From Shewanella pealeana ATCC 700345 (GTDB lineage: Bacteria; Pseudomonadota; Gammaproteobacteria; Enterobacterales; Shewanellaceae): DNA of 64,000 nt. Below, one piece after another: positions 1-64,000 of the stretch (positions are counted from its first letter, which is position 1; each line of letters opens with the position of its first letter). The stretch is taken from contig NC_009901.1 of NCBI RefSeq assembly GCF_000018285.1, positions 309,001 to 373,000 on the forward strand, given 5' to 3'. The notes beneath the pieces are model-generated. The model worked only from the letters and a program-made list of their open reading frames with translations, ran no database searches and was not told where the DNA came from. Both the position numbers and the translations under genes were made by a program.

Positions 1-79
1 TAATTTTTTTTTCAGCCGAAGCTGCACCCGCTTGGATGCTAAAAAATATCGATAATGCTAGGCCGCAAACCCGTTCCAT
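1..79 (-). CDS. 5' end of an exported protein (partial)
   Basis: The window opens inside a gene read leftwards. It starts at ATG 77-79, and a consensus AGGAGG lies ten bases upstream on that strand. The visible 26 residues begin MERVCGLALSIFF and run through a hydrophobic core to AGAASAEKK, a typical Sec signal peptide with a probable cut after Ala-Ser-Ala. The mature protein lies outside the window, so no function can be given. Confidence 0.6.
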   Translation of the reverse strand, partial: MERVCGLALSIFFSIQAGAASAEKKI

Positions 80-222
80 AGATAGCAGTCCTCCTTGGCT
101 AGTATCGACAACAGGCATAGATTAATAACATATGCTAAGTGTAGATTAGTCAAGTAATAACAGGCTGTTTAACTTAGGCTAAACTTGGAAGTTAGATTAA
201 AGTCGAGAGGTTTTAGCCTAAT

Positions 223-250
223 AAAAAGAGCGCCTATAAGCGCTCTTTTT
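223..250. terminator. bidirectional intrinsic terminator
   Basis: An 11-bp stem (AAAAAGAGCGC paired with GCGCTCTTTTT) encloses a six-base loop and has T-runs at both ends. It lies just past the stop of the ThrE-like gene, which is read leftwards, and so probably ends that transcript. Confidence 0.8.
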
Positions 251-272
251 CGGTATTGATTGCCGTTAATTC

Positions 273-1493
273 TTACAGGGTGCGCCTTGGTGGCACTGCG
301 ACATTGGCAAAAATTAAGCCCGCAACAATTGACATGAAAATTAAGAAGATTTGAATGCCTAAGTGCGACTGATTAAAGATAGTCTCACCCAAGATTAAGG
401 TATTAAGGCCGATATAGGTTTTGCTGCCGGGTACTAAGATGACGATACCTTGTAAGAGTGCGATAGAGGCGGGAGCCTTCATCCAGCGGGCGAAGAGGTT
501 GGAGTATACGCCTACTGCTAATGCACCAAAGAAAATACCGATAGATTCGCCAAAATAGAGTCCACCTAACATGGCTGAGAAGAAGGCGACGATGCCCGCC
601 ATAATCCCCCATGGTGAATCTTTTAGACGCGCTTTAAAGATAATCACTAGCGCTGTAGAAAGAATGGGGACCGCCGCCCAAATTCCCCACTGGGGTAAAG
701 ATTCTGGCGGCTGATAGGTTACTTCACCAAATAGTGTCTTACCTATAGCCATGCCTAAGATCACCCCAAAATAGAGCTTAAATAGCAACATGAAGGCATC
801 CATGACCCTTGCTGTACCTGAGATTAAATCTCGTGCAGCCAGTTCGGCTAAGCCGAGCGTCAAGGCTAAACCGGGTATGAAAATGATAATGCCAGAGAGG
901 ATCACTACGGGAATATTCACCGAGGGATCAAATTGGGCAATGGCATAGGCGGCAATAGCGCATAAAATGGCGGCGAGAGGTTCAAGCATCTCAGCCATGC
1001 GTTTAGAGCGCTCGGCGCGATAGACTAAACCATAAACCATTAAGCCTAATATTCCTGACCAGAACACATCGTTCCAACTGGTGCCCATTAACATGGCAAA
1101 AGCACCTGCTGAAGTGCCAAAGGCCATTAGGGTTAATTTGGTGCCGTAGGGGTTAGGCTTATTGGCAATTTCTTCTAGACGTTCAAGTGCCTCACTAAGC
1201 GTGCGTTGACCAGACATGAGCTCTTCGACTAACTCATCGGTTCTAGCTAGTGAGCCTAAATCGAGTTCACCGGGTTTCACTCGGGCGACGTGGTTATATT
1301 CTTGGTCTTCCTCATGTTGCAGCACAAAAGTCATCGCAGTAGGCGAAATCAAAAAATAACCTTCAATGCCGAGCACGTTAGACACACCTTGCAAGTGGGC
1401 TTCAAGGCGGTAGGCCGGAGTACCAAATTTATGCAGTGCCTTACCGAGCCTAATGATGAAACGGCGCTTTTCTAAAAACTCTTGATTATCCAC
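273..1493 (-). CDS. ThrE/YjjP-YjjB family threonine/serine exporter-like membrane protein
   Basis: This is a 406-residue inner-membrane protein. Residues 1-120 form a soluble domain with the family's N-terminal signature (FGTPAYRLEAHL). About ten hydrophobic helices follow, in the order of a YjjP-type part (to about residue 260) and a YjjB-type part. In E. coli these halves are separate proteins; the single-chain form matches the Corynebacterium ThrE layout. Members export small amino acids such as threonine and serine, or are linked to succinate efflux, so the substrate here is open. The start is GTG (1491-1493) with only a weak GAAG upstream. A terminator follows the stop at 223-250, so it looks monocistronic. 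Confidence 0.8.
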   Translation of the reverse strand: MDNQEFLEKRRFIIRLGKALHKFGTPAYRLEAHLQGVSNVLGIEGYFLISPTAMTFVLQHEEDQEYNHVARVKPGELDLGSLARTDELVEELMSGQRTLSEALERLEEIANKPNPYGTKLTLMAFGTSAGAFAMLMGTSWNDVFWSGILGLMVYGLVYRAERSKRMAEMLEPLAAILCAIAAYAIAQFDPSVNIPVVILSGIIIFIPGLALTLGLAELAARDLISGTARVMDAFMLLFKLYFGVILGMAIGKTLFGEVTYQPPESLPQWGIWAAVPILSTALVIIFKARLKDSPWGIMAGIVAFFSAMLGGLYFGESIGIFFGALAVGVYSNLFARWMKAPASIALLQGIVILVPGSKTYIGLNTLILGETIFNQSHLGIQIFLIFMSIVAGLIFANVAVPPRRTL

Positions 1494-1522
1494 TATCTTA
1501 CTTCGCTATAGGTGACTTCAGG

Positions 1523-1669
1523 ATGATTCGCTTGATTAAACAACTGCTTATTATGATTGTTATTGGTTGTTCGGCGCAGATGCTCACTTGGCATATTTTG
1601 ACGAGCGCATCTTACCTTATTTGGGCTAAAAAAGTTGCCATTTATTTACATAATGTTCCGCAATTGTAA
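1523..1669 (+). CDS. putative small membrane protein (48 aa)
   Basis: An ATG at 1523 opens a 48-residue frame ending at TAA 1667-1669. The ribosome-site-like TAGGTGA lies eight bases before it. The product begins MIRLIKQLLIMIVIGC and holds one long hydrophobic stretch, followed by a short tail with Lys-Lys. It lies between the divergently read ThrE-like gene and the MAPEG gene. I do not recognise a family. The good ribosome site and the membrane-like composition are the only support, and chance is possible. Confidence 0.35.
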   Translation: MIRLIKQLLIMIVIGCSAQMLTWHILTSASYLIWAKKVAIYLHNVPQL

Positions 1670-1707
1670 TGCTGCGGTGTTGAATACGAATTTTAATGGA
1701 AATCATC

Positions 1708-2106
1708 ATGTCACTAGCCATATCTGGTCTGTATATCAGCCTCACCGCATTGCTTATCGTTGCTCTGACTTATCGAGTGATAAAACTAAGGCGTACCCAT
1801 AAAATCGGTATTGGCAGTGCTGGTAATGAATCGCTGGCATTAGCTCAAAGGGTGCATGCCAATTTGCTTGAAAATGCGCCCATAGCCTTGCTGTTGCTGC
1901 TGGTCGCCGAAACCAATGGCGCTAACAATTTGTTACTGCATTTATTCGGTAGCATTTGGTTAGTCGCCCGTTTAATGCATGCCGTAGGTTTAACCCAAGG
2001 GAAGGGGGGTTACCATATTGGCCGTTTTTGGGGCATGTTGTTAACTTGGGCGGTGATTATTGGCTTGGCCTTAATAAACTTATTTTCGTTTATTATCGCA
2101 CTCTAG
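1708..2106 (+). CDS. MAPEG family membrane protein (YecN-like)
   Basis: This is a four-helix inner-membrane protein of about 132 residues. It carries the MAPEG pattern of a conserved polar loop after helix 1 (RVHANLLENAPIAL, including the Glu-Asn) and a second block RLMHAVGL. MAPEG proteins include microsomal glutathione transferases; bacterial YecN-type members have no firmly known substrate. An ATG exists at 1696, but GGA seven bases before the ATG at 1708 favours the later start (MSLAISGLY). A strong terminator follows at 2190-2221. Confidence 0.8.
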   Translation: MSLAISGLYISLTALLIVALTYRVIKLRRTHKIGIGSAGNESLALAQRVHANLLENAPIALLLLLVAETNGANNLLLHLFGSIWLVARLMHAVGLTQGKGGYHIGRFWGMLLTWAVIIGLALINLFSFIIAL

Positions 2107-2189
2107 TTTGACTGTATCGATTACGCCTAAAAAGCGTTAAAGCCAAGCCTAGTAATACCCACAGCCTAATTAGGGAATAAGACGCTATA

Positions 2190-2221
2190 CTAAAAAAAGC
2201 ATCAAATCGATGCTTTTTTAG
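2190..2221. terminator. intrinsic terminator after the MAPEG gene
   Basis: A long AT-rich stem (CTAAAAAAAGCATC paired with GATGCTTTTTTAG) is followed on the plus strand by a T-run. It closes the MAPEG transcript and separates it from ygiQ. Confidence 0.8.
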
Positions 2222-2242
2222 TCACACCTTGCAGGCGGAGCC

Positions 2243-2285
2243 TGTTATACTCCGCGTCCCCGTTGCGAGAGCAAGTTGGGGCGCG
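2243..2285 (+). promoter_or_regulatory. candidate extended -10 promoter and 5' leader hairpin of ygiQ
   Basis: TGTTATACT (2243-2251) fits an extended -10 element; no convincing -35 is present. Two bases after it begins an imperfect GC-rich hairpin (2253-2285: CGCGTCCCC against GGGGCGCG, with a GAGA loop). If transcription starts near 2258, the hairpin forms at or near the very 5' end of the ygiQ mRNA. The ygiQ start codon is about 40 bases further on and has a poor ribosome site. Confidence 0.4.
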
Positions 2286-2326
2286 AAATCTGCGTATTTT
2301 TTGAATTCAGTTAGGCTGCCTAATCC

Positions 2327-4660
2327 ATGCAAGTAGAATCCACGTTATTTACCTTTTCCAAATATCGCCCTGAGCTCACTCGCCCAGCGCCTTTTTTGCC
2401 TATGTCCCGTAAGGAGATGGCAAAGCTCGGTTGGGATAGTTGCGACATTATTATCGTGACTGGCGATGCTTACGTGGATCACCCAAGCTTTGGTATGGCC
2501 GTTATTGGCCGCATGCTGGAAGCTCAAGGTTTTAGGGTGGGGATTATTTCCCAGCCTGATTGGTCAAACAAAGAAGATTTTATGAAGTTAGGTAAGCCTA
2601 ACCTCTACTTTGGCGTGACCGCAGGTAACATGGACTCGATGATCAACCGCTATACGGCCGAGCGCCGTATGCGTCATGACGATGCATATACCGCTGGCAA
2701 CATCGGTGGTAAGCGTCCCGATCGCGCAGTAACGGTTTACACCCAGCGCTGTAAAGAAGCCTTTAAGCAGGTTCCTGTGGTAATTGGTGGTATAGAAGCC
2801 AGCTTACGCCGTATCGCTCACTACGATTACTGGTCCGATAAAGTGCGCCGCAGCGTGGTTTTAGACGCCAAAGCCGATATCTTAGTTTACGGTAATGCCG
2901 AGCGCCCTTTAGTAGAGCTGTCGCACCGTTTAGCCGCTGGTGAGCCTATGTCACAGCTGCATGATATTCGTGGTACCACGGTTATTCGTAAAGAGCCATT
3001 GCCTGAGTGGAAGGGCGTTGATTCACGCAAAATCGATCAACTGCATAAGATTGACCCTATTCCTAATCCTTATGGCGCCGATGACGTAGGTTGTAAAAAC
3101 CTGTCCGGTCCAACGGACGAGAAAATATTCGACAATGATGCGCCTAAGGCGATCAGTGTTCAGCCAGCAAGACCAAAGCCGTGGGAAAAAACTTATGTTT
3201 TACTCCCAAGCTATGAAAAGGTGTCAGAAGATAAGTATTTATACGCCCATGCCTCGCGTATTTTGCATCAAGAGCAAAATCCGGGATGTGCGCGTGCGCT
3301 ATTTCAAAAGCACGCCGAGCGCGCTATTTGGGTTAATCCGCCTGCGTGGCCACTGAATACCGATGAGATGGATGGCGTGTTCGATCTGGCTTATCAGCGC
3401 GTACCGCACCCCTCGTATGGCAAGGAGAAAATTCCTGCCTACGACATGATTAAGACTTCGATTAATATCATGCGAGGCTGTTTTGGTGGCTGCTCATTCT
3501 GTTCGATCACCGAACATGAAGGGCGTATTATTCAGAGTCGTTCACAAGATTCGATAGTCAAAGAAATTAAAGACATTCAAGAGAAGGTGCCGGGTTTTAC
3601 CGGTGTTATCTCTGATCTTGGTGGCCCGACGGCAAACATGTATCACTTAGGCTGCACTAGCGTAAAGGCCGAGAGTACCTGTCGCCGTCTATCTTGTATC
3701 TTCCCGTCTATTTGCGGTCACTTAGATACCGACCATCAGGCGACCATAGATCTATATCGCGCTGCCCGTGATATACCGGGGATCAAGAAGGTATTGATCG
3801 CCTCGGGTGTGCGTTATGACTTAGCCACCGAAGATCCTCGTTATGTGAAAGAGTTGGCGACTCATCATGTAGGTGGTTATCTGAAGATTGCCCCTGAGCA
3901 TACCGAAGAAGGCCCGCTGAATAAGATGATGAAGCCGGGGATGGGCACTTACGACAAGTTTAAAGAACTTTTCGATAAGTACTCACAGGAAGCGGGTAAG
4001 AAGCAGTATCTGATCCCTTACTTTATTTCGGCGCATCCGGGGACCACTAACGAAGATATGGTGAATCTGGCTTTGTGGCTAAAGAGTGAGAAATTCAAGC
4101 TAGACCAGGTGCAGAATTTCTACCCATCGCCTATGGCGAATGCGACCACGATTTATCACACCGAGCTTAACTCGCTTAAAAACGTTAAGCACAATAGTGA
4201 ACAGGTTACAGTGCCGAAGAAAGGTCGTCAGCGTAAGTTACATAAAGCCTTGCTGCGTTATCATGACCCTGTAGGTTGGCCACTTATTCGTGAAGCGCTT
4301 ATTGCCATGGGTAAGGAGAAGCTGATTGGTAATGGGCCATCTTGCTTAGTACCGGTAGAGACACGCCAGGAGCGTGAAGCTAACCGCAACAACAAGAAGC
4401 TAAACACTAAAGATGATGGTAAAGGCAAGAAGGCGGTTACGCGCTTTTCAGCAGATCAATTTGATGATCGTAAAGCAGTTGGCAAGTCTGGACAGAGTAT
4501 GGCTGGCGGTAATAAAGCAGGTCAGAAACAATCAGCTAAAAATAAGGCTGGTGGTGATAAGGCGAATCAGAACAAGGCTGCACAAGGTAAGCCTGGACAA
4601 GCTGGCAAACGTCCACCTAAGAAAAATGCCTGGGGCACCACGCCTAAGCATCAAAGGTAG
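2327..4660 (+). CDS. ygiQ: YgiQ family radical SAM protein
   Basis: This is a 777-residue radical SAM enzyme of the YgiQ (UPF0313) family. The iron-sulphur and SAM cluster motif is [10 protein letters not shown] near residue 385, in the usual family position. An N-terminal B12-binding-like Rossmann region precedes it. The C-terminal 90 residues are low-complexity and rich in Lys, Gly, Gln and Asn, ending PKHQR; such tails vary between species. The reaction of YgiQ is not established. The gene is monocistronic, after a terminator and before an unusual duplicated tail region. The start ATGCAAGTAG at 2327 lacks a strong ribosome site but agrees with the family's N-terminus. Confidence 0.9.
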
Positions 4661-4745
4661 AGAACCAAAGGTAAAGCAGTAAAACGCTTGGGGCGCTCAA
4701 ACAAGTGCCCTAAACACCAAAGGTAAAGAACCAAAGGTAAAGCAG
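4628..4745 (+). repeat. imperfect tandem duplication of the ygiQ 3' end
   Basis: The last 11 codons of ygiQ plus about 19 bases past the stop (4628-4679) are followed by a diverged second copy (4686-4745). Both hold Trp-Gly-type coding (TGGGG or TTGGGG), then CAAAGGTA, then GAACCAAAGGTAAAGCAG. In the first copy CAAAGGTAG supplies the stop; in the second the same place reads CAAAGGTAAAG. Confidence 0.7.
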
Positions 4746-4796
4746 CAAAGGCTGGCTTTCTGTCTATGTCTAGGCTAGCTAAATAAACTAAAATGA

Positions 4797-4838
4797 GGGA
4801 ATATCTTATACTGATTGGTATTAAGTATTCCCTTTTTT
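4797..4838 (+). terminator. likely terminator or leader hairpin between ygiQ and the DUF1232 gene
   Basis: GGGAATA (4797-4803) pairs with TATTCCC (4826-4832), followed by six T. Partial inner pairing shortens the 22-base loop. It could end the ygiQ transcript. Its T-run lies only 13 bases before the ATG of the next gene, so it may also act on that gene. Confidence 0.5.
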
Positions 4839-4851
4839 AATGGGCTCGATA

Positions 4852-5193
4852 ATGACTCAAGAGACAAACGATAGTATCGAATATAGCGACGAAAGCTTTT
4901 GGCAAAAGGTAAAACTATTTGCTAAAAAAGCGGGCCGAGAAGTGATAGATAACGCCCTGTGTCTCTATTATGCGGCTAAGCGTCCAGACACGCCTAAATG
5001 GGCCAAGACGGTGATCTTTGGCGCGCTGGCCTACTTTATTTCACCGATTGATGCCATTCCAGACTTAACTCCTATCATGGGATTCTCAGACGATCTCGGC
5101 GCCTTGGCAGCGGCATTAGCCATGGTCTCTATGTATGTCGATGATAACGTAAAAAACCAAGCCGCCGAGAAAACAGCAGCCTGGTTTGATTAG
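4852..5193 (+). CDS. YkvA/DUF1232 family small membrane protein
   Basis: The product has about 113 residues and a central DUF1232 segment. The block SPIDAIPDLTPIMGFSDD sits between two hydrophobic helices and is the family hallmark. The N-terminal 35 residues are polar. Family members are small membrane proteins found across bacteria, and their role is not known. An upstream in-frame ATG at 4840 lies right at the end of the T-run of a hairpin, so I prefer ATG 4852 (MTQETNDS); neither start has a strong ribosome site. It converges with lpxL 38 bases downstream. Confidence 0.8.
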   Translation: MTQETNDSIEYSDESFWQKVKLFAKKAGREVIDNALCLYYAAKRPDTPKWAKTVIFGALAYFISPIDAIPDLTPIMGFSDDLGALAAALAMVSMYVDDNVKNQAAEKTAAWFD

Positions 5194-5231
5194 TAGGTTA
5201 AAGGCTAGATTTTAGAATCGCTTTTAAAGCA

Positions 5232-6161
5232 TTAATACAGAGAGCTTTCACCATCTGGGCGGTTCTTAAAGCGTCTATGTAACCACATATATTGGCTTGG
5301 CTTAGCCATGATAGCCTCTTCAACAATCTTATTGATAAAGCAGGCTCCTGCGTGTTCATCTCCCTTGGGAAACTTATCTATCATTGGCTCTTTAATAGTT
5401 AAGGTGTAGTGGCCACTATCGTTATCACGTACAAACACCACCGGTACTATGGCGCAGTTAGTATTGTCTGCTAACAGACTTGTTCCCGTTGTAGTACAAG
5501 CATTTTCTACGGCAAATAGTGGCGCGAAAGTAGAGCGGCGACGACCGTAATCATGATCCGGTGCGTACCACATAAAAGCGCCATTATTGAGTGCCTCCAG
5601 CATAAACTTAACGTTCTTACGATGGATCAAGGTATGACCACCTTGAGAACGGCCCTTTAATTGGAAGTAGTCAAAGCAAGGATTGTTGTTTGGGCGGTAT
5701 ACTGCCATGCCCTGCGCATATTGGCCAAAGGCACGACCGCTTAACTCAAGGTTGAGTGAATGCACTGCAATCAGCAATGCGCCACGACCTTCGGTTTTAA
5801 GCTTTTCGATATGCTCTATGCCAACTACGCTGGTGTGCTTGGCAATACGCGCATTAGACCAAAACCAAGCCATGCCCGTTTCGAATAGGGCTAATCCGGT
5901 ATTCTCAATATTCTGTTTGGTTAACTTTTCACGCTCGGCGTCAGTCATGTCTGGAAAACACAGCTCAAGATTGCGCTTAATTGTGCGTGTGCGACGCTTC
6001 ATAAAGCTAAGTACGACGCGGCCGACTAGCTTACCTAAACGAATTTGAATCGCGTATGGTAATAGGCTGCAAAGGTAGCTAATGCTAATAATTAATAAAA
6101 CACACCAATATTTGGGATGTAGCATTGCTAGTGAGAAGGTTGGAACTGTGTACTTACTCAT
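5232..6161 (-). CDS. lpxL: Kdo2-lipid IVA lauroyltransferase-type acyltransferase
   Basis: This 309-residue inner-membrane acyltransferase adds a secondary acyl chain to lipid A from acyl-carrier protein. One N-terminal membrane helix (about residues 18-38) anchors it. The catalytic H-x4-E pair is H134/E139 in VHSLNLELSG. Further LpxL signatures are YRPNNNP, WYAPDHDYG and YMWLHRRFKNRPDG. The last two match LpxL more closely than LpxM or LpxP by my recollection of the E. coli proteins, so the paralogue name is probable, not certain. It is alone in its direction. The 190-bp gap to the divergent gene at 6351 holds a CRP-like site. Confidence 0.88.
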   Translation of the reverse strand: MSKYTVPTFSLAMLHPKYWCVLLIISISYLCSLLPYAIQIRLGKLVGRVVLSFMKRRTRTIKRNLELCFPDMTDAEREKLTKQNIENTGLALFETGMAWFWSNARIAKHTSVVGIEHIEKLKTEGRGALLIAVHSLNLELSGRAFGQYAQGMAVYRPNNNPCFDYFQLKGRSQGGHTLIHRKNVKFMLEALNNGAFMWYAPDHDYGRRRSTFAPLFAVENACTTTGTSLLADNTNCAIVPVVFVRDNDSGHYTLTIKEPMIDKFPKGDEHAGACFINKIVEEAIMAKPSQYMWLHRRFKNRPDGESSLY

Positions 6162-6207
6162 GTGGGATTGAGCTTTTAGTGATACTGAAAAATGTCGCGG
6201 GATTATA

Positions 6208-6223
6208 CGTGATATTTTTCACT
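6208..6223. promoter_or_regulatory. CRP-like palindrome in the lpxL / 6351 divergent region
   Basis: CGTGATATTTTTCACT contains the GTGA-N6-TCAC core of CRP sites. A TATAAT (6235-6240) lies 12 bases to the right and could serve the gene starting at 6351. One isolated match of this core has appreciable chance frequency. Confidence 0.35.
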
Positions 6224-6350
6224 TTATAGCTATGTATAATTAGTTAATTAATCTAAAGCCTAGAGGGTGATTGATTTATAAAGTATTTAATCATTCAGTT
6301 AAAATTTATCTGTTTATGCTAGGGTTAATTTCCCATCATTGGAGATAATA

Positions 6351-6935
6351 ATGAAAACAATAAAATACTCACAAATCGCCCTGCTAGCGGCTACAAGCTT
6401 TGCACTGCCAGCAATGGCAGTCACCTCTGAGCAGAGTGCATTTTTCGATAACCTAGCGGCTCATTGCGGTAAGGCGTTTGAAGGTACTGTGACTGCCGGC
6501 AATAGCGCTGATTCAGCCTTTAGCGGCAAAAAACTCATTATGCATGTGCGTGAATGTAGCGACACAGTGCTAAAGGTGCCATTTCATGTGGGTGATGATC
6601 ATTCCCGCACTTGGGTGATCACCAAAACTCAGTATGGCTTGCATCTAGCTCACGATCATCGTCATAAAGATGGCTGTGAAGATAAGGTGACCATGTATGG
6701 CGGCATGACCGCAGATATGGGCAGCGCCACCGAACAGTCATTTCCAGTCGATGCTTACTCGATTAATAACTTTAGAGAAAATGGCTTAGACGTGTCGGTG
6801 ACTAACGTATGGCACATGTACGTTAAGCCACAAGAATTTACTTATCGCCTAACCCGTGAAAATCGTGATTTCAGAGTCGATTTTGACCTGACTAAACCAG
6901 TCGATTTGCCACCAGTGCCTTGGGGTCATAAATAA
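6351..6935 (+). CDS. conserved exported protein of unknown function
   Basis: A 194-residue protein with a clear Sec signal peptide (MKTIKYSQ, then a hydrophobic core ending LPAMA, cleavage near residue 23). GGAG six bases before ATG 6351 fixes the start; an upstream ATG at 6339 has no ribosome site. The mature part has no membrane helix and a notable run LAHDHRHKDGCEDKV, rich in His and Asp, which could bind metal. Three Cys residues are present (in AHCGK, VRECSD and DGCEDK). I do not recognise a named family. Its own TATAAT at 6235-6240 and the CRP-like site suggest an independent promoter. Confidence 0.7.
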   Translation: MKTIKYSQIALLAATSFALPAMAVTSEQSAFFDNLAAHCGKAFEGTVTAGNSADSAFSGKKLIMHVRECSDTVLKVPFHVGDDHSRTWVITKTQYGLHLAHDHRHKDGCEDKVTMYGGMTADMGSATEQSFPVDAYSINNFRENGLDVSVTNVWHMYVKPQEFTYRLTRENRDFRVDFDLTKPVDLPPVPWGHK

Positions 6936-6989
6936 GTCATTTACTATGATGTGAAGGATGTTGTTTGCTTAGGTTCTAGTTTTTAATTG

Positions 6990-7058
6990 CTAGGACCTAG
7001 GACCTAGGACTTATCTTCTCTCGCAGTGACGAAGTCACGTCTTCGTAGGGCGAAGCCC
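6990..7058. repeat. CTAGGAC triplet and paired GAA-loop mini-hairpins
   Basis: Three perfect tandem CTAGGAC heptamers (6990-7010) are followed by two small hairpins with the same loop: GTGAC-GAA-GTCAC (7026-7038) and GGGC-GAA-GCCC (7048-7058). The segment lies between convergent genes and has no coding sense. It resembles an intergenic repeat element, but no second copy occurs in this window. Confidence 0.55.
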
Positions 7059-7109
7059 GACCTCGTCTTTGCTTTAACTCTTTGCTTATTCCTAGAACCT
7101 TCTTTTCCC

Positions 7110-7676
7110 CTACTTCTCTTCAAATGTAAAAGACTGGCCAGCAAGGGCTGCTTCAAACATTAATCCGCCTTTTGCTACGGTAAATACTGTCATGCCATTG
7201 ATATAGGCTGCCTTGGCTGCGCCTTTACCTGCACCAGCTGAGTTACCTGTGGTGCCTGCTTGTGCATTGGCGCCAATAGTGATGGCCACGGCAGAGGCTT
7301 GTGCGCCAAACTCGAAGCTACCACTGGTAAAGTCTTTGTAGGCGGCTTCATCTTTAAAGAAGATGATTTCACTGTAGGCTTGACCGCCTAGCTGAAAACC
7401 AAAAGAAATCTGAGTTAAGCTGGTGTCACCGGTATAGCTGCCACCACGATAGACTCGGCCTTTGCCATAGGCGGCACCTATGCCTATTCCGCCTTTACCC
7501 ACGGTTGGGAAAAGCGCATAACCGTAGGCGTTATTGAAGAATTTCTGAGTTTCGTTAGCTTGTTGAAAGGTACTCTTAGCCTGGGAATAGCCGTCTTCGG
7601 CGAGCGCCTGTGGCGCAAGCATCACGCTGGCAAGTAAACATAAGCTGGTGGTGATCCTCTTGATGAAGCGTGACAT
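7110..7676 (-). CDS. SYLF/YSC84-domain exported protein
   Basis: The product has 188 residues with a signal peptide cut near PQALAED. The whole mature protein is a SYLF (DUF500/Ysc84) domain with its glycine-rich strands: YGYALFPTVGKGGIGIGAA, FQLGGQAYSEIIFF, and the C-terminal AKGGLMFEA. SYLF domains bind lipids in eukaryotes; the bacterial exported members have no settled function. AGGAG sits seven bases before the ATG, so this start is firm. It forms a leftward pair with the S9 peptidase upstream, but a hairpin at 7781-7802 separates them. Confidence 0.85.
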   Translation of the reverse strand: MSRFIKRITTSLCLLASVMLAPQALAEDGYSQAKSTFQQANETQKFFNNAYGYALFPTVGKGGIGIGAAYGKGRVYRGGSYTGDTSLTQISFGFQLGGQAYSEIIFFKDEAAYKDFTSGSFEFGAQASAVAITIGANAQAGTTGNSAGAGKGAAKAAYINGMTVFTVAKGGLMFEAALAGQSFTFEEK

Positions 7677-7780
7677 ATTTTCTCCTCATTCCATAGACAG
7701 GCTAAACTTTAGCATACCCATCCTGAACAGAAAGTGAATACCAGAATTGTAACGGGGCTTATCTATACTAAAGGCAAGGT

Positions 7781-7802
7781 AAAAGCGCCAATAGGCGCTT
7801 TT
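7781..7802 (-). terminator. intrinsic terminator after the S9 peptidase gene
   Basis: A nine-base-pair stem (AAAAGCGCC with GGCGCTTTT, loop AATA) gives a short T-run on the minus strand, right after the stop of the peptidase gene at 7835. Confidence 0.65.
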
Positions 7803-7834
7803 CTTTGATGGTTAATCAATTCTAAACAGGAACA

Positions 7835-9895
7835 TTATTCGACAGCTTGGCCTAAAACATAGTGATTAAACCACTGCTGATCCCACTCCATCTTGGCCTT
7901 GCGATGTTGGTACTTACTTAGGCCATGGCCTTCACCGGGATACACTACTAATTCGACAGGCACGTTGAGGTAGTGGTGCAGCGCGCGATATAGACCTTGA
8001 GCATGACCCACAGGTACGCGCTGATCGCCTTCACCTATATGGATTAAGGTCGGGGTCTTAATCTTATTGGCATAGGTTAGCGATGAGCCATGGTCATAGG
8101 CCTCAGGCTTTTCCCAAGGTAGGCCTTCCATAAAGTTGACTACATGCCCCGGTGTATCTTCAAGCATCCACTGTAGACGTTGATCGAACACGCCAGCACC
8201 AGAGCTTGCCGCCTTGAAACGGTTATTGGTGCTGATGAGTGCGTTGGTGAGGTAGCCACCATTACTCCAGCCCATCACTGCCATCTTGTCACCATCGACG
8301 ATGCCATCAGCGATCAATTGATCCACACCAGCCATGATATCTTTGACTTCGATATCGTGTTCACGACCGACAAGATCGGTTAAGAACTTATCACCATAGC
8401 CCGTAGAACCTCGATAGTTAGGTGATAGCAGGGCCCAGCCGTTGGCGGTAAAAGTCGAACGACCGTAAGATCTATGCTGCAGTGCATAAGGGGTGGCCGA
8501 GGTGGGGCCGCCATGAATTTGTACGATCAATGGCAGTGGACCGTCTTCCTTCTTATAGCCAGCAGGCAGATCTAAAATCCCTTCGACCACGGCACCATCT
8601 GGCGCAGTCCATTTAACGATAGACACTTGTGGTAGCTTCCAGCTATCGACCTGAGGATTGATATTAGTCAGGCGCTTTGCTTTAGCGCGGCTGCTATTGG
8701 CGTCGGCGATAAACAGATCCGAGAAATGATCTAAGCCGTTGTGGCTAAAAGCAACTGACTTACCATTTTGGCTAAAGCTATAACTGCCTATGACCATGTC
8801 ACCGGGGATCACGGCGCGAGTATCGCCTTGTTCGCCATCATCTATTTCAGTGCAGAATAGCTTTACGCGACCATAATCGGCGCCGCGATAGCAGAGTTCA
8901 TCACTGTTTGGGCGCCAAGTCAGATCGCTGGCCGTGAGGGTGACATCGCCGGGGCGTGATACTTCCAACGATGGCTTGTCGGTTGATTTAGCGTTAGCGA
9001 TAAATAGCTGGCCGGGATGGCCGTCAAAGTCAATTCTAAAGGCTAGCTCAGTGTTGTTCTCTTGCCAAGCAAGCCCGAGCAGCCAGCCGTAAGCTGAGGG
9101 GGCATTATCACGCCACTGAGTATCTGCTAACACGCTGTTTTGTTTGGTTTTGGTATCGAAAATCTCAACGTATGACCAACCTTCTAAAAAGACCAGTTCG
9201 TTGTCTGTGGTGGTGATACGAGCTATCTTGCTGCCATCTTGGCTGACCTTAAACTCCCAAACGACTTTGTCATCATCGAGGAGTAACTTTTGCTTAAAAT
9301 GCTCGAGATCGAGTTGATATAGCGGATTGGTTTTTTGCTCGCCATGGCCATATTTCGGCGCACTGTGGCTGGTGCGCATCGACGCCCATTGATCTGTGTC
9401 GGTTGTGGTTTTAGTGGCTAAGAAATACAAGCTTTTGCCATCATGGCTAAGTTCGAATCCTGCCACGCCTTCCGCTTCTTTGGTCATAGGTTGACTGTCG
9501 CCGCTGCTGACTGACAGGCGAAACACCTGAGTCTTACCGTTGAAAGGCGCCTTTGCTCCTTCCTGCTTTATTTTGCCGAGATAGTAAACATACTCGCCAT
9601 CAGGACTCCACTGGGGGCTTGATTCGCTCTCGTTGGTGAAAGTCATGCGTTTTGATTGGCGAGATTTGGTATCTAGCAGCCATAAATCACGTTGGCTCTT
9701 ATCGAGCTCCTTGTCCCATCGAGACTCTAACCAAACCGCGTGTTTACCATTAGGGCTCAAAGTTACCGAGCCCATGTTACCGATATCGAAAAAGTCATCT
9801 ATGGTGATATCGTGAGTTCTGTCTGCCGCCATGGCGGAAAAGCTGCTGCCTATCAGCGCGGCAGCGAGCAGAGAAAGCTTGTGTGCTTGCTTCAT
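7835..9895 (-). CDS. periplasmic S9-family prolyl oligopeptidase
   Basis: A 686-residue serine peptidase of the prolyl oligopeptidase family (acylaminoacyl/dipeptidyl peptidase branch). A signal peptide (cut after SAMA, about residue 23) places it in the periplasm. Residues 30-420 have the repeated Trp/Asp-rich strands of a beta-propeller (for example NGKHAVWLESRWD and WSPDGEYVYYLGK). The alpha/beta-hydrolase domain follows. The triad is S544 in GWSNGGY, D624 in GEGDQRVP and H657 in GEGHGLS, all intact. It probably degrades short peptides. It is monocistronic with its own terminator. Confidence 0.9.
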   Translation of the reverse strand: MKQAHKLSLLAAALIGSSFSAMAADRTHDITIDDFFDIGNMGSVTLSPNGKHAVWLESRWDKELDKSQRDLWLLDTKSRQSKRMTFTNESESSPQWSPDGEYVYYLGKIKQEGAKAPFNGKTQVFRLSVSSGDSQPMTKEAEGVAGFELSHDGKSLYFLATKTTTDTDQWASMRTSHSAPKYGHGEQKTNPLYQLDLEHFKQKLLLDDDKVVWEFKVSQDGSKIARITTTDNELVFLEGWSYVEIFDTKTKQNSVLADTQWRDNAPSAYGWLLGLAWQENNTELAFRIDFDGHPGQLFIANAKSTDKPSLEVSRPGDVTLTASDLTWRPNSDELCYRGADYGRVKLFCTEIDDGEQGDTRAVIPGDMVIGSYSFSQNGKSVAFSHNGLDHFSDLFIADANSSRAKAKRLTNINPQVDSWKLPQVSIVKWTAPDGAVVEGILDLPAGYKKEDGPLPLIVQIHGGPTSATPYALQHRSYGRSTFTANGWALLSPNYRGSTGYGDKFLTDLVGREHDIEVKDIMAGVDQLIADGIVDGDKMAVMGWSNGGYLTNALISTNNRFKAASSGAGVFDQRLQWMLEDTPGHVVNFMEGLPWEKPEAYDHGSSLTYANKIKTPTLIHIGEGDQRVPVGHAQGLYRALHHYLNVPVELVVYPGEGHGLSKYQHRKAKMEWDQQWFNHYVLGQAVE

Positions 9896-10052
9896 GTATT
9901 AATTCCTACCCTTCAATAAGTTAACTGTTATTTATTATTTTATTTATATGGTTTTTAAAACCAGGGTTAATACACTAGCGCAACTTTTACGCAGTTGGCT
10001 ATGAAAATTACGCTAGTTTAGATTTTCTTTATGATGAATCAAATGGATGGGG

Positions 10053-10958
10053 TTATGGGCGATTCAGGTCTTTATTTTGCTTTTCTTCCTGCATCAATTG
10101 ATGCAAGTAGGCTATCTCTTCTGAGCTGAGTAGCTGCTGACTGGCAGGCATAGGCTTTCTTTGGGGCTGCTGCTGGGCAAGCTTGCCACGTAAATAGGCG
10201 GCTCGAGTGATCTGATTGAGGCCGTAGATTGCTAATATGTACACGGTTAATAGCATGGTCAGCCTCGTTGTGGCTTGATTGACCATAATGGCTTGATCGC
10301 CTAGATAAAATGGCAAAATGATAAGTACAGCCCTGATAAGCCAGTTGCTCATGAGCGCTAAGGTTAGCACCAGTAGCCAGCGAAACTTGATGTCTTTCAG
10401 GCTATCTTGGTGCAAGCGAGAGGCTCGGCCTGGATAGCGGCTTAGCATTTTAATGATGTAGTAAAAATAGAGCCCCGTTTGGATAAAGAGTAGTGCGGGT
10501 AGCAGCATGGCTAGCAGGCTTAAATCTGTGGCTTCAGTTGGCTGAGAAAGCCCTATGCCAGTCCCGTGATTATCGAATAATAGGCGATAGACTATAGCAA
10601 TAATGACTAGAACAGCGATGAAGAGTGCTGGATAAAAGTGACGCGAAAAACCAATGGCTTGTTCGATGTCATTTAGGCTGCGGTCGCAGTAGAGATAGAG
10701 CAACGGCATCACAAGGAAGTAAACAGGGATGATTAGGGTGAATACTAGGTGGATAGGCGCGGGAGCATTGTTACTGGTCAGTAGGCCTGTAAAAAAATAC
10801 AGCGCCATAAGACTGAAAATATTTGCGAGGATCTTATGGTTACCATTTTTTTCACTGTAGATATAGCGGATATACAAGCCTAGGCCTAGACAGTGAATAC
10901 CGCCAAGCAATGAGAGCCACCAATAACTTTCAGAGAAAAACTCGCTAAATTCATTCAT
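10053..10958 (-). CDS. seven-helix membrane protein resembling the sensor half of 7TM-AraC regulators, no HTH domain
   Basis: A 301-residue protein with seven hydrophobic helices between residues 12 and 250. The helices are followed by a cytosolic tail ending with LLSSEEIAYLHQLMQEEK and six more residues before the stop. In 7TM AraC-family regulators such a linker leads directly into the two helix-turn-helix motifs; here the frame stops at that junction. The 157 bases beyond the stop hold no helix-turn-helix coding in any frame that I could find. It is either a deletion remnant or a protein now working without DNA binding. The start has only GAG as ribosome site. Confidence 0.6.
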   Translation of the reverse strand: MNEFSEFFSESYWWLSLLGGIHCLGLGLYIRYIYSEKNGNHKILANIFSLMALYFFTGLLTSNNAPAPIHLVFTLIIPVYFLVMPLLYLYCDRSLNDIEQAIGFSRHFYPALFIAVLVIIAIVYRLLFDNHGTGIGLSQPTEATDLSLLAMLLPALLFIQTGLYFYYIIKMLSRYPGRASRLHQDSLKDIKFRWLLVLTLALMSNWLIRAVLIILPFYLGDQAIMVNQATTRLTMLLTVYILAIYGLNQITRAAYLRGKLAQQQPQRKPMPASQQLLSSEEIAYLHQLMQEEKQNKDLNRP

Positions 10959-11107
10959 GCTAAACTCATTTCAACGTATTGCTCACCCAGATGCAAGTGC
11001 TGAATATTTAAACATGTTCAATTGATAGCAATATCTTATGCTAGCTCCTGCTATCTGTCGCTAAGGCCTGCTACTAGACTATTTCATTGGTGCGATTAAG
11101 TTAAAAC

Positions 11108-13765
11108 TTAACTCGCTAGTTTGGAGACAGAGTTAAGCTTATGCAGCAAGGCTTCCTTTTTAAAGGGTTTTGCTAGGTAGTCATCCATGCCTGATTGGTA
11201 GCACTTTTCAATATCTTGATCGAGTACGCTCGCCGTTAAGGCTATGATTGGTAGGCGTTGCTGAGAGTTTTGACTCTCCCATTCTCTGATTTTTTCAGTT
11301 GCCGTGAAGCCATCCATAACGGGCATCATGCAGTCCATTAATATGGCGTGAAAAGCTTCACCTGCACTGATGAAGTCATAGGCTTCTTGGCCATTGTTGG
11401 CGATAATAAAATCGAAGCCGGCTTGTTTGACTAGTAAAGAGGCCACTTTTTGGTTTACTAAGTTGTCTTCCACTATCAATATTACAATGTTAACTTTTTC
11501 AAGTTCTTCTGCGGGCTTATCAGTATTAATGACATTTTTTGAATCTTGCTTACGTCTTAAATTACGGCTTTCTAATCCATTATGTAGTGCATTTTTGAAG
11601 CGATTACCTAGCAGTGGCAGAGTAACGCTGGCATCCATATGATCTAATACGCGCTTCTCTGTGGGGGTATTGATTGCAATCGTAAAAATATCTTTCTGCT
11701 TTAGCTGTTCAGGTAAGCTTGCAATGGCACCTCTCGTTGATGAAAAGCTATCAACAAATAAGAGGTCAAATGTTTGTTTATCTTGTAGTAAGTCGAAGCA
11801 AGATTGGTAATGAAAATTGAGATTAAAACCGTGTTGCTGGCATTCTCTGCGAAGCCGCTCGCTAAGATCTGAGTTATTAGAAATAAGCGCAGCCGTTAAG
11901 CCTTCAAATTGAGTTGACTTAGGTTTTTCCTTGGCGATAATTTGAGATCTCAGCTTAATGGAGAAACAGCAGCCTTGCCCTTTAACTGAATTAATGCTGA
12001 TCTCGCCTCCCATCAGTTCAACCAACTGCTTACAAATTGCAAGGCCAAGGCCGGTACCGCCAAACTCTCTGGTGGTTGTGTCATCTTCTTGGGTGAATGG
12101 AGAGAAAATATATTGCTGTTTTTCTTTTGCGATACCAATGCCGCTATCGTAAATACTAATAATCATATCGCAATAATCAGCGGTATTTTTGCTAGATACC
12201 ACCACCCTTATGCCTCCTTCATGGGTAAATTTCACCGCATTAGAGAGTAAGTTCATTAGTACTTGACGCATTCGATGTTCATCGAGGGAGATAAGGTAAG
12301 GGGTGTCGCTATCAATCTCGACCGCTAATGTGAGGCTTTTCTCAGTAACCTTTGCCAGAATCATGGTTAAGGTGTCGTAAACCACCTCGCTAATGTCTGT
12401 GTCGGTATTGATGATGGATAGGTTGCCTGACTCTATTTTTGAGAGATCGAGAATATCATTAATTAAAAGCAGCAGAGTCTGTGACGAAGTCTCAATGGTT
12501 TGCAGGTATTCATTCTGGATTGCAGTCAATTTGGTGTCTGCCATGATGTCAGACATACCAATAATGCCGTTGAGCGGTGTTCGTATTTCATGGGACATAT
12601 TGGCTAAAAAAGAACTTTTTGCCTGATTGGCTTTTTCAGCTTCTAATTTTGCGCGTAATATTTTTTTATCGTTGAGGTGACGCTCATTAATGAGGTTGTT
12701 TAACTTGTTGGAGAATAAGCTTAATTCATCCCCACCACTTTCATTGATTTTTTTAGAGTAATCATGGGTTTCTTCAATTTGAGACATGGTTTTTATGACA
12801 TGGCTTAGGTAGTTAATTATCCGCCGATAGAGATTAGCACCTATGGTGGCAATGATAATTAAAGAACCTAAGAGTGCGCCAAAGAACAGCATGATTAATT
12901 GCTTAGATTGGGCTATTTCGCTCTGAATGTTATCGGCGAGCTGGGTGGAAAATGTTGTGACTACATATTGAATTAAATCTAAACGTTGACTAAATGCCGA
13001 CAAGCTTATATTCGGAGAATCGCTCAATGCTTCTTCATTTAAAATATGGCTTCTAAGCTGGTAACTTTGTTCAAAGGCTTTATCTGAAAATGTATTTAAA
13101 AGTAGTGTGATCTGCTCTTGCTTGGCGTTGATATCAATAAAGCGCTCAACATAAAGCTGTTGGCGTTCTGTTACGGTAACTAATTGGCTGAGTAGTTCAG
13201 GATCATTACGGTTCAATAGTAACTGGTTGATTAACCACTTCTCTTCTGTTGACCATAAGGATAGCCATTGTAATTGGTAGAGGATGGCCAATTGCTGATT
13301 TATCTCTTCGGTAACCCCTGAGGGATCTTTTTCTAGTGTCGTTAGCGCTTGAATTTGTAACTCATTGATCCAGGCTGACCAGTCGGCTAAACCTGCTGCA
13401 TCAATATCACTCATTTCTGTTAATGCACTATTGATGCTGTCGAGCCAGGACATCATTTCTTCGGTATTACGGCTTGTAAAAGCGAGTGGTAGTTGTTGTT
13501 CTATTTGGTTAAGTGTCGAGGTAAATGAGGCTGGATCTACTTTTAGATCTTGTTTGAAAAGCTGCTCTCTTGCTTGATTAATTAAACTATTAAGCTGGGC
13601 TAAAGACTCGAGGACACTAACTTTGCTGTTGAGGGTATTTAACGCTTCAACATTCTGGCTCTGCTTCTTTACTGCTAAGCCTGATAAAACGGAGGCAAAA
13701 ATAAGTGGTAATAGCACTAATGCCAACATCCTTATTTTTATTGAAATATTGTTCAATAAGCTCAT
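11108..13765 (-). CDS. hybrid sensor histidine kinase with degenerate and intact receivers
   Basis: An 885-residue membrane kinase. TM1 is at residues 14-30 and TM2 at about 291-313, enclosing a roughly 260-residue, mainly helical periplasmic sensor. HAMP and a coiled coil follow, then HisKA with H392 in [12 protein letters not shown]. The HATPase domain shows [14 protein letters not shown] and GTGLGLAI. A receiver-like segment without the acidic pocket (from [10 protein letters not shown]) comes next, and an intact C-terminal receiver ([22 protein letters not shown]) closes the protein. There is no HPt domain; a free HPt is encoded at 18198-18524. CGGAG five bases before ATG 13763-13765 sets the start; a longer frame to 13831 lacks a ribosome site. 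It is divergent from the PstS-like gene. Confidence 0.9.
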
Positions 13766-13867
13766 TTCTACTCCGTGAATTGAACAGTTAGCGATATGCT
13801 TGTAGTTTGACTTCGCCTTGACTATATTCATCTTAGTACAAAAACTATCTAGGAATGAGGGTTTTTA

Positions 13868-14368
13868 ATGTTTAAGGGATTAAGCGACCATATAGTTTGG
13901 CGTATCAGTCGCCGACTATTTATCTTACTGATGCTTTTATATATTTCCCCCTCCGCTACAGCTATCGAAGCTAACTCCAACGACGGTGAAGATGTTGAGT
14001 TTGCGATTTTCAGCCTTAATGATGATTTACCCGCGCTGAGTAAAAGCAAAGCGAGAATGCTCTATCGAGGTAAATCGAAGAAAATGTCTGGTAGTTTGAA
14101 AATTGTACTTGTAGATCTACCTGAAGCCTCTATTCATCGCGAAGACTTTTATAAAATGTTACTCGGCAAGTCAGTTTCGCAAATGAATGGTTATTGGGCT
14201 GGACTGGCTTTTTCTGGCAAAGGCCAACCGCCAGAAGAGCTTGATAGCGATGACATTAAACAAATCCTTAAATGGCTAAATGAAAATCCCAATGGTATTG
14301 CGTATGCACCAATTGAAGCGGTACCGGAAGAAGTGAACATATTAATAACCGTGCCACAGGGAGAGTAG
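13868..14368 (+). CDS. small PstS/periplasmic-binding-like exported protein
   Basis: A 166-residue protein. A signal peptide ends near SPSATAIEA. The mature part carries the block FYKMLLGKSVSQMNGYWAG and, later, LNENPNGIAYAP. Both are typical of small PstS-like substrate-binding domains annotated beside two-component sensors. At about 135 residues it is roughly half a normal binding protein, one lobe at most. It is divergent from the hybrid kinase (103 bp between starts) and two bases from the following barrel gene. I infer that it presents a ligand, perhaps phosphate-like, to the kinase sensor domain; the sequence does not prove this. Confidence 0.65.
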   Translation: MFKGLSDHIVWRISRRLFILLMLLYISPSATAIEANSNDGEDVEFAIFSLNDDLPALSKSKARMLYRGKSKKMSGSLKIVLVDLPEASIHREDFYKMLLGKSVSQMNGYWAGLAFSGKGQPPEELDSDDIKQILKWLNENPNGIAYAPIEAVPEEVNILITVPQGE

Positions 14369-14370
14369 CC

Positions 14371-15408
14371 ATGTTATTTCGTCGAGTTTTTTTTATCACA
14401 CTATCATCCCTGCTATGTACGCCTGCAATGGCGAGTATTGAATTGACGGAAAATATACGGTTAGGTGGATTCGGTTCAACCTCCATTAGTCAGAGTGACA
14501 ACCGCACTCCGTTATTCATAAGTCGAGAAATTACCGATGAGACTTGTTATGACTGTGACACCACCTTTGGTTTACAGTTAGATGTGGGCATCGCCGAGGG
14601 ATTTGGGGCATCAGGACAAGTGGTAAAGCGAACTCAGGATAGCTGGAGTGATCCAGAGCTTGAGTGGGCTTATTTATTCTACGAGTTTGATGACTTTGAA
14701 GTGAGGGCTGGTCGTCTACGCTTACCGTTATTTTTAGCTTCTGAATATTACTATGTTGGCCAAGCTTACCCGTGGATAAGGCCGCCTCAAGAAGTTTATG
14801 ACAGCATTCTAGGCTTCACTTTTTATGATGGACTGTCTCTTTCTTGGGATTATGAAATTTCTGATGAACTACAGCTTACGGTTTCCCCATATTATGGATT
14901 TGACCGCCTAAATAAGGTCGAGTTAGGCGAGTTTTTATTACAGTTTGATACCGAATATATGGCGGGGATCTACGTCGATTTGACCGGGTTTAATTACCGC
15001 ATCCATAGCGGTTTTATGCAGGCTAAATATGCTCAGCGTCCTTTTAATACCACACAAAAATTAGATATTTATACCTTAGGTGCCGAGTACAGTTATGAGT
15101 CGTGGCAGTTTATGGCAGAAACTGAGATTGACCGGCTACAGGCCAATTGGTATGCCTCTGTGATTTACGCCTTTGACGACTTATCTCCTTATATTACCTA
15201 TGCGGAAAGCCATCAGCTGCGTAAATCAAAAGGGGTGACGGCTGGGGTTAGGTATGACGTGACTTCCAGTATTTCGTTAAATGCAGAGTATCAGATGATT
15301 TTCTCCCAAGAGGAGGGCAATAGGGCGCAGTTTGTCACCTCTCCTTTAGTGTATGGCGAAAGTGCAGATGTAGACCTGATGACTCTAAGCGTCAGTTTTG
15401 TCTTTTAA
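14371..15408 (+). CDS. outer-membrane beta-barrel protein (porin-like)
   Basis: A 345-residue protein with a signal peptide cut after PAMA (near residue 22). The mature chain alternates hydrophobic and polar residues with frequent aromatic girdle positions and ends in LSVSFVF, a C-terminal aromatic as in outer-membrane barrels. A loop pair CYDC near residue 59 may form a disulphide. AGRLRLPLFLASEYYYVGQ resembles the strand-turn of porin-like proteins seen beside such sensors. GGGAG precedes the ATG. It is co-transcribed with the PstS-like gene and overlaps the next start by one base. Confidence 0.7.
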   Translation: MLFRRVFFITLSSLLCTPAMASIELTENIRLGGFGSTSISQSDNRTPLFISREITDETCYDCDTTFGLQLDVGIAEGFGASGQVVKRTQDSWSDPELEWAYLFYEFDDFEVRAGRLRLPLFLASEYYYVGQAYPWIRPPQEVYDSILGFTFYDGLSLSWDYEISDELQLTVSPYYGFDRLNKVELGEFLLQFDTEYMAGIYVDLTGFNYRIHSGFMQAKYAQRPFNTTQKLDIYTLGAEYSYESWQFMAETEIDRLQANWYASVIYAFDDLSPYITYAESHQLRKSKGVTAGVRYDVTSSISLNAEYQMIFSQEEGNRAQFVTSPLVYGESADVDLMTLSVSFVF

Positions 15409-15668
15409 TGATGGATAACATTCTATTTTGGCTTGGTTTTTATATAGCGATGTTGATTGCTTCAATTGCAATAGGCTATAGCAAAGGCAATATCGTTGCC
15501 GGAGCATTGTTAGGCTATGTGCTGGGGCCTATAGGGGTATTGCTATTGCTGCTGAGTAAAGATAGGAAAATGCTATCCTGTCCTGAATGTAGCGCTAAAA
15601 TACATCGCCATTCGTATATCTGCCCTCGGTGCCAGCAAAAAGTATTGCATCGGTTTGAGCTAAAATAG
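15408..15668 (+). CDS. small membrane protein with C-terminal zinc-ribbon
   Basis: An 86-residue protein with two hydrophobic helices (residues 5-23 and 30-50). A rubredoxin-like zinc-ribbon follows, with CPECSAKIHRHSYICPRC giving four Cys in two CxxC pairs. The start overlaps the barrel stop (TAATG); ATG 15411 is an equal alternative. It is the last gene of the three-gene plus-strand operon. Proteins of this layout have no assigned role. It converges with the barrel gene at 15686-16690. Confidence 0.7.
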   Translation: MMDNILFWLGFYIAMLIASIAIGYSKGNIVAGALLGYVLGPIGVLLLLLSKDRKMLSCPECSAKIHRHSYICPRCQQKVLHRFELK

Positions 15669-15685
15669 CAACTGATCTTGTTGTT

Positions 15686-16690
15686 TTAGAATTTAAATGA
15701 GTAACTTATGCTGATTGAGCCGTCTTTAAAGCGTCCAGTCTCTGGACCTCTGTCTGCACTATTCCAGCGATTACCTGAATAATTATTATATTGAATGGTG
15801 ATGGTGCCTGGATGCCAATCGAAATAGCCGAAGCCGTAGGTAAAGTCCGGGTTCCAAGGTTGTTTCTGTTCACTGTCAAAGTAATAAAATGCGGTCGCAT
15901 TGACGTACCAATTGCCTACTATTGAATATTTGCAGCCTAGGCTAACGGTTTGGTGGTGGTTTTTATATTCAACACTTGGGAGATCAAAATACTCGGGGGT
16001 GTAGTTGTAATCTAATTGGCAGCCCATTGCGCCGTCATCTGTAAAAGATAACCAGTCTATAAAAGGTTTAGTGATTGGAAACTTCCAACCTAGAGACCAG
16101 GTTCCTTGAGAGAACTCGGTATGTTTAACCTCTGATTCTGGGTTGAATCGATTTCCGCCATAATTTGAATAGAGCAAACTAAAAGTATAGGGACGCCAGT
16201 CACTGTAGCCAAATACATAGGTAAAGTCTGGGTTCCAAGCTTGCTGTAAGTCGCTATCGAAATAGTGATAGGCGGTTGCAGAAATAAACCAGTTGCCAAT
16301 AATGCTGTGCTTTACAGATAGGCTGGCTGTTAGGTTTTGGTTACTGGGTCCGGTCGTTGCGTTAGCGGGCAGGGTCGCTGGCGTTTCGACTAATGGGTAA
16401 CCTAGGTTGACACTGGCGCTCCAACGTTTATACCAAGGGGTATCTTGATCCCATTGCTCAAGCGAGAGGGCAAATGAACTGCTGATCCCCTTCCAAATGA
16501 GATCGGATTCTGTCTCTTTTGTCGTTTTCGAGCTGCTTTCGTCACTGCTAATTTCAGGCGATAATACTGGTTTTGGCGCATGTTTAGCCATCTGAGTCTG
16601 GTGGTCCGTTGCCAGACACTTGAAAGTCATCAGAGTTAACATGGCTGAATATAAGGTGTACTTAACTGTCCCTGTAAAACTTGTTATCAA
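15686..16690 (-). CDS. outer-membrane beta-barrel with internal duplication
   Basis: A 334-residue exported protein. After a signal peptide and a Ser/Thr/Glu-rich linker (about 30-65), two homologous halves follow. Each contains IxGNW, then YFDS, then W-NPDFTY-FGY-DW and later GGNR or SGNR. The C-terminus SISYSFKF fits an outer-membrane barrel. As the last gene of the polysaccharide locus it may be the export pore or a surface anchor for the product; this is inference from position. The start is TTG (16688-16690) with AGGGA about seven bases upstream. Confidence 0.6.
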   Translation of the reverse strand: MITSFTGTVKYTLYSAMLTLMTFKCLATDHQTQMAKHAPKPVLSPEISSDESSSKTTKETESDLIWKGISSSFALSLEQWDQDTPWYKRWSASVNLGYPLVETPATLPANATTGPSNQNLTASLSVKHSIIGNWFISATAYHYFDSDLQQAWNPDFTYVFGYSDWRPYTFSLLYSNYGGNRFNPESEVKHTEFSQGTWSLGWKFPITKPFIDWLSFTDDGAMGCQLDYNYTPEYFDLPSVEYKNHHQTVSLGCKYSIVGNWYVNATAFYYFDSEQKQPWNPDFTYGFGYFDWHPGTITIQYNNYSGNRWNSADRGPETGRFKDGSISISYSFKF

Positions 16691-16723
16691 TGCTTTTCCC
16701 TTTTGAATAAATCCTTAATAGCC

Positions 16724-18178
16724 TTAGTGCGTTGCTAATCTAGCCTTGATTTGAGCTTGTAAAGTATCATTTGATAAAGGTTCCAATATGGGCCGTCTAT
16801 TTCGAGACTTGTACCAAAGGCTAACCAAAATCAAAGAGTTAGTATTTATATTGTAGGCGGTATTTGTTTTGCCATCGGCATAAAGACCAGTAGGAATAAC
16901 TGAATGTCTGGTGCTATTGCTTACTACAAGTTGTGCAAGTTGCTGGCTATAGGGCTCGCTAAAGATGACGCTCATAGCAAAGGCAGCTTTGTTACTAAAG
17001 GTTTGGCTGTAGCTAATGGGTTTTCCTGAATGAGACACACTTTTCCAAGCTGCACCTTGATAAATAATGTTGTTATAGAGAAACCAAGGGGATCTGTTTA
17101 ATGCGTCTTCGGCGTATGCGCTTAACTTGTTATTGCTTTCAGCATCAAGCTTGTGCAGCTGATAAATTTGTTTAAGTTGATTCCAACAGGCATTTTTATG
17201 CCCTACTTCAATGGCATGAAGCAGGTAAGGGTCTAAGGTGAAAAAGGGCAGATTTCTCCTATCAACTAGCAATGAAATACCGTCTACTTTGACGCTTTCG
17301 AGGTCATCGCAATTATAGGCAGCTTCAACATCTAAGCCTGCCAGTTGATATCCAGTGGCAGCATATTGTAGATAGCCTAGACGTCCTTCCTGACGAAAAT
17401 ACTCTTTTCTGGAAGTCAGTTTTGTGCCGTATAAGTTACCATTTTTTGTTGCACGTTCTAACTGCCAGCTATCTTGTAGCTGGCTGACTTTTTCGGTGAA
17501 CTGGGGTTTATGTTGTTTGAGTATTTCAAGCCAAATATACAGGCGACCTAAATCCAATGCAGACCAGCCATTGCCATTTGATGGGGTTTGGCTTAGACGG
17601 CCGGAGGGGAGCGCGCTGCGAGTGTTATACTGACGATTTGGCAAAATGTCTTTGTATAATGGCAGTTGTGCTAGGGTGGCGAGTATCTTTTCAAGGCGGA
17701 AATGAGTTTGTTGTTGAGTGGTAATTTCAAGTGCTTCGAGTGCTAGCAGTCCTGCAATCGCACTGGCAACATCCCACATGGTTGCATGACTATAACCTTG
17801 AACTGAATCTATGAGCCCTGTGTCGGCATTCCAATTTTTATCGAAGTACATTTTTGCTTTATTTATAAGTAATTCATCGTGGCGTGTTAGTGGTATCACT
17901 TTAGGGGGCACAGTTTGGTTTGTTTCGGCCTTGTTGACCGTACTCACAGCGAACGATGGGACTTGATGCCGAGTTTCTGTCTGTTTTTGTGGGATAACCG
18001 CTCGGCGCTGAAAATGAATTTTTTCGGGGACCTCGATGCTTTCGCTGTGCTGAATGTTACGCGAGATTGATTGTGATTGTATTTCTGGGGCCGATGGCGA
18101 GCCTTCGGCGGCGCAACTAAGCGCGCTAAAAAGAAATAACCAAGTTAGACAATACCTAAGCAAGTAAGGTTTGGTCAT
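16724..18178 (-). CDS. DUF3131 protein, exported (paralogue 1)
   Basis: A 484-residue protein with a signal peptide (cut near SCAAEG), a polar linker to about residue 95, and a DUF3131 domain. Shared landmarks of the four DUF3131 proteins here are YFDKNWNADTGLIDSVQGY, MWDVASAIAG, NGWSALDLGRLYIWL and EGRLGYLQYAATGY. The repeated helices with conserved aromatic and acidic residues suggest an alpha/alpha-barrel like that of glycoside hydrolases, but catalysis is unproven. It is the most diverged copy. It follows the HPt gene by 19 bases and precedes the duplicated barrel by 33. Confidence 0.75.
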   Translation of the reverse strand: MTKPYLLRYCLTWLFLFSALSCAAEGSPSAPEIQSQSISRNIQHSESIEVPEKIHFQRRAVIPQKQTETRHQVPSFAVSTVNKAETNQTVPPKVIPLTRHDELLINKAKMYFDKNWNADTGLIDSVQGYSHATMWDVASAIAGLLALEALEITTQQQTHFRLEKILATLAQLPLYKDILPNRQYNTRSALPSGRLSQTPSNGNGWSALDLGRLYIWLEILKQHKPQFTEKVSQLQDSWQLERATKNGNLYGTKLTSRKEYFRQEGRLGYLQYAATGYQLAGLDVEAAYNCDDLESVKVDGISLLVDRRNLPFFTLDPYLLHAIEVGHKNACWNQLKQIYQLHKLDAESNNKLSAYAEDALNRSPWFLYNNIIYQGAAWKSVSHSGKPISYSQTFSNKAAFAMSVIFSEPYSQQLAQLVVSNSTRHSVIPTGLYADGKTNTAYNINTNSLILVSLWYKSRNRRPILEPLSNDTLQAQIKARLATH

Positions 18179-18197
18179 TGCCTCATTGAACCGCTAT

Positions 18198-18524
18198 CTA
18201 TTGCAAGATCGCTTTGATTTGTTCATTGATGACCTGGATCTCGCCACAGAGGTTGCTAATGGCGCTTTCATCTGGAATGGTGCCAGCCTGAGAGCTTGAC
18301 TCAACCACTTGTGCCAGGCTCATGGCATTCTTGGCACATAAATTACTAAACATTCCTTTCAGCTCATGGGATATTTGGAATAAGCCATCAAGGTCATCCG
18401 TCGCGTATTTTTGTTGAATGACGCTATCACTTTGACCGTATTCATCCATATAAATGGTAAGCAGCATCTCGACCATAGCGTCATCATCATCACAGAGTGC
18501 TTTAAGTTCATCAACTTTAATCAT
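18198..18524 (-). CDS. free-standing HPt phosphotransfer protein
   Basis: A 108-residue all-helical HPt domain and nothing else. The phospho-accepting His is H53 in ISHELKGMFSNLCA, with the small residues and Lys expected after it. AGGAG lies six bases before the ATG. Hybrid kinases without their own HPt pass phosphate to such proteins. The hybrid kinase at 11108-13765 ends in a receiver and lacks HPt, and a receiver-PP2C protein is encoded at 29086-30288, so this protein plausibly bridges the two. It sits inside the polysaccharide operon, between a glycosyltransferase and a DUF3131 gene. Confidence 0.85.
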   Translation of the reverse strand: MIKVDELKALCDDDDAMVEMLLTIYMDEYGQSDSVIQQKYATDDLDGLFQISHELKGMFSNLCAKNAMSLAQVVESSSQAGTIPDESAISNLCGEIQVINEQIKAILQ

Positions 18525-18572
18525 AGTTTACTCCTTTATATGGCTCGCTATGGTATGCCTATCGATGATATT

Positions 18573-19847
18573 TCAACAAGGTTCTGTCGATGCCGCTTTG
18601 ACTTGGGTGAGCCAAGCTGAAAGTACTTGCGGTGTCATTAGCGCCTCATTACCTAGCTCGCAGTCCTTCGCGTTGACCAATTCATCTGGAAGTTTATCAA
18701 TAATGGCCTCAAGATCTTCTGCTGTTCGTACATGCTCGTCAATTAACTGAGCCATCTCTTTATTGTACTGGATATTTCTAGCCCTTAATGCTGTGACTAA
18801 GCCTTGCAATAGCGTTAACCAAGTACTCATTGGTCCTTGGGTTATAGAGGCTGATTCGGCAGCAGAGTCGATAAATGCGAAAGGCACCGTCGCTATGTTC
18901 AAATTGTGCTGCATTGCGGCAAGGATCCAATCGGTATCGAATGAAAAATCAAAAACACTGGGGTTGGCGAGAATACAAGCAAGCGCTTCTGTGCTAAATA
19001 GCTTATAGGCTGCTTGGGTGTCGTGAATCCCCTTAGTGAAGATGCTTGCGCCGACCATTCTTTGCATATGACGTAGGGTTTTAATACCAATTCCCCAGCG
19101 TTGCTCCTGCTTTACCAGTATCGACATGGGATGTTTCCGATTGCCAAGAACTACCTGTGCGTCTTGCTCAATAAATGGCTGTAAAATAAGGCCTAGCTGC
19201 CCCATATGAACCGAATTATCTGCATCGGTATAGAGGACTGCATCAAGGTGATCTTCTAGGGCATGCATGCAGCCATGGATGATGGCGCCGCCTTTCTTTG
19301 AGTCGTCGACATGCTTTAAATTCGCCAGAGGGCCTTTATCAAGCTTTACCCCATCACTGAGTTTTAGCACTTGTATTTTTTTTGCTTGTTTAGACTGCTG
19401 TGCAATGCGAGTCGCGATATCGAAGCTAGCGTGTGGGCAGCCGTCATCAACCGGGTAAAGCCGCCAATCAAGATTGCTTTTTTTACAAACCCACTCTAAC
19501 TGCTGCACTTTGGTGAGTAGTGAATTCTCTCCATTGGGGTTAGTGTTGGATTTACCGAGTAAGCGATGATGTTCGCCCCACATAGCAAAAACGATCCCGA
19601 CGGTAATGGGTTCGTTAATTTGTTCAACGTATTGTCTTGAAAGAACTAACTTTACCGCGAGTTTAAATGCCAGTGGACAGTCATCTTTTTGAGATAGCTT
19701 AATAAGTTGTTCTGGTGCTGTCTGTTGTAATGCGAGTAGCGAGTCGGCCAATGTCAGCAGCGCATCTTGGTGAGCAGGCTCAGTTAAATCAAACTGGTTG
19801 CTTGCTGCGCGGTAGAGTTGCTCTAGATCTTCTCTTGGGGTCATCAT
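18573..19847 (-). CDS. GT-A (family 2-like) glycosyltransferase
   Basis: A 424-residue soluble glycosyltransferase. The nucleotide-sugar fold begins near TVGIVFAMWGEHHRL, has VDDGCP as the first Asp motif and YTDADNSVHMGQL as the DxD motif. DTQAAYKLFSTEAL and FSFDTDWIL match dolichyl-phosphate-sugar synthase-like enzymes. No membrane helix is present. AGGA six bases before ATG 19845-19847 (MMTPRED) supports this start over the ATG at 19862. A gap of about 200 bp upstream separates it from the 20048 gene, so a second promoter of the locus may lie there. Confidence 0.8.
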   Translation of the reverse strand: MMTPREDLEQLYRAASNQFDLTEPAHQDALLTLADSLLALQQTAPEQLIKLSQKDDCPLAFKLAVKLVLSRQYVEQINEPITVGIVFAMWGEHHRLLGKSNTNPNGENSLLTKVQQLEWVCKKSNLDWRLYPVDDGCPHASFDIATRIAQQSKQAKKIQVLKLSDGVKLDKGPLANLKHVDDSKKGGAIIHGCMHALEDHLDAVLYTDADNSVHMGQLGLILQPFIEQDAQVVLGNRKHPMSILVKQEQRWGIGIKTLRHMQRMVGASIFTKGIHDTQAAYKLFSTEALACILANPSVFDFSFDTDWILAAMQHNLNIATVPFAFIDSAAESASITQGPMSTWLTLLQGLVTALRARNIQYNKEMAQLIDEHVRTAEDLEAIIDKLPDELVNAKDCELGNEALMTPQVLSAWLTQVKAASTEPC

Positions 19848-20047
19848 ATTGAATCCTTTCATTGCCTTCGCTCGTCCTGAGTTACTGGTATTTCTTTAAA
19901 TATTTATCAAGAAAATACAACGTTATCCAAAGGCTAGTAATAGATTTGAAAAACGGCAAGTTTCTTAGTTACTTCAATCGCTATGTTTAGCATGCAACAT
20001 CCGATTTAACGTGAGGGCGACGATATCGCGTGTGATGATTTCTGCGG

Positions 20048-21052
20048 TTAGTCATTTAGGCTGTTGTCGATCTCTGAAATGCTTGATGAGAAAGGTTTGC
20101 TTGCAGGTTGCATCATTGGTGTTGGTTCGGTTGTAGGTATAGCTGATTTGTTTACTGGTGCCTCGGTGGGAGTTGTGGGCACTGGCTGTATTTGGCGTTT
20201 TTGTTTGGCACTGACCCTGACCCTGACCCTTGGGTTTTGTCCAGTTGCTAGATTACCTTTTGCCATCGGATTGTCAGCGGGTATTTTCGGCTGTACAACA
20301 GCTTGTTGCGCGGCTGCAATATTCGCTTCTGGTGAGTCAATTGTTTTCGCTGTTTTGGGCACTGTTGACGTTTTGGTAATGGGCGTTGGAGTAAACGATG
20401 GCGTTTGTGACACATTAGTCTGTATACCCGATAGCTTTTTCTGCCCTTGCTCCAACCCTGACGACTCTGCTGATAATGGGGTGGGATTAATCGTTGGCGC
20501 TAGTGTCACGGGAGCTTGTTGATGACGACTGAGGCCAAGTTTCGGTGAGGAAAATTGAAATAAGCCGAGTTTATCATCCCATACCTGCAATACGCTCAAC
20601 TCCAAGTCCAGTGTGGCATCTAAACCTGAGCTAATGTCACTCACCTGCATGGCTACCGACAGTTGGGTGTTGGCAGTCTCTAAGCGTTGATGTAATAGCT
20701 GTTGCATTTGCGACCAGTTTGTTCCCCCCGTTAATAGGTAGCGGGTGCTGTCTGCCCAGTATTGATATGCGATGGGATCATTGGCTTTATCTGCGGCAAT
20801 GGCCGCTAAAGATGCGGCTAGGCCCGCCGATTGCCACATTGTCTGTTGCGGTAGCTTTTTAGCATTACTCAGTAGCATAATGCTGAGTTGGTTCCAGTGG
20901 GTTGCAGCTTGAGTGTAACGTGCTTTGGCGAGTAGGTAGTTGCCTTTATGAAAAGGTTGTAGATCGAGCTCCAGTGCATTCGCCCAAGTGTTTTTACCCG
21001 CTGAAATGGTGAATAGAAGCAGTGTGGCTAAGAGTCTAAATTTATAGCTCAT
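20048..21052 (-). CDS. exported protein with Pro/Thr-rich tail
   Basis: A 334-residue protein. A signal peptide ends near NTWANA. Residues 30-140 are helical and look like tetratricopeptide-type packing (FHKGNYLLAKARYTQAATHW). The last 170 residues are rich in Pro, Thr, Ser and Gln and probably disordered. They contain a short basic run PRVRVRVSAKQ coded by three perfect hexamers (20212-20229). It overlaps the DUF3131 gene upstream by 11 bases with GGAG before its ATG, so translation is coupled. I do not recognise the family; a periplasmic scaffold for the polysaccharide machine is a guess from position. Confidence 0.65.
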   Translation of the reverse strand: MSYKFRLLATLLLFTISAGKNTWANALELDLQPFHKGNYLLAKARYTQAATHWNQLSIMLLSNAKKLPQQTMWQSAGLAASLAAIAADKANDPIAYQYWADSTRYLLTGGTNWSQMQQLLHQRLETANTQLSVAMQVSDISSGLDATLDLELSVLQVWDDKLGLFQFSSPKLGLSRHQQAPVTLAPTINPTPLSAESSGLEQGQKKLSGIQTNVSQTPSFTPTPITKTSTVPKTAKTIDSPEANIAAAQQAVVQPKIPADNPMAKGNLATGQNPRVRVRVSAKQKRQIQPVPTTPTEAPVNKSAIPTTEPTPMMQPASKPFSSSISEIDNSLND

Positions 21053-22430
21053 CGAAAGTCTCCACTAGGCATTTCCCTGGATGATTAAAGCGTGAGTTGA
21101 AGCGTACATCGCGATATTCTTTGTTGTTCTTCGCTTGATAAAGCTTGCCATTAGCCTTGTACAGCAAGGCTTCGAGTACGCCCGCATTGGTTTTTAAGGT
21201 GATACTTTTTTCGTAGGCACTAGTGGCTTCATAGCGTCCTTCATACCAACCTCGTTGAGGGTTATACAGCTCTTGTACGAGCACCATTAAACGTTCGGTA
21301 TAGTCTGTGTTCCACAATGCCCACATTTGAAAGGCGACGCGGGTTGAAACCAGCGCTAACAGGTCATGGCTACTACCATCTTCAGCGACGGTGATCCAAG
21401 GCGTACCTAATGCGTAGATAGCGTCATAAACAAAATAGGGTTCCCCAGAAACAACATGTTCAGCTCTGGCGGTATATATACGTTCCTTATCCCATCGACT
21501 CTGTTGCACTTGATAGACAGAGTCGGCCATGGCGGCTAGCGGCGCATTGCTGTGAGTCGAATCAAAAGAGCTGTCATCGTTAATGTCATCCCAATTGAAC
21601 TCTAGCCCTAGCCAGAGGTAAGGCGTACTAAAAACGGGTCTAAGTACATCGAAGAAACGAGGGTCCCTGCCGTCAAATAACAGGTCGATACCGTTAACCG
21701 TTGCGACTTCGTATGGCTCAAGCATCATGGTTTTTTTGGGAATGACCTGCCAGTCTTGGTAGCCATAAGCAGCATATTCTTCTATGCCAAGGCGGCCTTC
21801 TTTGTAACGAGTAACTTGGTTATTACTGATGTTACCGCCATATAGCTCGCCTTTTTCTGAGACTAACGCGCAAAAGTTCCAACGTAATACCGCTTTATCG
21901 ATATATTCAGAAAACTCAGGATTATGTTGTTTAGTAATGGCTAAGGCGATGAGTAAGCGGCCAATATCAATCGCCGACCAGCCCAGTTCACTAGGTTGAT
22001 TGGCATAATTAACCATAGTGCGGTTGCTAGTTGAGTAGACTTTGTTGGGTACCCCTTGCCGGGTGAGGGGCATCTTGACTAAGAAATCGATGGCGAGAGT
22101 GAGTCGTTCATCGTGCTCTTTAGTTGAAATCAGTTCGAATTGAAGCGCGGCTTGCAGCGATATTAAATAGTCAGCTAGGGAGGTCATATCCATAGTCGGA
22201 TAGTTATCGATGGAATTGACTAACCCGGTAGAGAGTTGGGTATTATTGACAAAATATTGCCAGGCCGTTTGGCTCCAAACCAGCTCTTGTTCGGTTAACT
22301 CTCCATGACGTCCCTGCCTTATTAGTTGGGATTTTGTCACACCGGAAACACCCGATTGCACGCCCTGATAGACCAGGCCGCAAGCTTGAAGATTAAGCAG
22401 TACTAACAGCAAAATACATTGTCGTAGCAT
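21042..22430 (-). CDS. DUF3131 protein, probable lipoprotein (paralogue 2)
   Basis: A 462-residue protein. The N-terminus MLRQCILLLVLLNLQACG holds a lipobox-like LQAC, so it is probably a lipoprotein. The DUF3131 region starts near ELTEQELVWSQTAWQYF and shows YPTMDMTSLADYL, LGWSAIDIGRLLIAL, EGRLGIEEYAAYGY and DGRDPRFFD. It shares these blocks with the copies at 22453 and 23858, pointing to local duplication. GGAG lies just before the ATG. The gap to the previous gene is 22 bases. Confidence 0.78.
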   Translation of the reverse strand: MLRQCILLLVLLNLQACGLVYQGVQSGVSGVTKSQLIRQGRHGELTEQELVWSQTAWQYFVNNTQLSTGLVNSIDNYPTMDMTSLADYLISLQAALQFELISTKEHDERLTLAIDFLVKMPLTRQGVPNKVYSTSNRTMVNYANQPSELGWSAIDIGRLLIALAITKQHNPEFSEYIDKAVLRWNFCALVSEKGELYGGNISNNQVTRYKEGRLGIEEYAAYGYQDWQVIPKKTMMLEPYEVATVNGIDLLFDGRDPRFFDVLRPVFSTPYLWLGLEFNWDDINDDSSFDSTHSNAPLAAMADSVYQVQQSRWDKERIYTARAEHVVSGEPYFVYDAIYALGTPWITVAEDGSSHDLLALVSTRVAFQMWALWNTDYTERLMVLVQELYNPQRGWYEGRYEATSAYEKSITLKTNAGVLEALLYKANGKLYQAKNNKEYRDVRFNSRFNHPGKCLVETFDEL

Positions 22431-22452
22431 ATGACTCCGATAAGGCCGAAAA

Positions 22453-23847
22453 TTAGTCAGTTTCTACGTTTCTAGGTAAGCATTGTCCTTCGTAGCCAAA
22501 TGGACTTTGTAATGCTTTTTCCCAAAGGCTTGGTGCTGTGGTTGCTTGGTATTGCAGGAGTTTTCCTTGTTTTTTATACAGTAAAATTTCCAATAGGATC
22601 CCGTTATTGTTCGAAGTGAAGGTGTTAATCAGGCCGGTTCCATTTTCAAAAATACCCTCGTAGAAGCCTTTTTCACGGTCGTAAACGTGACTGACATGCT
22701 CAAATAGCAGGTCGGTATACTCTGTGTCCCAAAGCACCCACATCCCCATGGCGCCTTTGATGGCAACGGCTGAATATTGTGGTAGAAAATCACCCACTTC
22801 GGATATGGTGTTCCAAGCAAAACCATCGGTGTAAATCGTGTCGTATACGAAGTAGGGCGCACCAGCGAGTTGATGCTCAGTTCGGGCGGTAATAATGCCA
22901 GTTTCCTGATAGCGCTTTTCCTGCACGCGGTAGATTTGCAATGCAAACTCGGCGACCCAAGCGTGGCTATAGTTGTCGTCATGTGCGCTATGATCGCTAG
23001 TGACATCCCAGCCCAGCTCGATGCCATCTAGTACATAACTTTCGGTGACCACGTAGCTATGGGCTTTAAGTTTTCTAGGGTCTCGAGTGTCATAAGGGAT
23101 ATCGTAGCCGTACATATTTATGGTGGCATAAGGCTCAGGCATCAATGCCTGCTTGGTGTTGAATCCCCATAACTCGAAGCCTTTGGCTGCATATTCTTCG
23201 TAACCTAAGCGGCCTTCTTGTAGGTATTGCACGGGCTTGCCAGGCTCTAATAGTGCGCCGAACATGGTGCCGTTCTCATCGACGACATTACAAAAGTTCC
23301 AGCGTAGCACTGCTGAATCGATGGCACTGGCGTACTGGGGAAAACGATGTTTGATAATATGTAGCCAAATGAGCAGTCGGCCTAAGTCGAGGGCGGAGTA
23401 GCCTATCTCGCCGGGTTGGTTCGCATAATCCACCTTAGCGGCATTTTGGGTGTTGTAAGCCTTGTTGGGGAGCTCTCCCATAAAAAGGTCAATGGTGTTT
23501 AAGGTGGCAATAAAGCGAATAAAGCGGCGATCGAATTCTTCTTTCTTAATAATGCCAAATTCTAGCGCACTGACCATGCCAGCTAAGTAGGAGGAAGCAT
23601 CCCACCAAGTGACAGAAGGGTAGTCATTTACCGCATTAACCAATCCCGTGGACTCTTGATAATTATTTTCGAAATATTTCCAAGCAATTGTGGCCATTTC
23701 TAACTCTTGCTCAGTCAGCTCTCCTGAGCGAGGTTCTGGTGTTTGCCAATGGGTATGGCGATCGACAATATCATTGGAGAAGCCTTGATAGCTGTTACCG
23801 CAAGCAGAAACAATAAATGCTGAACATACAAGTAGTGCTAGTCGCAT
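22453..23847 (-). CDS. DUF3131 lipoprotein (paralogue 3)
   Basis: A 464-residue lipoprotein: MRLALLVCSAFIVSACGNS has a clear lipobox with Cys16. AAAGGGGA before ATG 23845-23847 sets the start; the frame extends upstream to 23928, but that would destroy the lipoprotein signal. DUF3131 blocks are SGELTEQELEMATIAWKYF, WWDASSYLAGMV, IGYSALDLGRLLIWL, EGRLGYEEYAAKGF and DTRDPRKL. It lies 10 bases after the next DUF3131 gene. Localisation is probably the periplasmic face of a membrane. Confidence 0.8.
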   Translation of the reverse strand: MRLALLVCSAFIVSACGNSYQGFSNDIVDRHTHWQTPEPRSGELTEQELEMATIAWKYFENNYQESTGLVNAVNDYPSVTWWDASSYLAGMVSALEFGIIKKEEFDRRFIRFIATLNTIDLFMGELPNKAYNTQNAAKVDYANQPGEIGYSALDLGRLLIWLHIIKHRFPQYASAIDSAVLRWNFCNVVDENGTMFGALLEPGKPVQYLQEGRLGYEEYAAKGFELWGFNTKQALMPEPYATINMYGYDIPYDTRDPRKLKAHSYVVTESYVLDGIELGWDVTSDHSAHDDNYSHAWVAEFALQIYRVQEKRYQETGIITARTEHQLAGAPYFVYDTIYTDGFAWNTISEVGDFLPQYSAVAIKGAMGMWVLWDTEYTDLLFEHVSHVYDREKGFYEGIFENGTGLINTFTSNNNGILLEILLYKKQGKLLQYQATTAPSLWEKALQSPFGYEGQCLPRNVETD

Positions 23848-23857
23848 ACAGTCCCCT

Positions 23858-25183
23858 TTAATGCTGAACTTCAACGCCAATATTGAGCAATGAGCCACTC
23901 TGAATATAAGCGAGAGATTCGAGCACAATGCCGTTTGTATTGGCGGTCAGTGTTTTATTTATCTCTCCATTACTTTCATAAAGGCCGGAATACCAACCTT
24001 CATTTCTAGAATAGAGATGATTAACACCTTTAATTAATTGGGTTGCGTAGGGGGTGTTGTAGAGAGAATACCAGCCAAATGCGGCTTTAGTTGAAAGGGT
24101 CTTATATGCTGAGGCATCTTCCCCTGTATCGGTAATCGAATTCCACTTCTTTCCATCTGAAAATACCGTGTTATAAACAAAATAGGGGGCCTGATCGATA
24201 TGGTCCTCACTGACCGCTGTGAGTATGCCTAATTGCTTGAAGCGTGCTTCCTGTGCTTTATAAACTCGATAAGCAAACACCTTGGAAATACTGTCACCTC
24301 CGAACTCGATACTATCAAGAATATAGGATTCACTGACCACATAGTTGTGGGCATGGTATATAGCGGGATCTCTACTGTCGGTAGGGATATCTACACCATT
24401 GATCTCGATTAGCTTTAAATAGTCGGCATATTTGAGTGCATTAAAAACATCACTTCCCATTAGGCTAAGTGCTTTAGAAGCGTATTCTTCATAGCCAATA
24501 CGCCCTTCTTGAACCAGTTCTAGGGTATTAGATGACGATAACCTTGAGCCCCATAAGTAGCCGTCTTGGGTCATTGCGGGGATCTGCCAGTGCTGCAACA
24601 CTGCATTCACTTGGCCGTTAAATTTAGGATACTGCCAAATTAAAATATTCATCGGAACTAATATTCGGCCGATGTCGATAGCTGACCATCCAATTCCGCC
24701 TTCAACGGGTTGGTTATTATAGTCCACCATGTCTAACGTCATGGTGTTGTACGCTTTATTGGGAAGTTCATCCCTGACTAGGGGAAGCCTAGAAAGCGAG
24801 TGTAAAGCTTTTTCCATTTTCAGATTAAATTCTTCGAAACTAATGATATTTAATCTTTGAGCAGAAATTAGTGCCATCAAGTAAGAGGCCGTATCCCACA
24901 TGGTTGTTGAGGGATAGCCATCAACAGAATTAACTAGGCCTGTATTATCTTGGTAGTTGTTTTCAAAGTATTTCCAAGCAATGTTCGCCCAGCGGTATTC
25001 CTCATCCGTTAGCACCCTTGTTTCTCTAAAGGGGATCGGCTCAGAGGGAGCAAATGACAGATTGCCCATGACCTGATTGTATTCTCGGGTTTCGATGCTA
25101 AAAGCAATCACCAGAGCGGTAAACAGCCCCAATAAGAACACAATATGGTGGCGCGCTTTAACCCATGAGCTAGTCGATTCCAT
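23858..25183 (-). CDS. DUF3131 membrane-anchored protein (paralogue 4)
   Basis: A 441-residue protein with an uncleaved N-terminal helix (residues 13-27) and a periplasmic DUF3131 domain. Blocks are EEYRWANIAWKYFENNYQ, MWDTASYLMALI, IGWSAIDIGRILVPM, EGRIGYEEYASKAL and DSRDPAIYH. Its start lies inside the last codons of the cellulose-synthase-like gene (14-base overlap, AGAGGAG upstream), a sign of tight coupling. The strict pairing suggests that the two act together, for example in trimming or guiding the nascent chain; this is inference. Confidence 0.8.
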   Translation of the reverse strand: MESTSSWVKARHHIVFLLGLFTALVIAFSIETREYNQVMGNLSFAPSEPIPFRETRVLTDEEYRWANIAWKYFENNYQDNTGLVNSVDGYPSTTMWDTASYLMALISAQRLNIISFEEFNLKMEKALHSLSRLPLVRDELPNKAYNTMTLDMVDYNNQPVEGGIGWSAIDIGRILVPMNILIWQYPKFNGQVNAVLQHWQIPAMTQDGYLWGSRLSSSNTLELVQEGRIGYEEYASKALSLMGSDVFNALKYADYLKLIEINGVDIPTDSRDPAIYHAHNYVVSESYILDSIEFGGDSISKVFAYRVYKAQEARFKQLGILTAVSEDHIDQAPYFVYNTVFSDGKKWNSITDTGEDASAYKTLSTKAAFGWYSLYNTPYATQLIKGVNHLYSRNEGWYSGLYESNGEINKTLTANTNGIVLESLAYIQSGSLLNIGVEVQH

Positions 25184-27026
25184 AATTTAACTCCTCTAGA
25201 TTAACTTGGTTGGCAACGCTGTTAGAGGGAGGGGACCAGTAAGCTGCAGCGATCATCCCCCACATGGCCATCATATTATTGATGGCCCAAAAACTGTTCA
25301 GGATGAGGCCCCCTAAAGAGTAATTGCCAAAAGCGTGTGTACTGTAGGCATACCAAGCAAAACCCATGCTAGCTAAGCTCAAGGCTAGCACAGCCATTTG
25401 TGGGATAACTAAGTGTAAGAAGCGTCCCTGTTGTCGATTCTTAGGTGTAGTTGGGAAGCTAATTTTTTTACCTCTTAATACCGTCCATAGGGCTTTTAAA
25501 TTTACGGGGAAAAACGACAAGAAGTTGGTCTTACCTTGATAACCTGCTATCCCCCAAGTTCCCACCATCATGGCAAGCTCTGCTGTTATCACAAAAGGTA
25601 AAAAGTGCATGTAGAAGGTGGTGTCATATGCGCTCACCGGAGCGATGCTGGTGAGGAAGTACACGATAGGGCAAGCGAGAAAAATCACGTTCCAGATAGC
25701 TGATAAGTTAGACCAAAAGCTGGCGCCATACATGATCTTCTGTTTGAGGCTCATGCCTTTTTTAAACAAGGGGTTGTCATTCATGAAGATGTCGATAGAA
25801 CCTCCGGAGTACTTAAACCTTTGTACCGTCCAGCTTTGTAAGTCTTGTGGTGATAGCATTTTACTTTCTACTTGCGGGTGCTGAATCGATCGCCATTGGC
25901 GTTCAGTGTCGCCATGTAAAATGAGTGAGGTATAGATATCTTCCGACACATGAAATTTGTAAGGGGTAAACTCAGTGTCGAAGATGATCTCTTGGCGTAG
26001 GTTGTTTGAAATACTGCTCTCGACTTGTTTCTCTTTAGTCTGCTTGCGGATCTGCCTTTCAATTGCGTCGTGTTCTTGGCTTATTTGCTGGCTATAACTG
26101 CGTAACGCCGCCTCCATTACCGCCTCTCTGCGGTGGATTGAACCGGCACCACAGCAAAAGGAGGCGTTGGCCCAGTTGCGTCGACGTTGGATAACGTCGT
26201 AAAACATCTGCGGATCATTGGCAAAAGGATCTTTGCCTAAGGTCACGGGACCATACAGTTTTTCGAAAGCACTTCCAAGCCAGCCAATTGGTGTGCCTAA
26301 GCGGTTTTTAAGCCATAAAGGCAAGCGCTCTCCGGCTGGAAGATCGAAGAACCATTGAGGGGTTTGTACCCAAGCGACATCCGGATCTTTAAAGTAGCCT
26401 AAGGTATTTTCGAGTATCGTTGGAAAAGGGCGGGTATCGGCATCACAAATGACAATAAAATCACCGTAAGTTTGCTCCAGCGCATTTTTTAGGTTGCCAG
26501 CCTTGTAACCTACATTACTGTCTCTGGTGATGTACTCAACTTGCAACCTTTCAGCTAGTTGAGCCATCTCTGCTCTCTTACCATCATCTAAAATGAATAT
26601 TCTAATTTCAATTTCGTGGGGGTAACGTACTTTGAGTGCATCTTTAATACTGAGCTCTATCAGTTCAGGTTCTTCATCATAGGTCGGAAATAAAATATCG
26701 ACGCTTAATGGGCGATCTTCCATAGGGTCATTGATGCATTCATTGACGGTTTTTGGTGGTTTTTTTTTAGGTTCGTCTTTGGTTTTCCAAAGATTAAAGG
26801 TAAACAATATGGTGCCAATAAAGGCACAAGACTCGGCAAATGCCAATGGTAATGAAAACCACATCGCGTCATAGTTAAGCGCAAACCCCCAACGCCAAAC
26901 TAAATACCAGAGGCCTAGGCATATATTGCATGTTGCAAGATATTGGTAGAGTAACTCTCTTGGCACACTATGAGGAGTCGGCTGCGGCGGTTTGCGTTTT
27001 TCAAACTCGTTGAAGTAAAAGTCCAT
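25170..27026 (-). CDS. cellulose synthase-like family 2 processive glycosyltransferase
   Basis: A 618-residue inner-membrane glycosyltransferase. Two N-terminal helices (about 30-50 and 56-78) are followed by the GT2 catalytic domain: FPTYDEEPELIE, FILDDGKRAEM, ICDADTRPF. The acceptor end reads SWTVQRFKYSGGS, in the place of the QxxRW motif of cellulose and hyaluronan synthases but with Tyr for Trp. Four or more helices complete the C-terminus. It lacks a PilZ domain, so direct c-di-GMP control as in BcsA is not expected. It is the likely polymerase of the locus. GGAG nine bases upstream supports the start. Confidence 0.85.
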   Translation of the reverse strand: MDFYFNEFEKRKPPQPTPHSVPRELLYQYLATCNICLGLWYLVWRWGFALNYDAMWFSLPLAFAESCAFIGTILFTFNLWKTKDEPKKKPPKTVNECINDPMEDRPLSVDILFPTYDEEPELIELSIKDALKVRYPHEIEIRIFILDDGKRAEMAQLAERLQVEYITRDSNVGYKAGNLKNALEQTYGDFIVICDADTRPFPTILENTLGYFKDPDVAWVQTPQWFFDLPAGERLPLWLKNRLGTPIGWLGSAFEKLYGPVTLGKDPFANDPQMFYDVIQRRRNWANASFCCGAGSIHRREAVMEAALRSYSQQISQEHDAIERQIRKQTKEKQVESSISNNLRQEIIFDTEFTPYKFHVSEDIYTSLILHGDTERQWRSIQHPQVESKMLSPQDLQSWTVQRFKYSGGSIDIFMNDNPLFKKGMSLKQKIMYGASFWSNLSAIWNVIFLACPIVYFLTSIAPVSAYDTTFYMHFLPFVITAELAMMVGTWGIAGYQGKTNFLSFFPVNLKALWTVLRGKKISFPTTPKNRQQGRFLHLVIPQMAVLALSLASMGFAWYAYSTHAFGNYSLGGLILNSFWAINNMMAMWGMIAAAYWSPPSNSVANQVNLEELNYGID

Positions 27027-27075
27027 CTAGCTGCTCTCCATTATTATGCTGTTGGCTCTATATCTCACTGTCGGC

Positions 27076-27519
27076 TTAGCCTGCTTTCTTCAAAAGTTTG
27101 AATGTGTTTCTACTTTTATTCGATGTGTACTCGATTGTGTCTGCTAGTTGTAAAACGATTTTTAGCCCTCTATTGCTTTGCAACCAAGTAGTGGGATCAT
27201 CGGCAACCGGTTCAATAAAGTCTGTTGCGGGTAAATCATCTAAAATATGGGCTGGCATGGGGCTGCCATAATCCGATACCTCGATGGTAAGCAGGTTGTC
27301 GGCACCTAGATAGGAGGTGATATCGAACGCGGCGCCGTCAATATTTCCGTAAGCATGTTCAAATACATTATTCACTAACTCGACTAAACAGAGCTCCATT
27401 TGCTCAATAATGCTAACGTCAACCTTGAGTTGCCGCCAAAAAGGAACTATATCGGAGGCAACAAGCCTAGATGCTTCTAAGCAACTTGAATATTGTTGGT
27501 GAAACGTCCTTGTTCTCAC
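27076..27519 (-). CDS. RsbW-like anti-sigma/serine kinase ATPase
   Basis: A 147-residue GHKL ATPase. The N-box is LVELVNNVFEHAYGN and the G1-type box is VSDYGSPMP, followed by NRGLKIVLQLAD. These match stand-alone RsbW/SpoIIAB-type kinases that phosphorylate a STAS partner. Start GTG 27517-27519 has GGGAG eight bases before it. Its STAS partner and opposing phosphatase are encoded just upstream (28739-29071 and 29086-30288). No sigma factor gene is nearby, so its bound target could be RpoS, another regulator or an enzyme of the locus. Confidence 0.85.
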   Translation of the reverse strand: MRTRTFHQQYSSCLEASRLVASDIVPFWRQLKVDVSIIEQMELCLVELVNNVFEHAYGNIDGAAFDITSYLGADNLLTIEVSDYGSPMPAHILDDLPATDFIEPVADDPTTWLQSNRGLKIVLQLADTIEYTSNKSRNTFKLLKKAG

Positions 27520-27531
27520 GGTTTAAACTCC

Positions 27532-28725
27532 CTATTTAACTTGCTGTAAAGGCGTTGGAAGTGTTGCTGGAGTACTCAGTGCTAAATAAATATCTTCAGC
27601 ACTGTTTTTAGCTAATAGGGGGCGTGAGACGTTGCGATTTTTAAGAATATGCACATATTGGCAGTCCGATAACAGCTGGGTGTAACCATCATGGCCCAGT
27701 AGGTAGTCACCGAACATGGTCTTATTGACGATATAGGCATCATCGGCGAGGTGAATGTAGTCGCAAATAAGCGTGTTGCTAACTAGGCTCCTGCCTTCCA
27801 CCTTGCAGTTTGCTCCGATAACCGTAGGGCCTATGATGGTGGCACCATCCTGCACTTCGCTGCCGCTGCTGATGATAACCGGCGGGGTGATTTTACATTT
27901 TGTGGTGTCGACACGAGTGTTGATGCCCACCCAGACTCCGGGAGAAACTTGAGTGCCGGGGATGGGATAGCCTTTAACATTACCGTTTAGAATGTCACTG
28001 GTGACTTCCCATACGTCTTTCACTTTGCCCACATCAAGCCATTGGAAGTCCATGTTTATTGCGTAAAGGTTAGCCTGTCTTTCCACAAGCAGTGGAAACA
28101 GATCGCTGCCAATATCAAATTCGACATCTTTAGGAATAAAGTCAAAAATTGCTGGTTCAAATATATAGATACCCGTGTTGATTCTATTTGAAAGAGCCTC
28201 ATCTTCGGCTGGTTTTTCTTGAAAGCTGGTGACTTGATTGTGTTTATCTGTGACCACTACGCCATATTTACTCACTTCAGAAGATGCGACTTCTCGAGTG
28301 ATGATAGTGGCGAGTCCACCATGGCTTTTGTGGTGTTCTATTGCTTGCTTGAGATCAAGATCGATCCACGCATCACCGCAAACGACCACGAAGGTTTCGT
28401 CAAAAAAGCCTGAAAAATCTTGTATTTTTCTCATGCCGCCAGCACTGCCTAGAGCTTGGCTGATGTATTCACCATTAACTTCTTTCGCTTCATAGGAATA
28501 GGAAAGCTGCACATTGAAATGGTGCCCATCTCCAAAATAACTTTCGATTATCTCGGCCAAGTGACTGGTATTAATGACTATTTTATCTATGCCATGTTTG
28601 GCAAACAATTGAATCATAGACTCCATAACGGGCTTACCTAGAATTGGTACCATTGGCTTTGGAATCGCATAAGAGATTGGTTTTATTCGAGTGCCTTTCC
28701 CTGCGGCGAGTATCATTCCTTTCAT
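27532..28725 (-). CDS. NDP-sugar pyrophosphorylase (nucleotidyltransferase)
   Basis: A 397-residue enzyme of the sugar-1-phosphate nucleotidyltransferase family. The signature MILAAGKGTRIKP and the activation Lys in IPKPMVPILGKP are at the N-terminus; CGDAWIDLDL holds the metal-binding Asp. From about residue 250 hexapeptide repeats indicate a left-handed beta-helix. It would make the activated sugar donor for the glycosyltransferases. The exact nucleotide and sugar cannot be read from sequence. Unusually, it lies between the STAS and the RsbW-like genes, which binds synthesis and regulation in one transcript. Confidence 0.85.
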   Translation of the reverse strand: MKGMILAAGKGTRIKPISYAIPKPMVPILGKPVMESMIQLFAKHGIDKIVINTSHLAEIIESYFGDGHHFNVQLSYSYEAKEVNGEYISQALGSAGGMRKIQDFSGFFDETFVVVCGDAWIDLDLKQAIEHHKSHGGLATIITREVASSEVSKYGVVVTDKHNQVTSFQEKPAEDEALSNRINTGIYIFEPAIFDFIPKDVEFDIGSDLFPLLVERQANLYAINMDFQWLDVGKVKDVWEVTSDILNGNVKGYPIPGTQVSPGVWVGINTRVDTTKCKITPPVIISSGSEVQDGATIIGPTVIGANCKVEGRSLVSNTLICDYIHLADDAYIVNKTMFGDYLLGHDGYTQLLSDCQYVHILKNRNVSRPLLAKNSAEDIYLALSTPATLPTPLQQVK

Positions 28726-28738
28726 TCGATATGCCTCT

Positions 28739-29071
28739 TTACGCTGTAGTAGTCAGTGCAGCTTCTATTGTGGGGTGACTTAGGATGAGCTTATCCATGC
28801 GAGTCAGTTTTAATAGATCGACAATGGGCTTTTGTGGGTTGACTATGCTGATTTTAGTATTACGAAGCATTTTATAGGCCCCCATCACCGCGCCAAGCCC
28901 GCTGCTATCCATAAAGCGAACGGCACTTAAATCGAGTACTAGGTGCTCTCGAATGTTGCCTTTGATCTTTTCAAGTTCCTCGCGAAAAGACGGGGCTAGC
29001 CTCGCATCAAATCGAGCTTCATTGACTTGAATAACGGTATACTGACCCTTTTCAATTATTTCAAATTGCAT
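28739..29071 (-). CDS. STAS-domain anti-sigma factor antagonist
   Basis: A 110-residue single STAS domain. LDLSAVRFMDSSGLGAVMG carries the conserved phospho-Ser motif (Asp-Ser-Ser-Gly). In partner switches the unphosphorylated form binds the RsbW-type kinase and frees its target. AGGA lies before the ATG. It is 14 bases after the PP2C gene, the expected phosphatase. Confidence 0.9.
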   Translation of the reverse strand: MQFEIIEKGQYTVIQVNEARFDARLAPSFREELEKIKGNIREHLVLDLSAVRFMDSSGLGAVMGAYKMLRNTKISIVNPQKPIVDLLKLTRMDKLILSHPTIEAALTTTA

Positions 29072-29085
29072 GATATTTCCTTTTT

Positions 29086-30288
29086 TTAATTACCTTTCCA
29101 TTCAAAGGCTAATAAACTCACGTCGTCATCAAATTGCTCTATACCGCACCAGTCTTTAACTGCATTTACTATGGTTTCAGTTTGTGATTTTGTAGGGTGA
29201 GAAGCCAACTCTTGCACCAGGCTTTTTAAGCCTTGTTCGGAGTATTGCTCTTTGCTAGCTGACTCTGCTTCGGTGATGCCGTCTGAATACAGTAAGATGC
29301 GGTCGCCTTGTTCGAGCTGAACCAGTTCGGTTTGATAACTGGCAAAGTCGAACATGCCTGCCACAAAGCTGTCCTGCTCGATAAAATGCGCCGTTTGTGA
29401 TTGCGTTTGTAGCCAGATCATTGGTGGATGTCCGGCACTGGCGTAGCTTAAGAGGCCGCTCTTAATATTTAACACCGCATAAACCATAGTGAAATACAGA
29501 TTGTTATTGTCTTGGCTCAAATAGCTTTGATTGAGCCTTGCCAGCACTTCACTTGGATCTCTCAGCATATAAAATGGATCGGTGTCTTTCTTCCCCTTCA
29601 CATGTGAATGGGTTCCAGAGTTGGAGCTAATGCTTTGCTGAATAGCGAATGACATCAGTGCAGAGGCAACCCCATGACCGGCGACGTCAAATAGATAAAT
29701 GGCAACATGCTCTTCATCTAGTTGCATGCATCCCAGCATATCGCCGCCTATTTGTGCGCTGGGAATATGAGTGTAATGTAGCTCGACTCCTAGAAACTCA
29801 GTCTGACTTGGTAGCATACGGCGGATAAGGGCGTTAGCTGAGTCTAGATCTTGGCGGATTGTGGCATAAGCGCGATCGAGTTCGATGTTTTTGGACATCA
29901 ACTGATTATGCAATTCTAGGCTTCTAAAGCCTGCTTTAAGGCGAGCATCGAGTTCATTGATGTTGGTTTCTTTGGCGACAAAGTCATCGGCTCCGGCATT
30001 AATACCTTCAACAATCGACTCCTCGTCATCGCGCCCTGATAGCAAAACAAAGAAGATGTAGCGGCCATAGTCGGAGGATTTTAAGTGATAACAGAGCTCG
30101 ATGCCGTTTAACTTCGGCATCATCCAATCACTGAGGACTAATTGGATTGAGGGATGTTTTTCAAGTTGGGCAATGGCGTCAACTCCATCAAATGCGGTAA
30201 CGACTTGATAGCCTCTTGAAGACAGCATTTTAGTCATCAAGAGTTGCATGACCTTGTTATCTTCAACGAGTAGGATTTCTTTGCCCAA
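29086..30288 (-). CDS. response regulator with PP2C (RsbU/SpoIIE) phosphatase output
   Basis: A 400-residue protein: receiver (ILLVEDN, LSDWMMPKLNG, LLSGRD, VAKE) at residues 1-125, a coiled linker, then a PP2C/SpoIIE domain with LFDVAGHGVASAL, YSDGITEAES and FDDDVSLLAF; metal-binding Asp residues are present. The start is TTG 30286-30288, with GGAGG eight bases before it. The frame runs on to 30393, but that upper part has no ribosome site and lies before the receiver fold. It resembles P. aeruginosa HsbR and S. oneidensis CrsR, but lacks the kinase domain that those carry; here the kinase is separate (27076-27519). It is the first gene of the locus. Confidence 0.88.
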   Translation of the reverse strand: MGKEILLVEDNKVMQLLMTKMLSSRGYQVVTAFDGVDAIAQLEKHPSIQLVLSDWMMPKLNGIELCYHLKSSDYGRYIFFVLLSGRDDEESIVEGINAGADDFVAKETNINELDARLKAGFRSLELHNQLMSKNIELDRAYATIRQDLDSANALIRRMLPSQTEFLGVELHYTHIPSAQIGGDMLGCMQLDEEHVAIYLFDVAGHGVASALMSFAIQQSISSNSGTHSHVKGKKDTDPFYMLRDPSEVLARLNQSYLSQDNNNLYFTMVYAVLNIKSGLLSYASAGHPPMIWLQTQSQTAHFIEQDSFVAGMFDFASYQTELVQLEQGDRILLYSDGITEAESASKEQYSEQGLKSLVQELASHPTKSQTETIVNAVKDWCGIEQFDDDVSLLAFEWKGN

Positions 30289-30498
30289 ACTTTCAGCCTC
30301 CGTGCCGTAGCTTATTACCGAGCGAAAAACGCTAGGATTTTTAATAAGTCCTTTTACTTTCAGAAGTCTAGTAGTGATTTTAGAATACGACAAGGGAGGG
30401 TAATGATTTGCAGTTGAAATTATCTCATTACGCGGAATAACTTGTTTATATTTAGCGGCTTCAGCTCTATTGATGTCGCTATCGAAGCAGTGCTATAT

Positions 30499-30528
30499 AA
30501 CTATAAGATTTAGCTAAATCTTATAGTT
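30499..30528. terminator. perfect palindrome at the ygbA stop codon
   Basis: AACTATAAGATTTAG and its exact complement form a 30-base perfect inverted repeat. It spans the last codon and stop of the YgbA-type gene. On the plus strand it is followed by TTTTT; on the minus strand only by TTATATAG. It probably ends the ygbA transcript, although its better T-run faces the other way. Confidence 0.5.
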
Positions 30529-30913
30529 TTTCGAGTTTGATTCGTTGATGACGATTGGAGCTTTCTGCCGGTGGTTTGCCTGGCGCGGGATTACGTTCAG
30601 ACATTAAGTGTCTCACTGCCATGATTGGATGTGGCAATAGCATTCTAGGGCCTGCGAAAATCATTATCTCGCGCGCCTTAGTTTTCATGTGGGGCTTATA
30701 ACAATGCACTGGGCACTTGTTACAGGTTGGCTTGTCTTGGCCATAAGGACATCTGTCTAAGCGAGTATGAGCGTATTCGATAAAGCTTTCACACTCTTCG
30801 CAAGGATGAGAAGCTGAGTCTTTATGGTGTGCCTTGCAGTAGATCTTCACCATAGCAGAAATCGTTTCAAACTCTCTTAGAAGCTTGCCACTGAGTAGTT
30901 GTTCAAATGCCAT
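30521..30913 (-). CDS. ygbA: YgbA-type protein (nitrous oxide-stimulated promoter family)
   Basis: A 130-residue cytosolic protein of the YgbA_NO family. Four to six Cys in CEECESF, CPYG, CNKCPVHCYKPHMK suggest metal or iron-sulphur binding; the last block is the family's strongest signature. E. coli ygbA is under NsrR control and is linked to recovery from nitric oxide, so a role in nitrosative stress is likely. NsrR-like half sites lie at 30995-31034. The gene is monocistronic and separate from the polysaccharide locus. Confidence 0.85.
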   Translation of the reverse strand: MAFEQLLSGKLLREFETISAMVKIYCKAHHKDSASHPCEECESFIEYAHTRLDRCPYGQDKPTCNKCPVHCYKPHMKTKAREIMIFAGPRMLLPHPIMAVRHLMSERNPAPGKPPAESSNRHQRIKLEKL

Positions 30914-30994
30914 GGGATACCTTAGTAAGCTACTTGGTTATTAATATAATAAGAGGCTTAGCTTTAGCTGACAAAATATAAGCGTGAAACTTTG

Positions 30995-31034
30995 AAGATG
31001 TGCACAAAATGACGCTTTAAGCCTAATGCATCTT
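30995..31034. promoter_or_regulatory. two inverted NsrR-like half sites upstream of ygbA
   Basis: AAGATGTGCA (30995-31004) and AATGCATCTT (31025-31034) are inverted copies resembling the AAGATGCA half of NsrR operators. The full site normally places them edge to edge; here 20 bases separate them. They lie 80-120 bp upstream of the ygbA start. Confidence 0.35.
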
Positions 31035-31441
31035 GTGTGGATAGACGTGATTCAAGTTTATGTTTTTTAAAAGTGAAACTAACGACAAATATATAAAATT
31101 ACACTTGTCAGATTGATTCTCGCTGGCTTAAAATCCGCCGCTGATTTTTATGATGGAAGATTATCGAGGGAGCGTTTTCCTGTCGATATGTCTGGATTGT
31201 ATAGCCTTGAAACGTACTGCATGGAAGTGAGTTAGCCCCTCCTACACGCCCCACATAAGCGTCAACTATTACTAAAATATTTATTAAATTAACTTCCAAT
31301 GCACCTTCCATAAGCGCATGTAAGCCAAAATACACGCAAAAATTCACTCTAATCAGGAATATTGCGGGTCATTTCATTGGTTACTGCTGTGCTTAATTAG
31401 GCTTTATAGCAGATAGATACGTGATACCACTTGTAAAAATA
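31035..31441. other. long intergenic region before the TonB receptor gene
   Basis: About 400 bases with no credible gene. A 79-codon frame on the minus strand (31108-31347) lacks a ribosome site and family resemblance. I find no clear promoter, Fur box or terminator. The length and AT-rich stretches (for example around 31270-31290) suggest regulatory DNA for the receptor gene, but no single site can be supported. Confidence 0.4.
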
Positions 31442-34084
31442 ATGATGGATATTAATAAGAAAGCCTTTTTGAAGATAACGGGCATAGGCCGAGCTGTTTT
31501 TAAGAAAAGCTTAATGACAATCAGTATCTTGCTATTGAACTTGGTGGTGCCCGCTTTTGCTACGCCTGAGTTGGATGATGAAGTGATTACCGAGCGATCA
31601 ATTGAAAGAATTGAAGTGCGTGGGATCCGAACCTCGATGAAGGACTCCATTAATAGCAAACGATTCTCGGATGCTGTGGTCGATGCGGTTACAGCTGAAG
31701 ATATAGGTAAGTTCCCAGACAGCGATGTTGGCGAGTCACTCGGACGCATTCCCGGGGTTGCGGTTAACCGTCAATTTGGTCAAGGTCAGCAGGTTTCTAT
31801 TCGAGGTGCATCCAATCAGCTAACCAGTACCTTGTTAAATGGGCACTCGGTCGCATCTACCGGTTGGTTTGATCAGCAAACAACTGACCGTAGCTTTAAC
31901 TACTCACTACTGCCACCCGAAATGGTGGGGGATATTGAGGTTTATAAATCTTCACAAGCCGATATTACCGAAGGTGGGGTGGGTGGAACCGTTATTATTA
32001 ATACCCGTAAACCATTCGAGTTAGATGCCAACTCACTTTTTTTCAGTCATAAGCAAGACTATGGCAGCGTCTCAGAGGAGATTGACCCTGAGTTTTCGGG
32101 ATTATATAGCTGGAAAAATAGTGCAGAAAGTGTCGGTATCCTACTTGCTGTTGCCGATGGCAAGACGCACTACCAGCGAAATGGTATTGAATCAAACATA
32201 GGTTGGGGGGATATCGTACCAACGACATTCGAGCAACAGCGCGAGCGCACGGCGATTAACGCTGTTTTGCAATATCGCCCAACAGATAATGTAGAGCTTG
32301 GCTTCAATATGATGCATCTCGATATGCAAGCAAACAATGCCAACACTTCGCTGTTTCTTATGTTCCCTGATGATAAGGAAGCAGCCTGTGAACAAAGGAA
32401 CCAAGCGGGTACTTGCATCTTCTACCGTCGTGACGCTAATGATGCTAATCCTGGGTGGGCGCAAACATGGGTACGCGAAGCCAGTATGGATTCAAAGACC
32501 TTTGATTTAGATTTTACTTACGAAGCGGATAACTACACCTTAGAGGGGCTAGTGGGTAACACTAAGTCTGAAGGGGGCACCAATACGACCGCTAACTACG
32601 GTGCCTGGTTAGGTCAAGCGCGTGATTTTGCAGGTACTTACGATGCCACCGGCGATGTGATCGACATTGACATTGCCAACCCGTCATTTGGGGTTGAAGA
32701 CTTCAATGGTCCTCTTGCACCTGAAGCTTGGTCTCTGCGTAAACAACCTAATTCAGATGAAGAAACATATATTAAGTTTGATATTGATTTTCCAGTCGAC
32801 TACGGCTTCATCACGGCAATAAAAACAGGTGTCAGCTGGGCAAATCATGACGTTAAACAGGAGTCTTTCGAGGGGATAGCAAGCCCCAATGTCATCGCTA
32901 AAGATGCATCAGCCTATTACTCGGGGAGCGTTTCATCTGGTGGTGGATTTACTCTACCAAAACCTATTCTTGATGCCATGTTAAATGATGCCAAGGCCGC
33001 GATAACGCATTTTGATCGCGACGGCCAAGTCTATAAATCTGGTTACGGTACGATTAATGAAGAAAACTTAGCCTTGTATCTTATGGCTAACTTCGCGTCT
33101 GAGCGTATTAGAGGTAATGTCGGGCTGCGCTTTATATCAACTGATGCTGAGTCTGATTTTTACCAGCTTAAACCCGATGGTTCTTACGCCGATGAGTTGA
33201 GCACCTTAACAGCAAGTTATAGCGATTTATTACCTAGTATCAACCTTGCATTTGATCTTGCTCCAGATATCATCATTCGTGCTTCGGCATCTAAGGTCAT
33301 TTCTCGTCCCAATTACGATGATATGTTTTCTGCCTCTGCACTTTCAGGTTACGCCGATGGCATTCCAGATAACGAGGTGCTTGATAGGGGGAATATTGCA
33401 CTGACCCCATTTAAGGCCACTCAAGCGGATCTTGGTATTGAGTGGTATTTCGCTGCAGAAGGTTTGCTCTCTGCGACTTACTTTATTAAAGATATCGGCT
33501 CCTTCATCACTTCTGAGCAATTATTGGATCAAAGTATAGGTATTATCGATCCTGACTCCGGTGAGGATAGCTGGACAGTATCGACCAAGAAAAATGGTTC
33601 GGGTGGTCAGATCCAAGGGCTTGAGCTACAGCTACAGAACGGCTTCGAAAATGGCCTAGGTTACGCTGTAAATTATACCTTTGCCGACTCAAACGCCCCT
33701 GCTGGTCATTACCCAGATCAAGTCAGCGTATTTTCCGACTCATCTAAACATACGGTGAACTTAGTTGGTTACTATGAAATGGATAGCTTCTCTGCTCGTC
33801 TTGCCTACAATTGGCGCAGCGAATACATGATCCGCGAATTGCCCGGCTACTATGGTAATCGTGAGCATCAAGCTTACGGCACGGTCGACTTAAGCAGTCG
33901 CTACAACATCACTGAACATCTCGCTATTTCTTTCGAGGTGGTGAACTTATTGGCAGAAGACAGTATTCAGCTGGGTGTCGCAGCTGATTCAGCAGAAGTG
34001 AAACCGGAGCTGCAGAATAACTACCCAGTATTTAGTGCTGAAGGTGAGGCGCGTTATAAACTCGGTATTACAGTCCGATTTTAA
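31442..34084 (+). CDS. TonB-dependent outer-membrane receptor
   Basis: An 880-residue receptor. A signal peptide ends VVPAFA near residue 42. A plug domain starts with IERIEVRGIRTSMKDSI and contains FPDSDVGESLGRIPGV and VSIRGASNQLTSTLLNG; the barrel follows and ends YKLGITVRF. The plug style (long, with DSINSKR and ALVEDIGKF-like blocks) is that of receptors that take up carbohydrates in marine gammaproteobacteria, rather than siderophores; the substrate is unknown. The start is uncertain: GTG 31421, ATG 31442 and ATG 31445 are in frame and none has a good ribosome site. The EIIC-EAL gene follows after 105 bp in the same direction. Confidence 0.88.
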   Translation: MMDINKKAFLKITGIGRAVFKKSLMTISILLLNLVVPAFATPELDDEVITERSIERIEVRGIRTSMKDSINSKRFSDAVVDAVTAEDIGKFPDSDVGESLGRIPGVAVNRQFGQGQQVSIRGASNQLTSTLLNGHSVASTGWFDQQTTDRSFNYSLLPPEMVGDIEVYKSSQADITEGGVGGTVIINTRKPFELDANSLFFSHKQDYGSVSEEIDPEFSGLYSWKNSAESVGILLAVADGKTHYQRNGIESNIGWGDIVPTTFEQQRERTAINAVLQYRPTDNVELGFNMMHLDMQANNANTSLFLMFPDDKEAACEQRNQAGTCIFYRRDANDANPGWAQTWVREASMDSKTFDLDFTYEADNYTLEGLVGNTKSEGGTNTTANYGAWLGQARDFAGTYDATGDVIDIDIANPSFGVEDFNGPLAPEAWSLRKQPNSDEETYIKFDIDFPVDYGFITAIKTGVSWANHDVKQESFEGIASPNVIAKDASAYYSGSVSSGGGFTLPKPILDAMLNDAKAAITHFDRDGQVYKSGYGTINEENLALYLMANFASERIRGNVGLRFISTDAESDFYQLKPDGSYADELSTLTASYSDLLPSINLAFDLAPDIIIRASASKVISRPNYDDMFSASALSGYADGIPDNEVLDRGNIALTPFKATQADLGIEWYFAAEGLLSATYFIKDIGSFITSEQLLDQSIGIIDPDSGEDSWTVSTKKNGSGGQIQGLELQLQNGFENGLGYAVNYTFADSNAPAGHYPDQVSVFSDSSKHTVNLVGYYEMDSFSARLAYNWRSEYMIRELPGYYGNREHQAYGTVDLSSRYNITEHLAISFEVVNLLAEDSIQLGVAADSAEVKPELQNNYPVFSAEGEARYKLGITVRF

Positions 34085-34189
34085 TATTCCGTGATGTGTA
34101 ATCCGTCATTTTAGTTGATGAAAATAATTGCAATATTTTCAAATGAAATACCCTACGCAACTTTTGCGGAGCCTCTAAGGTTTTAAATC

Positions 34190-36226
34190 ATGACGTTACG
34201 CTATATCTCTTCTAGAGTGTTAAATTGGAGTAAGGAGTCTAAGCTCTACTTATCAGACCTTGCAGCCATTGCCTTATTGTTGCTGCCGATAACGTTAGCA
34301 AGCTCGTTAGCTATGTTGCTAGGGCATGCATTTAGAGTACTTGAAATAGCGAATGTCTCAGAGTTGCTTTTCTATGTCTCAGATATATTGATTAACCTAT
34401 ATCCAACGACATTCTGTGTTGTGGCCAGTTATTACCTCTCACAAAAAACCAATGCCTCTAGTGCCATTTTTATTATCTATGCATTAGTGCTGTTTTATAT
34501 TCTCTCCATAGGAAACCAAGACTTCTTGACGAGTCATACATTGCCAAATAATCCACTGCTGGCCTTATTAAGTGCAATTGTGACCTACTTATATTACTTC
34601 TACTTTCCTGTTCGTCTTTTGGACCCTAACTCATTTGATTTTGCGTCTAGATTAATAAAGTATATTTTCCATATTTTCTGTTTTTCAATCTTTGCATTGT
34701 TACTTTCACAGCTCGTTATATTCAGCGGTTCCTACCTCGAAAATCTTGTTGCATCAGTTGGACTCGATCCGCTCACTTTCGTGGGAGGCTTGATATATCA
34801 AACCTTGCTTGGGATCTTGGGCGCCGTTGGCATAAACGGACACAACATGCTGTTTGTTATCAAACAGCAAATCTATGCCGATACGCTAACGAATATTGAG
34901 GCCTGGCGCGCCGGAGAAGCTTCAATCAATATTATTAGCCAAGGCTTCTATGACGCATTTCTGTCTATGGGGGGCTCGGGTAACTGCATAAGCCTGTTGC
35001 TGTGTGTGCTTATTTTTAGCCGAAATTATAACCACAGTATGCTGGCAATTGTCGCAATACCTATGGTCATATTTAATATCAATGAAGTGTTATTATTTGG
35101 CCTGCCGATCCTGTTTAATCCGGTTATGATCATCCCGTTTATCTTGGTGCCACTGGCCAGCTTCGTAATCGTTTATGCCTGTATTGCGCTAGGTGTCGTA
35201 TCACCGGTAGTGAGTATCGTGAACTGGCTGACGCCGCCCATTTTCAGTGGTTACTTCGCGATGGGAGAGCAGCTGGATGGGGCGCTTTTGCAAATTGTAG
35301 TCATTACTGTTGGCGTGTTTATCTATCGGCCTTTCTATCTTGCGTATGTTGGTAAGCACTTGGTGTCGCTTGCTCCCAATACTCGATACGCCGCGGCCGA
35401 AAGTTCGATTTTTAATCATGTGCTACGAAGTGTAAGAAATTCGACCAATGATAATTTTACCCAATCATCGGCTCAAAAAAGGATGGCGCAGATTTTAAGA
35501 CACGGAAATCTGGTCATGTTTTACCAAAAAATTCAGTCAATAAAGAATAAAGAGCAATACAGTTATGAAGCACTGCTTCGCTATGTTGATGATAAGGGAA
35601 AGTTATGCTCGCCAGAATTTATTCTAGATTTCCAACTGCTTGAAGCTATGCCAATGCTGGATAAGTTGGTAATTGAGCTAGTATTAAGTGATATGCAGAA
35701 AATGAATTTGCCTCTAGGAGGACGTGTTGCCATTAACATATCTGTGGCGTCCATCGAGCAAGCGGATTTCGTCGAGCACTTACTGACACGGCTTGAGCAT
35801 TATTGTATTTCTCCGTCAAAGGTAGAAATTGAAATAACAGAAGAAGCCATGCTCAATGACAAAGTCTACTTAACTCAGGTAATGAAAGACCTTCAGCAAA
35901 AAAATATTGCCATCTCTATGGATGATTTTGGCTCTGGCTACGCCTCATTTCCACATTTGCTGCAGTATCCATTTGATAAAGTCAAAATAGACAGATCATT
36001 GTTGTTAGATGCGCAATCGATCAAAGGCAGAGAAATCTATAAATTGGTGGCTAAGTTAGGCGAAATCGCTAATTGTAAAATCGTTGCCGAGGGTGTAGAA
36101 ACAAAGCAAGAGTATGAATTTGTAGAAAATTGTGGCGTCGACTTTGTTCAAGGTTATTACTTAGCGAGGCCTTTACCGCTTGCAAGCCTGTCCAGTGAAA
36201 ATGTGGCTGACAGGTTAATATCTTAG
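34190..36226 (+). CDS. fusion of a PTS EIIC-type membrane domain and an EAL phosphodiesterase
   Basis: A 678-residue protein. Residues 15-400 form about ten helices with features of cellobiose/lactose-type EIIC (GINGHNMLF, FLSMGGSGNCISLLL, INEVLLFGLPILFNP). Residues 425-675 are an EAL domain with all metal and catalytic motifs: E460 in YEALLRY, INISVAS, EIEITEE, MDDFGSGYASF, VKIDRS, AEGVET and QGYYLARPLP. No EIIA or EIIB part is present, so sugar transport by phosphorylation is doubtful. I infer a sugar-sensing domain that controls c-di-GMP breakdown. AAGG lies nine bases before the ATG. It follows the TonB receptor, which may bring the ligand to the periplasm. Confidence 0.85.
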   Translation: MTLRYISSRVLNWSKESKLYLSDLAAIALLLLPITLASSLAMLLGHAFRVLEIANVSELLFYVSDILINLYPTTFCVVASYYLSQKTNASSAIFIIYALVLFYILSIGNQDFLTSHTLPNNPLLALLSAIVTYLYYFYFPVRLLDPNSFDFASRLIKYIFHIFCFSIFALLLSQLVIFSGSYLENLVASVGLDPLTFVGGLIYQTLLGILGAVGINGHNMLFVIKQQIYADTLTNIEAWRAGEASINIISQGFYDAFLSMGGSGNCISLLLCVLIFSRNYNHSMLAIVAIPMVIFNINEVLLFGLPILFNPVMIIPFILVPLASFVIVYACIALGVVSPVVSIVNWLTPPIFSGYFAMGEQLDGALLQIVVITVGVFIYRPFYLAYVGKHLVSLAPNTRYAAAESSIFNHVLRSVRNSTNDNFTQSSAQKRMAQILRHGNLVMFYQKIQSIKNKEQYSYEALLRYVDDKGKLCSPEFILDFQLLEAMPMLDKLVIELVLSDMQKMNLPLGGRVAINISVASIEQADFVEHLLTRLEHYCISPSKVEIEITEEAMLNDKVYLTQVMKDLQQKNIAISMDDFGSGYASFPHLLQYPFDKVKIDRSLLLDAQSIKGREIYKLVAKLGEIANCKIVAEGVETKQEYEFVENCGVDFVQGYYLARPLPLASLSSENVADRLIS

Positions 36227-36406
36227 TTTATTTATGCTTTGTAACACTCAAAAAAACGATTATTTTTGATACCCGATAAAAAAAGAGATATAAATAGTTG
36301 ATTTTAAGAGAGAGAATGCATTACTAATAATGTTTAAATTTTGCACATTTTAGCTGTGTGATAGTATGTATTAAATGTGTTCGCGGCTAACCCATGGTGG
36401 AAGACA

Positions 36407-37249
<843 letters not shown>

Positions 37250-37305
37250 CCGCTAAAAACAATTAATCACTAACCAAGCGGTGTAGAATAAGCGTATTGG
37301 TTAGC

Positions 37306-37345
37306 AAAGGCGAACTCCTGACTTGCATTGGGACTTCGCCTTTTT
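37306..37345 (+). terminator. intrinsic terminator after the Pro-Glu protein gene
   Basis: AAAGGCGAA (37306-37314) pairs with TTCGCCTTT (37335-37343), followed by TTATTTATT. The 20-base loop is long, but the GC core and T-run are clear. Confidence 0.65.
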
Positions 37346-37386
37346 ATTTATTAAGCTGGCTTAGAATTAGCTAGAGGAGAGCTTGT

Positions 37387-37680
37387 ATGAATTTTCGTTC
37401 GTTGTGTTTACTAGGTATGACTTCAATTGGCTTAGTCGCTTGCACTCAGTCTCCCGAGTGGACACTATTGTATTATCCTGACAGTGAGACCCAGCCAAGC
37501 GTTGAGCAGTCGGGCGAGTTTATAACAGGCTATTATGAGTCTATCGACCAGTGTCACGCTAAAGGCAAAGGTCTGATCCGCTTAAGTGGCGATGCTAGTG
37601 GCCATTATATTTGTGGTTATCAGTGTCTGGGGGATGGTGAGTCGTTGAACTGCCAGAGCACGATTGCTTCAGGAGACTAA
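37387..37680 (+). CDS. small lipoprotein of unknown function
   Basis: A 97-residue lipoprotein. MNFRSLCLLGMTSIGLVACTQS has a canonical lipobox with Cys19 and GAGGAG upstream of the ATG. The mature part has four further Cys (DQCHAK, YICGYQC, LNCQS), which could form two disulphides in the periplasm. I do not recognise a family. It stands alone after a terminator and 67 bases before selO. Confidence 0.7.
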   Translation: MNFRSLCLLGMTSIGLVACTQSPEWTLLYYPDSETQPSVEQSGEFITGYYESIDQCHAKGKGLIRLSGDASGHYICGYQCLGDGESLNCQSTIASGD

Positions 37681-37747
37681 TCATTAAATATGCGTTGTCT
37701 TAACCGAAAAGTCTCTGCCGAAATTTAAAGCCATGTAGGTATGCCGT

Positions 37748-39199
37748 ATGCGATTAAAACAAGACTTTTTTGAACAGCTTCCCGAATTCTATTCGCAAGT
37801 CTTTCCATTAGGCATTAGCAATCCCCACTGGCTGGCTTGGAGCCAAGATGCGGCGGATCTCATCGAGATAAAACAGCCCAGTGATGAGCTACTACAGGGG
37901 CTTTCAGGCAATGCACATGTCGATGGCGCAAGTTATTATGCACAGGTCTACAGCGGCCACCAGTTTGGTGGTTACTCTCCTCAACTTGGCGATGGTCGCT
38001 CGATTATTCTGGGCGAGGCTTTAGGCCCGCAAGGAGCCTGGGATGTGGCGCTAAAAGGTGCTGGTCCCACACCATATTCGCGCCATGGTGATGGCCGCGC
38101 AGTGATGCGCTCAGCCGTGCGGGAGTTTTTAATTTCAGAAGCCTTGCATCACCTGCATATTCCCACTACCCGAGCATTAGCGGTTATTGGATCAGACCTG
38201 CCCGTATGGCGTGAATCCCAAGAAACTGCGGCGATAACGGTGCGGTTAGCCAAGAGCCATATTCGTTTCGGCCACTTTGAGTATTTTTGCCACAGCGAGC
38301 GAGGGGCACCGGCAAAGCTGAAGCAATTACTGGATTTCACCATCAAGCAGCACTATCCAGATTTAAGTTGCGATGCGGTGGGTTACAAGGCTTGGTTTAC
38401 TCGCGTGGTTGCCGATACTGCTAAGATGATTGCTAACTGGCAGGCGATAGGCTTTGCCCACGGAGTGATGAACACAGATAATATGTCGATTCTGGGTGAC
38501 ACATTCGATTTCGGTCCATTTGCCTTTTTAGATACCTTCAAGGAAGGCTTTATCTGTAATCATTCCGATCCTGAGGGGCGTTACGCTTTTGGCCAGCAGC
38601 CGGGAATTGGTCTTTGGAACTTACAACGTTTAGCCCAGGCGCTATCGCCCATCATAGCTTCAGACGACTTGATTGAGTCGCTGAATCAATATCAAGTAGA
38701 GCTAGTTAAGCACTATCTACTGCTGATGCGCGGCAAGTTGGGGTTAAAGACTTCTGCTGCGGAAGCCGAACAAGACGACCATGATTTAGCACTGATTGGC
38801 GCCTTTACTGGCTTAATGGAGCGAAATCAGTTGGATCACACTAATACTTGGCGTCGATTCGGTCAGCTAGACCCCAACGCTAGTCACTCCTCTTTGCGGG
38901 ATGATTTTGTCGATCTTCATGGTTTCGATACTTGGTATCAGGCATACCAGGTTCGACTCGGAAGCGTTGACGAAGTTGGCCTGTGGCAGAAAGAGCGTAA
39001 CCAAGTAAATCCTAAATATATTTTGCGTAATTACCTTGCTCAAGAGGCAATAATTGCTGTCGAGCTGGGCGATCTTAAGCCGCTGCATAATCTACAGCGC
39101 TTATTGCAGAACCCATTTGATGAGCAGTTAGAATTTGAAGACATGGCCAAGCGACCACCGGATTGGGGCCAAGGCTTAATCATGTCATGCAGTAGCTAA
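37748..39199 (+). CDS. selO: SelO protein adenylyltransferase (AMPylator)
   Basis: A 483-residue pseudokinase-fold enzyme of the SelO/YdiU family, which transfers AMP to Ser, Thr or Tyr of proteins and is linked to redox stress. Family blocks present are [52 protein letters not shown] and FGPFAFLD. The C-terminus LIMSCSS has Cys where animal SelO has selenocysteine, as is usual in bacteria. AGG lies before the ATG. The DUF3630 gene follows after 31 bases and may share the transcript. Confidence 0.93.
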
Positions 39200-39230
39200 T
39201 GGCAATTGATATAAGAATAATGAGGCAGTA

Positions 39231-39527
39231 ATGAAATTAACGGCAATTAAGCTAGATAGAGACACGTTAAGCCTATCGATACAGGCCGATATCGATTTTG
39301 AGCAGTTTGAACTGTTTGCCGAGCCCTTTGCCAAAGCCTTAGATTGCCACGTGGTAGAGAGGCAATGGGGCGCAGATCGCCATCAGTGGCTACTCGAATT
39401 TGAAGGTACGCACCTGCAGTTACATTATGAGTTTTATGGCGATATCTGTTGGTTGTCGACAGACAGAGAAGATGAATACGAGGTGTTGGTTTATCTTGCC
39501 GAGTTAATGAAGCCTTATACCAATTAG
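39231..39527 (+). CDS. DUF3630-like small protein
   Basis: A 98-residue soluble protein that I assign to DUF3630 from its blocks ADIDFEQFELFAEPFAKAL, RQWGADRHQWLLEFEG and YEFYGDICWLST. It is acidic, with no signal or helix for membranes. GAGGCA stands before the ATG. The function of the family is not known. The selO-DUF3630-srkA-dsbA order is collinear. Confidence 0.75.
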   Translation: MKLTAIKLDRDTLSLSIQADIDFEQFELFAEPFAKALDCHVVERQWGADRHQWLLEFEGTHLQLHYEFYGDICWLSTDREDEYEVLVYLAELMKPYTN

Positions 39528-39615
39528 TATTCGCGGCAGTAAAAAGTGCTAAATAAGCATGAATATATTTACAATTTGAAGGTCAATCTAGGCCTCCACC
39601 ATTGAGCATAATCAA

Positions 39616-40644
39616 ATGAATATCGAACCATCTAAGGCGGCAATGGAGCAAGGCTCTGGCTCGGCTTTTCACTATCAAGCCTTGACGCCTGACCTTATTT
39701 TAACCGCCATCGAAACACTCGGGATCTATCCTGAAACCGGGCTGTTAGCTCTCAATAGCTATGAGAATCGGGTTTATCAGTTCCGTTGTGATAGAGGTCA
39801 GCGCTATGTGGTTAAGTTTTACCGCCCTGAGCGCTGGAGCAATGAGCAGATCCAAGAGGAGCATGACTTCTCTGCCGCCCTTGCCGAGCAAGAGGTGCCA
39901 ATTGCCACGCCAGTGATTATCGATGGTAAGTCGCTGCATGAATATCAAGGCTTTAGATTTGCGCTGTTTCCATCCATTGGAGGGCGCGCCTTTGAGGTCG
40001 ATAACCTCGACCAGTTAGAGCAGGTGGGGCGCTTTATCGGTCGTATTCATCAATACTCAAAGCAGGCTGATTTTAAATACCGAGATGTGATGTCGCCTAA
40101 ATTACTGGGTGAAGAGTCGCTTAGTTGGCTTAAATCATCAGGGCATATTCCAGCGAGCCTAGAGCTGCCTTACTTTACAATAGTGGAGCAGATCTTGGAA
40201 AAGGCCTCGTCGCTGTGGCTACCCGATAGCTATCGCTCAATCAGGCTTCATGGCGACTTACACCCTAGTAATATCTTATGGACGCCAGATGGTCCAGGCT
40301 TTGTCGATCTAGACGACGCCAAGATGGGGCCTGCGGTGCAGGATATATGGATGATGCTAGCTGGAGATAGGCCGCAGCAGCTTTTACAACTTGAGGTATT
40401 GCTAGAAGGCTATGAAGAGTTCTGTGAGTTCGATAGTCACGAACTTAAGTTAATAGAACCGCTTAGAGCGATGCGTATGTTGCACTACAATGCATGGTTA
40501 AGCCGCCGCTGGGGCGATCCTGCCTTTCCAATGAACTTCCCTTGGTTTGCCGAGGATAAATATTGGGAACAGCAGATTTTAGCGTTTAAAGAGCAGCTAG
40601 CAGTTCTGGATGAAGCGCCTTTGAGTCTAATTCCTCAGTACTAA
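39616..40644 (+). CDS. srkA: stress response serine/threonine kinase SrkA (YihE)
   Basis: A 342-residue kinase-like protein of the YihE family. The N-lobe shows NSYENRVYQFRC and YVVKFYRPERWS, with the ATP-binding Lys. The catalytic loop is RLHGDLHPSNILW and the metal motif is FVDLDDAKMGP. In E. coli SrkA counters programmed death under stress and is co-transcribed with dsbA under Cpx control. The same order, srkA then dsbA, holds here with 125 bp between them. Confidence 0.93.
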   Translation: MNIEPSKAAMEQGSGSAFHYQALTPDLILTAIETLGIYPETGLLALNSYENRVYQFRCDRGQRYVVKFYRPERWSNEQIQEEHDFSAALAEQEVPIATPVIIDGKSLHEYQGFRFALFPSIGGRAFEVDNLDQLEQVGRFIGRIHQYSKQADFKYRDVMSPKLLGEESLSWLKSSGHIPASLELPYFTIVEQILEKASSLWLPDSYRSIRLHGDLHPSNILWTPDGPGFVDLDDAKMGPAVQDIWMMLAGDRPQQLLQLEVLLEGYEEFCEFDSHELKLIEPLRAMRMLHYNAWLSRRWGDPAFPMNFPWFAEDKYWEQQILAFKEQLAVLDEAPLSLIPQY

Positions 40645-40769
40645 AACTGCTGAAGACACTTATTTTGTAACAGAAAAATGAACTTTTGCGCTTGAGGTCG
40701 ACTCGAAAGCACATTATGTTATGTCCAAATTATTAGCGTGATGCACGATTAGCATCGAGGGGAAGTTAA

Positions 40770-41381
40770 ATGAAAAAAGCTCTACTAGTTGCATTTGCAC
40801 TATTGATGGCGCCTATGGCTGCAATGGCTGCTCAATACGAAGAAGGCGTACATTACACTGTGATTAACGAAGGTCCGGGCACGGCTAAACCAGAGATTGC
40901 CGAGTTCTTCTCTTTTTACTGCCCACATTGCTATACCTTCGCTAAAGAGCAGGTGCCTAAAATCAAGGCGACGCTTCCAGACGGCGTGACATTCAAGCAG
41001 AACCATGTTGAATTTATCGGTCGTGAAATGGGCGTAGAGATGTCTCGTGCATTCGCAATCGCACACCAGTTAAAGATTGAAGAGAAGATGGAGCACGCTC
41101 TATTCTCTGCTATTCAAGATAAGAAACAGCGTTTCACTAACCTTGATGATATTAAGGCGCTTTTCGTTGTTAACGGTGTCGACCCTAAAGCATTCGACGC
41201 AGCGGCTAAGTCATTTATGGTTAACGCGCAGATGTCTAAGATGAAGCGTGATACTGAGAATGCCAAGATTGCTGGTGTACCAGCACTCGTTGTTAACGGT
41301 AAATACCGTGTAGAGACGGGGGCTATCAAGTCTTATCAAGAATTGCTCGATATCGCTTACTACCTAGCAACGCAAAAGTAA
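40770..41381 (+). CDS. dsbA: thiol:disulphide interchange protein DsbA
   Basis: A 203-residue periplasmic oxidase with a signal peptide cut after MAAMA (about residue 20). The active site is C51-P-H-C54 in FYCPHCYTFAKE, and the cis-Pro loop is GVPALVVNGKY. GAGGGGA lies before the ATG. It would make disulphides in exported proteins; several Cys-rich periplasmic proteins in this window are possible clients. A strong terminator follows at 41395-41423. Confidence 0.95.
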   Translation: MKKALLVAFALLMAPMAAMAAQYEEGVHYTVINEGPGTAKPEIAEFFSFYCPHCYTFAKEQVPKIKATLPDGVTFKQNHVEFIGREMGVEMSRAFAIAHQLKIEEKMEHALFSAIQDKKQRFTNLDDIKALFVVNGVDPKAFDAAAKSFMVNAQMSKMKRDTENAKIAGVPALVVNGKYRVETGAIKSYQELLDIAYYLATQK

Positions 41382-41394
41382 TTTGCAGCTGCAT

Positions 41395-41423
41395 AAAAAA
41401 GGAGCCTAATGGCTCCTTTTTTT
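41395..41423 (+). terminator. intrinsic terminator after dsbA
   Basis: AAAAAAGGAGCC pairs with GGCTCCTTTTTT around a TAAT loop, followed by further T. It lies 14 bases after the dsbA stop. Confidence 0.92.
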
Positions 41424-41569
41424 ATGCATTTGATTGCCATAGATATTCCAGGCTTTCACGGCTTTTGATTTAAATATTTACATTTATTTGCTCAAAAAAA
41501 TGAAACTCTCATGGTACAAAGCCTGTCCAACAAAAAACAAATAACAACAAAGGTTGTCGGGAGGGTCTT

Positions 41570-41782
41570 ATGAGAGTTTTTCCTGTCTATGCACCAAAGC
41601 TTATCGTAAAACATGCGCGCATTTTTCTGACTGGGGTGATCTGGGTGAAAGATCTAGGTCGACTAGAATTTGATAAAGGAAGGTTTTTACTGCCAAGAAA
41701 AAGCCTGCCTAAAATTAAGCAGGCTATTTTAGAGCTCAATGGATTGATTGAGGCTCAGAATAACGAGATGCATACTGCATAA
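41570..41782 (+). CDS. small conserved protein of unknown function
   Basis: A 70-residue basic protein starting MRVFPVYAPKLIVKHARIF. The excellent ribosome site GGGAGGG lies five bases before the ATG, which makes it a real gene. It has a basic centre (LLPRKSLPKIKQA) and no signal peptide or long hydrophobic helix. It converges with zapB, 13 bases away. No family recognised. Confidence 0.65.
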   Translation: MRVFPVYAPKLIVKHARIFLTGVIWVKDLGRLEFDKGRFLLPRKSLPKIKQAILELNGLIEAQNNEMHTA

Positions 41783-41795
41783 CGTTTGAAATTTA

Positions 41796-41999
41796 TTAGT
41801 TCACTTCGTCGTTGAGTAAACCAACTAGGCCAGTCACTTTCTCATTCCAAGAGTTAAGTTCCTGCTGTAGCTGTTGGTTCTGCTCTGAAAGGCCTGTGCT
41901 AGTCTGCTTCTCTTCCTCAAGCTCCATTTTTAGTAGCTCGATAGTTTCTAGTGCAGCTTGGATTTTTGTTTCCAATTTCGATAATAATTCTAGGCTCAT
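41796..41999 (-). CDS. zapB: cell division protein ZapB
   Basis: A 67-residue protein that is one continuous coiled coil ([20 protein letters not shown] onwards, heptads of Leu, Ile and Glu). Length and sequence match ZapB, which joins ZapA-bound FtsZ rings to the chromosome terminus factor MatP. AAAGGGA lies before the ATG. Confidence 0.88.
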
Positions 42000-42179
42000 G
42001 GCGAGTCCCTTTGATAGCGAGATGATAGCTCCGATTCTAGCAGCGACGTGGCATTGGTGAATAGTTAATTATGCTAAATGAAGAGAAAATAGCCGATAAA
42101 ATTGTTAAAAATAGTTTTTTTTTGCACTTGTTGCTAAGTAGTTAGTATTCTTCTAATTATTTCCTATTGAATCGTGGCC

Positions 42180-43661
42180 ATGTTCGGTAATTGTCTGGTA
42201 CTCATTCCGCTTCTGTTGACGCTGACTTTGGCTCTGTTACTGCGCAGAACCTTGGTCGCCTTAGGTGTGGGGATCATCTCAGGTGCACTGATCTTAACCG
42301 AATTCAGCTTAACCCAGTCTGCCGTATATATGGCTGATAAAGCCTGGCTGCAATTTTATCGCGATGGACAATGGCAGGCTTGGCACTTAAATGTGCTAGC
42401 GGCCATGATGTTATTAGGAATGATGACCCAAGTATTGGCTCGAGGAGGTGCGGTTAAGCTATTTGCCGATTGGTTATATCACCGGATTAACAGTGGCCGT
42501 CAGGCACGGATCGGCGTCGTGCTGCTTGGCTGGGTAGTTTTTATCGATGGAATATTTAGTTGCTTAGCCGTGGGTCATGTTTGTCAGCCTTTAAGTCAAA
42601 GATACAAGATGCCACCTGAGCAAATTGCCTATCTGGTTGATTCCAATGCTTCGCCTCTATGTGCCTTATTACCATTTTCGAGCTGGGGACCCTATGTGAT
42701 GGCTATCTTGGCCGGGATCACTCTATTGCCCCTCACGCCGTTAGAATCTTTTATTGAAATGGCAAAGTTAAACTTTTATGCGGTCACCGTGGTGTTGCTA
42801 TCTTTGCTAGTAGCCTGGTTTGGAATTGGTTTTACTTCTGACTCAGCCCCTTTGCAAAGTAGTGAGCGAGTGGATTCTGGTAACCCTTGGCTACTAGGGT
42901 TACCCATGGTTAGCTTGCTGTTAGCTTCCATAGGGTTAACCTTGTATTCGGGGGCGAGCAATGCTCAGGGATCTAGCCTCAGTGATTGGATCTCAGCAGC
43001 CGATATTGGTGCCGCCATGCGCAATGCCTGCCTAATTGCTATCTCACTTGCTCTGTTGATGCTAAAGGTTAGTGGCCGCAGTATGTGGTTATTATTGGCC
43101 GATCTCCTATCAGGAGTGCGCTCAATGAGTTTCGCAATCTCCATCTTACTCTTCACCTGGATGATAGGGGCGGTGATAGCCGATCTTGGGGTGGCTAAGT
43201 TGCTCGCAGGATGGGCAGAGCAATTTCTCTCGAAAGAGGTGTTAATTGCAGGTACCTTTTTGTTGTGCGCGATGATGGCGTTTACCACAGGTTCGAGCTG
43301 GGGAACGTTCGCGATTATGATCCCAATCGGGGCTGAAGTGGCATTAACCTTAGACCAAGCTTTGTTATTACCCGCACTCAGTGCTGTGATGGCGGGCTCA
43401 GTATTTGGCGATCACTGTTCACCGATCTCCGATACCAGCGTGATCAGTGCGACCAGTTCAGGCTGTGCGCCCCATGACCACGTCATTACTCAGCTGCCCT
43501 TTGCTATTATTGCCGCCTTGAGTTCAGTGCTAGGTTTTCAACTGATTAACCTCGACGTCTCCATATTTTGGGCTTGGCTGGCGGTGATAATTGTTGCGCT
43601 CACTTTGTTAGGGGCTTATCAAAAATTCATTCAAAATGAGCGTTTATCCCTATCAGTATAA
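42180..43661 (+). CDS. NhaC-like Na+/H+ antiporter family transporter
   Basis: A 493-residue inner-membrane protein with about twelve helices. Blocks typical of the NhaC antiporter family are LGWVVFIDGIFSCLAVGHV, SPLCALLPFSSWGPY, AFTTGSSWGTFAIM and GSVFGDHCSPISDTSVI (with the conserved Asp and Ser). It probably exchanges sodium or an organic anion for protons. GTG 42174 and ATG 42180 are both in frame without a strong ribosome site; I chose ATG. A strong bidirectional terminator follows. Confidence 0.85.
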   Translation: MFGNCLVLIPLLLTLTLALLLRRTLVALGVGIISGALILTEFSLTQSAVYMADKAWLQFYRDGQWQAWHLNVLAAMMLLGMMTQVLARGGAVKLFADWLYHRINSGRQARIGVVLLGWVVFIDGIFSCLAVGHVCQPLSQRYKMPPEQIAYLVDSNASPLCALLPFSSWGPYVMAILAGITLLPLTPLESFIEMAKLNFYAVTVVLLSLLVAWFGIGFTSDSAPLQSSERVDSGNPWLLGLPMVSLLLASIGLTLYSGASNAQGSSLSDWISAADIGAAMRNACLIAISLALLMLKVSGRSMWLLLADLLSGVRSMSFAISILLFTWMIGAVIADLGVAKLLAGWAEQFLSKEVLIAGTFLLCAMMAFTTGSSWGTFAIMIPIGAEVALTLDQALLLPALSAVMAGSVFGDHCSPISDTSVISATSSGCAPHDHVITQLPFAIIAALSSVLGFQLINLDVSIFWAWLAVIIVALTLLGAYQKFIQNERLSLSV

Positions 43662-43681
43662 GAAGTGAGTTACTGCATAGC

Positions 43682-43720
43682 ATAAAGCCGCCAACTAACT
43701 CAGGTAGTTGGCGGCTTTAT
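43682..43720. terminator. bidirectional intrinsic terminator
   Basis: A 16-bp perfect stem (ATAAAGCCGCCAACTA with its complement) with a seven-base loop. It lies between the convergent antiporter and barrel genes and can serve both. Confidence 0.9.
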
Positions 43721-43768
43721 TGTTTTAAGCGTTTTTCTTACAAGCGGCTCTTTTAGAGGCCGCAGCGC

Positions 43769-44389
43769 TTAGAAACGGTAGTCAACAGATAGGTAAAGCT
43801 GTTGGCTGTCATTTAGTGATGCGGTTTCAGACCCAGCAACTGCACCGCTGTATGGAGTCGGCGTTGGGCCACTTACATCGTAATCTTGCTTAAGGTAGCG
43901 GTAACCGATTTCGGTGCTAACCTTGTCGTTAATCTTATACATTAGACCCGTTTGACCACCCCAGACGAAGCGGTTTTTTGAGTCTAGAGTGCTGGCATCT
44001 GGACTGATGTGGTTCATACCCGCAGTCGCACCGATAAACCAATTTAGTTTGTTGCTGTCACCTAGGCCGACTAAGTAATCATAAGACATTAAGAAGCTTT
44101 GCTGACGGCTCAAGTCATCTGAGTTGTAAGAGTAAGTACCGTAGACACGGTTAGCATCGTTTAAGTAAACACCGGCTCTGACTTCATAGATGACGTTATT
44201 TTCGGTTTCTTTTAGGTGCTGAGTTTGAGAGCCACCCTCAATTGGGTTTTGTAATACAGGGTCATAAGAGCCTTTGTAAGTGTTTTGCTGTGCGCCAACA
44301 CCGCCACCAATGAACCAGTCTGCAGCCATAGTTGGTGCCGAGATTGCCGTTGCCATTACAGATGCTAAGATAAGTGATTTAGTTTTCAT
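43769..44389 (-). CDS. small outer-membrane beta-barrel protein (OmpA-like fold)
   Basis: A 206-residue protein. The signal peptide ends APTMAADWF. The mature part has eight or so amphipathic strands (FIGGGVGAQQNTY, VYGTYSYNSDD, STEIGYRYLKQDYD) and ends LYLSVDYRF, a classical terminal Phe. This is an eight-stranded barrel of the OmpA-like/OMP_b-brl type. GGGAG before ATG 44387-44389 sets the start rather than the frame start at 44404. The ligand is unknown. Confidence 0.8.
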   Translation of the reverse strand: MKTKSLILASVMATAISAPTMAADWFIGGGVGAQQNTYKGSYDPVLQNPIEGGSQTQHLKETENNVIYEVRAGVYLNDANRVYGTYSYNSDDLSRQQSFLMSYDYLVGLGDSNKLNWFIGATAGMNHISPDASTLDSKNRFVWGGQTGLMYKINDKVSTEIGYRYLKQDYDVSGPTPTPYSGAVAGSETASLNDSQQLYLSVDYRF

Positions 44390-44630
44390 GTTGTGCTCCC
44401 ACACTAGATAAATTGTTTAGGTGTTGCGTTTTGTTGGACACATCATAGGGGGAACTAGCTGAATAATAACTGAATGATATTAACGATCGCAGGTATTGTT
44501 AATTTTGCTATATAGATGGCGGGCACTATTTGATAAGCTATTGAAAATTATTAATTAGATAATTTGTACTATATAAATAAGTCGAACAGGCTTGTCATCT
44601 AATGGCAAGTTATTCGTCGTCGAGGTCACA

Positions 44631-45974
44631 ATGGAATTGGTCTTTGTTCATGGATGGAGTGTAACCCATACAGACACTTATGCTCAGCTGCCACAGGCTT
44701 TAGTTAAGCTGCTGGGAGATGAGTTAAATCTGACTATCCGTCATATTCACCTCGGCCGATATATCAGCTTCGATGATGCGGTTCGCCTGAGTGATATCGC
44801 CAAAGCCTTTAATGATGCACATCTTGAGCTACTCGGTAAAAAACCATTTGCGGTGATCACCCACTCTACTGGTGCAGCGGTTATTCGTCATTGGCTGCAA
44901 ACCTTTTTTACTGGCGATAAGCTTTCCCGTTGTCCACTAACCCACTTGATCATGCTTGCTCCAGCTAATCACGGCTCGGCCTTAGCCCAGCTAGGAAAGT
45001 CACGAGTGGGCCGCATCAAGAGCTTTTTTGCCGGGGTAGAGCCCGGACAGGGGATCTTGGATTGGCTAGAGCTCGGCAGTGATGGTCAATATGATTTGAA
45101 TCGATATTGGCTGGACAATTTCAGCCTCGATGGTCCCTTGCCATTCGTGCTAACGGGTGAGGCTATCGACAGTCAGTTTTATGATTACCTGAATAGCTAT
45201 ACCGCTGAAGCTGGCTCAGATGGGGTGGTACGGGTAGCGTCGGCGAACCTTAACTTTTCATACCTGTTGTTAGCCGAAACTGCGCACACTTGCGATGGCT
45301 TCGATAAACGCTGTATCTCAACGCTCAAGTTGAGCAAACATTCCCAGCCGCATCAACAAACCGCCTTCGAAGTGATAAAAAATGCCAGCCACAGTGGCAG
45401 CAGTAAAGGCATTATGGGCTCAGTCACTAACCGTAACGCAAAAAATAAACCTGTGGTACAGCGTATCGCTCAATGTTTGAGGGTGACTAGCCCTAAACAA
45501 TATCGGCAGCTTTCTGATGAAATGAGTCAAGCAAGCTCAATTAAGCGTAAACCTAGGGCTTGCATGTTGGTAGTGAGAGTGACCGATGATACCGGGCTGC
45601 CAGTAGAGGATTTCGATATATTGTTACTCTCTGGCCCTCACTTCGTTCCCGGTGAGTTTAAGAAAGGTTTTATGCTCGACAAGCAGAAAAATCATACCAA
45701 TAAGCATGTGCTGACCTTCTACTTTGATGCCGATAAGCTCGCTAAGGTGAGCGAGGGTAAAATCGGCATCCGGGTCGAGCCTAGGCCGAATAGTGGCATG
45801 TGTTATTACCTTAGCGCTGAATTTCGCTCCGATGTCGAACAGGTTCATGAGTTACTGATAGCTGACCAAACCACCATGGTGGACATTGTTTTACAGCGGC
45901 GGATTAAGCCAGAGACTTTTAGCTTTATAGCGCCTAAAGATGGCGGCGACTTCTCATACTTAATCGATGAGTAA
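44631..45974 (+). CDS. alpha/beta-hydrolase (lipase/PGAP1-like) with C-terminal beta domain
   Basis: A 447-residue protein without signal peptide. The N-terminus LVFVHGWSVTH has the oxyanion-hole His-Gly, and the nucleophile elbow is VITHSTGAAVIRHW. A likely Asp lies in AGSDGVVRV. LAPANHGSALAQLG is typical of lipases and PGAP1-like esterases. Residues 310-447 form a separate beta-rich domain of unknown role. GAGG before ATG 44631 is decisive; a TTG-started frame from 44592 has no site. It probably acts on lipids or esters, but the substrate cannot be inferred. Confidence 0.8.
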   Translation: MELVFVHGWSVTHTDTYAQLPQALVKLLGDELNLTIRHIHLGRYISFDDAVRLSDIAKAFNDAHLELLGKKPFAVITHSTGAAVIRHWLQTFFTGDKLSRCPLTHLIMLAPANHGSALAQLGKSRVGRIKSFFAGVEPGQGILDWLELGSDGQYDLNRYWLDNFSLDGPLPFVLTGEAIDSQFYDYLNSYTAEAGSDGVVRVASANLNFSYLLLAETAHTCDGFDKRCISTLKLSKHSQPHQQTAFEVIKNASHSGSSKGIMGSVTNRNAKNKPVVQRIAQCLRVTSPKQYRQLSDEMSQASSIKRKPRACMLVVRVTDDTGLPVEDFDILLLSGPHFVPGEFKKGFMLDKQKNHTNKHVLTFYFDADKLAKVSEGKIGIRVEPRPNSGMCYYLSAEFRSDVEQVHELLIADQTTMVDIVLQRRIKPETFSFIAPKDGGDFSYLIDE

Positions 45975-46249
45975 GTCGATGATCAAGCGCTGCTTGGCTA
46001 AATATTTTTGGAAAGTTTTCTTGAACAGGCTTTCTGATTAGTTTTTAGTTGGTTATCAAGTTATGATCTATTTTGTTTGGAGTATTTACTCTAACTCAAG
46101 CTGTCGCTAGGGACAGTTTCAGATTGAATTCAGCTTGGTGAGTAATAATTAACCTAAGTTATTTATCTTCTGTCAACGTGTTCAGCGATAAACTCCCTTT
46201 AATATGTGACATCAAATATTTTATTTTCAGGTAAAGGTTCAATCTATAC

Positions 46250-47146
46250 ATGCTTAAAATTACTTCTATTTTGACAGCACTATTAGTGCTGTTTTTTATT
46301 TCTCCGGCTCAATCCCAATCGATCGAGCGAGAGCCGCAACAAGCACGTTACGACAGAACGTTTCCAATCTGGGCTCAAGAAGCGATCGATTTGGGCCACG
46401 AGCTCCCCAAGCCTTATGGCTTTTCAGTCAATTATATGACCATGGATCAACCTTTAGTTGTCGACTCCGTCGGTTTTTCAGGTCTTCCCGCAGGGCTAGA
46501 TGACATATTGAGCATCAAGGGCAGTGAAGCGGTACAGGACTCAGAGACTCTAACATTGAGAGGCGATATGTGGGTACTGCCCTTCTTAAACCTTTACGGT
46601 GTTATTGGTCACACCAAGGGCAGCAGCGTTGCCAACGTACAGCTTGAGGCTGACTTAACCGAGGTCTTGCCGCCAATATATTGCAAATTTAATCCTTGTA
46701 GTGCCACCAGTCCTGCATTCGACTTTGTATTGGACTTTAAGGGCACCACCTATGGTGTGGGCGGCACCTTAGTTGGCGGTATCGACAATTGGTTTGCCTT
46801 ACTCGATGTCAATTACACCAATACCCGCTTGAACATTCTCGATGGTGAGATCAGCTCTATTGTGGTGTCTCCGCGTGCAGGCTACCGCACCAGCTACAAC
46901 AACCACGATATTCAAATCTGGGTTGGCGCCATGTATCAAAACGTAGAGCAGACCTTCAGTGGTTACTTGCGTGATATCGGCTTCCCTCTTGGTGATGCCA
47001 AGTTTGAGGTTAACCAGCACCTCGAAGATAAATGGAATGGCTTGATTGGTAGTCAGGTGGGATTGACCAAGAATGTGGATCTGCTGATGGAGTTTGGTGT
47101 TGGCACCCGTAGCAGCTTCATGATGAGCCTAGGTTACCGTTTTTAA
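46250..47146 (+). CDS. outer-membrane beta-barrel protein (first gene of a four-gene envelope operon)
   Basis: A 298-residue protein with a signal peptide cut near SPAQSQS. Strand-like segments cover the mature chain (LYGVIGHTKGSSVANVQ, WFALLDVNYTNTRL, IQIWVGAMYQNVEQTF), ending SFMMSLGYRF. A loop with CKFNPC may form a disulphide. It resembles autotransporter- or OmpA-like barrels. Three genes follow with spacings of 18, -4 and -4 bases, so the four are co-transcribed. Confidence 0.72.
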   Translation: MLKITSILTALLVLFFISPAQSQSIEREPQQARYDRTFPIWAQEAIDLGHELPKPYGFSVNYMTMDQPLVVDSVGFSGLPAGLDDILSIKGSEAVQDSETLTLRGDMWVLPFLNLYGVIGHTKGSSVANVQLEADLTEVLPPIYCKFNPCSATSPAFDFVLDFKGTTYGVGGTLVGGIDNWFALLDVNYTNTRLNILDGEISSIVVSPRAGYRTSYNNHDIQIWVGAMYQNVEQTFSGYLRDIGFPLGDAKFEVNQHLEDKWNGLIGSQVGLTKNVDLLMEFGVGTRSSFMMSLGYRF

Positions 47147-47164
47147 ATGACGTTGGAGGTGAAC

Positions 47165-48073
47165 GTGCGCCATATCTCTCTATTGCTAGTGACGCTATTT
47201 ATGACGGCATGTTCTGCCGTGGATATTGTCGATTCTCGCGAGCAGTCAGCACTGCAAAAAGCCGGATTTGAACAGAGTCAGCTCAGCCTGCACGAGGGCG
47301 GTGAGCTTAATTATTGGCAGGCCGGCGAGGGCAAAACAGTATTACTCATCCATGGTTTTGGTGGCACGGCTGTAACTAGTTGGCAGCAGGTGATGCTTGA
47401 ACTGAGTCAAGATTATCGCGTTATAGCTCCGGATCTCGCCTGGTTTGGGCAGTCGGTTAGCAATGGCAAGCCTAGCCTAGCGACTCAATCACAAGCCATT
47501 ATGCAGCTGATCGATTCCCTTGATTTAGATAAGGTCAATGTGGTCGGGATCTCTTACGGCGGCTTCGTCACCTTCGATTTGATGATTAACGAACCTAAGG
47601 TCGACAAGGCGGTATTGCTGGCGAGCCCCGGTGTGTTGTTTTCTGATAATGCCTTGCTGCAGATGAATCAGCGTTTTGAGGTCGATGATCCAAGCGACAT
47701 CTTTGTACCTGAGACGCCGAAGCAGATGCGGCGTTTACTCGATGCCACCTTCGTCGATTTTCCTTGGTATCCGGGCTTTATTGACGCGCGAATCTTCGAT
47801 AAATACTTCGCAGATTATTTGGATGAAAAGCGACAGCTGATCGAAGGACTTCCCGCTGACAGAGACCGGATTGCCGCTAATATCTCGGTCGACTCACTGC
47901 CACCGAGCGTGTTGATCTGGGGCGAGAATGATAAAGTTTTCCCACTGAGTTCAGGTATTCAACTGGCCGATTACTTGACCGCGCCTATTGTGGTTATCCC
48001 TCAGGGAGCCCATGGGATCAGTAACGACTACCCAGAGATTATCAGTCAGACAATTAGGGCGTTTGTGCAATGA
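47165..48073 (+). CDS. alpha/beta-hydrolase lipoprotein
   Basis: A 302-residue lipoprotein. The frame opens at 47147, but GGAGGTGA lies just before GTG 47165; from there the signal VRHISLLLVTLFMTAC has a lipobox. Hydrolase motifs are LIHGFGGTA (oxyanion hole), the nucleophile in VGISYGGFV, the Asp in IWGENDKVFP and the His in PQGAHGIS; the triad is complete. It resembles MhpC-type carboxyl esterases. It sits in the envelope on the periplasmic side and overlaps the next gene by four bases. Confidence 0.85.
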   Translation: MRHISLLLVTLFMTACSAVDIVDSREQSALQKAGFEQSQLSLHEGGELNYWQAGEGKTVLLIHGFGGTAVTSWQQVMLELSQDYRVIAPDLAWFGQSVSNGKPSLATQSQAIMQLIDSLDLDKVNVVGISYGGFVTFDLMINEPKVDKAVLLASPGVLFSDNALLQMNQRFEVDDPSDIFVPETPKQMRRLLDATFVDFPWYPGFIDARIFDKYFADYLDEKRQLIEGLPADRDRIAANISVDSLPPSVLIWGENDKVFPLSSGIQLADYLTAPIVVIPQGAHGISNDYPEIISQTIRAFVQ

Positions 48074-49371
48074 TCAGGCGAATATTCAGCCATGGTGCTG
48101 TGAGTGTTATCGCTATTTTTATACTTAGCGCTTGTGGTAGCAGCGACTGGCAGGTGCGCGCCTTGCCCAGTGATGTGGCAATCGGAGCTGCGCTAGACAG
48201 TGATCCTGACTTAAACCTTTTGCATGCGATAGAGCTGCAAGAGCTGCCTTTAGTGCAGATCCCTAAGGCGGTGCGTCCTTGCTGCGCCTTTGGTAACGCG
48301 CAGAAAGTGACGATAGGGCCGGTTCCCGTGCCATTTTTCCGCTACGCCAATACCTTAGCAGTTGATAGCGTCGGCCCCCATGCCTATGAGGCGGGCACTT
48401 TTAGCTATCAAAAAGATGCGCCTAATGGCCGTCGCGGCACTGAAAACAATGGTCAGATGTATACCCTGCAAGGGGGATTTATCGATTTAGCCCATGTACG
48501 CGATACAGCCGACAATGCCATTGCACTGTTTTACCGTATCTACCCCAAACTTGGTGAGTCACAATCAATCAAGTTACCCGATGAAATTGGCCCAAGAGTG
48601 ATCGAGTTAAGCGAGTTTGATGTATCAAATTTAAGCCCAAGACAGCACTGGGAAGTGGCGGCAGCAATCTCAGTCAGGCTGGCCTACTTTATGGCCGAAG
48701 CCCATGAAATTGCCCAGTGGCATGGCTATCGTAGCTGGGCGCCTTGGTCTGAAACGGTCTCGGCTTATTCGCCTGAAGATCTCTACTCAAATATGCTCGG
48801 CGCTAAAATAGCCTTAGCCCTGATCAACAATAACTTAGCGATGAATAAAGAGCTGTATAACCAGCATATGACCCAATGGTTAGCGGCGACTCTTAACTGG
48901 TTAGAGCCTGTTTCGATTGGGCATACTAATGCATTATTTGATGTGATCGATGGCCACTGGTGGGACTCGAACCAACCGCTGCCGAGCAAGTTTATGCTAC
49001 TGAAGCGCCATTACCAGTTAGGTGATAAACAGTCACCTTACTTAGTGCCTAAAACAATGGCTCAGTCACATGCTAAGTGGCCTGAAGTTGAAGAACTTTA
49101 TGAGTCTCAACATCAGGCGCATCACCTCTCCTTGAGCAACAGCGTCCATGGAGTTGATATCGATGCCATTGCCCAGCAAAAGCTGGTGGTCGCCGATAAA
49201 TATAAAGCCAGCTTTAAGCATATTCCTGCCGAGCTGTGGCAAAACGGTTTTACTCAGGCCGACTTCTACCAGAACAGTCAATACAACCAAGTGCAAGATG
49301 AGATTGAGCTGCGTCAGCACCTGAATCGAGATGATGCGAATGAAACCGTGACGCCACAGGAGAAGCAATGA
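48070..49371 (+). CDS. lipoprotein of probable DUF4056 family
   Basis: A 433-residue lipoprotein (lipobox FILSACGSS). Near residue 75 it has RPCCAFGNAQKV, a vicinal Cys pair I associate with DUF4056. A conserved central part follows (FMAEAHEIAQWHGYRSW, YSNMLGAKIALALI) that looks helical and has several His and Glu. The His/Glu pattern MAEAHEIAQWH is similar to metal-dependent sites but is not a known zinc motif. It overlaps both neighbours by the ATGA type, so stoichiometric coupling is likely. The function is unknown. Confidence 0.7.
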   Translation: MIRRIFSHGAVSVIAIFILSACGSSDWQVRALPSDVAIGAALDSDPDLNLLHAIELQELPLVQIPKAVRPCCAFGNAQKVTIGPVPVPFFRYANTLAVDSVGPHAYEAGTFSYQKDAPNGRRGTENNGQMYTLQGGFIDLAHVRDTADNAIALFYRIYPKLGESQSIKLPDEIGPRVIELSEFDVSNLSPRQHWEVAAAISVRLAYFMAEAHEIAQWHGYRSWAPWSETVSAYSPEDLYSNMLGAKIALALINNNLAMNKELYNQHMTQWLAATLNWLEPVSIGHTNALFDVIDGHWWDSNQPLPSKFMLLKRHYQLGDKQSPYLVPKTMAQSHAKWPEVEELYESQHQAHHLSLSNSVHGVDIDAIAQQKLVVADKYKASFKHIPAELWQNGFTQADFYQNSQYNQVQDEIELRQHLNRDDANETVTPQEKQ

Positions 49372-50618
49372 CAGCTAGATCGAGCACAAAGGTTTTGAGT
49401 TCTTGGTTTACTCGATGTGGGCTTTTATTGGCTTTTATCTCTACATCTGTCTTGGCGAAAGAGGCTGTAGAGCAAGATATTGATCTCGATAAGGCTGCAG
49501 AAGTCGCTCAGGTGGCAGATGAAGTACAAGAGGATAAGGCGTCTCAAGGCTGGCTAGAGGACTTCTTACAAACCCTCGGAGCCGACGGTGAGTTCGACCC
49601 TGATAAATTGATCGATTTTAGCTACTTACCGGGTCCATTTTATAACCCAGAGATGGACTTAGGGGTTGGGATCTCGGCGGTTGGTTTATATCAATACGAC
49701 CCCGATGATGAGGTCAGCCAGCTATCTTCACTTGTGATCAACGGCCTAGCCTCGACAAATGGCGCTTTAGGTGTGGCGGTGGCTAACAAGACCTTTATCA
49801 ATCAAGACCAACAACGTTTCTATCTTAATGCTGAAGTGTTTGATGCCCCCGATGTCTTCTATGGTGTCGGTTACGATACTAACCATCAAGAGGGAAATCG
49901 GGTCGAGTTCAATCAGCGGATTATCTCGATAAACCCTATGCTGCTGCAGCGGATGAGCCCGACCAGTTTTGTGGGCATTGGTTTCGATTTTAGTTATGCC
50001 GATGCCAGCAAGATTAACTTGTTAGATTCAGATGTGGACTCAGATGTAGACATAGGAATACTCGATGAAAGCTCTCGTAGCGTCGGCTTAAACTTACTGC
50101 TGAATCATGACAGTCGAGACAATGTGCTCAACCCACAATCGGGACGTATTCTAGAGATAGATGCGACCTTTTATCGCCAGTACCTAGGCAGTAAAACCGA
50201 CTTTGATGTCTACAACGCTCTATATAGCGAATATATGCAAACCGGACGCGGCGAAGATATCTTAGCCTGGCAGGTACGTGGTCGCTTCACTAGTGGTGAT
50301 GTGCCATGGGATCAGCTGTCAAAAGCTGGCGGTGGTGACCTACTACGAGGTTATACATCGGGGCGCTATCGCGATAAGCAGATGTTGATGACGCAAGTTG
50401 AGTATAGGCTCAATCTGCCAGGGCGCCATGGCATGGTGTTCTGGGGCGGCGCTGGGGTGATTGCCGACGATGTTAGCGAGTTTGATGCTAATAAAATTTT
50501 GCCAAATGGTGGCGTAGGTTATCGTTTCGAGGTTAAACCTAGGGTCAACCTGAGGTTAGATATGGCATTTGGTGATGGCGACAGCGGTTTTTATTTCAAC
50601 GTCAATGAAGCGTTTTAA
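49368..50618 (+). CDS. Omp85-type outer-membrane barrel without POTRA domains
   Basis: A 416-residue protein. After the signal peptide and a short acidic helix (30-75), the chain goes directly into a barrel of the BamA/TamA (surface antigen D15) type. The strand-16 motif region reads LLRGYTSGRYRDK, the lid-lock R-G-Y/F element of Omp85 proteins. The C-terminus DGDSGFYFNVNEAF ends in Phe. The usual N-terminal POTRA repeats (at least 75 residues each) are absent: only about 60 residues precede the first strands. It is therefore probably a transporter or lipid-moving pore rather than a general insertase. A terminator follows. Confidence 0.82.
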   Translation: MTARSSTKVLSSWFTRCGLLLAFISTSVLAKEAVEQDIDLDKAAEVAQVADEVQEDKASQGWLEDFLQTLGADGEFDPDKLIDFSYLPGPFYNPEMDLGVGISAVGLYQYDPDDEVSQLSSLVINGLASTNGALGVAVANKTFINQDQQRFYLNAEVFDAPDVFYGVGYDTNHQEGNRVEFNQRIISINPMLLQRMSPTSFVGIGFDFSYADASKINLLDSDVDSDVDIGILDESSRSVGLNLLLNHDSRDNVLNPQSGRILEIDATFYRQYLGSKTDFDVYNALYSEYMQTGRGEDILAWQVRGRFTSGDVPWDQLSKAGGGDLLRGYTSGRYRDKQMLMTQVEYRLNLPGRHGMVFWGGAGVIADDVSEFDANKILPNGGVGYRFEVKPRVNLRLDMAFGDGDSGFYFNVNEAF

Positions 50619-50641
50619 TTCAGTGCATAGCAGTGAAAGCT

Positions 50642-50667
50642 AAAAAGGGCTCATTTGAGCCCTTTTT
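50642..50667. terminator. bidirectional intrinsic terminator
   Basis: AAAAAGGGCTC pairs with GAGCCCTTTTT around ATTT, with T-runs in both directions. It separates the convergent Omp85-like and cupin genes. Confidence 0.9.
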
Positions 50668-50682
50668 ATTTAACGAATAAGC

Positions 50683-51426
50683 TTACTTTTTGAAGATAGC
50701 TTCATTAGTGCCGTATGGACCTAAGTCTAGGTCGCGTTTACGGATCTCATCAACGCGATCGAATGCTTCTTCAGCTACGCGTAGATTCTTAACATCTTTG
50801 CGCCAGTAGTACTTAAAGCCGTTGAAATTAGCGTTGTTTGGATACCAGTACATGACACCTAGACCTTTGTCAGACATGATAGGCGTGTTGTGAATTGTGG
50901 CCCCTGGAATGTAGAAGTATTGGCCGGTACCTAGCTTCTTGAACTGGTTATCGGCAAGAGTTTGCCCTTCACCGTTTACCACGTAGTAACACTCAGGCTG
51001 ACCATGGAAGTGAGGCGCGTGATCTGATTTACCGCCGTCGGTGATACCGATAACAACTGGGCTGTCTGATAGTTCTTTCCAGATATAACCAACTGGCGAC
51101 TTTGACTTATCACAGTCCTGAATTTCTAGTACGTTGCCGTCGTCATCTAGTGACTTACAAAATTGCTGATCTTTAGCAATGCTGTCGTTAGCTTGAATAG
51201 TCGTGAAATCAATTTCACCCGCTTCCCAAGCTGCGATGTATGCTTCAACTTCAGGGTTGCTACACTGCTCAGGCATGGTGTCTTGTGGTGAGTAAGGCGT
51301 GCTGTCATATGGCACTGGCGTCATCTGCTGGTATGGCAGTTGAGCGTGATCGCACTGAGGACCTTGGGCAAATACGGCAGTAGACGTTAGTGCGGCTATG
51401 CCGAACATCATTTTTAATTTCATCAT
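50683..51426 (-). CDS. periplasmic cupin-domain protein, candidate lyase
   Basis: A 247-residue exported protein (signal cut after AVFA). The metal site of the cupin is complete: H139-x-H141-x3-E145-x-Y147 in HFHGQPECYY and H179 in IPGATIHN. The spacing (0, 2, 6, 8, 40) equals that of DMSP lyases such as DddK, where the Tyr is catalytic; however, HxHx3ExY is common in cupins. Five Cys lie in the mature chain. AGGA before the third codon (ATG 51426) fixes the start. Its promoter copies that of the flavoprotein gene (56044), so both act in one pathway. I infer a lyase that makes an unsaturated acid; other cupin reactions remain possible. Confidence 0.75.
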   Translation of the reverse strand: MMKLKMMFGIAALTSTAVFAQGPQCDHAQLPYQQMTPVPYDSTPYSPQDTMPEQCSNPEVEAYIAAWEAGEIDFTTIQANDSIAKDQQFCKSLDDDGNVLEIQDCDKSKSPVGYIWKELSDSPVVIGITDGGKSDHAPHFHGQPECYYVVNGEGQTLADNQFKKLGTGQYFYIPGATIHNTPIMSDKGLGVMYWYPNNANFNGFKYYWRKDVKNLRVAEEAFDRVDEIRKRDLDLGPYGTNEAIFKK

Positions 51427-51496
51427 TCTCATCCTGTTTTTTTAGCTGATGCAGCCAAAGCTGCGATATTGTGCTCGTTTTAACGGGCTTGAACTA

Positions 51497-51585
51497 ACAA
51501 TAAAGTGATAATTGCTGCGTAAAGTTGAAATGGATCACGCAGCATTTTAAGCAGCAAACTTATTCGTGAGCTCGGTCGCGAATAA
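51497..51585 (-). promoter_or_regulatory. promoter module of the cupin gene: palindrome, CRP-like site, -10
   Basis: On the minus strand the order is TTATTCG-N12-CGAATAA (51560-51585), then CGTGATCCATTTCAAC (CRP-like, 51524-51539), then TTTATTGTTA with a -10 like TATTGT (51497-51502). The CRP-like centre would lie near -41.5. Every element recurs with the same spacing upstream of the flavoprotein gene. Confidence 0.7.
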
Positions 51586-51603
51586 TCTTTTCATTGCGAC
51601 TTT

Positions 51604-52692
51604 TTAGATATGGAATTGCAGACTTAACTGGGCGTAATTAGAGGCGCCTTGCGGTGCAGATATATCCTCATAGGGGCTTATTCCGTCATCAATTTGATAG
51701 CGGCCGACCTCAAAACCTAGCGCTAAAGCAGGCGTCAGGTTAGTGAACAGGTTCACTCCTGCATGGAAGCGGTTTGTCTGCTCCTCTTCGGTGATGGTTT
51801 GACCGTAGAAAAGACTTGAACGAGTACGCTCGGTCCAGAAATGACGATAAGCAAACATGGCTGAAGTGGTGGTTTCTATCTCGCCATTAATCATATCTCT
51901 AGCCGCATCGGTACCCACATAACGGCCTAGGTTGCCGTAGTGAAGTTGCAAGCGAACATCATTTTTGCCGTAGGTTTTAAGCTTGGCAGCGACAGATACC
52001 CCCGCGCCAAGTTGAGCCGTGTCCTGAGGGTCTAAATAGCGAAGCAGACTCGATACCGACACGTTACCCCAGTCACTCTGTCGATCGAATCTAATCACAG
52101 CATCTGGTACATAGTCATTACTAGTGTCTACCCACTTTTTATCGGCAGTCGTGCTGCCAGTCTGTGTGCTACCCGCTTGAGTGCCATAGGTATAGGGGTT
52201 TTCTAGTGCAAATTGCCAGTTATTAGTGCTGTAGCGCACTATAGCTTGGCGCACCATAGCCTGACCAACCAGTGGACCGCCCAGATCTGCAGTTTCCGCA
52301 AAAGCACTGGTATTGACCATGGTTGACCAGGTTTGCCCTGCGGTGACATCGTTATACTGGATATAGGCATGCCTTAAGCGCGGGCTGTAGGAGTTAGAAA
52401 ACGCGGCATTCCCCTGAGCGGAACCCGAAAAGTCTATCTCAGCAAAGCCTTTCACTTCGCCGTGAGTCACGCCGACATTGAAGCGGCTTTCGGCAGCGCT
52501 AAATTGGCTGCGTTTAGCCGAGTCGGTGATGTGCCCTCCGCCAGTCCAGCTATCCTGAAAGGCGATATTGCCATCCACATAGCGAGCGTTGGCTTTAATA
52601 AAACCGCCAAAATGATACTCGCTTGCCATAGATGGCAGCGAATAAGCGCCCATTAAACAAATACAAATAGAGATTCTAGTAATCGATTTCAT
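51604..52692 (-). CDS. DcaP-like trimeric porin
   Basis: A 362-residue outer-membrane protein with a signal peptide cut at LPSMASEY. The first strand FGGFIKANARYVDGN, the block RFNVGVTHGEVKGFAEIDF and AGQTWSTMVNTSAF match DcaP-type porins, which pass small dicarboxylates and other organic acids. It ends LSLQFHI. The other porin gene lies upstream, and a hairpin with seven T lies about 20 bases before this ATG. It probably lets the pathway substrate into the periplasm. Confidence 0.82.
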   Translation of the reverse strand: MKSITRISICICLMGAYSLPSMASEYHFGGFIKANARYVDGNIAFQDSWTGGGHITDSAKRSQFSAAESRFNVGVTHGEVKGFAEIDFSGSAQGNAAFSNSYSPRLRHAYIQYNDVTAGQTWSTMVNTSAFAETADLGGPLVGQAMVRQAIVRYSTNNWQFALENPYTYGTQAGSTQTGSTTADKKWVDTSNDYVPDAVIRFDRQSDWGNVSVSSLLRYLDPQDTAQLGAGVSVAAKLKTYGKNDVRLQLHYGNLGRYVGTDAARDMINGEIETTTSAMFAYRHFWTERTRSSLFYGQTITEEEQTNRFHAGVNLFTNLTPALALGFEVGRYQIDDGISPYEDISAPQGASNYAQLSLQFHI

Positions 52693-52714
52693 GGTTCTTT
52701 CTTGTAGGGGGGAA

Positions 52715-52750
52715 TAAAAAAAGCCCTAGTACTTTTGGTATCTTAAGGGC
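52715..52750 (-). terminator. terminator or attenuator hairpin in the DcaP-like gene leader
   Basis: On the minus strand GCCCT (52746-52750) pairs with AGGGC (52723-52727), followed by TTTTTTTATT. The loop has the palindrome AGTACT. The T-run ends about 22 bases before the DcaP-like ATG. It therefore ends the upstream porin transcript, with read-through needed to reach this gene. Confidence 0.6.
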
Positions 52751-52827
52751 GTGATCCATTTAGGTGACAGCAAGCAGGGATGCTGTACCCAGTCCATAGT
52801 TGGGAGAATCTAAAAATTACAGGGGGT

Positions 52828-52862
52828 GATAGAAGCGAAGTGAGAGCGGCTTCGCTTCTATC
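52828..52862. promoter_or_regulatory. 13-bp perfect hairpin between the two porin genes
   Basis: GATAGAAGCGAAG and its exact complement flank a nine-base loop. There is no T-run on either side, so it is not an intrinsic terminator. It lies about 100 bases past the porin stop and 136 bases before the DcaP-like ATG. It may stabilise the upstream mRNA 3' end. Confidence 0.55.
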
Positions 52863-52965
52863 GGTAACACCAGTTAACAACATTAGACTTACCAATGACC
52901 TCTGCGCGTTCCTGTGCTCGGATCATTGATAATTGCTAACATAACAACTGAAAACTCAGCCGTTA

Positions 52966-54105
52966 TTAGAAGTAGTAACCAAAGTTAATATTAACGCGCT
53001 TATCCCAGCTATCGCCCATTTCAGGAAGACCCACGTGGTCATTGTTAGCGGTAGAGAAGGTCATGTTCTTACCCATAACGAAATCGACCATGGTGTACGT
53101 TGGGCCAGCTGAAATCGCACAACCCGTCACGTTTTGCATGCTGTTGTCATAGCTATCGTCATCAACATCAGGCGTCATCAGGCCGAAGTCGTTATAGCAC
53201 TTCACACTGCCCCAGTCGGTTGCGAATGTCTTGGCGATGTTCGCGCTATAAGATTGACCCTTAGAAGCAATTTCGTACTGCCAGCTGACAACCGATACGG
53301 CAATTTTGTTGGCATCAACAGCGTCAGCGGCATCATATTCGTACTGCATCGCCTGAAGCTGCAGATTCCAGCCTTTGTAGCTGCTATCTAAGTGAAGTGC
53401 GACGGCGTAACGATCGCCGTTGTTACCGGTATCGCTGTTATAGATCTGACCATATTGTACCGAACCACCAAGCGTTGTTTGACCACCTTCATGCTCGGCG
53501 GTGTAAGTTTGGCGCAGGTTGAACTGATTAGTCTCTTCGTTGAAGTACTCGATACCGCTTGCAGCGATAGTACCGCTGTATAGGTCAGTCGAATAACGCT
53601 TGTTCTCAGATGGACCATACTCGGCGCTCTTATAAAAGGCTAAGTCAGTGTGCCAGCCGTTTTTCTCGTAAACGGCCTTGATACCTGTGTCATGATCATC
53701 TTCAAAACCTAAGTAATAAGGAATGCCAAACCAGTAACTGTTTGAGATGAAGTCGCGATTACCAAATGGTACCTTGTTGATACCAAGCTGTAGCTGCCAA
53801 TCTGGATTGACGTCGTAGTACGCGAAACCGTATTTGATGTAGTCAGTGCCAGAAGTGAAACGGTATTCAGCAGATAGGCCCCAGTCACCGTGCTTACCAT
53901 CAAACTTGATTGCTGCCATATCAAAGTAAAAGTCACCGCCTTTATCTTTGTTGACTTCATCATAGTCGCGGTAGGCGTAGTTAACACGTACGGCGCCGCC
54001 GAGTTTGATACCATCTTCAGTCTGTTCCGTTGCATAAGCAGCAGAACTCGAAAGTGCGATAGCTGTAGCCACCATTGACAACATAAACTTAGTGGTTTTT
54101 TTCAT
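52966..54105 (-). CDS. outer-membrane porin (OprP/OprO-like type)
   Basis: A 379-residue porin. The signal peptide (MKKTTKFMLSMVATAIALSS) is cut at AAYATEQ. The mature chain begins with GIKLGGAVRVNYAYRDYD and has QLGINKVPFGNRDF and ADLAFYKS-like strands; it ends VNINFGYYF. Of three ATG codons in a row, the third (54103-54105) has the best spacing from GGGA. It follows the tetrahaem cytochrome gene by about 40 bases and so belongs to the flavoprotein operon. Which solutes pass is not readable. Confidence 0.82.
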   Translation of the reverse strand: MKKTTKFMLSMVATAIALSSSAAYATEQTEDGIKLGGAVRVNYAYRDYDEVNKDKGGDFYFDMAAIKFDGKHGDWGLSAEYRFTSGTDYIKYGFAYYDVNPDWQLQLGINKVPFGNRDFISNSYWFGIPYYLGFEDDHDTGIKAVYEKNGWHTDLAFYKSAEYGPSENKRYSTDLYSGTIAASGIEYFNEETNQFNLRQTYTAEHEGGQTTLGGSVQYGQIYNSDTGNNGDRYAVALHLDSSYKGWNLQLQAMQYEYDAADAVDANKIAVSVVSWQYEIASKGQSYSANIAKTFATDWGSVKCYNDFGLMTPDVDDDSYDNSMQNVTGCAISAGPTYTMVDFVMGKNMTFSTANNDHVGLPEMGDSWDKRVNINFGYYF

Positions 54106-54152
54106 CATCATTCCCTATTACTATTTTTAGATTTATAAATTAATCAGTCACG

Positions 54153-54521
54153 TTACATCTCTTCAAACCAAGTGCGGTGGCACTCTGTACAAACTGGTGC
54201 TTTCTTCTCGTGCTCAGCGTGACATGCTAGGCAGCTTGCGCCTTGGTTGTAGTGCAGCGACTTATGTGGATGTGCTTCTGGGATCGCCAGCTTGCTTTCA
54301 TCGACAGGAATACTGTTGATGTCGCCATGACACTCAACGCATGCTGCGTCAGTTGTGTTCTTCTTACCTGAACCTTGGTGACAAGTTTGGCAGCCATCTT
54401 GGTAGATAAACTCGTGGTTTACGCGACCTTCAGTCTTACCTTTCATCTTGACTAGCTCGCCCGCCATGACGTTGCTAGACAGAGCGAGGCCGAGTAGTGC
54501 ACTTAGTAATAACTTGTTCAT
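54153..54521 (-). CDS. periplasmic tetrahaem c-type cytochrome
   Basis: A 122-residue protein with a Sec signal peptide (cut after NVMA). Four CxxCH haem sites are present: CQTCH, CVECH, CLACH and CTECH, and further His residues can act as axial ligands. It resembles the haem domain of Shewanella flavocytochrome c (FccA) as a separate subunit. Its start overlaps the flavoprotein stop by one base (TAATG). It probably takes electrons from the CymA/quinol side and passes them to the flavoprotein. Confidence 0.92.
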   Translation of the reverse strand: MNKLLLSALLGLALSSNVMAGELVKMKGKTEGRVNHEFIYQDGCQTCHQGSGKKNTTDAACVECHGDINSIPVDESKLAIPEAHPHKSLHYNQGASCLACHAEHEKKAPVCTECHRTWFEEM

Positions 54522-56044
54522 TAGACGGCTCCTTCAAGGTCGGCTTTGATGGTTTCAGATACGATGATCCCCATGACGAGGCACTCTAGGCATGAGGTCG
54601 AACTCAAGCGTGCTTCACCGTGAATACCACCCGTGACTTCGCCAATGGCGTATAGGTTTTTGATCGGTGCCATAGAGCGACCATCAATTACGCGCGCGCC
54701 TAAATCAGTCTTTAGGCCGCCCATGCAGTAATGCACTTTTGGCCAAATACGTGATACAACAAATGGGCCCGTTAGCTCTTCTGCTGTATCCATCTTGCGG
54801 TTGAATAGTGGGTCTTTACGCTCGCCAACATGTTTGTTGTACTCTTTGATGCTGCGCTTGAGTTCTGCGGCAGGAATATCGAACTTAGCGGCGATCTCAT
54901 CGAGTGAGTCAACTTTCCAAGCCATCTCGTCGCGTAGTGCACGCACAACACGGTCGTCTTTGGCGTAGTTGTTATAGTTGAAGAACACCACTGGATAAGC
55001 CGGGCTACCATCGGCGTTACGGTTTTTCATAATCGCTTCAGAGCAGGTCTTGCGGTCTGCACGCTCATCCATAAAACGCTTACCGTTTAGCACGCTAATC
55101 GCCACACCTTGGTGCCAGCCGATAGATAGCAATGCGTTTGACCAACCGAATCCACCTTCATCTGGAGAACCCCAGTGACCAGTCTGGATAAGGTTCATGT
55201 GCACAGGGAGTGCGCCGTAAGCCATAGCGGTAAGTGTAACTTCACCGGTTGCACCCATTGCGTTGGTGCAATCAAGAGTTGGGTCTAGAGATGGGTCAAC
55301 CGCTTCACGCAGCGCCATGTTACGAGCGAAACCGCCGTTAGCCAGTACTACGGCTTTATTTGCTTTAATAAAAATCGTGGTGCCAGTTTTTAGATCTGGG
55401 AAGCGGTAGTTCTTACGAACCTTAACGCCGATGATCTGCTGACCGTCCATGATGAAGTCTTCGATATAGTGCTGTAGACGGTGATCTACACCTTCTTTCA
55501 CACCCGCTTCATATAGTTTGGTGGTGATGTCGCCGCCAGTACCATGTTGGGTACGGATAGCACGTGCCTTGTTGTGACCACCCACTTGGATGTTGAAGCC
55601 ATCACGGAATTTAACGCCGGTATCGATACAAAGGTCGTAAGCATCCAAAGAGCGATTAGCGATTTGACGTAGCGCTGGTTCATTTTGCATGCCACGGCCA
55701 GAGATGATCTGATCTTTGACTAACTCTTCTGGTGAGTCGTCATTCACGCCTTGAGCCAACTGGATAGGATTCTTAGGGATCGCTAACCAGCCACCGTTAA
55801 TTGCTGAGTTACCACCGATCACTTGCATCTTTTCTAAAACAAGTACCGAACCCAGGCCTTGGCGCTTAGCATTTACAGCTGCAGAAAGACCTGCAAAGCC
55901 TGAACCGACGACGATAACATCTGCGCTTTCGTCCCAGTTAATTTCGCCACAGCTTTTAGCTTGTACGGTACCGGGTAATGTTGCCGCTAAACTACCAATA
56001 GCAGCGCCAGCACTTAGCTTTAAAAAGTTTCTTCTACCTTGCAT
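54521..56044 (-). CDS. Tat-exported FAD enoate reductase (fumarate reductase/UrdA/acrylate reductase family)
   Basis: A 507-residue flavoprotein. A Tat signal (GRRNFLKLSAG, residues 3-13) sends the folded FAD protein to the periplasm. The dinucleotide motif is VVGSGFAG (45-52). By alignment to FccA, the proton donor Arg402 is R331, His504 is H438 (VHYCMGG), Arg544 is R479 (HGEARL) and His365 is H290. The Thr377-Glu378 pair is missing, and GGNA after Arg544 is SSTS. So the reductase core is kept but one carboxylate pocket is changed, which argues against fumarate and for a monocarboxylate such as an acrylate. No haem domain is fused; the next gene supplies it. Confidence 0.88.
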   Translation of the reverse strand: MQGRRNFLKLSAGAAIGSLAATLPGTVQAKSCGEINWDESADVIVVGSGFAGLSAAVNAKRQGLGSVLVLEKMQVIGGNSAINGGWLAIPKNPIQLAQGVNDDSPEELVKDQIISGRGMQNEPALRQIANRSLDAYDLCIDTGVKFRDGFNIQVGGHNKARAIRTQHGTGGDITTKLYEAGVKEGVDHRLQHYIEDFIMDGQQIIGVKVRKNYRFPDLKTGTTIFIKANKAVVLANGGFARNMALREAVDPSLDPTLDCTNAMGATGEVTLTAMAYGALPVHMNLIQTGHWGSPDEGGFGWSNALLSIGWHQGVAISVLNGKRFMDERADRKTCSEAIMKNRNADGSPAYPVVFFNYNNYAKDDRVVRALRDEMAWKVDSLDEIAAKFDIPAAELKRSIKEYNKHVGERKDPLFNRKMDTAEELTGPFVVSRIWPKVHYCMGGLKTDLGARVIDGRSMAPIKNLYAIGEVTGGIHGEARLSSTSCLECLVMGIIVSETIKADLEGAV

Positions 56045-56388
56045 TTTCTTGTAATCCTCAATCAGGGAATGAGGTAACGATAAACGTAAGTTCAGTTGCT
56101 AAAGGTGAACTAAGTCACGCCATTTTTTCAGTGACAAATTTATTCGTGAGTCAGCTCTCGAATAAATTTTTTCTTAAAAAAAAGCTCAGAATCAGGAGTG
56201 GATAAATGTGAAAGGAATCAATCTGGAGTTAAAAATTATTACGGCAATGTTTATATGACGTAATTCACAAAGCCTACCAATAAAGAGGTGTTAGCGTGAA
56301 GTGAATCCCGAATAGAGAAGAGATATCTATAATCCGTAATTGTTACCAGCGCATAATTAGCTGAATTCGATATACAGGTTTTTTATAG
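56045..56388. promoter_or_regulatory. divergent regulatory region of the flavoprotein operon and the TetR gene
   Basis: On the minus strand: perfect palindrome AAATTTATTCG-N12-CGAATAAATTT (56136-56169), CRP-like CGTGACTTAGTTCACC (56104-56119, core GTGA-N6-TCAC) and -10 TATCGT (56077-56082) after TTTATCGTTA. On the plus strand a TATAAT (56328-56333) lies 55 bases before the tetR ATG, without a clear -35. The palindrome is the best candidate for the TetR operator, with its centre about 82 bases upstream of the predicted flavoprotein start of transcription. Confidence 0.7.
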
Positions 56389-57180
56389 ATGAAATGTCCC
56401 ACTGAAGCATTGCCTATGATGCGCTGCAATCAGATACTAGATGCGGCTGAGCAGCTGATTGAGTCGCAAGGTATTGTCTCGTTTAAGTTCTCGCAACTCG
56501 CGAAAGAAGTGGGCTGTTCCACCGGTACCTTATACAAGTTTTTTGAGCGCAAAGAAGACGTGTTAGTCTGCTTGTTTTTGCGTAGTGCGACCTCAAATCA
56601 CTTGCCGATATTTATTAACAAATATCCCGATTTAACCGCTCAAGAGAAAGTGCTGCTACCGATTTTGTTTACATTTGAGACCATCAAACGCAGTAAGAGT
56701 TTTTTTACTCTGCGTTCGGTTTCGGTCAATACCATGGTGTGGCAACTGGCCAGCGACGAGAAAGTGGATCGCTTCAAAAAGCGTATCAATGCGTTTTGGG
56801 GCTGGTTTACCGACTCGCTTAATGAAGCCGTAGCTAAGGGCGAGCTTGATGCGACGCCATTGCAAGTTAAAGAGTTAGTGCAGGGGATCACCTTCTTCTT
56901 AACGGGCTCGCTAACCCAATTTGAAAGCCAGTTAATCGCCCCTGAGTACTTATCTAATCGTCGTGAGACCTGCTACCGACATTTAGCCCGTTTAATGGGG
57001 CAATATAAGTGGGCTAAGCCACTTACCCCTGAACTGTTTGACTCGCTTGAGAACAGAAGCTCGAGCTTCTTCGATAAACACTATCGTGATCATATGAGCT
57101 GCAGCGCCTGTAGCGCCTTGTCCTGCTCCCCCGCTAATAGCGAAGCGCCTTGCCTACACAAAAAAGTCAGCGCTGCTTAA
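56389..57180 (+). CDS. TetR/AcrR family regulator with Cys-rich tail
   Basis: A 263-residue regulator. The N-terminal helix-turn-helix is clear (FKFSQLAKEVGCSTGTLYKFFERKED split across residues 29-55). The ligand domain follows to about residue 220. The last 25 residues are unusual: MSCSACSALSCSPANSEAPC has four Cys, which TetR proteins normally lack, and could sense redox state or metal. ATG 56389 and an internal ATG at about 56416 are both possible. It faces the flavoprotein operon, whose promoter and that of the cupin gene share a palindrome, so it is the likely regulator of both. Confidence 0.85.
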   Translation: MKCPTEALPMMRCNQILDAAEQLIESQGIVSFKFSQLAKEVGCSTGTLYKFFERKEDVLVCLFLRSATSNHLPIFINKYPDLTAQEKVLLPILFTFETIKRSKSFFTLRSVSVNTMVWQLASDEKVDRFKKRINAFWGWFTDSLNEAVAKGELDATPLQVKELVQGITFFLTGSLTQFESQLIAPEYLSNRRETCYRHLARLMGQYKWAKPLTPELFDSLENRSSSFFDKHYRDHMSCSACSALSCSPANSEAPCLHKKVSAA

Positions 57181-57352
57181 ACAACTTCTTTTTAAATATA
57201 AAAAGCCCTTATTTAATGAGGGCTGGCATCGTCATTCTTAGGTAATATTTTTCCGTTCTTGGTTATTGAAGAACTTGAAGCTAGCCCCCGTTTTGCTTGA
57301 CTTTTTTATGACCACTGATAGGCTGCTCAGTCAGTAATCAAGGTGGTATACA

Positions 57353-58444
57353 ATGCAAATAACTTATAATTTAAAACCTGCGTTAGAGCGCCGTACCGAG
57401 CAATTTAAGCCGACAACTAATGTAGGCTTCGGTAACCTCAGAACTGACCACATGTTTTTAATGGATTATCGCGACGGCGAGTGGTGTGATCCAAGAGTCG
57501 TTCCCTATGGCCCATTTCAAGTCGCACCGGGTGCCATCGCTCTACATTATGGTCAGTCTGTATTTGAGGGCGCAAAAGCCTTTCAACATGACGACGGTGA
57601 GATCTACACCTTCCGTATCGATAAAAATGCCGAGCGCTTAAATCGCTCTGCTGACATTTTGTGTATTCCAGCGCTGCCTGAGCAGATGCAGGTTGATGCC
57701 ATCAATGCCTTGATTGATGTCGATCGTCTATGGTTTCCGATGCAGGAAGGGGCTTGCCTGTATATTCGTCCGTTTATCTTTGCCACAGAAGATCGTCTAT
57801 CGGTTAGTCCGAGCGAGCAATACACTTTCTGCGTAATATTAAGCCCAAGCGGGCCTTATTACAGCGATGGCTTCGATAAGGCGATCCGTTTATTGATCAG
57901 TGAGCGTTTCCACCGTGCAGTTTCGGGTGGTACTGGCGCATCGAAGGCTGCGGGTAACTACGCGGCATCACTAAAAGCGGGTAAGGCGGCTGCTGAATAT
58001 GGCGCCGCGCAGGTACTTTACCTAGATGCTAACAATAAGCAGATTGAAGAAGTGGGCGCGATGAACCATTTTCACGTGCTTAAAGATGGCACCATTATTA
58101 TCCCTAAGTTCACCGACACCATCTTAAAGTCGATTACCTCACAGTCTATTCTCGATTTGGGTGAGTTACTGGGCTGCGAAGTACGCCAAGAGACAGTGAT
58201 GCTGGAGCAGTTTATTAGCGACATAGAGTCGGGTGAGATTATCGAGGCGGGCGGTTTTGGTACTGCGGCCGTGGTATCGCCAGTGGGTTCTTATATCTTT
58301 GAAGATAACCGCATCGTAACCGTTGGAAACGGTGAAGTGGGTGAGCACACTAAGCGAATTTACAAGGTATTGACCGATATTCAGAAGGGGCTTATTCAAG
58401 GTCCTGCAGGCTGGGTACAGTACGTTAAGCGTGTGCAAGCTTAG
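57353..58444 (+). CDS. ilvE: branched-chain amino acid aminotransferase
   Basis: A 363-residue PLP enzyme of fold type IV. The PLP-binding Lys is K198 in GGTGASKAAGNYA. FEGAKAFQHDDG, LYIRPFIFATE and IIEAGGFGTAAVVSPVG match the long (eukaryote/Bacillus-like) BCAT type rather than E. coli IlvE. It would transfer amino groups between glutamate and the keto acids of Leu, Ile and Val. It is monocistronic, with a terminator 29 bases after the stop. Confidence 0.92.
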   Translation: MQITYNLKPALERRTEQFKPTTNVGFGNLRTDHMFLMDYRDGEWCDPRVVPYGPFQVAPGAIALHYGQSVFEGAKAFQHDDGEIYTFRIDKNAERLNRSADILCIPALPEQMQVDAINALIDVDRLWFPMQEGACLYIRPFIFATEDRLSVSPSEQYTFCVILSPSGPYYSDGFDKAIRLLISERFHRAVSGGTGASKAAGNYAASLKAGKAAAEYGAAQVLYLDANNKQIEEVGAMNHFHVLKDGTIIIPKFTDTILKSITSQSILDLGELLGCEVRQETVMLEQFISDIESGEIIEAGGFGTAAVVSPVGSYIFEDNRIVTVGNGEVGEHTKRIYKVLTDIQKGLIQGPAGWVQYVKRVQA

Positions 58445-58472
58445 CCTTCACTTAGCTGACCAAACCCTGCAG

Positions 58473-58496
58473 AAGGCTCCTTATGGGGCCTTTTTT
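58473..58496 (+). terminator. intrinsic terminator after ilvE
   Basis: AAGGCTCC and GGGGCCTT pair around TTAT, and a run of T follows. Confidence 0.8.
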
Positions 58497-58504
58497 ATGG
58501 GGGG

Positions 58505-58552
58505 CTCTTTTTAAGCGCCACTCTTTTACAGTGCAGCTCTTTTAAAGTGCAA
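58505..58552. repeat. three 16-bp tandem repeats over the stop codon of the 58542 gene
   Basis: The units are CTCTTTTTAAGCGCCA, CTCTTTTACAGTGCAG and CTCTTTTAAAGTGCAA, exactly 16 bases each. The third unit holds the stop and last codons (Val-Ala-Leu) of the leftward gene; the others lie beyond it. Confidence 0.75.
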
Positions 58553-58940
58553 CAAAGGTGTTAACCATCACTGCTTGGCGGCTAAAGTTTTTCGCTGTGG
58601 GGTAAAATTGATAATCGCTTACACCTGTTAGCTTCTCTGCGGGGATCTTAGTTCCATCGACCGTGCTAATCATACTGACCTGTTGCATAGCCCCTGAAGC
58701 GTCAATGATAAAAGAAACCGCATAGTTGGTTTTCTTTTGTGGGCTAGCTGCTGATTGGGGGAATATTTGTTGCCAGCTGATAAGGGTGTCTTTTGTCACC
58801 CAGAAGTAAGCCATCTCGCTACCGTTGAGTTTTAACGGGGATTGCGTTGCGTGGGAAGGGGGTTGATTTGCACAGCCCACGCCATTAAGCAAAAACAGGG
58901 CGATGAATAAGACACGAGCTCGCTTAAAGTTGTGATACAA
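58542..58940 (-). CDS. probable lipoprotein with TonB C-terminal-like fold
   Basis: A 132-residue protein. The N-terminal signal has a Cys after NGVG (residue 23), a weak lipobox. The end half (YAVSFIIDASGAMQQVSMIS and FSRQAVMVNTFVAL) resembles the strand-helix-strand of TonB C-terminal domains. The start is TTG 58938-58940 with AAGGTG six bases before it; no ATG fits near. Tandem repeats cover its stop. The function is unknown and the TonB likeness is weak. Confidence 0.55.
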   Translation of the reverse strand: MYHNFKRARVLFIALFLLNGVGCANQPPSHATQSPLKLNGSEMAYFWVTKDTLISWQQIFPQSAASPQKKTNYAVSFIIDASGAMQQVSMISTVDGTKIPAEKLTGVSDYQFYPTAKNFSRQAVMVNTFVAL

Positions 58941-59227
58941 AATAACACCTTTGTTACGGTTTGGTGAAGTGTAAAGGCAAGTTATCTGTTATCACGGCCT
59001 ACGTCTAGTCAATTGGTTGACATGCTCTAAGTATGTGCAGGTTTTTGTAGTGTAAACTCGTAAGCTTGTAGGGATAGCTTGGGTGATTACTCGTCAGTTT
59101 TAGATAAAGCGGTGGTGTATAGCGGGGGAGTTAGGTTTATGAGCTGTTTGATTTGGGCGTGATTTAATTGACGAAAGCTGGAACTGAATAGGGAGTTTGG
59201 CTTACCTATTCAGCTGCAGCTCGGGTT
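58941..59227. other. intergenic region without recognised features
   Basis: Nearly 290 bases between two leftward genes. I find no reading frame with a ribosome site, no strong hairpin with a T-run, and no clear promoter. The 3' end of the acyltransferase pair lies at its right side. Confidence 0.4.
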
Positions 59228-60178
59228 TTACTGATGTTTTGAGGGGCTTGGCTTTTCGATAATATGCTCGCTAGATGGATTATGTTTAAGCATTAGATGG
59301 TGGATCTCTTCATCTTTCCTTCCCCAGAGTTCATTGAGCCAGCGCTGGAAGTCAACGCGGTAAGCGGCCTCTGAGAAATAGCGCTTATTATCGACCTCTG
59401 GTACCGGTAGTACTTTTACCCGCACCACAATCTTATGTAAACGGCCATGCATCACTTCAACCAAGGCATCTTTTTTAAATACGTCAGGATAAAGCACGGT
59501 GACGTCGAGTACGTTGGTGAACTGCTCACCCATGGCCGATAGAGCAAAGGCGATGCCGCCTGCTTTAGGCCGCAGCAGATAACGGTAAGGTGAGTCTTGG
59601 CGAGCGTGTTTTTCTGCGGTGAAGCGACTGCCCTCGACGTAGTTGATAATCGAGGTGGGCATGTTGCGGAATTTTTTGCAGGCCCGGCGAGTCGACTTTA
59701 AGTCTTTACCTTTAAGCTTAGGGTTTTTCTTTAACTTAGCAGGACTAGTTCGGGTCATAAAGGGCATATCCAGTGCCCAGCAACCTAGGCCCAAGAAAGG
59801 CACGTACATGAGTTCTTTCTTGAGGAAAAACTTGAGCATAGGAATATGGTTACGCAGCACATAGGTCTGCGCCGCAATATCGAAACCACTAAGGTGATTA
59901 CTGATCAGCAGGTACCAACTATTCTTATCTAGGTTTTCTAACCCTTCTACATCCCACTCAATGTCAGCGAGTAGATATAAAATACCGCCATTACAGCTAG
60001 CCCAAGCCCACATGAAACGATTCATGATATGGGTTAAGCCGATGCGGGCGGCGGTAAAAGGCAGTAGCAGTTTGATGATGCCGCCTATGCTAATCAATGA
60101 TGCCCACAAAACCGTATTGATGATTAATAGCAGGGTGCTTATGAAATATAAGATAGGTCCAGGTAAAAAGTTCAACAT
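59228..60178 (-). CDS. PlsC-type acyltransferase (YihG-like), second copy
   Basis: A 316-residue inner-membrane acyltransferase. Two N-terminal helices (about 4-38) are followed by the H-x4-D site in NHLSGFDIAAQTY, then FFLKKELMYVPFLG, NYVEGSRFTAEKH and LRPKAGGIAFAL. These match YihG/lysophosphatidic acid acyltransferase-like proteins. It probably acylates a lysophospholipid. It follows a close paralogue by 7 bases. About 40-45% of residues look the same by eye. Confidence 0.85.
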   Translation of the reverse strand: MLNFLPGPILYFISTLLLIINTVLWASLISIGGIIKLLLPFTAARIGLTHIMNRFMWAWASCNGGILYLLADIEWDVEGLENLDKNSWYLLISNHLSGFDIAAQTYVLRNHIPMLKFFLKKELMYVPFLGLGCWALDMPFMTRTSPAKLKKNPKLKGKDLKSTRRACKKFRNMPTSIINYVEGSRFTAEKHARQDSPYRYLLRPKAGGIAFALSAMGEQFTNVLDVTVLYPDVFKKDALVEVMHGRLHKIVVRVKVLPVPEVDNKRYFSEAAYRVDFQRWLNELWGRKDEEIHHLMLKHNPSSEHIIEKPSPSKHQ

Positions 60179-60185
60179 CTTGCTC

Positions 60186-61091
60186 TTATGCCTCTTCTCG
60201 GGTTTTTTCTGCTTGTGCTAATTGGGCTAGTACCTGATCTTTTTGTTGCCAGATAAGGTTTAACTCTTGCTGGAATTGTATTTTGAATTGGCGGTCTTTG
60301 CTGTAATCTCCGCGTAGTTCATCACTAATGTTATTCACCGTTATATGAACTCGAACTTCTTTGACTTGGCCACTAATGAACTCCCAGTAGGTCGGGATCT
60401 TACCGGGATAGTAGATAGAAACGTCCACTAATTTATCAATATGCTCACCCATAGCCGATAGCGCAAACGCCATGCCGCCCGCTTTAGGCTTGAGTAGGTG
60501 GTTGAAGGGAGAGTTTTGCTTACTATGTTTACCCGGGTGGAAGCGGGTGCCCTCAACAAAGTTCATTACACTGACGGGTTTGTTCTTGAATTTGGCACAA
60601 GCCTTACGAGTGATCTCGATATCTTTACCGCGTAGCTTAGGGTTTTTCTTTAATTGCGCCGTGCTATAGCGACGCATAAATGGAAAGTCGAGCGCCCACC
60701 AGGCAAGTCCAAGCACAGGAACGAAGATCAGCTCCTGCTTTAAGAAGAATTTTAAGAAGGGGATCTTGCGATTTAAAATACGCTGCAAGATAAGAATATC
60801 TACCCAAGACTGGTGGTTAGCAATAACCATATACCACTCTTTGGTAGACAGCTGGGTGTCACCTTCAACAGTGAGCTTGAATGGATGCAGCAAGTTTTCG
60901 ATAACCCCGTTGACGCTGATCCAGGCACTGGCACAAAAATCGAGAAAGTAGGTGCAAGCCTTGCGAGTCCAAGCTAAAGGAATGAGTTTGAAAATACTCA
61001 TTACTAATATGGGAGTCACCCAAAATAGGGTGTTAATAAAATAACAGAAAAAGGCGAAACTTCCCCTAATGCGTGACACTATCGCACCCAT
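60186..61091 (-). CDS. PlsC-type acyltransferase (YihG-like), first copy
   Basis: A 301-residue enzyme with the same layout as its neighbour: N-terminal helix, H-x4-D in NHQSWVDILILQ, FFLKQELIFVPVLG, NFVEGTRFHPGKH and LKPKAGGMAFALSA. GAGG lies before the ATG. The two enzymes form an operon and may act at different positions or with different acyl chains; sequence does not say which. The E. coli relative (YihG) is linked to phospholipid composition and, through it, to swimming. Confidence 0.87.
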   Translation of the reverse strand: MGAIVSRIRGSFAFFCYFINTLFWVTPILVMSIFKLIPLAWTRKACTYFLDFCASAWISVNGVIENLLHPFKLTVEGDTQLSTKEWYMVIANHQSWVDILILQRILNRKIPFLKFFLKQELIFVPVLGLAWWALDFPFMRRYSTAQLKKNPKLRGKDIEITRKACAKFKNKPVSVMNFVEGTRFHPGKHSKQNSPFNHLLKPKAGGMAFALSAMGEHIDKLVDVSIYYPGKIPTYWEFISGQVKEVRVHITVNNISDELRGDYSKDRQFKIQFQQELNLIWQQKDQVLAQLAQAEKTREEA

Positions 61092-61304
61092 CCAGAACCT
61101 CGAGAAAAAAATTGGAGACCTATAGTACTCGTTGTCAGGTTTTGTCTCAATCTAGATGTTAAACTTTGGCGGTTAACTCATGACTAAATTAGTGCTTTTG
61201 GGGAAGTTTGTTGATTATTATTAGGGTATTATGCGGGGGTGGCTGAATAATACTAACTGCGCCAAGCCCCAGCATATTGCTAGGGCTTAGACAGAGTGAA
61301 ATGG

Positions 61305-62834
61305 TTAATGGCTGAGTAAATAGGCTCTCAGTTCCGTAGCCGGTAGGGCCTTGGAGTAGAGCCAGCCTTGGTGTAGATGTACACCTAACTCTTTAAGCAG
61401 TTCAGCTTGCTCTTCGGTTTCAACCCCTTCTGCAATAAGAGAAATATTTATCTCTTTAGCAATGGCAACATATGAGCGGATAACGAAAGGCTGGTTATGT
61501 TCATTCGATAGCAGTTTAGTAAATGCCTTATTGATCTTAAGGCAGTCAAATTCTAACTGCTGTATCAGCATGCCACCACCATAGCCGATGCCAACATCAT
61601 CTAACTTGATGCGACAACCAAGCTGTTTACAGCCTGAAATAAATTCAAGCATCTGCTGCCAAGACTCAACTGGCTGGCGTTCGGTGAGTTCGAAGCATAA
61701 CTGATCAACTGGATAGCCATTGTTGGCCAAGTACTGCAGATAGGCTAGAACTTGTCCCTGCTCAATCTGTTTGGCACTGATGTTGATGCTGCATCTGGAG
61801 ATCTGATTACTCTTTAGTAAGGATTTAAGCTCGCTTAGTGCAGTCTTTATCATCCACTTCGTCAGTAGTGGCATGACTGAGTCTTGCTCTAGTATTTTGA
61901 TATAGCTGCTAGTTTTATGCCATTGGCCGTTTTTCTTACGCCATCTTAATAGGACTTCGACGCCAAATATTTTTTCGTTTTTGGTATCAACAATAGGTTG
62001 ATAAGCTAGAGAGAAAGCTTCCCTTTTTAATCCAGATTTAAAACGGCGATGCCAATAAAACTTAATTACACGGTCACGAAGCAGATAGCCAATACTTGCT
62101 AAAAGTGCAGCAGGCAACATCAGCAGTAGAAATACGGTTAACCAAAGCAGGTTTCTGGCTGATTCATTGGTGATTAAGGTGTAGTTAAATTGTGAGTCTT
62201 TGGCCTGGTACTCGATACTAGCAAACGGATTCGCATCAGTGTTTTGACTGACCCAATCATGACCATTTACCTTAATATTGATACCGCCACACATTTGGCA
62301 ATCTGCTAGGACTCTATTAATGGCGGCTGTAGATTGTACCGGCACAAAAATCTTGGCAGCGCCGTCTGTCGCGATAGCATAAATCATTTTCTGCTTATTG
62401 ATGGTATTAATGTTTGTTGCCTTGACGAGTCCATAGCCATCAATATCACTGCTTAATAGTTTTCCGCCAGGTGGGGTTGGCCATCGACCGATCGCCGAGC
62501 AGATAATGTTCTCGTCATTGAACTTCACCCAAGGCACAGGTTGATCACTCTGTATAAATAGCTTCAGCTTGAGCAGCTTGATGGTCTCTTCAGAGCAGTG
62601 AGTCTCTTGCTTTTTTTGTAGCATCGCCAGCACTTCACTCATCTGTGATTTTGCGGCTATTAGTCTTTGCCCGTATTCATGCTCAAGCTTGATTGCAACA
62701 TCAGTAAGTTGACGTGTTAGCAGATAATGGCTAAGGCCTAGTGATACAGCCATTAATACAATTAAAATAAGGCTAGCTGTAAGGGATATTATTGCGTATT
62801 GACTGTTATATTTGAATTTACTAGGCATGGCCAT
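61305..62834 (-). CDS. CSS-motif sensor EAL phosphodiesterase
   Basis: A 509-residue membrane protein: TM1 at 14-35, a periplasmic CSS-type domain, TM2 at about 235-257, and an EAL domain from 275. The conserved periplasmic Cys pair is C80 and C112 (in NIICSAIG, the CSS place with Ala for the second Ser). In E. coli PdeC such a pair forms a DsbA-dependent disulphide that lowers c-di-GMP hydrolysis. EAL motifs are EVLLRW, INISAKQ, FELTER, KLDDVGIGYGG, LKINKAF and AEGVET, all with the catalytic acids. It is therefore probably active and senses envelope redox state. It stands alone. Confidence 0.88.
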   Translation of the reverse strand: MAMPSKFKYNSQYAIISLTASLILIVLMAVSLGLSHYLLTRQLTDVAIKLEHEYGQRLIAAKSQMSEVLAMLQKKQETHCSEETIKLLKLKLFIQSDQPVPWVKFNDENIICSAIGRWPTPPGGKLLSSDIDGYGLVKATNINTINKQKMIYAIATDGAAKIFVPVQSTAAINRVLADCQMCGGINIKVNGHDWVSQNTDANPFASIEYQAKDSQFNYTLITNESARNLLWLTVFLLLMLPAALLASIGYLLRDRVIKFYWHRRFKSGLKREAFSLAYQPIVDTKNEKIFGVEVLLRWRKKNGQWHKTSSYIKILEQDSVMPLLTKWMIKTALSELKSLLKSNQISRCSINISAKQIEQGQVLAYLQYLANNGYPVDQLCFELTERQPVESWQQMLEFISGCKQLGCRIKLDDVGIGYGGGMLIQQLEFDCLKINKAFTKLLSNEHNQPFVIRSYVAIAKEINISLIAEGVETEEQAELLKELGVHLHQGWLYSKALPATELRAYLLSH

Positions 62835-63146
62835 AATTTATTAACTACAAGGAACAATTAAATAAAAGATGATATTAGTGAGCCAGATGATGACTATAAA
62901 TACAGTAAAAACAAACCCTTACTATTTATTGCTCGCGTTTATAGGTTGTTCTGATTGCGCGAATGCTATAAAAACGGTGGCTAAGTAGGATCAAAGTAAA
63001 TAAATGTTTGCTACTTCAATATCATCAAGTTAACGAAGCTGGCGGAATTTACTGCAAACTGGCGTCGGATTCAACTTATTTGTGTCATGACTAATAGATA
63101 TTCGATTTTAAGATATCTCGGCTGCTGCAAATGAACTGCATAGTCA
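62835..63146. other. intergenic region with one possible small exported peptide
   Basis: About 310 bases between two leftward genes. On the plus strand a frame starting with two ATG codons near 62888 codes for about 33 residues. It has a hydrophobic stretch YYLLLAFIGCSDC that looks like a tiny lipoprotein signal; its ribosome site is poor, so I do not call it a gene. Nothing else is supported. Confidence 0.35.
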
Positions 63147-64000
63147 TTATTGGCTAGACAGTGAGGCAAGTAATCTATCCATGGCGCGGTACCCTAACGC
63201 CTGGGCGATATGGGCGCGGCTGACGTTATCTTCCTGTTGAAGGTCGGCAATGGTGCGGGCCACCCGCTGTAGGCGGTGATAACTACGCACCGATAAGCCG
63301 AGCCTATGTACGCTTTGCTCTAAAAAGACTAAGTCATCATCGCGAAACCTAGCATCTTGTTTGAGTTGCTTGCCCGTGAGTTCACTGTTGAGCACACCAG
63401 AGCGAGCGAGTTGCGTTTTTCGTGCTTGTTGTACCCGTTTGGCTATTGTTTCACTGGTTTCGGCTTGAGTGTTTTGACTGTTAAGAGAGCCTAAAGGCAG
63501 TTTAGGCACATCTATGGTGAGGTCGAAGCGGTCGAGAAACGGCCCAGACAACTTTGAAAGATAGCGTTGGATCTGCTCATTACTAGCCCTAGCATTATCG
63601 GTATCACCACAGGGGCTAGGATTCATGGCAGCGATTAACTGAAATCGACTGGCAAAGGTCAGCTTTGCAGCCGCGCGCGAGATACTCACTTCACCTGTTT
63701 CCATTGGCTCACGTAGGCAATCGAGTACTTTTCTAGGAAACTCAGCTACCTCATCTAAAAACAGAACGCCTCTATGGGCTAATGATATTTCACCGGGTTT
63801 AGGCTGGGCACCGCCACCCACCAGAGACACCGCCGAACAGGTATGGTGAGGGCTTCTAAAGGGGCGGCGATAGAAGCTATCGGGTTTGATGTTGTTACCC
63901 GCGACGGAGTGAATGGCGGCAACTTCCAGTGCTTCGTCGTAGTTCAATTTAGGTAATAGCTGCATCATGCGGCTGGCGAGCATGGTCTTGCCTGTGCCGG
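63147..64000 (-). CDS. comM: ComM/YifB Mg-chelatase-like AAA+ helicase (partial, 5' end missing)
   Basis: The frame runs off the right edge; 284 residues are visible. The last bases code for Gly-Thr-Gly-Lys-Thr, the Walker A motif, just before MLASRMM. Walker B is VLFLDEVAEF, with RPFRSPHHTCSAVSLVGGG between, and a sensor block AAMNPSPCGDT. The C-terminal part (SYHRLQRVARTIADL) matches the family. ComM is a ring helicase that drives branch migration in natural transformation. The stop lies at 63147. Confidence 0.93.
   Translation of the reverse strand, partial: GTGKTMLASRMMQLLPKLNYDEALEVAAIHSVAGNNIKPDSFYRRPFRSPHHTCSAVSLVGGGAQPKPGEISLAHRGVLFLDEVAEFPRKVLDCLREPMETGEVSISRAAAKLTFASRFQLIAAMNPSPCGDTDNARASNEQIQRYLSKLSGPFLDRFDLTIDVPKLPLGSLNSQNTQAETSETIAKRVQQARKTQLARSGVLNSELTGKQLKQDARFRDDDLVFLEQSVHRLGLSVRSYHRLQRVARTIADLQQEDNVSRAHIAQALGYRAMDRLLASLSSQ

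Follow-up and report, generated by a model that had tools for sequence, protein, structure and literature searches.

A TetR-linked gene cluster of Shewanella pealeana predicted to pair a DddK-like cupin with a periplasmic enoate reductase

We analysed a 64,000-nucleotide stretch of the Shewanella pealeana ATCC 700345 genome (NC_009901.1, positions 309,001 to 373,000; the window) and propose, with a probability of roughly 0.7, that six of its genes form a TetR-controlled periplasmic module which produces its own electron acceptor, a cupin lyase supplying an enoate reductase. This predicted coupling is well supported by sequence because the cupin shares the active site of the DMSP lyase DddK (27 aligned sequences), the linkage is conserved, the two genes share a palindrome and the same layout occurs in DddY-ArdA and PF00221 pairs. 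The substrate is most likely a beta-substituted acid of the DMSP class, as far as sequence can indicate.

Results and Discussion

Cluster layout and shared control

All six open reading frames of the initial annotation were present in the ORF list of the window, at the places it had given (Table 1). The reductase and cytochrome genes overlap by 1 base and are followed by gaps of 41 (cytochrome to porin2), 273 (porin2 to DcaP) and 171 (DcaP to cupin). The tetrahaem cytochrome named earlier was borne out by its family match and by the translation, where four CxxCH motifs can be read, as was the Tat flavoprotein, which matched the TIGR01813 flavocytochrome c model at E 2.5e-159 and begins with MQGRRNFLK, Tat-like by eye. 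Two porins had also been named; the DcaP protein scores above its family cut-off, but porin2 gave zero matches in a Pfam search at E 0.1 and owes its label to its looks and neighbours.

Table 1. Features of the cluster, with positions in the window
Feature	Position	Strand	Evidence and proposed role
Cupin, 249 aa	50683..51432	-	Cupin_2, 31 bits (cut-off 27.2); N-terminus Sec-type as judged by eye; periplasmic lyase acting by beta-elimination (proposed)
Palindrome copy 1, TTATTCG-N12-CGAATAA	51560..51585	.	127 bp upstream of cupin start; proposed TetR operator
DcaP-family outer-membrane porin	51604..52692	-	PF19577, 29.2 bits (cut-off 27)
Porin-like protein (porin2)	52966..54111	-	No Pfam family; "porin" from appearance and neighbourhood only
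Secreted tetrahaem cytochrome c	54153..54521	-	Cytochrom_c3_2, 44.7 bits; proposed electron donor
FAD-dependent 2-enoate reductase (predicted), Tat-exported	54521..56044	-	TIGR01813; own clade, grouped with ArdA
Palindrome copy 2, exact	56140..56165	.	95 bp upstream of where the reductase starts, between the divergent reductase and TetR genes
TetR-family regulator	56389..57180	+	TetR_N; C-terminal cysteine cluster; proposed regulator for both palindromes

The presence of the 26-bp palindrome before both the reductase and the cupin, as the only exact copies in the genome, is a new observation of this analysis. It recurs in the loci of relatives and was missing from 9/9 non-Shewanella cupin upstream regions scored (the count covers called ORFs, 40 of 43 cupins and 35 reductases, and the shuffles were plain letter shuffles). 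In S. hanedai a copy sits between the cytochrome and the cupin, with no porin gene found there. Reading the copy at 51560 as the terminator of DcaP was rejected, as it is terminator-like on the plus strand only while the genes lie on the minus strand; an operator fits better because an exact copy precedes the reductase and the S. hanedai copy occurs without a porin gene. The shared control claimed at the outset has an exact element in this palindrome, which stands upstream of the reductase and, separately, of the cupin; the cupin may therefore form a further transcription unit within one regulon instead of being just the tail of one operon. Scans for promoter-like sites (3, against a mean of 8.6) and CRP-like sites (23, against a mean of 26.3) were not above chance; one CRP-like site with 1 mismatch lies at 56254-56269.

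The cupin has the active site of DddK

DddK was the top PDB match of the cupin family profile and likewise of the predicted fold. The metal and Tyr pattern that had been called DMSP-lyase-like (H141, H143, E147, Y149, H181) was confirmed by alignment to DddK, where the HxHxxxE...H metal site H141/H143/E147/H181 aligns with H56/H58/E62/H96, the catalytic Tyr64 and Tyr122 are matched by Y149 and Y208, and the active-site Trp26 and Trp110 by W118 and W196. All eight residues were invariant in 27/27 aligned sequences, counting the window cupin itself and a few near-copies.

Membership of the Pfam DMSP_lyase family was ruled out for the window cupin, with zero match to PF16867 at E 0.1; a distant S. 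hanedai paralogue scored 18.7 bits against that model, below the cut-off of 27. Identity with DddY was also rejected: PDB entries 5xkx and 5y4k, which match the DddY of the same genome at 9.5e-62 and 1.6e-60, were missing from the 12 PDB matches of the cupin at E 10. Spread by plasmids was likewise ruled out, zero matches being found among plasmids. We class the cupin as probably DddK-type by its active site and do not file it as a DMSP lyase, which would need an assay. Counting against the lyase reading, lyase-like cupins of unknown function reportedly exist (Lei et al. 2018).

Linkage in other genomes

By tblastn, the reductase and cytochrome were found at 39/43 cupin loci, a count which includes one locus with only a 47-residue reductase piece at the end of the stretch (L074) and one with the reductase in two pieces (L055). 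Two of the 4 misses are contig ends and the others, from Falsirhodobacter and Granulosicoccaceae, are cupin loci without the reductase; substrate hints from loci having the cupin but lacking the reductase gave nothing clear. Seen from the other side, in a 60-genome sample, the cupin adjoins 17/22 full-length reductases of the window clade (18 reductases, 13/18 with cupin, plus G000, G243, G338 and G382; the fragmentary G394, with an adjoining cupin, and G398, with none seen, were left out). Among the five without it, one contig ends nearby and one genome carries the cupin on another contig. Five window-clade reductases labelled with cupB as nearest lyase also have cupA, which the 13/18 takes into account.

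In the fetched sample as a whole, lyases often stood beside periplasmic enoate reductases: DddY at 21/33 ArdA-type loci, PF00221 ammonia lyases at 12/16 and 4/4, and cupins at 10/13 and at the 13/18 given above. Within the genome of the window itself there are a DddY-ArdA-AcuI-like cluster and a UrdA-like pair (L097), in which the reductase bears FMN_bind and adjoins a PF00221 ammonia lyase.

The reductase forms its own clade with its own substrate loop

The initial annotation held that the catalytic Arg and His are retained and that the Thr-Glu of the second carboxylate pocket is lost, and alignment with the Fcc3-type protein of the same genome agreed on both points: R331, H438 and R479 (the catalytic Arg/His/Arg) are kept, the Thr-Glu pair aligns with S302-N303, and the substrate His of Fcc3 is G289 (Fcc3 numbering and roles from the available text of PMC7921117). 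These replacements remove the C1-carboxylate pocket for fumarate. A Pfam search found neither a fused haem domain nor an FMN_bind domain. In the tree the reductase forms its own clade, grouping with ArdA (acrylate reductase) and with F_B, a second cupin-linked reductase, although this was a quick tree of at most 14 rows per class, with long-branch warnings and an outgroup that did not fall on one side of a branch.

The combination of a TIGR01813 flavoprotein with a separate tetrahaem cytochrome is that of the ArdAB/Mrd-Mcc type, but by clade and by loop the reductase is not ArdA proper. ArdAB is reportedly the subject of a paper on S. woodyi, and the name "Acrylate reductase flavoprotein subunit" is carried by protein P0125. 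The substrate loop Q.GHW.SPDEGGFGW has His-Trp and Trp in 67/67 distinct window-clade sequences (66/67 read Q.GHWGSPDEGGFGW; in the remaining one Ala replaces the Gly after Trp), whereas ArdA-type loops have Pro-Trp and Tyr at those places in 33/33. The helix in this region is given as the largest difference between Fcc3 and UrdA in the available part of PMC7921117.

Proposed mechanism and substrate

In the order of steps that we infer, a small beta-substituted carboxylic acid would pass through the outer-membrane porins and then bind, by its carboxylate, at the metal held by the cupin. Following DddK chemistry, Y149 would act as the base taking the alpha-proton and the beta leaving group would depart to give a 2-enoate; the flavoprotein would then reduce the C=C bond with electrons from the tetrahaem cytochrome, so that the enoate is used in place of oxygen, with TetR presumably acting at both palindromes. 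The electrons would come ultimately from quinol via CymA.

The earlier proposal that the lyase feeds the reductase is supported in part, as a predicted pairing of a DddK-type beta-elimination cupin with a 2-enoate (not fumarate) reductase and the tetrahaem cytochrome under one regulator. DMSP, offered at the outset as one possible route, is an option but not the default substrate, because the DddY-ArdA cluster already covers DMSP to acrylate and because the reductase has a substrate-loop signature of its own. DMSP or DMSOP themselves are the less likely candidates, and we lean, at a little under even odds, towards some other onium or beta-substituted acid from which a 2-enoate different from acrylate would arise. 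Tentatively, the cupin may represent a new periplasmic DddK-like lyase family that supplies a respiratory reductase with a non-acrylate enoate from an unrecognised DMSP-like compound, such as another sulfonio, sulfoxonio or quaternary-ammonio beta-substituted acid; it would then be a third lyase type, after DddY and the ammonia lyases, in a general Shewanella strategy of periplasmic acceptor-making by elimination.

The cluster could instead be a second, redundant system for DMSP or DMSOP respiration, in which the cupin would release acrylate (with DMS or DMSO) to an ArdA-like acrylate reductase. Shewanella respires DMSO, and from DMSOP both DMSO and acrylate could serve as acceptors. The shared active site would suit this, the tested DMSP lyases cleaving DMSOP too and DddK doing so more efficiently than DMSP (PMC10686828, in the text available), as would the grouping of the reductase with ArdA, the relatives of porin2 within 6 kb of 16/33 ArdA-type genes, and the failure of the search to find an ArdA-type gene in several of the sampled genomes that carry the cupin module (e.g. 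G243, G338, G382 and G395). Against it are the DddY-ArdA cluster already in the genome, the constant difference in the substrate loop, and F_B, which is the better acrylate candidate because it is nearer to ArdA (54% identity, compared to 41% for the window reductase) and its loop shows Pro and Tyr as in ArdA in 13/13 sequences; we regard redundancy as rather unlikely.

Less probable again is that the cupin is another enzyme (an isomerase, dioxygenase or decarboxylase) or a binding protein, preparing or detoxifying some other compound, with the reductase using enoates from the environment. The fold is common to many activities, and DddK came first only by the family profile, whereas a PDB search with the single cupin sequence put quercetinase on top (2.6e-5) and DddK at 0.0075 and 0.01; phosphoglucose isomerase and others were also among the profile and fold matches, and the reductases without a neighbouring cupin and the two cupins without a reductase fit this reading too. 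The non-ligand residues Y149, Y208, W118 and W196 are nevertheless all kept and common to DddK, and a Tyr at the Y149 place was found in 0/21 other Cupin_2 proteins of a control set having a residue there. As the W118, W196 and Y208 places were aligned in only 2, 0 and 2 of the 29 Cupin_2 ORFs of the control, the control supports Tyr149 alone. It is very improbable that the operon is an ordinary one for fumarate or urocanate reduction which merely has an unrelated cupin next to it: the TIGR01813 model and best PDB matches to Fcc3-type fumarate reductases and UrdA would suit this, but the replaced residues and missing haem and FMN_bind domains led us to reject both activities, and the tree position beside ArdA and the conservation of cupin linkage and palindrome across species also oppose it.

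If a lyase supplying its neighbouring reductase is the correct reading, enoate respiration would be extended by one reductase clade and one family of cupin lyases. It would also predict a compound respired by Shewanella for which no test was found, and would make testable the general rule that periplasmic enoate reductases often adjoin a lyase able to make their substrate. The shared palindrome offers a handle, as the inducer of the TetR regulon should be the substrate or close to it.

Comparison with known systems

The cluster was not found described in the available text of literature on enoate reductases, cupin, DddY and DddK lyases, and DMSP with anaerobic respiration (including PMC4427408, PMC3338564, PMC10686828, PMC12582016, PMC7921117 and PMC8520302). 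DddK, a DMSP/DMSOP lyase of Pelagibacter, has the same four metal ligands, both Tyr and both Trp, but is of about 130 aa, without the N-terminal 110 or so residues of the window cupin, which has a signal-peptide-like start and a respiratory-cluster setting and is about 24% identical over the aligned part.

In UrdA-type pairs a lyase likewise adjoins an enoate reductase, although the UrdA-like protein bears the FMN_bind domain absent from the window reductase and its lyase belongs to PF00221. Geobacter sulfurreducens AM-1 has a methacrylate redox system, Mrd-Mcc, likened here by description, in which a flavoprotein and a separate tetrahaem cytochrome also share one operon, with the same three catalytic residues kept and two other succinate-binding residues lost, but a lyase is not mentioned for that operon in the available text of PMC4427408. 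The same paper suggests that lyases of the DddY type are linked to reductases of this kind.

The nearest likeness in layout is to DddY-ArdAB(-AcuI) of Shewanella, where a periplasmic lyase of the cupin superfamily (DddY is termed a cupin in the literature available), a flavoprotein reductase and a separate cytochrome are clustered, often with related porins near; for Shewanella sp. MR-4, a figure legend of PMC3338564 has fccA-fccB in the region of dddY and acuI. DddY, however, has about 400 aa compared to the 249-aa DddK-like cupin, ArdA shares 41% identity with the window reductase and has another substrate loop, and a LysR-like gene (by eye) stands beside ArdA where the window has TetR and the palindrome.

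Gene content and overall reading

The six open reading frames proposed in the initial annotation are all present. The minus strand carries genes for a cupin, a DcaP-type porin, a second porin-like protein, a tetrahaem cytochrome and a Tat flavoprotein, and a TetR gene diverges from them. Matches in Pfam and NCBIfam back every family assignment except that of the second porin-like protein, which has no Pfam match. A cupin lyase coupled to the reductase is well supported at sequence level (probability about 0.70) and this part of the earlier proposal stands, while DMSP is kept as one option, DMSP or DMSOP being rather unlikely as the actual substrate.

Positions of the features discussed (window coordinates unless a fetched locus, L, is named)
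Feature	Position	Strand
Cupin (DddK-like)	50683-51432	-
DcaP-type porin	51604-52692	-
Second porin-like protein (porin2)	52966-54111	-
Tetrahaem cytochrome	54153-54521	-
Tat flavoprotein reductase	54521-56044	-
TetR	56389-57180	+
Palindrome, exact	51560-51585	
Palindrome, exact	56140-56165	
DUF3299 protein (PF11736)	L017:9150-9656	
DUF3299 protein (PF11736)	L031:9074-9553	
S. hanedai cupinB-like locus	L082:8560-15361	
Falsirhodobacter sp. alg1, cupin and alginate lyase	L072:10001-12521	

Linkage of cupin and reductase

The window-type reductase and cytochrome were found by tblastn in 39 of the 43 fetched stretches carrying this cupin (including L074, with the reductase end only, and L055, with a split reductase), and of the four lacking them two are cut by contig ends. 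Neither was found within the stretch covered at the Falsirhodobacter and Granulosicoccaceae cupin loci; the gene after the cupin in Falsirhodobacter sp. alg1 encodes an alginate lyase (PF08787). Gene order varies, as no porin gene was found at the S. hanedai locus (L037) and porin2 lies downstream of the cupin in five Ferrimonas loci, and so the linkage cannot be put down to a frozen block alone. Seen from the reductase side, a sample of 60 Shewanella genomes has 22 window-clade reductases of full length, and 17 of them adjoin the cupin; of the other five, L144 stops at a contig end and the genome of L145 has the cupin on another contig. Two genomes (L138 and L141) retain the window-type reductase, cytochrome and DcaP with neither cupin seen, a lyase-free version of the module, and there F_B, the second cupin-linked reductase type, adjoins a DcaP-like porin. 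At L146 (genome G394) the window-clade reductase is split over two frames, with cupin and cytochrome alongside.

A second, paralogous module, often directly adjoining the first, comprises a cupin (cupinB, approximately 33% identical), F_B, a cytochrome and a DUF3299 protein. F_B has its own cupin within 6 kb in 10/13 cases, and the DUF3299 protein, with a signal-peptide-like start, occurs in 10/13 sampled cases. In S. hanedai a gene distantly resembling cupinB is accompanied by TetR-like and DUF3299 genes, with no reductase seen there; an arylmalonate-decarboxylase-family gene (PF17645) and, judged by eye, amidohydrolase-like genes lie nearby.

A shared palindrome

Shared control of cupin and reductase, as first proposed, is supported by an exact 26 bp palindrome (TTATTCG-N12-CGAATAA) upstream of both in the window (expected number 0.23 with up to two mismatches) and in Shewanella relatives. 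The single-contig genome (5,174,581 bases) holds no further exact copy, and three one-mismatch places elsewhere compared to four for a reversed-pattern control. Allowing up to two mismatches in the upstream regions of named relatives, it precedes the cupin in 26/40 (Shewanella 26/31, outside Shewanella 0/9) and the reductase in 23/35, but not DcaP (0/27), porin2 (0/52), the cytochrome (0/32), F_B (0/17), cupinB (0/17) or IlvE (0/11); shuffled upstream regions matched in 7/4620. The palindrome is the best evidence that one signal may govern lyase and reductase, and we infer that the adjacent TetR binds it. This TetR has a C-terminal cysteine cluster, and C-x2-C occurs within the last 60 residues of 70/74 related sequences; it might sense reactive enoates via cysteine modification.

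Substrate of the reductase

The catalytic Arg and His were correctly described as retained and Thr-Glu as lost: R331, H438 and R479 are the counterparts of the catalytic and carboxylate-binding residues of Fcc3 (fumarate reductase) and UrdA (urocanate reductase), whereas the fumarate-specific Thr-Glu pair aligns with S302-N303 and the fumarate-specific His with G289. These fumarate-specific residues are also missing, in this alignment, from the S. woodyi acrylate reductase ArdA (P0125), and PMC4427408 describes the Geobacter methacrylate reductase Mrd as lacking two of them. In a quick maximum-likelihood tree (69 rows; the program gave a long-branch warning) window-clade reductases form one side of a branch with support 100, and together with ArdA and F_B are supported at 99, ammonia-lyase-linked reductases falling outside. 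The substrate-side loop Q.GHW.SPDEGGFGW is present in 67/67 distinct window-clade sequences, the open place after HW being Gly in 66; ArdA-type sequences have Pro and Tyr in 33/33 (32 reading Q.GPWASPDEGGFGYV), as do F_B sequences at the loop places in 13/13. A helix in the substrate-loop region is reported in PMC7921117 as the greatest difference between Fcc3 and UrdA. Together, residues, tree, loop and helix point to a monocarboxylic 2-enoate as the probable substrate, perhaps one other than acrylate. A protein named Desulfuromonas versatilis (P0086), far outside Gammaproteobacteria, is 72% identical to the reductase; that name is absent among the cupin matches listed.

Other lyase-reductase pairs

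At 4.79 Mb the same genome has one cluster of DddY (matching PDB DddY at 1.6e-60), cytochrome, ArdA and a dehydrogenase gene labelled AcuI-like by position and Pfam. At three other places (L095, L096, L097) a flavoprotein reductase lies beside an ammonia lyase (PF00221) whose start resembles a signal peptide, and a cytochrome c3-type protein accompanies two of these pairs. In the fetched sample DddY lies within 6 kb of ArdA-type genes in 21/33, and ammonia lyases accompany two further reductase groups (12/16 and 4/4). From these pairings, production of an enoate by a local lyase, followed by its reduction, looks like a recurring plan. The location of fccA-fccB in the dddY region was already known (PMC3338564), and a link of lyase and reductase had been suggested (PMC4427408); the module of the window is a new variant of this plan.
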